Shown here piece after piece: positions 1-37,151 of a stretch of 37,151 bases of DNA; position 1 is the first letter of the stretch, and every line of letters starts with the position of its first letter. Position numbers and translations under genes: made by a program. Origin of the DNA: Myxococcota bacterium (lineage in GTDB: Bacteria; Myxococcota_A; Polyangia; Fen-1088); the NCBI GenBank assembly GCA_025934105.1, contig JAICYS010000022.1, positions 1-37,151 on the forward strand, read 5' to 3'. A model generated the notes under the pieces. The model ran no database searches. It was given only the letters and a program-made list of their open reading frames with translations, and was not told the origin of the DNA.

Positions 1-1569
1 GCCGGCGACGTCGCCTACGCCGCCTCGCCGCCGCTCGGCGGGGTCGCGGTGGTCTCGCTGCGCGACGGGCGCCTCATCCAGGTGCTGCCGACCGGGGTGT
101 CGCCGCGGGCGTTGCTGCTGCTGGCGGCCGGGACGTGGCCCAATCGCCCGCAGCCGCTGTTGATGGTCGGCAACTTCATCGACCACGCGGTCACGCTGCA
201 CCCGGTCGCCCCCGACGGCCGGTTGCAGCCGGCGGTTCAGACCGTCCGGACGGCGGCGCCGGTGCTCGGCCTGGCGGCCGTCCCGGGGGCCCGGCCGGCG
301 CTCTGGCTGCTCACGCACGAAGACCGCGCCGTCTCGCGCGAGCACGGGCCCGTCGAAGGGCTGGACAGCGGCGTCATCCCGCTGGACGCGCAACCGGCCG
401 GTGAGCCGCTCCGCGATCCGGGCCCCGCCCGCCGGCCGTTCCGGAACACGGGCGACCGGGCCGAGCCGGTCATCGAGCTGGCGGCCGCCGCGGTCGGCAG
501 CGACGGCTCAGTGGCCATCACGGGCGCCGGAAGCGACAACCTGCTGCTGGTGCCGCCGGGCGGCGCGCCGGCCGAGGGCCGCACGGTCGCCGTCGGCGCG
601 AACCCGTCGGCGGTGGCCGCGCTTCCGGGCGGTCGGTTCGTGACGGCCGACCGGCTCAGCGACAGCTTGACGTTCGTCTCGGCGCGCGGCCAGGTCGAGG
701 CCACGCTGCCGGTCGGCCAACCCGACCGCGCCTCGGCCGCCGATCTGGGCGAGCTGCTCTTCTACAGCCGCGCGCTGGTGCCGCACAACACGGCGGCCGG
801 GCCGCTCTCGCTTTACACCTGCGCCGCCTGCCACGACGACGGCGACCGCGACGGGCGGCTGCACCCCGCCAAGAAGAACCGGTTCTTTTCAACCACGCTC
901 ACCTGCCGGGGCTTACGCGGGACGGCGCCTTTCCTGCGCCTCGGCAATCAAGCGACGCTGGGGGTGTTCGCCGACAACATCGTGTCGACGCACGCGCAGG
1001 GGGCCGAACGCGATCCGGAGCACTTCGCCGACTACCCGGTCACCGTCCGCGTGCGCAAGGGATCGGCCTGGCAGCCACGCACGTTGTCGCCGGCCGAGCT
1101 GCGGGCGGCGCTGGCCGCGTACATGGCCCGCATCCCGACCGAACCGTCGCCGTTCGTCCCACCGGGCCGGCGCACCCTGGAGCCGGCGGCCCGCCGCGGG
1201 TTGGCCATCTTTCGGGAGAGCTGCTCTCGCTGCCACCGGCTGGTCGGCGACAGCGCGCGGGGTGATCGCGTCCCGGAAGCCGCGCTCGAAGAGCGGCTGC
1301 TGGCCGGGCAGGTGGCGCTGACCGCGCCCGGCCGCTACGACGTGGGCACGCCGGTGCTGGGCGAGGGTGGCAACAACCCGCCGTCGCTGCGCGGCGTCTG
1401 GGACGGGGCCCCTTACTTCAGCGACGCCAGTGCGCACACCCTCGACGAGGTGCTGCGCCGGACCGATCCGGACGCCGACGCCGTGCACGCGGCCGCGAAC
1501 GCCGCCCGCCCGCCCGCCTTCTCGGCCGGCGACCAGGCGGCGCTGCTCGCGTTCTTGCGGTCGCTGTAA
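1..1569 (+). CDS. Di-haem cytochrome c, MauG/CCP-like, 5' truncated
   Basis: The reading frame is open from base 1 and the stop is at 1567-1569, so the gene begins outside the window. The first two thirds of the visible product is Gly/Pro/Val-rich with repeating strand-like segments, consistent with a beta-propeller. The C-terminal third has two haem c motifs, CAACH (820-834) and CSRCH (1222-1236), and the phrase NPPSLRGVWDGAPYFSDAS, typical of the di-haem cytochrome c peroxidase/MauG family. Such proteins are exported and use two c-type haems for peroxide reduction or oxidation of a partner protein. The substrate cannot be told from the sequence. I am confident of the cytochrome fold, less so of peroxidase activity. 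An internal GTG at 49 could be mistaken for the start, but codons 1-16 read as a continuation of the same protein. Confidence 0.85.
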   Translation, partial: AGDVAYAASPPLGGVAVVSLRDGRLIQVLPTGVSPRALLLLAAGTWPNRPQPLLMVGNFIDHAVTLHPVAPDGRLQPAVQTVRTAAPVLGLAAVPGARPALWLLTHEDRAVSREHGPVEGLDSGVIPLDAQPAGEPLRDPGPARRPFRNTGDRAEPVIELAAAAVGSDGSVAITGAGSDNLLLVPPGGAPAEGRTVAVGANPSAVAALPGGRFVTADRLSDSLTFVSARGQVEATLPVGQPDRASAADLGELLFYSRALVPHNTAAGPLSLYTCAACHDDGDRDGRLHPAKKNRFFSTTLTCRGLRGTAPFLRLGNQATLGVFADNIVSTHAQGAERDPEHFADYPVTVRVRKGSAWQPRTLSPAELRAALAAYMARIPTEPSPFVPPGRRTLEPAARRGLAIFRESCSRCHRLVGDSARGDRVPEAALEERLLAGQVALTAPGRYDVGTPVLGEGGNNPPSLRGVWDGAPYFSDASAHTLDEVLRRTDPDADAVHAAANAARPPAFSAGDQAALLAFLRSL

Positions 1570-1608
1570 CGCCGACCAGCCGCCGCGGAACGTTTGCTTT
1601 GGGTGCGC

Positions 1609-1794
1609 TTACCAGCCGCCGCCGGACTTGGCGGCGTCGTCCTTCTTGCCCTTGTCGCCCTTGTCGGCCTTCTTCTCTTTCTTGGCCTTCTTGCCGGAGC
1701 TGTCGGCGGTGGGCGCCTGGTCTTCGGCGCGGACCATGGACGGAACCGAAAGCAGGAACGAACCGGCGAGAATGGTGGCGAGGATGGTCTTCAT
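1609..1794 (-). CDS. Small exported lysine-rich protein
   Basis: A 61-residue product. Residues 1-23 form a clear signal peptide (MKT start, hydrophobic core ILATILAGSFLLSV, cleavage likely after VRA). The mature part is a highly charged Lys/Asp tail with KK, KADKGDK and KKDDAAK runs, ending in SGGGW. An AGGGAG Shine-Dalgarno lies a few bases before the ATG, which supports this start. No family was recognised. Very short exported Lys-rich proteins of this sort are common in myxobacterial genomes; a role in binding anionic polymers or the envelope would be a guess. It converges with the cytochrome gene, 39 bases away. Confidence 0.65.
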   Translation of the reverse strand: MKTILATILAGSFLLSVPSMVRAEDQAPTADSSGKKAKKEKKADKGDKGKKDDAAKSGGGW

Positions 1795-2189
1795 GACGTC
1801 TCCCTTGGTTGTGGCCTGTGCGGCGCGTGTGAATTGATGACGACGAAAGGACCCTTTTAGACCAATCCGGTCCCGCGCGCGACCAGCTCGCGCTGGCGGC
1901 CGGCCGGCTCGGAGTCACGTTGTCGCGCATCGGCGCTGCCGGCGCTGGACCGCTGGGACGGCGTTCTACCCGTTTGCCGACCGGTGGCCCCCCTGCGGCG
2001 CGCCGCGGGGCGCGTTGCTGTCGGCCGCCGCCGCCGCCCGCATGAGCGACTACGACATCTGGAAGGCATACGGGTACGGGGCCGCGGCCTGCCTGCGCCG
2101 CAAGTTCGGGTCGCCGTCGATTGGCCGGGCGGCGGCCCGCGCGGCGATCCGAGCGGGCGCTCCTCAGCGGCCGGCCGCCACCCGAGCCG
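1795..2189. other. Stretch without a secure gene; possible gene remnant on the plus strand
   Basis: No convincing complete gene lies here. A plus-strand frame open from about 1862 to 2163 has coding-like codon choice (third positions almost all G or C, a mixed residue composition including MSDYDIWKAYGYG at 2042 onward). It has no good ribosome-binding site and runs on into the antisense of the next gene, stopping at 2275. It could be a decayed gene or a short unannotated one. The leader and promoter of the lysine-rich gene must also lie in the left part of this stretch. Confidence 0.25.
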
Positions 2190-2864
2190 TCAGTTCGATT
2201 CCAGCGCGCAGCAGGTCATGCGCAGCGCCAGGCCTTCGGTCGCGCTGCCGAGCGTCCCGCACCGCAGGAACTTGAACCCGTTGAACACCGGGTGATCGGC
2301 CGGGCAGTTGCCGCCCACCCGATCGAGATAGAACGTCGGCTCGTTGTAGGTCCCGTTGCCGCAGGCGCTGTCGACGGTCTTGCAGTCCGCGATCTTCATC
2401 GGCGCCCGACCGACCCAGCTTCCGGCGGCGCTGATGACGGCCGTGCCGCCGATCGAGACGCTGCTCGGGTGGATGTCCCCGCTCACGTCGCCAGCCAGGC
2501 GCGCGTACGGAACACTGGCCAGCTGCTCGCGCGGGATCATCTCGGCGTCGCTGCCCACCTGGATGCCCAGGTAACGGTCGCCGCCCGCCAGCAGCGCGTC
2601 GCTGATCGGCGACATCAAGCCGAGCTGGACCGCGAAGTAGCCCTGGTCCACCGGGACGGTCAGCGTCTCGGTCCACAGCACGTTGCCGTCGGTGGCGGCG
2701 TCGTAGATCTTGTACGTGAAGACCTGGTTGGTCGTGACCGGCTGCCCGTCGGCGTCCAGCAGCCGCCCCTCGTGGGTGAGCGGCGCCGGGACCGCGGCCC
2801 GCGCCTCGGCGGCAAGCCCGGCCAGCAACAAAACGACGGCGACGGTGAAGGGGCGGCGGTTCAT
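2190..2864 (-). CDS. Exported protein of the 'GRLLDADGQPV' type
   Basis: A 224-residue product with a signal peptide (MNRRPFTVAVVLLLAGLAAEARA). After it comes a segment common in secreted bacterial proteins of unknown role: THEGRLLDADGQPV, then TYKIYDA, LWTETLTVPVDQGYFAVQLG and YLGIQV, a beta-sandwich-like pattern often found before tail-fibre or surface modules. The C-terminal part has six cysteines, probably forming disulfides. A GGAG motif seven bases before the ATG supports the start. It begins 4 bases after the preceding lipoprotein gene, so the two are probably co-transcribed. Function unknown; a surface or secreted protein is the reasonable reading. Confidence 0.75.
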   Translation of the reverse strand: MNRRPFTVAVVLLLAGLAAEARAAVPAPLTHEGRLLDADGQPVTTNQVFTYKIYDAATDGNVLWTETLTVPVDQGYFAVQLGLMSPISDALLAGGDRYLGIQVGSDAEMIPREQLASVPYARLAGDVSGDIHPSSVSIGGTAVISAAGSWVGRAPMKIADCKTVDSACGNGTYNEPTFYLDRVGGNCPADHPVFNGFKFLRCGTLGSATEGLALRMTCCALESN

Positions 2865-2868
2865 GGTG

Positions 2869-3195
2869 CTACTCCGACATGTTGGGGATCAGCCCGGATC
2901 GCGCGCGCGCGTGCGCCGAGGACGACGACCCCGCGGCGACGGTGGGCGGGCCCAGCGCCGAGATCATCTGGAAGTGGTCGGACTTGAGGATGTGGCCGGT
3001 GCTCACGAACCCGCGGTGGGTGTTGCCGACCGATCGGATCGCCGTTCGTCCACCACCCGTCCCGCCGGACGCGCCCGACGGTGGCCCCGCGCTCCCACCT
3101 CTGGTGGCCGAGCCGCAGCCGGCGGCCCCCGCCAGCGCCAGGATGACCGGCCAGGCCCCCAGCCAGCCCACTCTGCCCGATGTGTTCGTTCTCAT
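2869..3195 (-). CDS. Small putative lipoprotein
   Basis: A 108-residue product. The N-terminus has a hydrophobic stretch ending in LAGAAGC, a good lipobox, followed by a Gly/Ser spacer. The middle FVSTGHILKSDHFQMISALG resembles the repeat found in secreted proteins of the 'SxHYRLxGTLGQ' kind, often encoded next to proteins like its downstream neighbour. No strong Shine-Dalgarno is visible; the base just before the ATG is the edge of a long inverted repeat (3196-3239), so translation may be structure-controlled. It is upstream of, and 4 bases from, the 2190-2864 gene. No specific function is recognised. Confidence 0.6.
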   Translation of the reverse strand: MRTNTSGRVGWLGAWPVILALAGAAGCGSATRGGSAGPPSGASGGTGGGRTAIRSVGNTHRGFVSTGHILKSDHFQMISALGPPTVAAGSSSSAHARARSGLIPNMSE

Positions 3196-3239
3196 GGCGG
3201 CCGCGCTTCGTTCTCATGACGTCGAACGAAGCGGCCGCC
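3196..3239 (-). repeat. Long inverted repeat abutting a start codon
   Basis: The arms at 3196-3213 and 3224-3239 are complementary over 16 pairs with a 2-base bulge, around a 10-base loop (3214-3223). In RNA from the minus strand the hairpin ends exactly at the ATG of the lipoprotein gene and sits between the ftsA stop (3352) and that start. There is no T-run after it, so it does not look like a standard intrinsic terminator. It could be an attenuator, a ribosome-site lock, or a processing or mRNA-stability element. Confidence 0.6.
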
Positions 3240-3351
3240 CGATAATTCCTCTACGGCGGGGTCGCCGATCTTACAATGCCTGCGCGGATCAGCCTGGATC
3301 GAGGAGGTAGGCCTCGAAGACCGGGCCGGCCGGCGCGGCGCGATCGCGCGA

Positions 3352-4578
3352 CTAGAACGCGCTGCTCAGCGTGCGGCGCAGGCGCGAGAACAGCCCGCGG
3401 CGCTGCGGCGTGTCGGTCACGCGCGCGGCGCTGTGCCGGGAGACGCCGTACTGGACCAGGCCCACCGCCGTGGAGAACGTCGGGTTGTGGACGACCTCGG
3501 CCAGGCCGCCCACGCCTTTGGGGACGCCCCGGCGGACCGGGATGCCCAGGATCTCCTCGCCCAGCTCGGTCATCCCCGGCAGCTGCGTGGTTCCGCCGGT
3601 CAGCACGGCGCCGGACGCCAGCATGTCCTCGCAGCCGAGGCGCACGATCTCCGCCTTCACGAACGAGAGGATCTCCTCGATCCGCGGCTGCATGATGTCG
3701 CGGCACAGGCTGTGGCGCGACAGCACGCGGTCCGCGCGCCCGCCCACCGACGCCACCTCCAGCGCCTCGTCTTCGCCGACCATCGACGCCAGCGCGCAAC
3801 CGGAGCGAATCTTGATCTTCTCGGCCTCGTGCGGCGGCGTGCGCAGCCCGAACGCGATGTCGCTGGTCAGCTGGTGGCCGCCGATCGGGATGACGCTGGT
3901 GTGGGCCACCGCCCCCTCGGTGAAGATGGCGATGTCGGTCGTCCCGCCGCCGACGTCGACCAGCGCCACGCCCAGACCCTTCTCGTCATCCTCCAGCACC
4001 GCCTCGCCCGAGGCCAGCGGCTCGAGCACGATGTCCAGCACCTCCAGGTCGCAGCGCGTGCAGCACTTGATGATGTTCTGCGCGGCGGCCGCGGCGGCGG
4101 TGACGATGTGGACCCGCGCCTCCAGGCGCACGCCGCACATGCCCAGCGGCTCGCGCACGCCGTCCTGGCCGTCGATCTTGTACTCCTGCGGCAGCACGTG
4201 GACGATGTGGCGGTCCACCGGCAGCGCGATGGCGCGCGCCAGCTCCAGCACCTTGCCCACGTCGGTCGGTCGGACCTCCTTGTCCTTGATGGCGACCGTT
4301 CCCGTCGAGTTGACGCCCTTGATGTGCCCGCCGGCGATGCCCACGTAGACCTGCGAGATCTCGCAGCCCGACATGCTCTCGGCCTCGAGGATAGCCTGCT
4401 TGATGGACGCTACCGTCGAGTCGATGTTGACGATGACCCCCTTTTTGAGACCGCGCGAGGGGTGCGTGCCGACGCCGATGATGTCCAGTCCCTCGGCGCC
4501 GATCTCGCCGACCACGGCCGCGATTTTGGTGGTCCCGATGTCGAGGCCGACAATGATGTCCGACGATCTCCTGGGCAT
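3352..4578 (-). CDS. ftsA: Cell division protein FtsA
   Basis: A 408-residue actin-like ATPase that tethers FtsZ filaments to the membrane and recruits later divisome proteins. The nucleotide-binding motifs are all present: DIGTTK at 13-18 (phosphate 1), DVGGGTTD at 208-215 (phosphate 2) and LTGGTTQLPG at 326-335 (adenosine). The FtsA-specific 1C domain follows the first motif (HPSRGLKKG, about 39-47). The end, RGLFSRLRRTLSSAF, fits the amphipathic membrane-targeting helix. Length is normal. It is the last gene of a minus-strand murC-ftsQ-DUF3052-ftsA block. ftsZ, which normally follows, is absent; the next gene downstream encodes an unrelated lipoprotein. The ATG start gives a standard N-terminus. 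Confidence 0.97.
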   Translation of the reverse strand: MPRRSSDIIVGLDIGTTKIAAVVGEIGAEGLDIIGVGTHPSRGLKKGVIVNIDSTVASIKQAILEAESMSGCEISQVYVGIAGGHIKGVNSTGTVAIKDKEVRPTDVGKVLELARAIALPVDRHIVHVLPQEYKIDGQDGVREPLGMCGVRLEARVHIVTAAAAAAQNIIKCCTRCDLEVLDIVLEPLASGEAVLEDDEKGLGVALVDVGGGTTDIAIFTEGAVAHTSVIPIGGHQLTSDIAFGLRTPPHEAEKIKIRSGCALASMVGEDEALEVASVGGRADRVLSRHSLCRDIMQPRIEEILSFVKAEIVRLGCEDMLASGAVLTGGTTQLPGMTELGEEILGIPVRRGVPKGVGGLAEVVHNPTFSTAVGLVQYGVSRHSAARVTDTPQRRGLFSRLRRTLSSAF

Positions 4579-4620
4579 GCGCAGCCATCTTCACCGCGTT
4601 TGCCGAGAGGTCGAAATTTT

Positions 4621-5040
4621 TTACTCGTTCGGGCCCGGGCGGTCCTGAAGCCGCACCACGAAGCGCAGCCCCGACCACGTGTCGTCGATGGCGCACACCT
4701 TGTTGTCGACCAGTCCGGCGGCGAGGCCTCGGGCCCGGACCTGGCGCTCGGTGACGTCGGTCGGGACGCCCGAGGCTCTCTTCGGCCAGGCCACCCACAG
4801 CCCGCCGGCCGGGTCCAGCCGCGCCCGGGCGGTGGGAAGGGCGCGCGCCAGCTGGTCTTCGGTGCGGGCGAACAGCAGAATCACGTCGTAAGGTCCGCGC
4901 TTCATGGCGGCGGGGCGGACGCCCGGCGGCAGCTCGCCCAGCGTCGCGGCGACACCGGCGGGCGCGTTCACCACGGCCAGGCGGCACTCCGGCTTGATGC
5001 CTAGCTTCTTCGGCAAGGGCGTCCCGGAGCCGCCGGCCAT
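4621..5040 (-). CDS. DUF3052 family protein
   Basis: A 139-residue soluble protein matching the DUF3052 pattern: an N-terminal PLPKKLGIKPECRLAVVNAP, then YDVILLFA, LWVAWPKRASGVPTDVTE and GLVDNKVCAIDDTWSGLRF. Proteins of this family are small single-domain proteins of unknown biochemical role, found in many Gram-negatives and actinobacteria. It lies between ftsQ and ftsA: it begins 4 bases after the ftsQ stop codon and ends 42 bases before ftsA, so it is almost certainly co-transcribed with division genes. That position is unusual and suggests, but does not prove, a link with division or wall synthesis. Confidence 0.85.
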   Translation of the reverse strand: MAGGSGTPLPKKLGIKPECRLAVVNAPAGVAATLGELPPGVRPAAMKRGPYDVILLFARTEDQLARALPTARARLDPAGGLWVAWPKRASGVPTDVTERQVRARGLAAGLVDNKVCAIDDTWSGLRFVVRLQDRPGPNE

Positions 5041-5044
5041 TCGC

Positions 5045-6046
5045 TCAGTTTTCGGCCGTGCGGCGCGCAGTCAGGCGCAGGGCGACCCGGTCCGAGAGCG
5101 GGCCATCCAGATAGACGACGGACAGCGCGCTCGGCCCGCGCGGTCCCAGCGCGGCGAAGATGCGGTCGAGGCGGGCCAGCTTGGCCGGGAAATCGCCGCG
5201 CCCCAGTCGGATCTCGCCGCTGCCGTCGAACAGCACCAGCGTGAACCCGGTGCGCGGATCGACGTGCACCTCGGACAGGCGCGGCCGCTCGCGATGGCCG
5301 TCCGTGTAGGCGGAATAGAGCACCAGCGCCTGCCGGAACACCGCCTCGCTGGTCGTGCGAACCGCGGCGTACTGATCGCGGCTGACGCCCGTGATGACCG
5401 GCAGGCCGTCCGCCTCGGCGAAGGTGGCCCGCTTGAACGGGCGCCCGGCGTCGTCCAGCAGGTAGAGCGCGCCCAGCAGCGCGGCGGCCACCGCCCGGCG
5501 CTCGGTGATTTCGATGGACAGGGTCGAGGGCAGGTCGCGCCGGACGCGCGCGGCCAGGATCCAGGGGTGCGTGGTCAGGCGCGCCGCCACGGCGTCCGGA
5601 TCGACGGACAGCAGCTTGTCGCCCAGCTTGACGCCGGAGAGGGCCGTGACCTCCTCCGCGGAGACATGCTCGGTGGGACCGACGGCGATGTCGCGGACGG
5701 CGAAGCGAGGCGAGGCGATCACGCGCCCGACCAGCAGGCGGCCGCCCTGCGCGCTGGCCAGCACGAACGCGAGCACGGCCAGCACCTTGCCCAGCGTCGC
5801 CAGCCGCCGCCCGACGGCGCGCAGCGAATCCTGGAGGACCGACGCGATCGACGGCCGCATCACCGTCAGGCGGCGGTTGTTGCGCCGGCGGAAGAGCCGC
5901 CGTTTGGGCGGCGGATGCTGCACGGTGATGCGGTCGCGCGTGGCCGCGACCGCGCTCGGCCCGGCGGGCTCGGTGAGCGGCGCGGCCGGGAATGGCTTGG
6001 GCGGCTCCGACCGGGACCGCTTGGGCGGGACCACTCCGGCCCTCAC
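5045..6046 (-). CDS. ftsQ: Cell division protein FtsQ
   Basis: A 333-residue bitopic membrane protein of the divisome (FtsQBL complex). The GTG start overlaps the murC stop codon as GTGA (6043-6046), which sets this start; the longer open frame upstream is antisense-like sequence within murC. A basic, proline-rich cytoplasmic region (1-80, with KRRLFRRRNNRR) is followed by one membrane helix (about 82-105). The POTRA domain starts near 115 (FAVRDIAVGPTEHVSAEEV), and HPWILAARVRRDLPSTLSIEITER is the classic FtsQ/POTRA signature. The FtsQ beta domain follows. It sits between murC and the DUF3052 gene in the same operon. Confidence 0.93.
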   Translation of the reverse strand: MRAGVVPPKRSRSEPPKPFPAAPLTEPAGPSAVAATRDRITVQHPPPKRRLFRRRNNRRLTVMRPSIASVLQDSLRAVGRRLATLGKVLAVLAFVLASAQGGRLLVGRVIASPRFAVRDIAVGPTEHVSAEEVTALSGVKLGDKLLSVDPDAVAARLTTHPWILAARVRRDLPSTLSIEITERRAVAAALLGALYLLDDAGRPFKRATFAEADGLPVITGVSRDQYAAVRTTSEAVFRQALVLYSAYTDGHRERPRLSEVHVDPRTGFTLVLFDGSGEIRLGRGDFPAKLARLDRIFAALGPRGPSALSVVYLDGPLSDRVALRLTARRTAEN

Positions 6047-7416
6047 GCGGCGCCCTCGCGCGAGCCCAGCAGCGCCAGCAACTCGCCCGACACGGTGGTG
6101 ATGTCGCCGGCGCCCAGGCACAGCACCAGGTCGCCCGGCTGCGCGGCGCGGGCCAGCTCGGCCGCCAGGCGCGCGCGCGGGACGTGCTGCGCGCGGGCGC
6201 CGCGCGGGAACGTCTTCATCAGGGCCGCCGCGTCGGCTCCCGGAATCGGCGCCTCGCCGGCCGCGTAAACGTCGGTCAGGAACAGCAGGTCCGCCCCGGC
6301 CAGCGCCGGCGCGAAATCGCCCAGGAGGTCCCGGGTCCGGGTGAACCGGTGCGGCTGGAACGCGACCAGCAAGCGCCGGCCGTGCAGGCGCGCGGCGGCG
6401 ATGGTGGCGGCCAGCTCGGTCGGATGGTGGCCGTAGTCGTCGACCACCAGCACCCCGCCGGCCTCGCCGCGCAGCGAGAACCGCCGGTCGACCCCTTCGA
6501 AGGCCGCCAGCGTGGCGCCGGCCTGTTCGAACGGCACGCCCAGGAAGTCCGCCACGCACAGGGCCGCCAGCGCGTTGGCGGCGTAGTGCACGCCGGGCAT
6601 CCCGATGTGGGCGTCGCCCAGCAGCCGATCGCGCACCCGCACCCGGAACCGCGTGCCCGTCGGTCCCGTCTCCAGGATCTCGCCCCGCCACTCGCCGGCC
6701 GTGAGGCCGTACGTGACGTGGCGCTTGGTCAGCCGCGGCGGCAGGCGAGCCGCGGTCGGATTGTCGGCGCCGATCACCACCAATCCATAAAAAGGCACCT
6801 TCTCGGCGAAGTCTAAAAACGCGCTCTCCAGCCGATCCATCGACCCGAAGTGGTCCAGGTGCTCGCGGTCGATGTTCGTGACGACCGCGACGATCGGGAA
6901 CAGGTGCCGGAACGAGCCGTCCGACTCGTCGGCTTCGGCCACCAGCACCTCGCCCTGGCCGAGGCGCGCGTTCGACCCGAACGCCCGTGCCTTGCCGCCA
7001 ATGACCGCGGTCGGGTCCAGCCCGGCATCGGCCAGGACCGTCGCGATCATCGTCGTGGTGGTGGTCTTGCCGTGGCTGCCGGCGACGGCCACTCCGTCCT
7101 TGACCCGCATCAGCTCGCCCAGCATCTCGGCGCGCGGGATCACCGGAATGTCGCGCGCCCGGGCGGCCGTCACCTCGGGGTTGTCCGGCTTCACCGCGCT
7201 GGAGATGACCACCACGTCGGCGTTGGCGACGTGGTCCGCCCGGTGGCCGATGGTCACCGTGGCGCCAAGGGTGACCAGCCGGCGGGTCACGTCCCCGTCG
7301 CGCAGGTCCGACCCCGAGACGCGATAGCCCAGGTTCAGCAACACCTCGGCGATCCCGGACATCCCGATTCCGCCGATCCCGACGAAGTGGATGGCGACGT
7401 TCTGCTTTCGGAACAC
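6043..7416 (-). CDS. murC: UDP-N-acetylmuramate--L-alanine ligase
   Basis: A 457-residue Mur ligase that adds L-alanine to UDP-MurNAc in the cytoplasm, the first amino-acid addition of the peptidoglycan stem. The N-terminal domain has FVGIGGIGMSGIAEVL (11-26), diagnostic of MurC. The ATP-binding loop is GSHGKTTT (113-120), and the central motif ADESDGSF and NIDREHLDHFGS are present, as are the C-terminal DDYGHHPTE and FQPHRFTRT. Length is normal. The GTG start is inferred from the canonical N-terminus. murC normally lies late in the dcw cluster before ftsQ, as here, but murG is not upstream; instead a lipoprotein gene on the same strand precedes it. Confidence 0.97.
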   Translation of the reverse strand: MFRKQNVAIHFVGIGGIGMSGIAEVLLNLGYRVSGSDLRDGDVTRRLVTLGATVTIGHRADHVANADVVVISSAVKPDNPEVTAARARDIPVIPRAEMLGELMRVKDGVAVAGSHGKTTTTTMIATVLADAGLDPTAVIGGKARAFGSNARLGQGEVLVAEADESDGSFRHLFPIVAVVTNIDREHLDHFGSMDRLESAFLDFAEKVPFYGLVVIGADNPTAARLPPRLTKRHVTYGLTAGEWRGEILETGPTGTRFRVRVRDRLLGDAHIGMPGVHYAANALAALCVADFLGVPFEQAGATLAAFEGVDRRFSLRGEAGGVLVVDDYGHHPTELAATIAAARLHGRRLLVAFQPHRFTRTRDLLGDFAPALAGADLLFLTDVYAAGEAPIPGADAAALMKTFPRGARAQHVPRARLAAELARAAQPGDLVLCLGAGDITTVSGELLALLGSREGAA

Positions 7417-7523
7417 CGCCGCCTTTTAACGCGAGAACGCGGCAAGATCAGCTGCCGCGCCCGGGCGGCCGCCTCGAACGCCGGCCGCGTCGGGGTCAGA
7501 GGACCGACGGGCCGCCGCCGCGA

Positions 7524-8450
7524 TCAGTTCTGCTTCAAAGTGACGTTGCCGACGCAGGCGGTCACGTTGTTGCCGCCGGTCGAGAACAGGAAGGCGATGC
7601 CCGCCGTGCTGTCGGACATGACCGACGTGAACGTGTGAGAGAACGTCGTGGGGCTCGATTGAAGGTTGTCGCACGTGATCTTCTCCGGGTCCGGCAGGTC
7701 GGTGTTGTAAGGCGCGACCGCCTGCCCGACGTGAACTTCCAGCGTGGTGGCGCTGCCGTTCGACGCCGACGCCTGGTACGAGAGCGTGTAGCTGGCGCCG
7801 GACATCAGGGTGGCGGCGGCCGACGAGTTGCCCCATCCGAGCAGCACGGTCATGTTGCTGAAAGTCGCGCAATACTGCCCGTTCATGACCCCCGAGCTGG
7901 TCGGGCTGCCTTGACCGATGTTCCAGCCGGTCATGCCTTGAGACAGGTCGCCGTTCGCGACCAGGTTCGTGCCCGACGGCGTACCGGTGGCTGGGAAACA
8001 GGTGCCCGAGGAGCCGCCCGTCTTGCCGTTCCCGCCCGCGCCGCCGCCGGTGGCGCCGGTCCCGCCGCTGCCGGTCGAGGCCCCGCTGCCGGTCGAGGCG
8101 CCGCTGCCGGTGGTGCCGCCCGAGCCGGTGACGCCGCCCGAGCCGACGGAACCGCCGGCGCCGGTCGAACCGCCCGAGGCCGTCGTTCCGCCCGACCCGG
8201 GTGACGAGGTCCCGACCTTCACGCATTCATTGAGATCGTCGGCGCAGGCCAGGCCGGGGTTGCAGGCATTGCCCGCCAGGCAAGAACAGAGCTCGGTCCC
8301 GGGCGTGCAGTTGTTGTTCGCCCCGCCGGTGCCGGTCGATCCGTTGTTGTCGTTGGATCCGGTGCCGGGGTGCCCGCACGAGACCACCGCCAGCGCGGCG
8401 GCCGCAGCCGAACACAAGAGAATCCTACGGAAATTCGAAGGGATACTCAT
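7524..8450 (-). CDS. Lipoprotein with Gly-rich stalk and CBM-like C-terminal domain
   Basis: A 308-residue product. The signal peptide ends in the lipobox AVVSC. A short cysteine-rich region (CTPGTELCSCLAGNACNPGLA) precedes a low-complexity spacer of GGST, GSGG and GAST units (about residues 80-145). The C-terminal 150 residues start NLVANGDLSQGMTGWN, the typical opening of a family 4/9 carbohydrate-binding module (jelly roll), with alternating hydrophobic strands and a closing VTACVGNVTLKQN. The likely role is a surface-anchored carbohydrate-binding protein held off the membrane by the spacer. No catalytic domain is present. It lies upstream of murC on the same strand, about 107 bases away, probably unrelated in function. 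Confidence 0.75.
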   Translation of the reverse strand: MSIPSNFRRILLCSAAAAALAVVSCGHPGTGSNDNNGSTGTGGANNNCTPGTELCSCLAGNACNPGLACADDLNECVKVGTSSPGSGGTTASGGSTGAGGSVGSGGVTGSGGTTGSGASTGSGASTGSGGTGATGGGAGGNGKTGGSSGTCFPATGTPSGTNLVANGDLSQGMTGWNIGQGSPTSSGVMNGQYCATFSNMTVLLGWGNSSAAATLMSGASYTLSYQASASNGSATTLEVHVGQAVAPYNTDLPDPEKITCDNLQSSPTTFSHTFTSVMSDSTAGIAFLFSTGGNNVTACVGNVTLKQN

Positions 8451-8527
8451 GGTAAGGGCCGCAGTCTCTCAAAGAGATCGGACGACCGCAACCTTCGGAA
8501 ATGGCCGTGGCCGGGGCCAAACGCGCG

Positions 8528-9622
8528 CTACGCCGCGGTCGGCGCGGGCGCGTTGGTGGTCAGCGTTCGCAAATCGTACTTCCTCGATTTCCAGATCGTT
8601 CCATCCAGATAGTAGTGACCCAGCGTGAACCCGGTCCAGAAGGTCAGCGCGATGTCCTGGCCCGAGCGGTGCACGAAGAACGAGGCACCGAACGCCAGCA
8701 TGTAGACGACGCCGGCGCACGCCGCGATGAGGCCCATGTACGCCAGCGCCCGGCCCCGCTGCGAGACCCACGAGACGAGTCGCGCCTGCGGGTCGATGCC
8801 GCGCGCGTAACGGCGCGCATTGAACAGCCAGACGATCGCGATGTACTGGACCGCGTGCCACAGCGCCGCCGCGGCGAAGGCGGCGTCGCCGTCGCGGATC
8901 ACCAGGAAGGGCATGGCGAACCCGAAGAAGTTGAGCACCAGGTAAGCGGGGCGGATCCACTCGTGGGCCGCACGGCCACGCGACGCCTGCCAGAACACCA
9001 CCACGTAGACGGCCGCGACGGCCAGGATCAGGGCGCCCAGCCCGTTGACCAGCAGCGCCGGCGGCGCGGCATGGATCACCTCGACCCCGAACAGCGTCCA
9101 GGGACCGGTGAACAGGCGGTGCAGCGCGCACCAGAACGCCGGCAGGAAAATCAGCGCCCGTTCCAGGCGCGCCTCGGGTCGGTCGGCCGCGCCGTGCTTT
9201 CGCTGGTAGATGCGCAGCACGCCCCAGCTCTGGGCCACGAAGTGCCAGGTGGCCCAATAAAAGATCATCGACCGGATCAGCCGCAGCCAGATTCCGCCCT
9301 GCGCGTCGGCCGCGATGGCGAACGCCAGCGCCACGCCGGGGATCGCCCAGTAACGCAGCGGGTACTTGAACCGCTCGCCCGGCACCAGATAGACGCGCGT
9401 CCAGGTCGAGATCAGGTGTGGGCCGTTGGCGATGCCCACGCCCAGGATCACGTACCAGCCGGGGTAATGAAGCACGTCGGCCACGAACCAGGGGATGATC
9501 GTGAGCAGCGTGACCCCCAGGAACAGCAGCAGGTCCACCCCCGGCGCGATCATCCAGGGCTTGTCGGCGCCGCGCGCGGGGGCCGCCAGGACGGCCGGCG
9601 CGGCCAGGGTCATGTTGCTCAT
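8528..9622 (-). CDS. Multi-pass membrane protein of unknown function
   Basis: A 364-residue integral membrane protein with about nine hydrophobic segments. Histidines lie in or next to helices: WHFVAQSWG, LWHAVQYIAIVW and LGHYYLDGTIWK. The last phrase and the general layout suggest a membrane enzyme with a His-coordinated centre, loosely like the Brp/Blh carotenoid dioxygenases, but I cannot assign it to that family. The ATG at 9620-9622 is chosen because no start codon or coding pattern precedes it, and a TATGAT box lies 9 bases upstream, implying a leaderless transcript. It sits between a lipoprotein gene and a flavin reductase gene, all on the minus strand. Confidence 0.7.
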   Translation of the reverse strand: MSNMTLAAPAVLAAPARGADKPWMIAPGVDLLLFLGVTLLTIIPWFVADVLHYPGWYVILGVGIANGPHLISTWTRVYLVPGERFKYPLRYWAIPGVALAFAIAADAQGGIWLRLIRSMIFYWATWHFVAQSWGVLRIYQRKHGAADRPEARLERALIFLPAFWCALHRLFTGPWTLFGVEVIHAAPPALLVNGLGALILAVAAVYVVVFWQASRGRAAHEWIRPAYLVLNFFGFAMPFLVIRDGDAAFAAAALWHAVQYIAIVWLFNARRYARGIDPQARLVSWVSQRGRALAYMGLIAACAGVVYMLAFGASFFVHRSGQDIALTFWTGFTLGHYYLDGTIWKSRKYDLRTLTTNAPAPTAA

Positions 9623-9631
9623 GGCCCGGGA

Positions 9632-9637
9632 ATCATA
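9632..9637 (-). promoter_or_regulatory. Putative -10 box for a leaderless transcript
   Basis: TATGAT on the minus strand matches the sigma-70 -10 consensus at five of six positions and ends 9 bases before the ATG at 9622. The inferred transcript would begin at or within a base or two of the start codon. No good -35 is seen at 16-18 bases. Confidence 0.4.
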
Positions 9638-9681
9638 ACAAGCAACCGGCTGAAAGGATCGGCTGGGTGGCCGGCAGGCCT

Positions 9682-10248
9682 TCAGCCGTGGGGCGCGCGC
9701 AGGGGGGCCAGCGCGCTGGCCCATTTGTGCAGCTCGTCGAGCATCGCGGCGGCTGCTTTCGCTTGCGTCTCCTCGCCCGCGAACCGCCCGTCCTTCAGAA
9801 AGTTCCGCACGAACGGGATCGAGACCGCCTCCGGAATGGGCATGATCTTCATGGACGTCAGCACCGGTTTGGCGCTCTGCACCGAGCGCGTGCCGGCCGA
9901 GACGCCGCCGTAACTGACGAACGCCGCCGGCTTGTAGGCCCATTCGTGAAACAGGTAGTCGACGGCGTTCAGCAGCGCCGGCGGCATCGCGTAGTTGTAC
10001 TCGGGCACGACGAACAGGAAGGCGTCGGCCGCGGCGACCGTGGCGCTCCAGGCCTTGGTGTGCGCGTGCCGGTACTTGCCGAAGCGCGGGTGCTCGGGCT
10101 CGTCGAGCATCGGCAGGTTGATGGCTTTGAGGTCGGCCAGCTCGGCCTGGAATTTGCCGTGCGCGGCCGCCCGCTGGATGGCCCAGTCCGCGATCAGATG
10201 GCCGATCCGCTCTTCGCGCGTGCTCGCCGTGACGACCAGCAGTTTCAT
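9682..10248 (-). CDS. NADPH-dependent FMN reductase family protein
   Basis: A 188-residue flavodoxin-fold protein (NADPH-dependent FMN reductase family, PF03358). The start MKLLVVTASTREERIGHLIADWA has the FMN phosphate-binding loop (S/T-x-R-x-x-R-x-G). The middle VVPEYNYAMPPALLNAVDYL is the family signature that packs against the isoalloxazine ring, and FVSYGGVSAGTRSVQ is the third conserved block. The family reduces flavins or quinones with NAD(P)H in the cytoplasm. The start is fixed by the fold; the open frame extends upstream, but that part is antisense to the ABC ATPase gene. It is divergent from the ABC transporter genes, with 48 bases between starts. Confidence 0.92.
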   Translation of the reverse strand: MKLLVVTASTREERIGHLIADWAIQRAAAHGKFQAELADLKAINLPMLDEPEHPRFGKYRHAHTKAWSATVAAADAFLFVVPEYNYAMPPALLNAVDYLFHEWAYKPAAFVSYGGVSAGTRSVQSAKPVLTSMKIMPIPEAVSIPFVRNFLKDGRFAGEETQAKAAAAMLDELHKWASALAPLRAPHG

Positions 10249-10296
10249 CCGGCGAGTTGTAGCACCTCGCCTCCGCCGTGCGTATCCTGCGCCCAG

Positions 10297-11245
10297 ATGT
10301 CGGCCGCCGCCGTCGAGACCGTCGACCTGCGCAAGACCTATCCGAACGTGGATGCGTTGCGCGGCCTGTCGCTGCGGATCGAGGCGGGCGAGATCTTCGC
10401 GCTGCTCGGCCCGAACGGCGCCGGAAAGACCACCTGGATCTCGATCGTCTGCGGGCTGGTGCGGCCGACCGGCGGGCGGGCGCTGGTGATGGGGCACGAC
10501 GTGGTCCACGACTCGCTGGCCGCCCGCCGGAACGTGGGCCTGGTGCCGCAAGAGGTGAACTTCGATCCCTTCTTCACGCCGCGCGAGGTGTTGCGGTTTC
10601 AGATGGGTACTACGGCGTGCCGCCCGACGACGGGCGCATCGACGAGGTGCTGCGCGCGCTGGATCTCTACGGCAAGGCCGACACCAACACGCGGGCGCTG
10701 TCGGGGGGGATGAAGCGGCGGCTGTTGATCGCCAAGGCGCTGGTGCACCGGCCGCGCGTAGCCTTTCTGGACGAGCCGACGGCCGGCGTCGACGTGGCGC
10801 TGCGGCACGACCTCTGGTCGTACGTGCGAACCTTGCGTGCCGACGGGACGACCATCGTGCTGACCACGCACTACCTGGAAGAGGCGGAGGCGCTGGCCGA
10901 TCGGGTGGCGGTCATCGACAGCGGCACGCTGGTGGCCTGGACACGCCGGCCGGATTGGTCCGCCGGCTGGGGCGCAAGCAGATCCGGTTCAAATTGGCGG
11001 CGCCCAGCACCGAAGCGGCGCTGCCCGAGGGGCTGCGCCGGCGCGGCGCCTCGCTGGACGCCGGCCGCACGATCATCGTCTGCCCGGTCGGCAGCGAGCC
11101 GATCGGCCAGCTCCTGGCGCTGGCCGGTTCCCTGTCGCCGCCGGTGGCGGACATGGAGATCGTCGAGCCGACGCTGGAAGACGTGTTCTTGCAGCTCACC
11201 AGACGCCCCGACGCGGCCGCGTTCACGAGGAAGACCACCAGGTGA
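10297..11245 (+). pseudogene. ABC transporter ATP-binding protein, coding sequence broken by two frameshifts
   Basis: Three successive frames together give one ordinary ABC-2 exporter ATPase. Frame one (from ATG 10297) holds Walker A GPNGAGKTT and the Q-loop region LVPQEVNF. The reading shifts by a one-base deletion near 10607 (ATGGGTACTAC where ATGGGNTACTAC is expected). Frame two holds the signature LSGGMKRRL, Walker B VAFLDEPTAGVD and the H-loop TTHYLEEAE. A second one-base deletion near 10938 leads into a third frame with the usual C-terminal part, ending ...DVFLQLTRR. Every key motif is intact and no other decay is seen, so sequence error is as likely as a true pseudogene. The end overlaps the permease start as GTGA, so the two form a pair exporting an unknown substrate. 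A TATCCT box lies 8 bases before the ATG. Confidence 0.85.
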
Positions 11246-12003
11246 ACCCGATCGGATTTCGCACCCTGCTGTCCAAGGAGACGCGGCGGTTCTTGAAAGT
11301 GCCGGGCCAGACCCTGGCCCAGCCCGTCGTCACCACGACGCTTTACTTCCTGGTGTTCGGCTACGCGCTGGGCGGGCGGGTGCGCGAGATCGACGGCGTC
11401 TCGTACATCCGCTTCATCCTTCCCGGGCTGGTGCTGCTGACCGTCACGCAGAACGCGTTCCTCAACACCTCGTCGTCGATGTTCATCGCCAAGCTGCAGG
11501 GGACGATCGTCGACCTGCTGATCGCGCCGCTGGCGGTGGCCGACGTGATGGCCGCGTTCCTGGGCGCGGCGGTGTTGCGCGGCTTCATGACCGGCGCGCT
11601 GGTCTGGATCATCGCCGGCTTCTTCAACGGGTTCGACGTCGCGCACCCGGCGTGGGTGCTGCTCTACACGCTGCTCATCACGGTGGCGTTCGCCGCCATC
11701 GGCCTGGCCGTCGCGATCTGGAGCGACAAGTTCGAACAGCTGAACGTCGTCCCCACCTTCGTCCTGACGCCGCTGACCTTTCTGGGCGGCATCTTTTATA
11801 GCGCGCGGATGCTGCCCCGCCCCTGGGACACCGTCACCCGCTGCAACCCGATCCTGTACATGGTCGAGGGGCTGCGGTTTGGGTTCCTGGGGACGTCCGG
11901 CAGCTCGCCCTGGCTGGGGCTCGTCATCAGTTTGACAGTGGCCGGCGCCGCCACGGGGCTGTCGGTCTGGATGCTGGCCACCGGATACAAGCTCCGAAGC
12001 TAG
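11242..12003 (+). CDS. ABC-2 type transporter permease
   Basis: A 253-residue inner-membrane protein with about six hydrophobic segments, typical of ABC-2 family permeases (as in DrrB/NodJ/YadH-like exporters). Recognisable parts are FILPGLVLLTVTQNAF, the amphipathic IVDLLIAPLAVADVMAAF stretch and PLTFLGGIFYSARMLPRPWDTVTRCNPILYMVEG (quoted here as consecutive blocks), which is the ABC-2 signature. The GTG start overlaps the ATPase stop (GTGA at 11242-11245), so translation is coupled. With the ATPase it would export an unidentified substrate, perhaps a polysaccharide, lipid or drug. The stop codon TAG is the first three bases of a 74-bp tandem repeat. Confidence 0.9.
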   Translation: MNPIGFRTLLSKETRRFLKVPGQTLAQPVVTTTLYFLVFGYALGGRVREIDGVSYIRFILPGLVLLTVTQNAFLNTSSSMFIAKLQGTIVDLLIAPLAVADVMAAFLGAAVLRGFMTGALVWIIAGFFNGFDVAHPAWVLLYTLLITVAFAAIGLAVAIWSDKFEQLNVVPTFVLTPLTFLGGIFYSARMLPRPWDTVTRCNPILYMVEGLRFGFLGTSGSSPWLGLVISLTVAGAATGLSVWMLATGYKLRS

Positions 12004-12148
12004 GCCGCCTCAGGGCGGCCCGTCGTCGGGCATGGTTCGCTGCCGCTCACCGATGCCTGACGGCAACGCCCTCCTAGGCCGCCTCCGGGCGGCACGGCGT
12101 CGGGCATGGTTCGCTGCCGCTCACCGTTGCCTGACGGCAACGCCCTCC
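12001..12148. repeat. Two tandem copies of a 74-bp hairpin-bearing element
   Basis: Copies at 12001-12074 and 12075-12148 differ at only 4 of 74 positions by my base-by-base comparison; the following TAG begins what would be a third. Each unit has two inverted repeats: a GCCGCC...GGCGGC hairpin at its start (7 pairs in copy one) and CGTTGCC-TGAC-GGCAACG near its end (perfect in copy two, one mismatch in copy one). Copy one begins exactly at the permease stop codon. This looks like a REP-type extragenic palindromic element and fills almost the whole gap between the permease gene and the next gene. Confidence 0.85.
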
Positions 12149-12163
12149 TAGCCACAAATGCTG

Positions 12164-12169
12164 TATTCT
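12164..12169 (+). promoter_or_regulatory. Putative -10 box for a leaderless transcript
   Basis: TATTCT ends 8 bases before the ATG at 12178. Together with the lack of a Shine-Dalgarno sequence, this suggests that transcription begins at the start codon. The matching -35 is not obvious because it would fall in the repeat just upstream. Confidence 0.35.
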
Positions 12170-12177
12170 GAACCTGG

Positions 12178-12816
12178 ATGGTCCGCGGCCCCTGGCCTCG
12201 TTTCGCTCGCCTGATCGCCGCCGGGCCCCTGCTGGTCTGCCTGGCCGGCGGTCCGGCCGGCGCGTCTGCCAAGCGGCCGGTTCACGGCAAGGCACCGGCG
12301 AAGAAGCTGCCCAAGGGGTGTCCGGCCGTGAAGCCCGAGCCGCCGCCGGCGGCGGTCGTCCCGGTGGCGGGCGCCAAGGTCGCCGTGCTGGCGTTCAGCG
12401 GCGACGACGCCGAGCCGGTGCGCCGGCAGATCATGCACGTCCTGCGCGGCAAGGGGATGAAGACGATGACCGGCCTGCGCCCCGTCGACAGCCCCGAGCA
12501 GTTCCGCGAAATGTCGGCGACGCTGAATCTGGTCGCCTACGTCGACGGCGAGGTGGCGGTGGACGGAACCACCGTCAGCGCGACCGTCTTCTTGCGCAAC
12601 GGCTCCAGCGGGATGCGCACGGCTTCGGCAACCTTCGCGGGCGATCGGCGCTCGCTGGGGACCGCCATCGCCAAGGACCTCTGGGGGCGAATCGGTCCGG
12701 CCATGGGCGACGCGGTGGCCGACGCCGCGAAGCCGCACAAGAACCTTCGCGCGCCCATGCGCCTCAACGCCGGTTCGCCGCTCACGAACCAAGAAGCCGC
12801 CGAAGCGACGGACTGA
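12178..12816 (+). CDS. Exported protein of unknown function
   Basis: A 212-residue product with a signal peptide (hydrophobic LIAAGPLLVCLAGGPAGASA; the cysteine at about 21 is not in a standard lipobox). A basic, proline-rich linker leads to a compact domain from about residue 65 (KVAVLAFSGDDAEPVRRQI), with alternating strands and helices, ending near 180 (LWGRIGPAMGDAVADA). The pattern of a short strand, then a helix and 'VAYVDGEVAVDGTTVSATVF', recalls periplasmic domains that precede TolB/CsgG-like folds, but no family can be assigned. A C-terminal basic tail follows. It converges with the PEGA lipoprotein gene, 9 bases away. Confidence 0.7.
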   Translation: MVRGPWPRFARLIAAGPLLVCLAGGPAGASAKRPVHGKAPAKKLPKGCPAVKPEPPPAAVVPVAGAKVAVLAFSGDDAEPVRRQIMHVLRGKGMKTMTGLRPVDSPEQFREMSATLNLVAYVDGEVAVDGTTVSATVFLRNGSSGMRTASATFAGDRRSLGTAIAKDLWGRIGPAMGDAVADAAKPHKNLRAPMRLNAGSPLTNQEAAEATD

Positions 12817-12825
12817 ACGGGCGCG

Positions 12826-13425
12826 CTACGGCTGCTGCGGTTGACCGGCCGGCGGCGGGGAACCGGCCGCCGGTGGGGGGTAGCCGGCGGGCCCGGGCGG
12901 ATAGGCGGGCTGCTGCTGTTGGGGAGCAGGAGAGCCGTTTTGGGGCGGCGGCGGGTAAGCGCCCTGCGGCGGCGACGGGTAGGCCCCCTGCGGCGGCGGG
13001 TAGCCGCTCGGCGGCGGTGGATATGCGCCGGGCGCGCCGCCCCAGCCGTCGGGCGCTACGCCGGGCGCCGCAGGCTGCAGCTGGTAGAAGTGGCTGGGGC
13101 TGTACCCCATCACCCACAGCAGCGGAACCAGCAAGAAGATTCCCGTGAGCAGAGCCAGCGGCTCGACCTCCTCGCTGCGCGCGATGAACGTCGTCAGCGG
13201 CTGATAGCCGGGGTACTCCAGGCGGACCAACGTCGTGCTCCCGACGATGTTCGCGTCGCTCATCGTGTACGGCGTGGTGCCGACCGGCACGTTGTTCAGG
13301 AACACCTGTGCGCCCGGCGGCTGGCTCTGGATCACCGTCGAGCTCATGCACCCCGCGAAGGCAGCCGCCGTGATCACACAGGCGATCGGGAAAATCTGCG
13401 CCAGGCGAAAGCGAACCAGGCTCAT
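12826..13425 (-). CDS. PEGA-domain lipoprotein with P/Q/Y-rich tail
   Basis: A 199-residue product. The signal peptide ends in the lipobox AFAGCM. A PEGA domain follows (VIQSQPPGAQVFLNNVPVG, then TPYTMSDANIVGSTTLVRLE and YPGYQP). Next is a hydrophobic helix PLALLTGIFLLVPLLWVMGY, then a low-complexity tail of PPPPQGAYP, PPPSGYPPPQ and QQQQPAYPPG repeats. The domain order (lipobox, PEGA, one membrane helix) is common in myxobacterial envelope lipoproteins. The same open frame continues upstream into a kinase remnant; I place the start at ATG 13425 because the signal peptide begins there. PEGA domains are thought to bind surface layers or wall material. Confidence 0.8.
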   Translation of the reverse strand: MSLVRFRLAQIFPIACVITAAAFAGCMSSTVIQSQPPGAQVFLNNVPVGTTPYTMSDANIVGSTTLVRLEYPGYQPLTTFIARSEEVEPLALLTGIFLLVPLLWVMGYSPSHFYQLQPAAPGVAPDGWGGAPGAYPPPPSGYPPPQGAYPSPPQGAYPPPPQNGSPAPQQQQPAYPPGPAGYPPPAAGSPPPAGQPQQP

Positions 13426-14277
13426 CGTGGTCACGACTCTACGGCGGAGGCGTTGCCGCGGTAAAGTAACCGGGATCTCAGTCGACTCGCGCAGGTCGCG
13501 GGGCGGCTCGGTCATGTGCGCGACGACCACACCGCCCAGCGTCGCGTGCGTGAACGGCGGCCGCCCGGTCAACGTCTCGGAGAGGACACATCCAAGCGAA
13601 TAAAGGTCGGTCCGATAGTCGATGTTCGCCGAATCGCGGCACTGCTCGGGCGACATGTAAAGCGGCGTCCCCATCAGCGCGCCGCTGCGCGTCTGGTGCA
13701 CCTGTCCGGCGCGAAAGTCGCCTTCCAGTTTCGCGATCCCGAAATCCACGATCTTCGTGGTGTCGGCCGGGTGCGACACGATGAACACGTTCTCCGGCTT
13801 AGATCGCGACGCACGATGCCGGTGTCGTGCGCCGCCGCCAGCGCGTCGGCCATTCCGCGCGTAGCGAGCGGCGGCCGGCGGCGGCAGCGCGCCCTGCCGC
13901 GCCAACAGCGCGGCCAGCATCTCGCCCTCGAGATATTCCATCACCAGGTACGGGCGGCCGTGGGGATCGATCTCGCAGTCGAACACCTGCACGATCCCGG
14001 GGTGCGCGATCGCCGACGTGGCGCGCGCCTCGAGGAAGAAACGTTCCAGCAAGTCCGGGCGCCCCACCGGCTCGCTGGCCAGGAGCTTGACGGCCGCCTT
14101 GCGTTTCAGGTGCCGGTGTTCTGCGAGGTACACCTCGTCCATCGCGCCCGTCCCGAGCTGCCGCAGGACCTGGTAGCTGCTGACGGACTGCCCGACGAAG
14201 GACGGATCCTGGCCTGTCCCGGGAAAACCGAAAGTGTCTTGGATCGCGCCCGACCTGTCGCAGAATAGAGCGACCAT
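13426..14277 (-). pseudogene. Hanks-type Ser/Thr kinase remnant, frameshifted and truncated
   Basis: Kinase motifs can be followed: glycine loop LGTGAMDEVYLAEH (the third glycine is Asp), lysine AAVKLLA, the hinge YLVMEYLEGEM, then DFGIAKLE, GTPLYMSPEQ and DLYSLGCVLSETLTGRPPF. Around the catalytic loop the reading leaves frame: near 13852-13855 one base too many (or two too few), and near 13801 one too few, so about 17 residues (MADALAAAHDTGIVRRDL in the corrected frame) are misread. The corrected loop reads RRD, not HRD. The protein ends just after PPRDLRE, lacking the last helices of the C-lobe, and the frame runs directly into the lipoprotein gene. I read this as a decayed kinase, though the two compensating shifts could be sequence errors. 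Confidence 0.75.
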
Positions 14278-14467
14278 GCGGCGAGGACCGAACCCTTTCG
14301 AGAAACGGCAGAAAGAGCTGGCTCGTAAAGAAAAGCAGCGCAAGAAAGCCGAGCGCCGCGATCTGCGCGAGCAACAGCGATCGCAGCGGGGCTCGATGGA
14401 ACCGGAGGAGGACCCTGACATCGCCGGCATCGTCCCGGGCCCGCAGCCGCCCCCCACGGAGGAGTAA
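14276..14467 (+). CDS. Small conserved charged protein
   Basis: A 63-residue product starting MRRGPNPFEKRQKELARKEK and ending EEDPDIAGIVPGPQPP. This pattern, a basic helical N-terminal half rich in Lys/Arg/Glu and a short acidic end with DPDIAGIVPGPQ, is one I recognise from small uncharacterised proteins of myxobacteria and other delta-like groups. Residues 8-40 are predicted to be one long charged helix. The ATG is used rather than the upstream in-frame start at 14234, because the conserved N-terminus begins here and an AATAGA box lies 7 bases before it (possible leaderless start). The start codon overlaps the start of the divergent kinase remnant in the sequence CATG. Confidence 0.75.
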   Translation: MRRGPNPFEKRQKELARKEKQRKKAERRDLREQQRSQRGSMEPEEDPDIAGIVPGPQPPPTEE

Positions 14468-14730
14468 GCGAACGGCATCAGGGCGCCGTAAATCGAGATC
14501 ACGCCCGGGCGCGCGCCGCCCCGCGGAGGCGCTCATGAGATCCGCCCCCTCGTCGATCGGCCGCACGCCGCGCGCGTGAGGCGGCCGGTCCGGGGGCGGG
14601 CGCGCGGACCGAGACGTTGGCCGGCAACGCACGTTGCATCTGCCGCCCGCCGCCTGGCCGGCCGCTCGAGTCTGGAGTTCAGGCCTCGGACTTCAGGGCC
14701 GCCGCCCCCAACCCGAGGCCCCCGCGCCGG
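14468..14730. other. Intergenic stretch, no gene seen
   Basis: This 263-base gap between a plus-strand gene and the 3' end of a minus-strand gene is very GC-rich. Open frames here lack ribosome-binding sites and resemble the antisense frames found throughout the window. No terminator with a T-run was found. Confidence 0.5.
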
Positions 14731-15864
14731 TCAGATGCAGACCGCGTCCACGCACGAGCCGCCGCCGCTGCCGCAGTCGGACTGCACCGTGCACTGCGGG
14801 GAGGCTTCCCCGGGCGTCTCGCAGAAACCGCCGGGGCCGCACACCGTGGCGGTCGTGCACGTGCAGCAATCGGCGTTGCTGCGGCAGCTGCTGCGGCAAA
14901 AACCGTCGACGCAGGTCTTGTCGCTGCCGCAATCGGCGTTGCTGCGGCAGCTGGCGCGCGGCCGGTCGTCGGGCTGGCACAGCCCCGCCGAGCACTTGTC
15001 GTGCGCCGGGCAGTCCGCGTCCGCGGAGCACGCCCCGTGGCAGAACCCGTTGATGCAGGTGTGGTTGGCCTCGCAGTCGGTGTCGAACACGCAGGCGCCG
15101 CCGCCGTTCACCGACGGCTGGCAGTAACCGCCGCTGCAGACGGCGCCGGTGCCGCAATCCGCCGACGACGTGCATGCCGGCTGGCAGGCGCCGTTCAGGC
15201 AGCGGGCGCCGGTGCCGCATTCGCTGCTGAATCGGCAGAGCGGCCCGTCGGGGGGCAGCGGCTGGCAGAGGCCCGAGACGCAGCAGGCGCCGGCGCCGCA
15301 GTCGCTGGTGGCCTCGCAGGCGGCGCCGGTGGTCCCGCCCGACCCGCTCATCGCCCCCGTGCCGCCGGTGCCGCCGACGACACCGCCGGTCCCGGTGGCC
15401 CCACCGGGGCTGCCGACGCTGCCGCCGGCCCCGACGATGCCGCCGGCGCCGCCCGTCACACGCGTGCCGCCGGTCCCGATGACGCCGCCGGCGCCGCCCA
15501 TCACGCCGCCCGTCGCGCGCGCGCCGCCCATGCCGATCGCGCCGCCCGATCCGATGGTTCCACCGGTGGCGACATGCCCGCCCGCGCCGCCGGTCCCCAG
15601 GTGCCCGCCGGTCGCGCTGCCGCTTGCGCCGGCGCGTCCCCACCCGCCGCCGCTGGCGTGGCCGCCCGCGCCCGACTCGTGCCCGGCCGTGACGCAGGTC
15701 GCGCTCCAGTCGTCGCAGGTGTAACCGGTCGGACAATCCGCGTCGCAGGCGCAGACGTAAACGTTGTCGTCGTAATCCCTGTGGTGTCCCACGTAACAAC
15801 CGGCGGTGGTCAACGCGCCGATCGGGATCACGGACAGCAGGGCCAGCAGGCGGACGCGCTTCAT
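14731..15864 (-). CDS. Lipoprotein with Gly-rich spacer and eight Cys-rich repeats
   Basis: A 377-residue product. The signal peptide MKRVRLLALLSVIPIGALTTAGC ends in a lipobox (in two parts: LLALLSVIPIG and ALTTAGC). A cysteine cluster (CACDADCPTGYTC) is followed by a long Gly/Ser/Thr/Ala spacer (about 65-195). Then come eight repeats of about 22 residues of the form C-x4-DC-x6-C-x3-C, for example CTSSADCGTGAVCSGGYC, typical of myxobacterial secreted proteins (Dickkopf-like cysteine pattern). The start is decided by the AAAGGAG Shine-Dalgarno, which is 1 base from the upstream ATG (15870) but about 7 from the ATG at 15864. Probably surface-exposed and disulfide-rich; binding partner unknown. 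Confidence 0.8.
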   Translation of the reverse strand: MKRVRLLALLSVIPIGALTTAGCYVGHHRDYDDNVYVCACDADCPTGYTCDDWSATCVTAGHESGAGGHASGGGWGRAGASGSATGGHLGTGGAGGHVATGGTIGSGGAIGMGGARATGGVMGGAGGVIGTGGTRVTGGAGGIVGAGGSVGSPGGATGTGGVVGGTGGTGAMSGSGGTTGAACEATSDCGAGACCVSGLCQPLPPDGPLCRFSSECGTGARCLNGACQPACTSSADCGTGAVCSGGYCQPSVNGGGACVFDTDCEANHTCINGFCHGACSADADCPAHDKCSAGLCQPDDRPRASCRSNADCGSDKTCVDGFCRSSCRSNADCCTCTTATVCGPGGFCETPGEASPQCTVQSDCGSGGGSCVDAVCI

Positions 15865-16124
15865 TTGCATGCTCCTTTGCGGAGCCCGTGCGTATCGCAA
15901 GCTGCGGGCCAGCCTCGCGCGCGGCGCGCCATCGAACCGGCCGCTCGAGAACCGCAAAATCTCCGGCGGATCGACGGACGAGCTGTCGCCGGTCGAGGTG
16001 AGCCGCGGCACGCTCGAGGTCGTTCCGTGCCGGCCATTCACACCGTCGGCTGTGCCGCCGAGTCCCGCTGCCGAGGGTCGGGCGCGAAGCAGAACCGCAG
16101 GAAGGCCGTGATAACCTCGTCCGA
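15865..16124. other. Divergent intergenic stretch, no gene seen
   Basis: This 260-base region separates the divergent cysteine-repeat lipoprotein and GH16 genes, so it must hold both promoters. On the right the TGATAAC box at 16109 serves GH16. On the left the AAAGGAG site sits directly before the lipoprotein start, but no convincing -35/-10 pair was found. Confidence 0.5.
16109..16115 (+). promoter_or_regulatory. Putative -10 box for the GH16 gene
   Basis: TGATAAC lies 9 bases upstream of the ATG at 16125. It suggests a leaderless transcript; no standard -35 was found. Confidence 0.35.
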
Positions 16125-17261
16125 ATGCGCGCCAGGCAATTCGCGCTCGCAGCCGCGGGGTTCGTGCTCGGTTGTTCCAGCGGCGGCGGCGGGTCGACAG
16201 GCGGTGCGGGCGGCCAGTCGGGCGGAATCGGCGGCAGCGGCAGCGGCGGAACGGCCGGCCTCGCGATCGGCGGCCGGGGCGGAATCGGCGGCGTGACCGG
16301 CGGCAGCGACGCGACGGGCGGATCGTCCGCCTCGGGTGGGTCAGCCGGCCAGCGCGCCGCCGGCGGCGCCGGCGGTCAGGCGGGAAATGGCGCGGCGGGG
16401 CGCGGAGGCAACTCGGGGGGGGGCCGCGCCGGCACGAGCAGCGGCGGTCAGGCCGGCGCGGCCGCGGGCGCCGGCGGTGCGGCCGGTCCGCCCGCCGGAT
16501 GGACGCTGATTTGGTCCGACGAGTTCAACGGTCCGGACAACTCGGCCGTCGACGCCGGCAAATGGGTTCACGACGTCGGCGGCAATGGCTGGGGCAACCA
16601 GGAGCTCGAGTACTACACCGACGGAACGCAGAACGCGGTGGTGATCGGCGGCAACCTGGTCATCACGGCCACCACCGCCGGCGCCGCGTCGCACACGTGC
16701 TCGTATCCGTCCAACGGCGCCTGCAAGTACACCAGCGCGCGCCTGCTGACCAAGGGCAAGTTCTCGCAGAAGTACGGCCGCTTCGAGGCGCGCATCCAGA
16801 TTCCGGAAGGGCAGGGGATCTGGCCGGCGTTCTGGATGATGGGCGCGAACATCGACACGGTGAGCTGGCCGAGATGCGGCGAGATCGACGTCATGGAGAA
16901 CATCGGCAGCGAACCGGCGATCGACCACGGCAGCATGCACATGCCGGCCGCCGGCAGCACCGCCGACAGCGAGCTGACCGGCATGTACGCGTTGCCCGGT
17001 GGCGCGAAGCTGGGCGACGCCTTCCACACCTACGCCGTCGAGTGGAGCGCCAGCGCGGTCAAGTTCTACGTCGACGACAACCTGTACGAGACGCAGACGC
17101 CGCAGTCGGCCACGAACCGCACCTGGGAGTTCGACCAGCCGTTCTTCATCCTGCTGAACGTTGCCGTCGGAGGACAATGGCCGGGCGCACCCGACTCGAG
17201 CACGAGCTTTCCGCAGACGATGAGGATCGATTACGTGCGGGTTTATACGGCGTCGCCCTGA
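16125..17261 (+). CDS. Secreted GH16 beta-glucanase (laminarinase-like) lipoprotein
   Basis: A 378-residue product. The signal peptide has a lipobox ending FVLGC. A Gly/Ser-rich spacer runs to about residue 122, and the glycoside hydrolase family 16 domain follows (WTLIWSDEFNGPDNSAVDAG, then WGNQELEYYT, GRFEARIQIPEGQGIWPAFWMM). The catalytic motif is GEIDVMENIG, with nucleophile E253, D255 and acid/base E258. Family 16 enzymes of this type cut beta-1,3 or mixed beta-glucans. Anchored to the outer membrane by lipid and held on a flexible stalk, it would attack polysaccharides outside the cell, fitting a predatory or saprophytic lifestyle. A GATAAC box lies 9 bases before the ATG and no Shine-Dalgarno is seen. 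Confidence 0.93.
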   Translation: MRARQFALAAAGFVLGCSSGGGGSTGGAGGQSGGIGGSGSGGTAGLAIGGRGGIGGVTGGSDATGGSSASGGSAGQRAAGGAGGQAGNGAAGRGGNSGGGRAGTSSGGQAGAAAGAGGAAGPPAGWTLIWSDEFNGPDNSAVDAGKWVHDVGGNGWGNQELEYYTDGTQNAVVIGGNLVITATTAGAASHTCSYPSNGACKYTSARLLTKGKFSQKYGRFEARIQIPEGQGIWPAFWMMGANIDTVSWPRCGEIDVMENIGSEPAIDHGSMHMPAAGSTADSELTGMYALPGGAKLGDAFHTYAVEWSASAVKFYVDDNLYETQTPQSATNRTWEFDQPFFILLNVAVGGQWPGAPDSSTSFPQTMRIDYVRVYTASP

Positions 17262-17332
17262 CGCCGGGCCGCCCCTGTCTGGGGGTCAGGTTCATCATTA
17301 GATTCGTGGTGTACGCCGCCGGGAGGTGATGC

Positions 17333-17665
17333 ATGACGACACGAATCTTCAGCGCATTGATCGGGATCTGGCTGTTCGTCTCCGCCTTCATGTGGCCGCA
17401 CGCCCAAGGTGAAGGAACGTTGACGGTGATTTGCGCCGTGCTGACGTTCATTCTCGCGATCGCGTCCTTCTATACGATCGCCTCACGCTACGCGAACATG
17501 GTCGTGGCCGCGGCCCTGTTCGTCGGGTCGATCGCGCTGCCGTCGCTGTCGCGGGCCACGGTCTGGAACAACGTCATCGTGGCGGTCGCCATCCTGGCCG
17601 CTTCGTTGATCGACCGCGGTCCGGAAGGCGTGCGGCGCGAGCGCGAGCTGTTCGGGCGCGTGTGA
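17333..17665 (+). CDS. Small membrane protein, SPW-repeat-like
   Basis: A 110-residue protein with four hydrophobic segments (IGIWLFVSAFMW, LTVICAVLTFILAIASFY, MVVAAALFVGSIALP and WNNVIVAVAILAASLI). The WNNVIVAVAI end and the way the helices are paired resemble SPW-repeat membrane proteins, although the SPW motif itself is not plain. A strong GGGAGGTGA Shine-Dalgarno precedes the ATG at a good distance and decides the start. It is 71 bases after the GH16 gene on the same strand and converges with the LMF gene (1 base between the stop codons). Function unknown. Confidence 0.75.
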   Translation: MTTRIFSALIGIWLFVSAFMWPHAQGEGTLTVICAVLTFILAIASFYTIASRYANMVVAAALFVGSIALPSLSRATVWNNVIVAVAILAASLIDRGPEGVRRERELFGRV

Positions 17666-17666
17666 T

Positions 17667-19256
17667 TCAGGGTCCCTCCTCCACCCCGGCCCAGCCGCTC
17701 GCGCGCAGGTAATCCCGAAGCTCGGGGTTGTCGCGCTCGAGCGGCGGGAGCCAGGGACCCAGCCGCTGGCGCCGCCACCAGGTGGGCGCGCTCAGCGGCG
17801 CCAGCCAGTATCGATAGAGGTCGACCCGGATGTGCCGCGGTGGGCGTCCGTGAAACGGATCGTCGCCCAGCAGTCCCAGCGTCGCGCGGTCGGCGCCGAG
17901 GAGGTTCCAGATCAGCCGCAGGGTCCAGTCGTAGTCGCGCGGGCTGCCCATGGCGGCGAACCAGAGGAGCCAGTCGAGACGATAGTGGTAGGGGCTCATC
18001 CAGCAGGGGCGCCGGGCCGGGTCGACCGGCTGACACTTGAACGCGTAGGCGCGCCAGACCGTCGCGTCGGTGACCACCTCGTCCTCGGTCCCTTCGAACA
18101 CCAGCTGGTTGCGCTGGCGTCCGACGCTGCCGAACGCGCCGTAGCTGTTCACCAGCGGCAGTCGCGTGAACGACGTGTTCATGATTTGCTGGCCGGACAG
18201 CAGGTTCAACATCGGCGGGACGCTGAGCAGCACGATGAGCGCGCCCACCGCCAGCGTGGTGAGCCCCTGCGCGCGCGACGGCCGGGCGGCCTGGGCGGCC
18301 GTCTCGGCGCGCCGCACGATCGCCCCTGGCAGCAGCCGCCGCCACACGCCGTCGTCGAAGCAGGCGCAGATCGGCACCAGCGTCAGCCAGTTGAGGAACG
18401 ACAGGTTGCCGCTGAGGATCAGGATGACCTGCAGCGCCAGCATCGCCGCTCCGGCCCAGACGCGCATGCGCCGCGTGCCGAACACGAAGAACGGCGCCAC
18501 CAGCTCGACGAGGTGGTTGAAGAGTACGCCCGCCGCGTGTACCGCGTGTGGCAGCGCGTGAAAAAACGGCGTGAGCGGGTTCGGGATGGGCTGCGTTTCG
18601 AAGTGGTAGTCGAGGCAGGTCAGGTCGCGCCAGCACGGATCGCCGCGAAGCTTGATCAACCCGGCGCCCCACATGATCCGCACCGCCAGCCAGCGCAGGA
18701 GCCAGATGATCGCGATGGGCGGCGGTCGGCGCGGGAACGGCCGGCCGTCGAGCAGCGGGACCAGGAAGATGCACAGGAACCCGGTCTCGACCAGCTGGAT
18801 CTCCCAGCCGAAGCCATAAAAGGCCTGGCCGACGTTGACGATCGAGATCTGCAGCGCGCACAACAGCGCCAGCACGATGGCGTTGGCGTAGCCGGCCAGG
18901 ACCGCCAGCCCCAGGGCCACGCCGACCCAGCCGGCGGCGGCGATCCCGCCGTCGCTGGCGTTCCACCAGAAGAGCGACGGGGCCGTCCAGAACCCAGCCG
19001 CGCGCGACCCGGCCTCGCCGGCGATCTGGGCCAGATAGCTGTCGATCGGCAGCAGCCCGCGGGGCCCCAGCAGGGCTGGACCTTGCAGCGCCAAGGTCAG
19101 GAACGCCATCGTATAGACCAGGCCCAAGAGCCGCAGCAGCGCGGCCCGGGTCAACCAATTTCCCCGCGGGCTCGCGTCGTTGCGCGCGCAGCGCTCCGCC
19201 GCGCGCAGCAGCGGTGCCAGCCGATCGGCCGGCAACCCAGAGACGGCTCGAGCCAC
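17667..19256 (-). CDS. Lipase maturation factor (LMF) family membrane protein
   Basis: A 529-residue integral membrane protein with about ten hydrophobic segments. The family hallmark GDPCWRDLTCLDYHFETQP is present, followed by NPLTPFFHALP. Eukaryotic LMF1 is an ER membrane protein needed for folding of lipoprotein lipases; bacterial homologues are common in myxobacteria and actinobacteria but their role is not settled, perhaps in folding or export of secreted lipases. The C-terminal third, from about 380, is soluble with many aromatic residues. The GTG start is inferred from the end of the open frame and a TACACT box 6 bases upstream. Confidence 0.88.
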   Translation of the reverse strand: MARAVSGLPADRLAPLLRAAERCARNDASPRGNWLTRAALLRLLGLVYTMAFLTLALQGPALLGPRGLLPIDSYLAQIAGEAGSRAAGFWTAPSLFWWNASDGGIAAAGWVGVALGLAVLAGYANAIVLALLCALQISIVNVGQAFYGFGWEIQLVETGFLCIFLVPLLDGRPFPRRPPPIAIIWLLRWLAVRIMWGAGLIKLRGDPCWRDLTCLDYHFETQPIPNPLTPFFHALPHAVHAAGVLFNHLVELVAPFFVFGTRRMRVWAGAAMLALQVILILSGNLSFLNWLTLVPICACFDDGVWRRLLPGAIVRRAETAAQAARPSRAQGLTTLAVGALIVLLSVPPMLNLLSGQQIMNTSFTRLPLVNSYGAFGSVGRQRNQLVFEGTEDEVVTDATVWRAYAFKCQPVDPARRPCWMSPYHYRLDWLLWFAAMGSPRDYDWTLRLIWNLLGADRATLGLLGDDPFHGRPPRHIRVDLYRYWLAPLSAPTWWRRQRLGPWLPPLERDNPELRDYLRASGWAGVEEGP

Positions 19257-19320
19257 GATTCGAGTGTAAGCCCGCAGAGCGGCGCGATGGCCCCGCTGCT
19301 TTTGGTGTTATCGTTTGGCC

Positions 19321-19926
19321 ATGATCGACCACGTCACCGTGCGGGTGCAGGATTTCTCGCGGGCGCTGGAGTTCTACCGGGCGGCCCTGGCGCCGCTACG
19401 CTACCAGGTCCTGATGCAGTTCCCGGGCGCGGCCGGGCTTGGCGCGGACGGAAAGCCCGACCTGTGGGTGATGCAAACCGATCAACCCGTCATTCCGGCG
19501 CACCTGGCGCTGTCGGGTGACCGCCCCATGGTCGACGCGTTCTACGAGGCGGCGCTGGCGGCCGGCGGCGACGACAACGGCCCGGCCGGGTTGCGTCCCG
19601 ACTATCACCCGCACTATTACGCCGCGTTCGTTCGCGATCACGAAGGCAACAACATCGAGGTCGTTTGCCACGCCGACCCCGACGCGAAGCCGGCACGCCC
19701 GGCCCCCGCCAGGAAGTCCGCCCAGGCGCGCAAGGCCACCGCGCGCAAGCCCGCCAAGTCCAAGTCCAAGGCCAACGCCAAGGCCACCGCCCGGACCAAG
19801 CTCGCCGCCCGGACCAAGCGCACCGCCAAGACCAAGGCCGTCGCCAACAACAAGATCAAAAAGTCGGCCGCGCCGGCGCCGCGCGGGCGGCGCGGCAGCA
19901 AGACGACGACAACGCCGCGCCGCTGA
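19321..19926 (+). CDS. VOC-family (glyoxalase-like) protein with histone-H1-like basic tail
   Basis: A 201-residue product. Residues 1-118 form a vicinal-oxygen-chelate domain (MIDHVTVRVQDFSRALEFYR at the start, ending DHEGNNIEVVCH); candidate metal ligands are H4 and E113. The remaining 83 residues are a low-complexity tail of Lys, Ala, Arg and Thr (for example ARKPAKSKSKANAKATART), like histone H1 C-termini and bacterial H1-like proteins. The domain is of the short dioxygenase/lactoylglutathione-lyase-like kind and its substrate is unknown. The tail would bind nucleic acid or polyanions. The ATG at 19321 is preferred over the TTG at 19315; a TATCGT box lies 6 bases before it. It converges with the Spherulin-4 gene, 7 bases away. 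Confidence 0.88.
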   Translation: MIDHVTVRVQDFSRALEFYRAALAPLRYQVLMQFPGAAGLGADGKPDLWVMQTDQPVIPAHLALSGDRPMVDAFYEAALAAGGDDNGPAGLRPDYHPHYYAAFVRDHEGNNIEVVCHADPDAKPARPAPARKSAQARKATARKPAKSKSKANAKATARTKLAARTKRTAKTKAVANNKIKKSAAPAPRGRRGSKTTTTPRR

Positions 19927-19933
19927 CCGCGAA

Positions 19934-20797
19934 CTACTGAAGCGCGCGCACCGCCGCCAGCTCTTGGTCGAAGTAGCTGGGCAGCGCGCCCCACGGATTG
20001 GGCTGCACGCCGTCGGTCGCGAACACCCATCCGGCGCCATAGCCCACCGCCATCGACAGCGCATGGCTGGCGTCGCCCGCAGGCACGGAGTTGATGAAGT
20101 GGCAAAACCGGTCGGCCGAGCCCGCCGGCATCCAGCTGGGCACGGTGTAGCTCTGATAGGTCGCCCAGTCCTCGGCGAACTCGACCATCAGATCGGAGAA
20201 CGTGATGTACGTCGGGCAAAAGCGCGTCCCGATCGCGACGTAGACCTGGGTTCCGCGCGAACGCGCCAGCGTGGTCAGCCGCTGGTATTCGGGCTGAAGC
20301 GTGTCGCAGTCCGCCGCCATCGGCCCCTCCGCGAAGTAGATTCCCGACGGCTGATAGAGATCGTAGTAGCCGTTCACGTCGGCGTTGATGTCGCTCTCGG
20401 CGCGTTGTCCGTAATCCGTGGCGACGTAGCCCAGCACCAGGATCCCCGCCGCCCGCGCCTGCGCGATTCCCGTCACGTACGCGGGATCGGTCGCCGTTCC
20501 CGGGCCGTTGCTGGGGTTGAAGATGATCATTCCCACCACGTCGGACGCCGAGAGGACGCGCTGCCAATCGGCGCCCGGCGCGAAATAGGCGGGCACCACC
20601 AGATGAATGGTGCCGCGACGGACGGTGCCCCCGTCGATGCGGATGTTGGGCTCGCCGCCGTTCGAACCGCCACCGCCGCCGAACATGCCGCCGGTGCCGG
20701 CGTTGTGCGGTCCGTCGCCGCTGTTGACGTTGCACGCCGCCAGCGCGACGCAGAGGCACGCGGCCCATCCCAGATCCCCGTTCACCAATCGACGCAA
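19934..20797 (-). CDS. Spherulin-4-like lipoprotein
   Basis: A 287-residue product whose body matches the Spherulation-specific family 4: IHLVVPAYFAPGADWQRVL, then MIIFNPSNGPGTATDPAYV, QARAAGILVLGYVATDYG, YDLYQPSGIYFAEGP and HALSMAVGYGAGW. This is a TIM-barrel-like family named after a Physarum spherulation protein and found in fungi and some bacteria, possibly a polysaccharide-active hydrolase. The signal peptide ends in the lipobox VALAAC, and a short Gly-rich spacer follows (GTGGMFGGGGGSNGG). The start is set by the AGGAG Shine-Dalgarno six bases before a TTG codon at 20797; longer frames upstream lack a signal peptide at the right place. Confidence 0.88.
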   Translation of the reverse strand: MRRLVNGDLGWAACLCVALAACNVNSGDGPHNAGTGGMFGGGGGSNGGEPNIRIDGGTVRRGTIHLVVPAYFAPGADWQRVLSASDVVGMIIFNPSNGPGTATDPAYVTGIAQARAAGILVLGYVATDYGQRAESDINADVNGYYDLYQPSGIYFAEGPMAADCDTLQPEYQRLTTLARSRGTQVYVAIGTRFCPTYITFSDLMVEFAEDWATYQSYTVPSWMPAGSADRFCHFINSVPAGDASHALSMAVGYGAGWVFATDGVQPNPWGALPSYFDQELAAVRALQ

Positions 20798-20907
20798 GCT
20801 CTTCTCCTGAGCCTTCTCTCGTAAGCATCGTCGCGCTCGCCGTCCAGCAGCCGTCAGGCGCAACCAGCGCAACTCGATCGCGCGCCCGCCGAAAACACGG
20901 GGCTCGC

Positions 20908-22644
20908 ATGACGCCGCCGCCGTCGATCCCCCTCACCACGTCCACGCCCGCCGCCGCCACGCGCGGGGGCACGCGCATCGTCGATCGCTACGAGATCCAG
21001 GCGGTCATCGGGCGCGGCGCCGGAGGCGCCGTGTACCGCGCCGTCGACATCCGGCTGGGGCGCACCGTCGCGCTCAAGACGGCCAGCGGTTCGGGCGACG
21101 GCGCTCGGCTGACCGATCGCGTTCGGCAGCGATTCCTGCGTGAGGCGATGGCTCTGTCGAAGGTCGATCAGCGGAACGTCGTCCAGGTGTTGGACTACGG
21201 CTTTGCCGACGACGGCGCGCCGTTTCTGGTGATGGAGCATTTGCGCGGGCGCGATCTCGGCGCCGTGCTGGCGCGGACCAAAGGGCCGCTGCCCGTGCCT
21301 CAAGTGGCGGACATCGGTCTCGGCGTTTGCGCGGCGCTCCGCGCCTGCCATCGGCTGGGGATCATCCACCGCGATCTCAAGCCGGCCAACGTGTTCCTGG
21401 TCGACACCGACACCGGCGTCGAGATCAAGGTGCTGGACTTCGGCGTGTCGAACGCGGCTGCGGCGGACGACCGCACGCGCCAGGCGCAGGTGATGCCCGC
21501 CTCGCATCACCTGGCGCCAGAGCAGATCGACGGCAAGGCCGGACCGGCCAGCGATCAGTACGCGTTGGGCGTGCTGCTGCACTTCTGCCTGACGCGGCGG
21601 TTTCCCGACCCGCTGAACGGCGGCCGCAGGGGCCCGCGCAGCCTGCAGTTGCCGTCGCCGCTGGACGCCGTCCTCGGTCGCGCGACGCGGCTGGCCCCGG
21701 CAGAACGGTTCCCGTCCGTGTACGCGCTGGGCCGCGAGCTGCTGGACTTTGCCAGCCCGCAGGGTCAGGCGCAGTGGCGCGACTATTATCACCCGGCGCT
21801 CGGCCACCGGCCGTCGTGGACGCCGTCGTCGCCAACCCTGCGGGACGCCGAACGGGGGACGCTGCCCGACGGCGCAGGGCCGGTGACGTCGACGAAAGTC
21901 TCGCGGCGCGCGGCCCGCGCCGTCGCGCCGGGAGCGGACGGCCGGGGGCGCGCGAGCAAGGCCTGGCCGCTCTGCGCCGCCACCGTCGGGTGCGTGGCCC
22001 TGGCCGCCAGCGGCCTGGCCAACAGCCGGCGCCGGCCGGCCAAGCCCGTGCCGCACATCAGCGCGCGCCGCGAGATCGCGCCGCCGGCCCCGCACCGACC
22101 GGCAGAGCGTGGCGCATTGCCGCGCCTGCGCGAGCGCGCGCCGTCGGCGCGGCCAGCGACGCTGGCCGCGGCAATGATGGCACCGGTCTCCCCGCCGGAA
22201 CGCGCGGAGCCGCCACCGCCGCAGGGACGGCGGCGAATGAACGCGCCGCCCACGCCGCCGGCGGCCGTCCTTCCGGACATCGAGGCCGCGGCGATCGTAA
22301 TTTCGGCGCCGGCCACTTCCGTGCCCGAACGCGGAGACCCGCCGCGTCCGCCTTCCACACGCGAACGCACGGCTTCCGTGCCCGAACGTGGGGACGCTTT
22401 GCGTGCCGCTTCCACGCCCGAACGCGGGGCTTCCGTGCCCGAACGTGAGGACGCTTTGCGTGCGGCGTCCACACGCGAACGCACGGCTTCCGTGTCCGAA
22501 CGGGGGGACGCTTTGCGTGCCGCTTCCACGCTCGAACGCGCGGAATCGGCGCCGGGGCCGCGGCGGCGAGTGAACGCGCCGGCCCCGGCGGCGGCCGCGC
22601 TTCCGAACATCGACGGCGCGGGGATCGGGATCCCCGCCGAATGA
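20908..22644 (+). CDS. Hanks-type Ser/Thr protein kinase (copy A of the duplicated module)
   Basis: A 578-residue membrane kinase. The glycine loop is GRGAGGAV (35-42), the ATP lysine K57, the catalytic loop HRD (154-156) with HRDLKPANV, and DFG at 177-179. The activation segment is weak: the usual GTPxYxxPE reads PASHHLAPE, so activity or substrate binding may be altered. A membrane helix follows at about 353-371, then a Pro/Arg-rich outer part containing four 19-residue repeats of the form ASVPERGDALRAASTPERG (22315-22542). Its partner gene for a TPR/PEGA protein begins 13 bases downstream. The kinase is about as long as myxobacterial homologues. The ATG is the first start that leads into the kinase fold. 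Confidence 0.9.
   Translation: MTPPPSIPLTTSTPAAATRGGTRIVDRYEIQAVIGRGAGGAVYRAVDIRLGRTVALKTASGSGDGARLTDRVRQRFLREAMALSKVDQRNVVQVLDYGFADDGAPFLVMEHLRGRDLGAVLARTKGPLPVPQVADIGLGVCAALRACHRLGIIHRDLKPANVFLVDTDTGVEIKVLDFGVSNAAAADDRTRQAQVMPASHHLAPEQIDGKAGPASDQYALGVLLHFCLTRRFPDPLNGGRRGPRSLQLPSPLDAVLGRATRLAPAERFPSVYALGRELLDFASPQGQAQWRDYYHPALGHRPSWTPSSPTLRDAERGTLPDGAGPVTSTKVSRRAARAVAPGADGRGRASKAWPLCAATVGCVALAASGLANSRRRPAKPVPHISARREIAPPAPHRPAERGALPRLRERAPSARPATLAAAMMAPVSPPERAEPPPPQGRRRMNAPPTPPAAVLPDIEAAAIVISAPATSVPERGDPPRPPSTRERTASVPERGDALRAASTPERGASVPEREDALRAASTRERTASVSERGDALRAASTLERAESAPGPRRRVNAPAPAAAALPNIDGAGIGIPAE
22315..22542 (+). repeat. Four tandem 57-bp repeats inside a kinase gene
   Basis: Four in-frame 57-bp units (starting at 22315, 22372, 22429 and 22486) each encode 19 residues, with consensus ASVPERGDALRAASTxER. 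The last three are close to each other; the first is more diverged (PPRPPS in place of ALRAAS). Such units tend to expand or shrink by slippage, so the number may vary between strains. Confidence 0.85.
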
Positions 22645-22657
22645 CCAAGGAGGTTCG

Positions 22658-23557
22658 ATGACCTGTCTCACCGCGCTCACATTGGCCCTGCTGACGATCG
22701 ACGCCGTCCGCGCCGGCCCTGTCCGGCCGTCCGGCAACCCGGACCGCCTGATCGCGCGCGCTCTTCAGTTGCGGCGCGCGGGGCGGCCGGCCGACGCGCT
22801 TCAGCTGTTCCGGAAGGCGCACGAGCAGGCGCCGTCGCCGCGCACGCTGGGCCACATGGGCCTAGTCGAAACGTCACTTCAACTCTGGTCGGACGCGGAC
22901 GCCCACCTGGCCGCGGCGCTCGCCACGCCGGACAATCGCTGGGTCCGACAGAATCGGACGTTTCTAGCGGAAGCGCGGGCCCGGACGGAGATGCACGTCG
23001 GCCTTCTGACGGTCGTCGGGCCGCCCGGCGCGCGGCTCAAGGTGGCCGGCAAGGAGGTGGGGCGACTGCCGCTGGCCGCGCCGCTGCGGTTGGCCGAGGG
23101 CGACGTCCGCGTCACGGCCTCCGCCGAGGGGCGCAAGCCGTTCTCGGTCCAGGTGGACATCGAGGGCGGTACGCGCGCCGCGATCACTGTCGTACTCGAA
23201 CCGCTCGATCTGGAGCGGCCGGCGGCCGGGTGGGTGCCACCGCTCGCCCGGCCGGACAGGCCCGGGCGCCTGGGGCGCCGCACGTGGATTGGCGCCGCGC
23301 TCGCCGGCGCGGGGCTGGGCGCCCTGGCATTGGGCATCACCTGGCTCGCGATGGACGGCCGCTGCGAAACCACGCTCGGCCTCCTGGGCCGCTGCCTCTC
23401 GGCGTACGACACGGCGGGACTGGGCTGGGCCGCGAGCGCCGGCGGGGCCGCGTTGCTGGTGGCCGGCGGCCTCGTCCTTTACGCGGGCTCCGGGGGGCGG
23501 GGGTCGGTCGGCATCGCCACCGCCGGCCGGTCCGTCCGGTTGCAAGCCCGGTTCTGA
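22658..23557 (+). CDS. Exported TPR/PEGA protein (copy A of the duplicated module)
   Basis: A 299-residue product with a signal peptide (TCLTALTLALLTIDAVRA). A TPR-like helical region (RLIARALQLRRAGRPADALQ, then RKAHEQAPSPRTLGHMGLVE) covers about residues 28-110. A PEGA-like beta domain follows at about 114-170 (LLTVVGPPGARLKVAGKEVG). Two hydrophobic segments near 207-229 and 253-275 anchor it in the membrane. A strong AAGGAGG Shine-Dalgarno sits before the ATG, 13 bases after the kinase stop. It is a clear paralogue of the product of 25147-26136. It is likely an envelope protein working with the neighbouring kinase; the partnership is inferred from gene pairing. Confidence 0.85.
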   Translation: MTCLTALTLALLTIDAVRAGPVRPSGNPDRLIARALQLRRAGRPADALQLFRKAHEQAPSPRTLGHMGLVETSLQLWSDADAHLAAALATPDNRWVRQNRTFLAEARARTEMHVGLLTVVGPPGARLKVAGKEVGRLPLAAPLRLAEGDVRVTASAEGRKPFSVQVDIEGGTRAAITVVLEPLDLERPAAGWVPPLARPDRPGRLGRRTWIGAALAGAGLGALALGITWLAMDGRCETTLGLLGRCLSAYDTAGLGWAASAGGAALLVAGGLVLYAGSGGRGSVGIATAGRSVRLQARF

Positions 23558-23607
23558 GCGGCGGAGGCGCGAGGGCCTGGTCGTGGAAGTCGCGATCGAG
23601 CCAGCAG

Positions 23608-23639
23608 TTGGCGGCGGGGCCGGAAATTCGGATTATAAG
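23608..23639 (+). promoter_or_regulatory. Putative promoter of kinase gene B
   Basis: A TTGGCG box (23608-23613) and a TTATAAG box (23633-23639) are separated by 18-19 bases. The inferred transcript would have a leader of roughly 7 bases before the ATG at 23652. The -35 fits the consensus only in part. Confidence 0.35.
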
Positions 23640-23651
23640 TCCGACGCGGTC

Positions 23652-25121
<1,470 letters not shown>

Positions 25122-25146
25122 GAGCCTGGTGTAGATTGCGGCGGCG

Positions 25147-26136
25147 GTGGGAAAACAGATGACGCGCTTGGATCTTCGGCGGTGGGTGGCGGTGATCCTG
25201 GCCCTGTGTGTGTTGCGGGCGGCGCCGGTTCAGGCCGAGGGCGCCGCCGCCGAGGTGCTGATTCAGCAGGGTCTGAGGCTGCGGCGCGAAGGCAAGCCGG
25301 AAGAGGCGCTCCAAAAATTCCGCCAGGCCCATGAGCTGGCGCCCTCGCCGCGCACGTACGGCCAGATGGGACTCGTCGAGGCGACGTTGGGGCGGTGGAC
25401 GGACAGCGAGACACACCTGGCCGTCGCTTTGGCCAATCCGGACGACGGGTGGGTGCGCAAGAACCGCGCCTTCCTCGACCAGGCCCTGGGGGTGTGCCGC
25501 GAGCACGTCGGCGACCTGGTGATCACCGGGCCTGCCGGCGCCGAGGTCCTGGTCGGCGGATCGCCCGCGGGGACACTGCCTGCCGTTCCGGCGCTGCGCG
25601 TGGCGGAAGGACCTGTCGAGGTCACCGCGACGGCGCCGGGATACGAACCGTTCAAGCAGACGGTTTCAATTCGCGCGAAGAACCGAACGGCGCTGAAGAT
25701 CGCGATGACGCCGGTGCCCGCACCGGTGGCCGAGCCGACGACGAAGGCGCCCTTGCCCGCGGCGCTGCCACCGCCGCCCGACACCACTCCGTCGAGGCCC
25801 TACGCGGAGGCGCCGGTCGAGCAGAGCCACTGGCGGGGGTGGACGGCGGCCGGACTCGCGGTGCTCGGCGCCGGAGGTCTCGGCCTCGGGATCACGTGGA
25901 TCGTCATCGATGGACGGTGCACCGGAAACGAGATCCAAATTGGCCTGACGGGCTCGGTCAAGTGCAGCACCGGTCACGGGTACGATACGAAGGTGGCGGG
26001 CTACATCGCGACCGGATTGGGTGCGGCCGCCTTGATCGCCGGCGGCATCGTCCTCCTCACCGGGCCATCGAAGAACGACACGACTGTCGCTCTCGTCGCG
26101 TCGCCGTTCAGCCTCGGGTTGGCCGGCCGCTTCTGA
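25147..26136 (+). CDS. Exported TPR/PEGA protein (copy B of the duplicated module)
   Basis: A 329-residue paralogue of the 22658-23557 product. It has a signal peptide (VAVILALCVLRAAPVQA), then a TPR-like segment (GLRLRREGKPEEALQKFRQA), a PEGA-like domain (LVITGPAGAEVLVGGSPAG; TATAPGYEPFKQTV), a proline-rich linker and two hydrophobic segments. Both copies share HELAPSPRT/HEQAPSPRT and a C-terminal LGITW...DGRC motif. The start could be GTG 25147 or ATG 25159: a TAGATT box ends 9 bases before the GTG, while only a weak GGGA precedes the ATG. It is presumably membrane-anchored and co-expressed with kinase B. Confidence 0.87.
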   Translation: MGKQMTRLDLRRWVAVILALCVLRAAPVQAEGAAAEVLIQQGLRLRREGKPEEALQKFRQAHELAPSPRTYGQMGLVEATLGRWTDSETHLAVALANPDDGWVRKNRAFLDQALGVCREHVGDLVITGPAGAEVLVGGSPAGTLPAVPALRVAEGPVEVTATAPGYEPFKQTVSIRAKNRTALKIAMTPVPAPVAEPTTKAPLPAALPPPPDTTPSRPYAEAPVEQSHWRGWTAAGLAVLGAGGLGLGITWIVIDGRCTGNEIQIGLTGSVKCSTGHGYDTKVAGYIATGLGAAALIAGGIVLLTGPSKNDTTVALVASPFSLGLAGRF

Positions 26137-26137
26137 C

Positions 26138-26175
26138 ATAAAAAAACCGCGGCCCACCTGCTGGTGAGCCGCGGT
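26138..26175 (-). terminator. Intrinsic terminator for hsp20
   Basis: On the minus strand a hairpin with an 8-base-pair outer stem (ACCGCGGC pairing with GCCGCGGT, 26146-26153 with 26168-26175) and a 4-base-pair inner stem is followed by seven T residues. It lies 42 bases after the Hsp20 stop codon. The plus strand has no T-run after the hairpin, so it is read as terminating the minus-strand gene. Confidence 0.85.
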
Positions 26176-26217
26176 CGTGGGGGGGGCGCGCCGTCTCGCG
26201 GCGGGCGCTCGCAAGGT

Positions 26218-26721
26218 TCAGGCCTTCGCCTTTTCGCCGCCTTTCTCGCCGGCCGCGTTGATCGACACCTTGCGCGGCTGCACCTCCGGCTTCTTCGGCA
26301 CGCTCAACGTGAGGACGCCGCTCTTCAGGTCGGCGTGGACGTTGTCTGCGTCGATGCCCTCGGGCAGCGTGAATGCGCGGGTGAACGAACCGTAAGCACG
26401 CTCGCTCGCGTAAAACGTATCTCCCTGCTCGTGGTGCTCCTGTTCGCGGCGGCCCGAGATGGTCAACCGGTTGCCGGTCAGCGAAATGTCGAGGTCCGAA
26501 TCCCTCACGCCGGGCAGGTCGGCCCGGAAGAGGTAGGCATCCTTGGTCTCGGCGACTTCGAAGGTCGGCGCGAACGCCCGGTCGGCGCCCGCGAACACGG
26601 AATCGAAATCGCGGTAGGTGTCCCAGCGCAACATGTCGCGCATGAGGCGGAACGGATCCCACGTTCCCGTCGTGGTGTTGGCGGGCTCCTGACTCTGGTT
26701 TCTCCTGATGAGGTTTGCCAT
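26218..26721 (-). CDS. Small heat-shock protein, Hsp20/alpha-crystallin family
   Basis: A 167-residue cytoplasmic ATP-independent chaperone. The N-terminal part (WDPFRLMRDMLRWD) precedes the alpha-crystallin domain, seen as FEVAETKDAYLFRADLPGV, DSDLDISLTGNRLTISGRRE, YGSFTRAFTLPEGID and ADLKSGVLTLSVPKKPE. The C-terminal tail is short and charged; no clear I-x-I motif is seen. The start at MANLIRRNQ is preferred because an AAGGAGG Shine-Dalgarno sits about 10 bases upstream; the upstream ATG-in-frame codon is not conserved-looking. Transcription is probably separate: a promoter candidate lies at 26747-26774 and a terminator follows. No CIRCE element was found. Confidence 0.95.
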   Translation of the reverse strand: MANLIRRNQSQEPANTTTGTWDPFRLMRDMLRWDTYRDFDSVFAGADRAFAPTFEVAETKDAYLFRADLPGVRDSDLDISLTGNRLTISGRREQEHHEQGDTFYASERAYGSFTRAFTLPEGIDADNVHADLKSGVLTLSVPKKPEVQPRKVSINAAGEKGGEKAKA

Positions 26722-26746
26722 CGCTCTCAGTCCTCCTTGCACCGTC

Positions 26747-26774
26747 GGAATAAACACCTCGTTCCGACCGACAA
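26747..26774 (-). promoter_or_regulatory. Putative promoter of hsp20
   Basis: On the minus strand TTGTCG (26769-26774) and TATTCC (26747-26752) are spaced by 16 bases, a partial sigma-70 match. The sequence does not fit the sigma-32 or CIRCE patterns well, so heat control cannot be inferred from it. Confidence 0.3.
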
Positions 26775-26789
26775 GCGAAGCGAGGCGAA

Positions 26790-28217
26790 CTACGGCGCGT
26801 GCCCCAGCGCGCGCAGCTCGGCCTCGAGGCGGGCCACCTCGGCCAGCACCAGGTCGGGGGCCGGGCCGCCCGGCAACGTTCGTGCGGCGACCGCACGGTG
26901 AGGATCCAGCGCCTGCATCACCTCGGGAGTCAGCGCGGGGTCGACCGTGTGCAACTCCTCCGGGCCGAGCTCGCGCAACGTCACCCCGCGCTCCTCGGCG
27001 CGGCGGACCAGGCGCCCGATCAGTTCATGCGCGCTGCGAAATGGCATCCCGCGCCGCACCAGCTCCTCCGCCAGGTCGGTCGCGCCCAGCGCCGGATCGT
27101 CCGCCGCCGATGCCATGCGCGTCACGTCGAACTCGAGCCCCGCGATCAGTCCCGGCAACACCGCCAGCGACAGTTGCGCCGTTTCGATGGCGTCGTAGAG
27201 CGGCTCCTGGGTCTCCTGGAGATCTTTGTTGTAGGCCAGCGTCAGCCCCTTGCTAATCGTCAGCAGCGCGACCAGGTCGCCGATGGCCCGACCGGTCTTG
27301 CCCCGCAACAGCTCGGCGATGTCCGGGTTCCGCTTTTGCGGCATCAGGGAGCTGCCCGAGCAGTAGCCTTCGCCCAGCCGCACGAACCCGAACTCGCTGG
27401 TGGACCAGAGCACCAGCTCCTCGCCGAGCCGCGACAGGTGGACCGCCATCAACGCGGCCGCGAAGGCGATCTCCGCCGCGAAGTCACGATCCGACACGGC
27501 GTCCAGGCTGTTGTGGGTGGGGCCCGCCGAGAAGCTCAACTCGGCCGCCGTGCGCGCTCGATCGATGGGCAGCCCGGTGCCGGCCAGCGCGCCGGAGCCG
27601 AGCGGCGACTCCGCCGCGCGCCGCTCGGCGTCTGCGAAGCGCCCGCGGTCGCGCCCCAGCATCTCGGCATACGCCATCAGATGATGGCCCAGCGTGACCA
27701 CCTGCGCGCGCTGCAGATGCGTGTAACCGGGCAGCAGGGTCTCGGCGTGACGGCGCGCCTGCCGGCAAAGCTCGAGGCGGGCTCGGTCGATGCCGGCCAC
27801 GATCTCGACGGCCGCGCGCCGGGCGTACAGCTTCAGATCGGTCGCCACCTGATCGTTGCGGCTGCGCGCCGTGTGCAACCGCCGCCCCGCCTCGCCGATC
27901 AGCTCGATGAGGCGCGTCTCCACGTTCATGTGGATGTCTTCCAGCGCCGGATCCAGGGCGCGCTCGCCGGAGGCGATCTCCTGCGCGACGCGCTCGAGAC
28001 CGGCGACGATCGCCTCCGCGTCGGCGGCCGTGATGAGGCCGACCGCGGCCAGCATGCGGGCCTGGGCCTGGCTGCCGCGCACGTCGTCGCGCAGCAGCCG
28101 GCGATCGAAGTGCACCGACGCGTTCAGCGCGGCGGCCGCGGGGTCCATGGCGCCCGCGAACCGTGCTCCACGACCACCGCTGGGCGACTTGGCTGGCGAC
28201 TTCCCTGACATGGCCAT
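26790..28217 (-). CDS. argH: Argininosuccinate lyase
   Basis: A 475-residue enzyme of the fumarase/aspartase superfamily that splits argininosuccinate into arginine and fumarate, the last step of arginine synthesis in the cytoplasm. Conserved blocks are all visible: HMNVETRLIELIG, HTARSRNDQVATDL, GYTHLQRAQ (with the catalytic His), SPLGSGALAGTGLPIDR, NSLDAVSDRD, and the superfamily signature GSSLMPQKRNPD around residue 290. Length is near usual, with a short extra basic N-terminus (about 20 residues) before the family start. The start may be either of two adjacent ATGs (28217 or 28211). It is not next to other arginine genes. No clear terminator follows. Confidence 0.96.
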   Translation of the reverse strand: MAMSGKSPAKSPSGGRGARFAGAMDPAAAALNASVHFDRRLLRDDVRGSQAQARMLAAVGLITAADAEAIVAGLERVAQEIASGERALDPALEDIHMNVETRLIELIGEAGRRLHTARSRNDQVATDLKLYARRAAVEIVAGIDRARLELCRQARRHAETLLPGYTHLQRAQVVTLGHHLMAYAEMLGRDRGRFADAERRAAESPLGSGALAGTGLPIDRARTAAELSFSAGPTHNSLDAVSDRDFAAEIAFAAALMAVHLSRLGEELVLWSTSEFGFVRLGEGYCSGSSLMPQKRNPDIAELLRGKTGRAIGDLVALLTISKGLTLAYNKDLQETQEPLYDAIETAQLSLAVLPGLIAGLEFDVTRMASAADDPALGATDLAEELVRRGMPFRSAHELIGRLVRRAEERGVTLRELGPEELHTVDPALTPEVMQALDPHRAVAARTLPGGPAPDLVLAEVARLEAELRALGHAP

Positions 28218-28324
28218 CTCATCTCACGGTGTTTCGTGCGCGGCAACTGGCGGAACGAATCTGCACACGCTAGCATCAAGGAAGGGTCCGCGACCGACTG
28301 GCCCCAAAAGGAGGAGAAGAACGC

Positions 28325-28408
28325 ATGAGTAAACGCACCTTCACGAACGGTTTGCCGTCTCTTCGCCATCAGCGCCGGTTTGGATCTAAGGAGGCCGACC
28401 GGCCCTAA
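28325..28408 (+). CDS. Possible 27-residue small protein
   Basis: An ATG at 28325 follows AAAAGGAGGA (28306-28315; AGGAGG ends 10 bases before the ATG), one of the strongest Shine-Dalgarno sequences in the window, and runs 27 codons to TAA at 28406. The product begins MSKRTFTNGLPSLRHQRRFG and is basic, with no membrane segment. It is too short to assign. It might be a leader peptide for the structured RNA that contains it, or a real micro-protein. Confidence 0.35.
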   Translation: MSKRTFTNGLPSLRHQRRFGSKEADRP

Positions 28409-28550
28409 CCCTCCTCAGGTTTCCTGTCTGCGGTAACAGCGTCCTGAGCCCGCGCGGACGCAAACCCGGATCTCGGCGTGGCTCACGCCGATCCACGAGC
28501 TGGGCGGTGCCTCGAGGCGCGCGCCCCTGACCAGTCCCTAGCGGAACCCA

Positions 28551-28586
28551 CGAGCCGGCGGATCGTCCGCCGGCTCGTTTCTTTAT
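28551..28586 (+). terminator. Strong intrinsic terminator
   Basis: A perfect 12-base-pair stem (28551-28562 with 28566-28577) around a 3-base loop is followed by TTTCTTTAT. This is the best plus-strand intrinsic terminator in the window, yet no annotated plus-strand gene of normal size precedes it; the nearest plus-strand transcript would be the candidate RNA at 28277. That makes a real transcript in this gap likely. Confidence 0.85.
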
Positions 28587-28590
28587 CGGG

Positions 28591-28770
28591 GCCGCCGCCG
28601 CTCGAAAATTCGGCGACAGGCGCCGCCGGGCCGCCGCCGCTCGCAGGTTCGGCGACAGGCGCCGCCGGGCCGCCGCCGCTCGCAGGTTCGGCGACAGGCG
28701 TCGCCGCTCGCGCTCGCAGGTTCGGCGACAGGCGCCGCCGCTCGCAGGTCCGGCGACAGGCGCTGCCGGC
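28591..28770. repeat. Five tandem GC-rich repeats, 28-39 bp spacing
   Basis: The core GCTCGCAGGTTCGGCGACAG (or near copy), then GCGCCGCC, starts at 28600, 28639, 28678, 28712 and 28740; the first three are 39 bases apart and the last two are shortened. Each unit can form a CGGCG-ACAGG-CGCCG hairpin. The array lies between the terminator and the 3' end of the Fic-fold gene. A minus-strand frame through it encodes RRRLSPNLRAAAA repeats, but without a start or ribosome-binding site, so I take it as non-coding. Confidence 0.8.
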
Positions 28771-28837
28771 CAGCCAGCGCCCTCCGCCCGCGCCGCGGCG
28801 CGGATCGTGGGCCGGCTCGCTCCCCGCCTCGGGGTGT

Positions 28838-29620
28838 CTACGACGCGCGCTTGACGCGCAGGCCGTTGAGTTCGTCCAGGAACTTGGCGGTGGTCTCGAT
28901 GCTGTTCTCCAGCGACTCGATGACCAGGTTCAGCAGCGCCTCGTTCTCGGTCCGCAGCGCTTCGTAGTAGCGCTGGCGTTCGATGGAGTGGATCACGGCG
29001 GGCAGGTAGCCGTGCTTGATGAGGATGAAGTTCATCAGCAACCGCGCGACCTTGCCCGAGTTCTTGGTCCACGGGTAAGCGGACAACAGCCGGAAGTGAA
29101 CCTTGGCCGAGCGCGTGATCGGGTGGAGCTCGGCGAACTCCTCCGACTCCATCCACTCGCCCAGCTTCCGCATCTTGTAGGTGATCTTCTCCGGCGCCGC
29201 GATCTCGTGATAGTAGAGCCGGTGAAGCGGGTTCTCCTTGCGGTACGGGTACCCCTTGGCCGCCTCTTCAGGCGTCAGGATCGCGTACAGCTTCCGGATC
29301 AATTCCAGATCGACGGCCGGCGGCTTCTTGGCGACGCTCGCCTCGCGCACGAAATCGACCGCGGTCTTCTGGTTGCGAACCTCTTCGTACATCGGGATCA
29401 GCGTGACGTCGCTGATGATGCGCTGGTCGATCGCCGCCTTCAGCTCGGAGTACGACAGCACGACGCCCTCCAGCGCGTTGTCGTGGAAAATCCACGACAC
29501 GTCCAGCCGCTCCTGATAGTCCTTCAGGATCTTCGGCGGGAAGCTGGCGGTCTTGGCCCGCAGCGCCTCCATCTTGGTGTCGATCTCGAAAAACTTCGCG
29601 TCCATCCCCGTCTCCTGCAT
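28838..29620 (-). CDS. Fic-fold protein with degenerate catalytic motif
   Basis: A 260-residue cytoplasmic protein from ATG 29620 (ATG 29605, with GGAG six bases upstream, is also possible). The longer frame begins with a TTG that is part of the -35 box, so it is rejected. Fic landmarks are visible: an inhibitory-helix-like DNALEGVVLSYSEL (residues 47-60), then LGEWMES, HPITRSAKVHFRLLSA and RLLMNFILIKHGYLP. The active-site loop, canonically HPFxDGNGRxxR, reads YPWTKNSGKVAR (182-193): the catalytic His is Tyr, the metal-binding acid is Lys, and the GNG is NSG. AMP transfer in the usual way is therefore unlikely. It may be a pseudoenzyme or use another chemistry. It is divergent from rsmH. Confidence 0.8.
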   Translation of the reverse strand: MQETGMDAKFFEIDTKMEALRAKTASFPPKILKDYQERLDVSWIFHDNALEGVVLSYSELKAAIDQRIISDVTLIPMYEEVRNQKTAVDFVREASVAKKPPAVDLELIRKLYAILTPEEAAKGYPYRKENPLHRLYYHEIAAPEKITYKMRKLGEWMESEEFAELHPITRSAKVHFRLLSAYPWTKNSGKVARLLMNFILIKHGYLPAVIHSIERQRYYEALRTENEALLNLVIESLENSIETTAKFLDELNGLRVKRAS

Positions 29621-29657
29621 GGCTCGTTCGGTCCTCCGCCGAGATACGAACCGGGGC

Positions 29658-29686
29658 ACTATAGGGGCGAAGAACCCTTTCGTCAA
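29658..29686 (-). promoter_or_regulatory. Sigma-70 promoter for the Fic-fold gene
   Basis: On the minus strand TTGACG (29681-29686) and TATAGT (29658-29663) are spaced by exactly 17 bases, each matching the consensus at five of six positions. It is the best sigma-70 match in the window. The expected start of transcription near 29650 leaves a leader of about 30 bases with a GGAGG motif (29633-29637) before ATG 29620. Confidence 0.75.
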
Positions 29687-29829
29687 GCGTACTTAGCCGC
29701 GATGGTCCAGTTGGGGACCGGGCGGCCGTTCGCCAGCCGGCGGCGCGTGACGCCGGCCTGGCGGCGGCTGTCGGCCGGCGGACGGCGCCGTATGTATTTG
29801 AAATTACGGGCAATACCCCGCCGCAAAAC

Positions 29830-29857
29830 TTGACAGCTCGGCCCACCGGTCAAGAAT
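29830..29857 (+). promoter_or_regulatory. Putative promoter of the rsmH-mraY operon
   Basis: TTGACA (29830-29835), a perfect -35, is followed after 16 bases by AAGAAT (29852-29857, four of six). The inferred start of transcription is 2-3 bases before the rsmH ATG, so the mRNA would be almost leaderless. No mraZ gene and no TGGGN triplet array (the MraZ operator) is seen upstream. Confidence 0.5.
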
Positions 29858-29866
29858 GGGGCGACG

Positions 29867-30802
29867 ATGACGCCGGCGCCGTCTGCCCGCGATGACGTAT
29901 CGCGACAATCTCCGCATGCGCCGGTCCTATTAGATGAGGCAGTGACCTGGCTGGCCCCTCGTCCCGGCGGCCGCTATTGCGACGCCACGGTTGGCCTGGC
30001 GGGGCACGCGCGGGCGATCCTCGAGCGCTCGGGCCCGGATGGGCGGCTCATCGGCATCGACCGCGACCCCGATGCCCTGGCGCAAGCCCGGGTCGAGCTG
30101 GAACCCTTCGGCGAGCGCGTGACCCTGGTCCATGCCCGCTTCTCGCAAGCCCGCGACGTGCTGGAACGGCTGCAGATGATCCCGGTCGACGGCTTCCTGG
30201 TCGACCTGGGGGTTTCGTCGCCGCAGTTGGACCGGCCCGAGCGCGGGTTTTCGTTTCGCCACGACGGACCGCTGGACATGCGGATGGACCCGGCCAGCGG
30301 CGAGAGCGCCGCCGATCTCCTCCGGCGCGTCGACGAGACCGAGCTGGCCCGCATCATCCGCGACTTCGGGGAAGAGCGGCACGCCGCTCGCGTGGCGCGC
30401 GCGATCGCGGACGCGCGGCGGGCCGGTCCGATCGACACGACCGGCAAGCTGGCGGCCGTGGTGGCGCGCGCGCTGCCGCGCCACGAACCTGGCAAGAACC
30501 CGGCCACGCGCACGTTCCAGGCGCTGCGCATCGCCGTGAACGAGGAGCTGGAAGAGATCGACCGGTTCCTGTCGGTGGCCGCCGACTGCCTGCGCCCCGG
30601 CGGCCGCCTGTGCGTCATCGCCTTCCATTCGCTGGAGGACCGCATCGTCAAACGCCGGTTTCGGACGTTGGCGGGCCGCGATGGCGGCGGTCCGGCGGTG
30701 CTTCGCATCCTGACCAAGCACGTGGTCGTCCCCACCGACGCCGAGCGCCACCGGAACCCGCGCTCGCGCTCTGCGCGCCTGCGCGCGGCCGAACGCCTGT
30801 GA
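29867..30802 (+). CDS. rsmH: 16S rRNA (cytosine1402-N4)-methyltransferase
   Basis: A 311-residue SAM-dependent methyltransferase (formerly MraW) that modifies C1402 of 16S rRNA at the P-site. The N-terminal HAPVLLDEAVTWLAPRPGG and DATVGLAGHARAIL form the SAM-binding start; GIDRDPDAL, VDLGVSSPQLDRPERGFSF, MDPASGESAADLL, TRTFQALRIAVNEELEEID and CVIAFHSLEDRIVKRRF are standard blocks of the family. The glycine-rich motif reads VGLAGH where VGxGGH is usual. Length is typical (about 310). It is the first gene of the right-hand dcw block. The next gene overlaps its stop by GTGA. No mraZ precedes it. Confidence 0.96.
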   Translation: MTPAPSARDDVSRQSPHAPVLLDEAVTWLAPRPGGRYCDATVGLAGHARAILERSGPDGRLIGIDRDPDALAQARVELEPFGERVTLVHARFSQARDVLERLQMIPVDGFLVDLGVSSPQLDRPERGFSFRHDGPLDMRMDPASGESAADLLRRVDETELARIIRDFGEERHAARVARAIADARRAGPIDTTGKLAAVVARALPRHEPGKNPATRTFQALRIAVNEELEEIDRFLSVAADCLRPGGRLCVIAFHSLEDRIVKRRFRTLAGRDGGGPAVLRILTKHVVVPTDAERHRNPRSRSARLRAAERL

Positions 30803-31119
30803 CCGCGCCCATGATGGTGAGTCCCGACACCGGATCGCGGCGCGGCGTGGGCGTCTGGGCCTTCGTGCTGGTGCTGGTCACGGCGGGCGCGCTGGCGCAC
30901 GTGGCGATCCGGCTGCGCGGCATCCAGGTGGCCTACGATATGGGCCGCGAGCGGCGGGCGAACACCGAGCTCGAAGAGCGCCGCCGCAGCCTCACCATCG
31001 AGATCGGCATGCTGAAGGACCCCGGGCGGGTGATCGGGGTGGCGCACGACCAGCTTCACATGGGCCCGCCCGCCCCCGCCGACGTGATCAAGCTGAAGCC
31101 GGGGGTGGTGCTGCCGTGA
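30799..31119 (+). CDS. ftsL: Cell division protein FtsL
   Basis: A 106-residue bitopic protein of the FtsQBL complex. A short cytoplasmic part precedes one membrane helix (VGVWAFVLVLVTAGALAHVAI, in the parts VGVWAFVLVLV and TAGALAHVAI), then a charged coiled-coil region (RRANTELEERRRSLTIEIGM) and the C-terminal conserved LKDPGRVIGVAHDQLHMGPP. The gene is short and poorly conserved as usual; position between rsmH and the PBP gene makes the call secure. The start is taken as the GTG overlapping the rsmH stop (GTGA); an ATG at 30811 is the alternative. Its own stop overlaps the ftsI start. Confidence 0.88.
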   Translation: MTAPMMVSPDTGSRRGVGVWAFVLVLVTAGALAHVAIRLRGIQVAYDMGRERRANTELEERRRSLTIEIGMLKDPGRVIGVAHDQLHMGPPAPADVIKLKPGVVLP

Positions 31120-33179
31120 TCGCCGCCGGCCGCTGGGCGCGGGTGCGGATCGCCCTGTGCGGGGCGATGTTCGTCGGCCTGTTCGTGGCGGTGGGCAAGC
31201 GCGCCTACACCTTGCAGGTCGGCGACGCCGACCGGTTGCGGGCCATGGCGGAAGAGCAGTACCTGCGCGAGATCGAGCTGCCGCCTCGGCGCGGGCGGAT
31301 CCTGGACCGGAACGGCGCGGACCTGGCCTCGACCGCGGACGTCGACTCGATCTACTGCAACCCCCGGCAGCTCCCCGACCCCGAGGACGCGGCGCGCCGG
31401 CTCTCGCTGGTGTTGGGCCTGGACCGGGCGGACCTGGAGAAGAAGCTGTCGCAGCGACGGTTCTTTGCCTGGGTGAAACGCAAGGTCACCCCGGAGGAGG
31501 CGACCGCCGTGCGCGCCATGAAGCTGCCGGGCGTGGCGACGACGCGCGAGCCGCGCCGCTTCTACCCGAACCGCACGCTGGCGGCGACGGTCATGGGGCG
31601 CGCCGGCTCCGACGGGCGTGGCCTGGACGGCGTGGAGCTGGCGTTCGACAAGGCGCTGCGCGGGACCACGTCATCGGTGCAAGGCATCCGCGACGCGCTG
31701 GGCCGCGAGATCGCCGTCGACGGGATGGTCGACGCGCCCAGCACCGCCGGCAGCGACGTGGTCCTCACGCTGGACCGCTACCTGACCTTCATCACCGAGC
31801 GCGCGCTGGCGGCCGGCGCCGCCGAGCACCACGCCAAGGGCGCCATCTCGATCATGATGGACCCGCACACGGGCGAGGTGCTTGCGATGGCTTCGGTGCC
31901 GACGTTCAATCCCAACGACTCGACGGGCGAAGCGGAGGCCCGCAACCGGGCCATCACCGACACCTACGAGCCGGGGTCGACGATGAAGACCTTCACCATC
32001 GCGGCGGCGCTGGATGCCGGTGCGGTGCGGCCCGACTCGACGTTCGATTGCATGATGGGGCGGATGATGGTGGGGAAATACTCGATCCACGACACGCACC
32101 CGCACGGGGTGTTGACGGTGGCCGAGGTGTTGAAGTTCTCCAGCAACATCGGCGCGACCAAGATCGCGCGGCGGCTGGGGCGTGACGCGTTCGCCGAGGC
32201 TCTGGCGCGATTCGGGTTCGGGCGGCCGACCGGCATCGGGCTGCCCGGCGAGCGCAGCGGTGTGGTGCGCCCCGTCGACAAGTGGGGCGACATCGGGTTC
32301 GCCAACATCTCGTTTGGCCAGGGGATCGCGGTCACGCCGCTGCAGATGATCGCGGGCGTCAGCGCCATCGCGGGGGGCGGCATTTACCGCCAGCCGCGGA
32401 TCGTCGCGCGCATCGTGGCGCCCGACGGGACTGTCGAAACGCCGCCGTTCGCGCCCGACCGCCGGGTGATCTCGGCGGCGGCGGCGCGCAGCATGCTGAC
32501 GATCATGCGGGGCGTGACCGAGCCCGGAGGCACCGCCCGCGCCGCGGCCATCCCGGGGTACACGGTGGCGGGCAAGACCGGAACGGCCCAGAAGGTCGCC
32601 AACGGGCACTATGACTCCAGCAAGTGGGTCGCGTCCTTCGTCGGGGCGGTGCCGGCCGAGGAGCCGCGGGTGGCCATCATCGTCGTGCTGGACGAGCCAC
32701 AGGGGCAGCTTCACCAGGGCGGGCAGGTGGCGGCCCCCATCTTCAAGGAGATCGCCGAGCAGACGCTGCGCTACCTGCACGTGCCGCCGTCGGTGCCGGT
32801 GGCGTCGACCGGCAAGGCGACTCACGACGAAGCGCCGCCCGCCAAGGCCGTCGCAACCGCCGACGAGGCCCCCGCCACCGACTTGCCGCTCGACGACGAC
32901 GGGTTGGGCGAGGATCCCGCGCTGGCCGAGAAGTGGGACGAGGTCGCGGGCGCCGAGGGCGGACGGGGTGGGAACGCCCCCGACGCCGTCCAGGTGCCGG
33001 ACTTCACCGGCATGAGCCTGGGCCAGGCCATCCACGCCGCGCACCGGAGCGGCGTCGAGCTGGCGTTCGACGACCCCCAAGGGCACGCGACCGGGGTAGC
33101 GTTGCGCCAGCGTCCCTCTCCTGGCCCGGCCCCGCGCGGGGTGGTCTGCCGGGTGGCGTTCGGAAGGCAGGCGAACTGA
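31116..33179 (+). CDS. ftsI: Penicillin-binding protein, septal transpeptidase FtsI (with PASTA domain)
   Basis: A 687-residue class B penicillin-binding protein that cross-links septal peptidoglycan. An N-terminal membrane helix (IALCGAMFVGLFVAVGKRAY) precedes the dimerisation domain (PPRRGRILDRNGADLAST). The transpeptidase motifs are SxxK in EPGSTMKTF, SxN in SSNIGATKI, and KTG in VAGKTGTAQ. An acidic, proline-rich linker leads to a C-terminal PASTA domain (VQVPDFTGMSLGQAIHAAHR, then RQRPSPGPAPRG). A PASTA domain on the septal enzyme is seen in some Gram-negatives as well as in Gram-positives. The GTG start overlaps the ftsL stop, and the stop overlaps the murE start. Confidence 0.96.
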   Translation: MIAAGRWARVRIALCGAMFVGLFVAVGKRAYTLQVGDADRLRAMAEEQYLREIELPPRRGRILDRNGADLASTADVDSIYCNPRQLPDPEDAARRLSLVLGLDRADLEKKLSQRRFFAWVKRKVTPEEATAVRAMKLPGVATTREPRRFYPNRTLAATVMGRAGSDGRGLDGVELAFDKALRGTTSSVQGIRDALGREIAVDGMVDAPSTAGSDVVLTLDRYLTFITERALAAGAAEHHAKGAISIMMDPHTGEVLAMASVPTFNPNDSTGEAEARNRAITDTYEPGSTMKTFTIAAALDAGAVRPDSTFDCMMGRMMVGKYSIHDTHPHGVLTVAEVLKFSSNIGATKIARRLGRDAFAEALARFGFGRPTGIGLPGERSGVVRPVDKWGDIGFANISFGQGIAVTPLQMIAGVSAIAGGGIYRQPRIVARIVAPDGTVETPPFAPDRRVISAAAARSMLTIMRGVTEPGGTARAAAIPGYTVAGKTGTAQKVANGHYDSSKWVASFVGAVPAEEPRVAIIVVLDEPQGQLHQGGQVAAPIFKEIAEQTLRYLHVPPSVPVASTGKATHDEAPPAKAVATADEAPATDLPLDDDGLGEDPALAEKWDEVAGAEGGRGGNAPDAVQVPDFTGMSLGQAIHAAHRSGVELAFDDPQGHATGVALRQRPSPGPAPRGVVCRVAFGRQAN

Positions 33180-34723
33180 TGCCGCCGGCGCTGGGCGCGT
33201 TGTTGCAGGGGTTCGACGGCGTCCGTCCGGCCCGCGATCGCGACGCTGCGTTCGCGGGGGTCGTGGTCAACGAGGTCCGCGACGATTCGCGCCAGGTCCG
33301 GCCCGGCGATCTGTTCGTGGCGGTCCCGGGCGCGGCGGCGGACGGGCGGCGGTTCGTCGCGGACGCGGTCGCGCGCGGTGCCGCCGCGCTGGTCACCGAA
33401 GGCGAGGCGCCCGCCGACTTCCCGGGGATCGCGGTGCTGGTCTCGAACGCCCGGCGGGCGCTGGGCCTGATCGCCGCCAACCGGTTCGGCGCGGCGCAGG
33501 CGCTGACGCTGACGGCCGTGACCGGCACCAACGGCAAGACCACCACCACCTATCTGCTGGAGGCGATGCTGCAGGCGGCCGGGCGGCCGGCCGGCGTGTT
33601 CGGAACCATCGCCTATCGCGCGCCCGGGCTGCCCGGGCGGGCCGCTCCGCTGACCACGCCCGGCGCGTTGATGCTGCACGAGCTGTTGAGCCAGATGCGC
33701 GCGGTCGGGACGACGGACGTCGTGCTAGAAGCGACTTCACACGCCCTGGAACAAGGGCGGCTGGACGGCTGTCGGTTTCGGGTTGCGGGGTTGACCAACC
33801 TGACCCAGGACCACCTGGACTATCACGGCACCATGGCAGAGTACGAAGCGGCGAAGGCGATCCTGTTCGAGCGGCTGCTGGATCCCGCGCGGGGCGTGGC
33901 CGTGACCTTCGCGGACGACGAGGCGGGCCGGCGCATGCAAGCCCGCGCGCGCGGCGCCGCGACGCTGTCGGTGGCCCGGCGTCCGGGCGCGGGCGCGCGC
34001 GGCGCCGACGTGGTCGTCGAGGAGGCGCAGCTCACGCCCGGCGGGACGCGCGCGACTTTTGCGACGCCCTCGGGCAGGCTGGACATCGCGTCGCCGCTGG
34101 TGGGCGGCTACAACCTGGACAACCTGGCCCTGTCGGTGGGGATGGCGATCGCGGCGGGCCTGGACGCGCGCGCCATCGCCGAGGGCGCGGGGCGGTTGCC
34201 GGGCGTTCCGGGGCGCCTGGAGCGGGTGGCCAACGGGCGCGGCGTCCTGTGCCTGGTCGACTACGCCCACACGCCCGACGCGCTGGAGCGCGCAATCGCG
34301 GCGGCCCGCCCGCTGGCCGGCGCCGGGCGCGTGCTCGTGGTGTTCGGGTGCGGCGGCGATCGCGATCGGGGCAAGCGGCCGTTGATGGGCGCAATTGCGG
34401 CGCGCGACGCCGATCTGGCGGTCGTCACGTCGGACAACCCGCGCACCGAAGATCCGGCGGCCATCGTGGCGCAGGTCGTGGCGGGCGTCCGGCAGGCCGG
34501 CGTTCCCGAGTTGCCGGCCGACGCGCTGGGATCGGCCGCCCGCGGCTTTCACGTCGAGGTCGACCGCCGGGCCGCCATCCGGCGGGCCGCAGCGGCGGCC
34601 CGGGCGGGCGACGTGCTGCTCATCGCCGGCAAGGGGCACGAGGACTACCAGATCGTCGGATCGACCCGGATTCACTTCGACGATCGCGAGGAGGCGGCGG
34701 CCGCGCTGGCGCTGCCGGCATGA
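33179..34723 (+). CDS. murE: UDP-MurNAc-L-Ala-D-Glu:meso-diaminopimelate ligase
   Basis: A 514-residue Mur ligase that adds the third residue to the stem peptide in the cytoplasm. The N-terminal domain (VVNEVRDDSRQVRPGDLFVA) is typical. The ATP loop is VTGTNGKTTTT; conserved ATSHALEQGR and NLTQDHLDYHG follow, then VDYAHTPDAL and FGCGGDRDRGKRPLMG. The DNPRTEDP motif identifies the meso-diaminopimelate-adding type rather than the lysine type, so the wall is of the usual Gram-negative kind. The ATG overlaps the ftsI stop (TGATG), and an AGG-containing site lies upstream; the longer open frame reaching back to 32624 is an out-of-frame part of ftsI. It overlaps murF by ATGA. Confidence 0.97.
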   Translation: MPPALGALLQGFDGVRPARDRDAAFAGVVVNEVRDDSRQVRPGDLFVAVPGAAADGRRFVADAVARGAAALVTEGEAPADFPGIAVLVSNARRALGLIAANRFGAAQALTLTAVTGTNGKTTTTYLLEAMLQAAGRPAGVFGTIAYRAPGLPGRAAPLTTPGALMLHELLSQMRAVGTTDVVLEATSHALEQGRLDGCRFRVAGLTNLTQDHLDYHGTMAEYEAAKAILFERLLDPARGVAVTFADDEAGRRMQARARGAATLSVARRPGAGARGADVVVEEAQLTPGGTRATFATPSGRLDIASPLVGGYNLDNLALSVGMAIAAGLDARAIAEGAGRLPGVPGRLERVANGRGVLCLVDYAHTPDALERAIAAARPLAGAGRVLVVFGCGGDRDRGKRPLMGAIAARDADLAVVTSDNPRTEDPAAIVAQVVAGVRQAGVPELPADALGSAARGFHVEVDRRAAIRRAAAAARAGDVLLIAGKGHEDYQIVGSTRIHFDDREEAAAALALPA

Positions 34724-36153
34724 GCGCCGCCAGGCGGCAGATCGCGTTCGCCGTCCGCGCCATGCGCGGCACGCTGCTGCAGGCGGGCGCGGTCGACGGT
34801 TCGTTCGCGGGCGCCGCGGCCGATAGTCGGGCCGTTCAGCCAGGCCAGCTCTTCTTCGCGCTGCCCGGCGAGCGCGTCGACGGCTTCGCGTTCGCCGCCC
34901 AGGCGGCGGCGGCGGGGGCAGCCGGGGTCGTGGTGGCCCGCGACCGCGGAATGCCCGCCGGGGTGCCGGCCGCCGCGATCATCGCCGTCGACGATCCCCG
35001 CCGCGCGCTGGGCGACCTGGCGCGCGCGGTGCGGGCCGAGTTTCGCGGCCTCGTGGTCGGAGTGACCGGCTCGAACGGCAAGACCACCACCAAGGAGCTC
35101 TGCGCGGCCGCCCTCTCGCCGCTGGGGCAGGTCTTGCGGACGCCCGGCAACTTCAACACCGACGTCGGGCTGCCGCTGACCATCCTCTCGGCGTCGGGGG
35201 CCGAGGCGGTCTGGGTGCTGGAGATGGCGATGCGCGCGCGCGGCGAGATCGCGCTGCTGGCCGCGCTGGCGCGTCCGGCCATCGGCATCATCACGAACGT
35301 CGCCGCCGCCCATCTGGAGACGCTGGGGTCGATCGAAGAGGTCGCGCGGGCCAAGGGCGAGCTGTTCGCGTCGCTGGGACCGGAGGGGATCGCGGTGCTG
35401 CCGATCGGCGATCCGCTGGTGGCGGCGCAGGCGGCGCCGGTGGCCCCTTCGCGGCGGATCACCTTCGGCGAGCGCGGCGCCGACGTGCAGGTGCTGGACT
35501 TCGTCCCGAACGGCGCGGCCGGGTCGGTGGTGCGGTTTTCGGTGCGCGGCACGCCGGTGGTGGCTCGCCTGCCGCTTGGCGGCGCTCACAACGCGCGCAA
35601 CGCCGCGGCCGCGCTGGCCACGGCGTCGGCGGCGCGCGTGCCGGCCGTCGAGGCGGCGCGCGGGCTCGAGTCGGTGGCGCTGCCCCCGCATCGGTCCGCG
35701 GCTCGCGTCGCCGGGGGGCGGACCATCTTGGACGATTGCTACAACGCCAACCCCGGCTCGATGCGGGCGGCGCTGTCGGCCCTGGGCGCGGCCGCCGGTG
35801 GCGCGCGGCGGTTCGCGATCCTCGGCGACATGCTGGAGCTGGGCGCCGGCGCCGAGGCGGCCCACCGCGCGCTGGGCCACGCCGCCGGGCTGGAGCTGGC
35901 CGGGCTGGCCGCCGTCGGTCAGTTCGCGCAGGCGGTGGTCGACGAGGCGCGGGTGGCGGGGCTGGATCCCGGCCGCGCGCTGGCGGCCGCGACTGCCGAG
36001 GCGGCCGCCACGGCGCTGGCCGGCTGGACCGCGCCGGGCGATTGGATCCTGGTCAAGGCTTCGCGCGGGCTGCGGCTCGAGCGCGCGGTCGACGCGCTGG
36101 TGGCCAAATTCGAACCGGGCGGCGCCGCCCCCCAACCGGAGCGCAAGGTGTAA
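34720..36153 (+). CDS. murF: UDP-MurNAc-tripeptide:D-alanyl-D-alanine ligase
   Basis: A 477-residue Mur ligase that adds D-Ala-D-Ala to complete the UDP-MurNAc-pentapeptide. Visible blocks: AAADSRAVQPGQLFFALPGERVDG (shown as AAADSRAVQPGQLFFAL), the ATP loop VTGSNGKTTTK, the NFNTDVGLPLTIL segment specific to MurF, EMAMRARGEIALL, ITNVAAAHLETLGS, DDCYNANPGSMRAAL and ILGDMLELGAG. The start ATG overlaps the murE stop (ATGA at 34720-34723). Length is usual. An earlier in-frame opening at 34249 is antisense-like sequence within murE. The gene ends 3 bases before mraY. Confidence 0.97.
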   Translation: MSAARRQIAFAVRAMRGTLLQAGAVDGSFAGAAADSRAVQPGQLFFALPGERVDGFAFAAQAAAAGAAGVVVARDRGMPAGVPAAAIIAVDDPRRALGDLARAVRAEFRGLVVGVTGSNGKTTTKELCAAALSPLGQVLRTPGNFNTDVGLPLTILSASGAEAVWVLEMAMRARGEIALLAALARPAIGIITNVAAAHLETLGSIEEVARAKGELFASLGPEGIAVLPIGDPLVAAQAAPVAPSRRITFGERGADVQVLDFVPNGAAGSVVRFSVRGTPVVARLPLGGAHNARNAAAALATASAARVPAVEAARGLESVALPPHRSAARVAGGRTILDDCYNANPGSMRAALSALGAAAGGARRFAILGDMLELGAGAEAAHRALGHAAGLELAGLAAVGQFAQAVVDEARVAGLDPGRALAAATAEAAATALAGWTAPGDWILVKASRGLRLERAVDALVAKFEPGGAAPQPERKV

Positions 36154-36156
36154 GCG

Positions 36157-37151
36157 ATGCTGTTTCATCTGTTCCACGCATTGCGCGAGCGGATGCCGGG
36201 GGCGAACGTCTTCCGGTACGTCTCGACGCGCGTCGGCCTGGCCACGCTGACGTCGCTGATCATCACGTTCATGGTCGCGCCCTGGTTCATCCGGCGCGCG
36301 CGCGAGCGGCAGCTGGGCGAGGTCATCCGCGAGGACGGACCGGCCGGCCACGCCTCGAAGCGCGGGACGCCGACCATGGGCGGCGCGCTCATCATCATGG
36401 CGCTGACGGCGGCCACCATCCTTTGGTGCGACCTGCGCAGCGAGCTGGTCTGGCTGGCGCTGCTGGTCACCGTCGGATATGGGGCGATCGGGTTCCTGGA
36501 CGACTACCTCAAGATCTCGCGCAAGAACAAGAAGGGGCTGCCCGGCCGACTGAAGCTGGCCGGGCAGCTGGTGATCGGCGCCGTGGCCATGGCCTGGCTG
36601 TACGCGGGCGACGGGCTGCCGCCCGAGGTCCGCCTCCGGCTGGCGCTGCCGCTGGTCAACTTCCACCGCCTTTCCTTCGCGTTGCCGTACGGCGCGTACG
36701 TGGCGTTCGCCGTCTTCGTGCTGATGGCCGAGTCGAACGCCGTCAACTTGACCGACGGTCTGGACGGCCTGGCCATCGGACCGGTCATCATCTGTTCCTT
36801 CACGTTCCTGCTGCTGTCCTACGCGGCCGGCACGACGCTGCGCGACTTCAACATCGCCAACTACCTGGGCATGCCGCACGTGCCGGGGGCCGGCGAGCTG
36901 GCGGTGTTCTGCGGCGCGATGGGGGGCGCCGGGATCGGCTTTCTCTGGTTCAACACCCACCCGGCGCAGGTCTTCATGGGGGACGTCGGCGCGCTGGCGC
37001 TGGGCGGCGCCATCGGCTTCGTCGGGCTGGCGACCAAGACCGAGCTGTCGCTGCCGCTCATCGGCGGCGTGTTCGTCGTCGAGGCGCTGTCCGACATCAT
37101 CCAGGTCGGCTACTACAAGCGGACCAAGAAGCGCATCTTCTTGATGGCGCC
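36157..37151 (+). CDS. mraY: Phospho-MurNAc-pentapeptide translocase, 3' truncated
   Basis: The first 331 residues of a protein normally about 360 long; no stop is reached before the window ends. MraY moves phospho-MurNAc-pentapeptide onto undecaprenyl phosphate to make lipid I in the inner membrane. Motifs are plain: HASKRGTPTMGGALII, the metal-binding FLDDYLKIS and NLTDGLDGLAIGP, and HPAQVFMGDVGALALGG. About nine hydrophobic segments are visible. The ATG lies 3 bases after the murF stop and is the only sensible start. murD and ftsW would normally follow beyond the edge. Confidence 0.97.
   Translation, partial: MLFHLFHALRERMPGANVFRYVSTRVGLATLTSLIITFMVAPWFIRRARERQLGEVIREDGPAGHASKRGTPTMGGALIIMALTAATILWCDLRSELVWLALLVTVGYGAIGFLDDYLKISRKNKKGLPGRLKLAGQLVIGAVAMAWLYAGDGLPPEVRLRLALPLVNFHRLSFALPYGAYVAFAVFVLMAESNAVNLTDGLDGLAIGPVIICSFTFLLLSYAAGTTLRDFNIANYLGMPHVPGAGELAVFCGAMGGAGIGFLWFNTHPAQVFMGDVGALALGGAIGFVGLATKTELSLPLIGGVFVVEALSDIIQVGYYKRTKKRIFLMA

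Follow-up and report, generated by a model that had tools for sequence, protein, structure and literature searches.

A Fic-fold protein with a replaced AMP-transfer motif is a near-universal single-copy gene of a myxobacterial class

Fic proteins are usually encoded by patchy, mobile, toxin-like genes and are defined by one catalytic motif. A gene on the minus strand of the 37,151-nucleotide stretch of DNA analysed here (the window) encodes a protein with Fic landmarks in which that motif is replaced, and so raises the question of whether the product is a Fic protein at all, whether it is decaying, and what it may have been kept for. The original prediction described it as a pseudo-Fic, perhaps a regulator or a protein with a new activity.

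The gene lies at 28838-29605 (minus strand) and would most likely start at the ATG at 29605, because the sequence MDAKFFEID is conserved from there in all five proteins compared (the window protein and those of its closest relatives, L001-L004) and a Shine-Dalgarno-like AGGAG, with variants in the aligned relatives, lies upstream at 29612-29616 (minus strand). The protein would therefore be 255 aa long. The start listed earlier, TTG 29686, is itself the -35 hexamer of the promoter and is taken to be wrong; residues are numbered here with M1 at ATG 29605, that is, the numbering of the TTG frame minus 27. The near-consensus promoter that had been proposed, TTGACG-17-TATAGT, is present at 29658-29686 (minus strand) and is of the sigma-70 type. 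A promoter scan of a 2-kb stretch returned 2 promoter-like sites versus 0.1 from shuffles, and in an alignment with L001-L004 the TTGAC and TATAGT/TACACT boxes are kept while much of the flanking sequence is not.

The proposed Fic fold was recovered from both sequence and predicted structure. The window protein matches the Fic/DOC domain PF02661 with 45.6 bits against a Pfam cut-off of 24 (E 1.3e-11), no NCBIfam model scores above its cut-off, and the best solved relatives by sequence are human FICD chains (E about 1e-21, residues 13-267). From 57 family members, AlphaFold2 gave a model with a mean pLDDT of 93.4 and a pTM of 0.91; when this model was searched with Foldseek, the best solved match was human FICD (TM 0.75-0.82, E about 1e-9). 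Both helices noted originally, the EG inhibitory-type helix and the LLMN helix, are present. The former spans H41-V49 (HDNALEGVV; 29459-29485, minus strand) and has D42 at the canonical Ser/Thr position, E46 as the inhibitory Glu, and G47. The flap segment Y121-I141 (YRKENPLHRLYYHEIAAPEKI; 29183-29245, minus strand) carries the invariant residues R122, P126, H128, R129, Y131 and H133, and a further invariant segment, E209-L217 (ERQRYYEAL; 28955-28981, minus strand), follows the active-loop helix.

The replaced loop, Y177-R188 (YPWTKNSGKVAR), was found at its predicted location, 29042-29077 (minus strand). In the sequence alignment to FICD, Y177 is placed at the catalytic His363 and K181 at the metal-binding Asp, N182-S183-G184 occupy the positions of G-N-G, and K185 and R188 those of the first and second Arg. 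Of the AMPylase motif HPFx[D/E]GN[G/K]R, the catalytic His and the metal-binding acid are absent (Tyr177 and Lys181, respectively), and the phosphate-binding nest GN[G/K]R reads NSGK. It had been stated that the His, the acid and the GNG were all changed; this is true of the His, the acid, the first G and the N, but the last G is retained.

Replacement of the motif is general among the homologues, as tallied over 149 aligned non-canonical sequences. Of these, 148 have no catalytic His (the position is F in 76, Y in 65, W in 5, S in 1 and L in 1, with H in 1). The loop acid position is unconserved, with an acid in 15 (12 E and 3 D) and K or R in 58. The N of GN has become S in 124, T in 14, P in 10 and A in 1, and the first Arg is K in 114 and R in 5, with other residues in the remainder. 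The last G is kept in 146 sequences and the second Arg (R2) in all 149. The inhibitory-helix position holds E in 147 and D in 2. Where 31 of 31 canonical Fics have Ser, the Ser/Thr position of the inhibitory motif shows D in 142 of the sequences and E in 7. Class II (self-inhibited) Fics are defined by an N-terminal helix [S/T]xxxE[G/N] with R2 as its partner; the clade fits this pattern in part, with E/D and R2 in 149/149 but Asp or Glu for the S/T in every one. The sole member with a His at the catalytic position, L027 (HPFARHSGK), is without the acid and GN/GNGR; its His is either retained or regained.

The gene was found by profile search in 277 of the 290 genomes of the window's class, nearly always in single copy, and in 175 of 179 good-quality class genomes (completeness of 90% or more, contamination of 5% or less). 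Divergent members occur in other families of the phylum (379 phylum genomes searched) and, when read from DNA, also have no motif, e.g. YPFRRNPGTTAR, FPFDERTGVVGR and WPFDDRAGTAGR. A scan of genome contigs returned 111 relatives, 80 of which were kept, and the titles shown were Myxococcota/Deltaproteobacteria-type records. At L136 and L137 (genomes G246 and G367), the His-less protein was seen together with a second, canonical HPFVDGNGR Fic with an EGN helix, so that these genomes can serve as internal controls. A mobile origin was considered and rejected: plasmid and phage matches were all below 60% identity, and the two plasmid genes examined were canonical Fics. Membership of a defence system was likewise rejected, as the PADLOC matches to the PDC-S04 and SoFic models reflect Fic-domain similarity only and the loci have no defence neighbours.

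Maximum likelihood trees were built from His-less rows, canonical Fics of the same phylum and canonical Fics from two plasmids. All 59 sampled His-less rows lie on one side of a branch (SH-aLRT 99), and the clade is still separate after removal of the 12 loop columns (SH-aLRT 99). A single ancient loss of the AMP-transfer motif would be the simplest reading of these quick-type, unrooted trees, although it is no proof because the root was not inferred. The window protein is 92% identical to those of L001 and L002, with dN of 0.045-0.049 and dS of 0.52-0.54; the resulting dN/dS of 0.086-0.089 indicates strong purifying selection.

Conservation is strongest in the cleft. Of the 24 columns that are invariant across the aligned 57 sequences, 23 fall within four segments known from canonical Fics to line the cleft (the inhibitory helix, the flap, the active loop together with its helix, and the segment R..YY). 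This amounts to 23/61 cleft positions versus 1/183 elsewhere (Fisher p 7e-15); the segments were picked on the basis of canonical Fic anatomy, though after the alignment had been seen. Mean entropy is 0.55 bits in these segments versus 1.66 bits elsewhere, a pattern that is by itself no proof of ligand binding because the same segments are conserved in canonical Fics. Specific to the clade is D42 and, within the window's class, also H128, R129, Y131, H133, E209, Q211 and R212.

The original prediction also raised a possible link to the divergent cell-wall operon, which did not survive comparison between lineages. The divergent rsmH/ftsI neighbourhood (gene names being our reading of the sequences) is confined to the window and L001-L004, with argH downstream in most. 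In other lineages the gene lies elsewhere, beside an acyl-CoA dehydrogenase gene and typA, a thioredoxin-like gene and thiE, recN, or map. A functional tie to the cell-wall genes was rejected because gene order differs between lineages, and no constant partner gene was seen across the lineages examined.

The region 3' of the gene, toward argH, holds features of its own. The segment at 28270-28580 (plus strand), between the two genes, has 77-79% identity to its counterparts in the nearest relatives, L001, L002, G365 and G379. At its end, a strong hairpin precedes TTTCTTT on the plus strand; the segment matched no Rfam family. It has the look of a conserved plus-strand transcript, or a small RNA, that is confined to the genus; two family members have shorter matches. 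Inside it, at about 28325-28410 (plus strand), a short ORF of about 27 codons, ATGAGTAAACGCACC..., comes after AAAGGAGG; the ORF was also open in L002 when read by eye and is a possible conserved microprotein. Just downstream of the fic-like gene, at 28589-28768, is a GC-rich tandem repeat of period 39 (4 copies, 89% matches) that contains GCTCGCAGGTTCGGCGACAGGC.

As to what the protein does, a function other than AMP transfer is probable, as had been suggested: the fold is kept, the motif is replaced across the clade, and the gene is retained. In FICD, the helix Glu bonds the second Arg and blocks productive ATP binding, an established Glu-R2 clamp (PMC6826200). AMP transfer by the known mechanism is very unlikely in the His-less clade because the clamp residues are kept while the His, the metal ligand and the GN are lost. 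We consider it reasonably probable that this is a class-wide, non-AMPylating Fic-fold protein that binds a ligand, a reading that covers sensing as well as new chemistry and overlaps with those below, so that our degrees of confidence are not meant to sum to one. The protein would be a vertically inherited member of the fold in which AMP-transfer chemistry was lost once and which was kept for another purpose. With Glu46 and Arg188 retained and a new acid, Asp42, at the helix Ser/Thr position, the alignment to FICD suggests that the helix Glu/Asp pair and Arg188 may hold the cleft closed in an auto-inhibited-like state. The retained Pro/Gly of the loop, the basic residues (K185, R188, H128, R129, H133, R210 and R212) and the invariant cleft suggest a putative site for a phosphorylated ligand or a modified peptide. 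Its role could be a housekeeping one, as a non-AMPylating ligand binder, and its job might be sensing, or transfer or hydrolysis of a non-AMP group by a route that does not use the loop His-Mg site. Two observations speak against this reading: L027 has HPF, albeit with neither acid nor GNGR, and an acid near the loop persists in some relatives (12 E and 3 D of 149).

A protein that has lost the Fic motif can still be a catalyst, as AvrB shows: its motif is divergent, yet it is a rhamnosyltransferase, and a metal-independent one (PMC2686095, PMC10866546). It is thus conceivable, if rather doubtful, that the active site has migrated: the helix acids Asp42/Glu46 would be catalytic or metal-binding, a flap His (H128 or H133) would stand in for the loop His, and another substrate would be transferred or hydrolysed, as in AvrB. 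The gain of Asp/Glu at the helix S/T position throughout the clade, alongside loss of the loop acid, is in keeping with such a shift, as is the invariance of H128, R129, Y131, H133 and ERQRYYE in the window's clade. We can only tentatively suggest that helix acids and flap His/Arg would then carry out a modification or hydrolysis not described before, and that this would be a core function of the class. However, the flap HRxYxH (H128/R129/H133) is not conserved in the distant His-less families f26 and f54, the neighbourhood contains no enzyme-like partner genes, and the inserted flap domain of AvrB is absent.

Pseudoenzymes commonly serve as scaffolds or adaptors, and the complete loss of the AMPylation residues would suit a dead Fic that acts purely as a scaffold or adaptor for proteins and binds no small molecule. 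We regard this as unlikely, since invariance is concentrated in the cleft and not on helices away from it.

Far less probable still is that the protein regulates canonical Fic toxins of the same cell, or acts as their antitoxin, by supplying its inhibitory helix in trans. Neutralisation of one Fic by another occurs in Campylobacter fetus (PMC5651007), and two canonical Fics are encoded elsewhere in the window's genome. Against this, the inhibitory motif has another residue at its S/T position, no canonical fic gene is adjacent in the loci examined, and a canonical partner is not needed because the only Pfam-detectable Fic in each of genomes G077, G100 and G131 (one PF02661 match) is the His-less gene itself. 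That the gene is the decaying remnant of a once canonical fic, for which loss of the motif might speak, is refuted by a dN/dS of about 0.09, class-wide single-copy presence, one apparent ancient loss, and conservation of promoter and cleft, in line with the earlier impression that it was not in decay.

The clade may point to a core function of the window's myxobacterial class. Here, nearly every genome of a bacterial class carries one copy of a gene from a motif-less branch of the Fic family, and the cleft of its product is almost invariant. The label 'Fic family protein', as assigned by homology-based annotation, would imply AMPylation for the whole clade. After AvrB, the His-less clade offers a clean, testable case of other uses of the Fic fold.

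Fold and family are already known. Replacement of the motif throughout a clade is apparently undescribed within the literature searched, where we found no description of the His-less clade in work on Fic in Sorangium or on pseudo-Fic. None of the five motif groups in a 2015 survey fits F/Y-P-F/W-x-x-x-S-G-K (PMC4454073). The natural altered-motif variants in that survey, Doc clade D2 (His to Gln) and Fic clade F3/D1, are of unknown function and, unlike the His-less clade, keep most of the remaining motif (PMC4454073). Fic2 of Campylobacter fetus also has a degenerate Fic motif, but its His is retained and required, and the protein is a toxin adjoining its antitoxin, Fic1 (PMC5651007).

With class II Fics of the FICD/HYPE type, the window protein shares the fold, the N-terminal inhibitory helix Glu-Gly, the second Arg, and the conserved R122, H170 and R..YY segment. 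Unlike them, it has no catalytic His, metal-binding acid or GN, its R1 is Lys and its helix S/T is Asp; its flap is also about 2 residues longer than that of FICD and carries HRxYxH. In FICD the helix Glu234 is required for deAMPylation as well (PMC6826200). AvrB has likewise lost the canonical motif while keeping the loop Pro and Gly, with Ser in place of N and a basic residue in place of the acid, Arg in AvrB and K181 in the window protein (PMC2686095); across the clade, 124/149 sequences have the Ser and 58/149 have K/R at the acid position. AvrB differs in that it is secreted as an effector and its flap holds an extra domain, whereas the 255-aa window protein has no such insert. A further difference is AvrB's activity, the transfer of rhamnose from UDP-rhamnose (PMC10866546). 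The window protein is a Fic member by fold and homology; judged by the residues that define a Fic AMPylase, it is not one.
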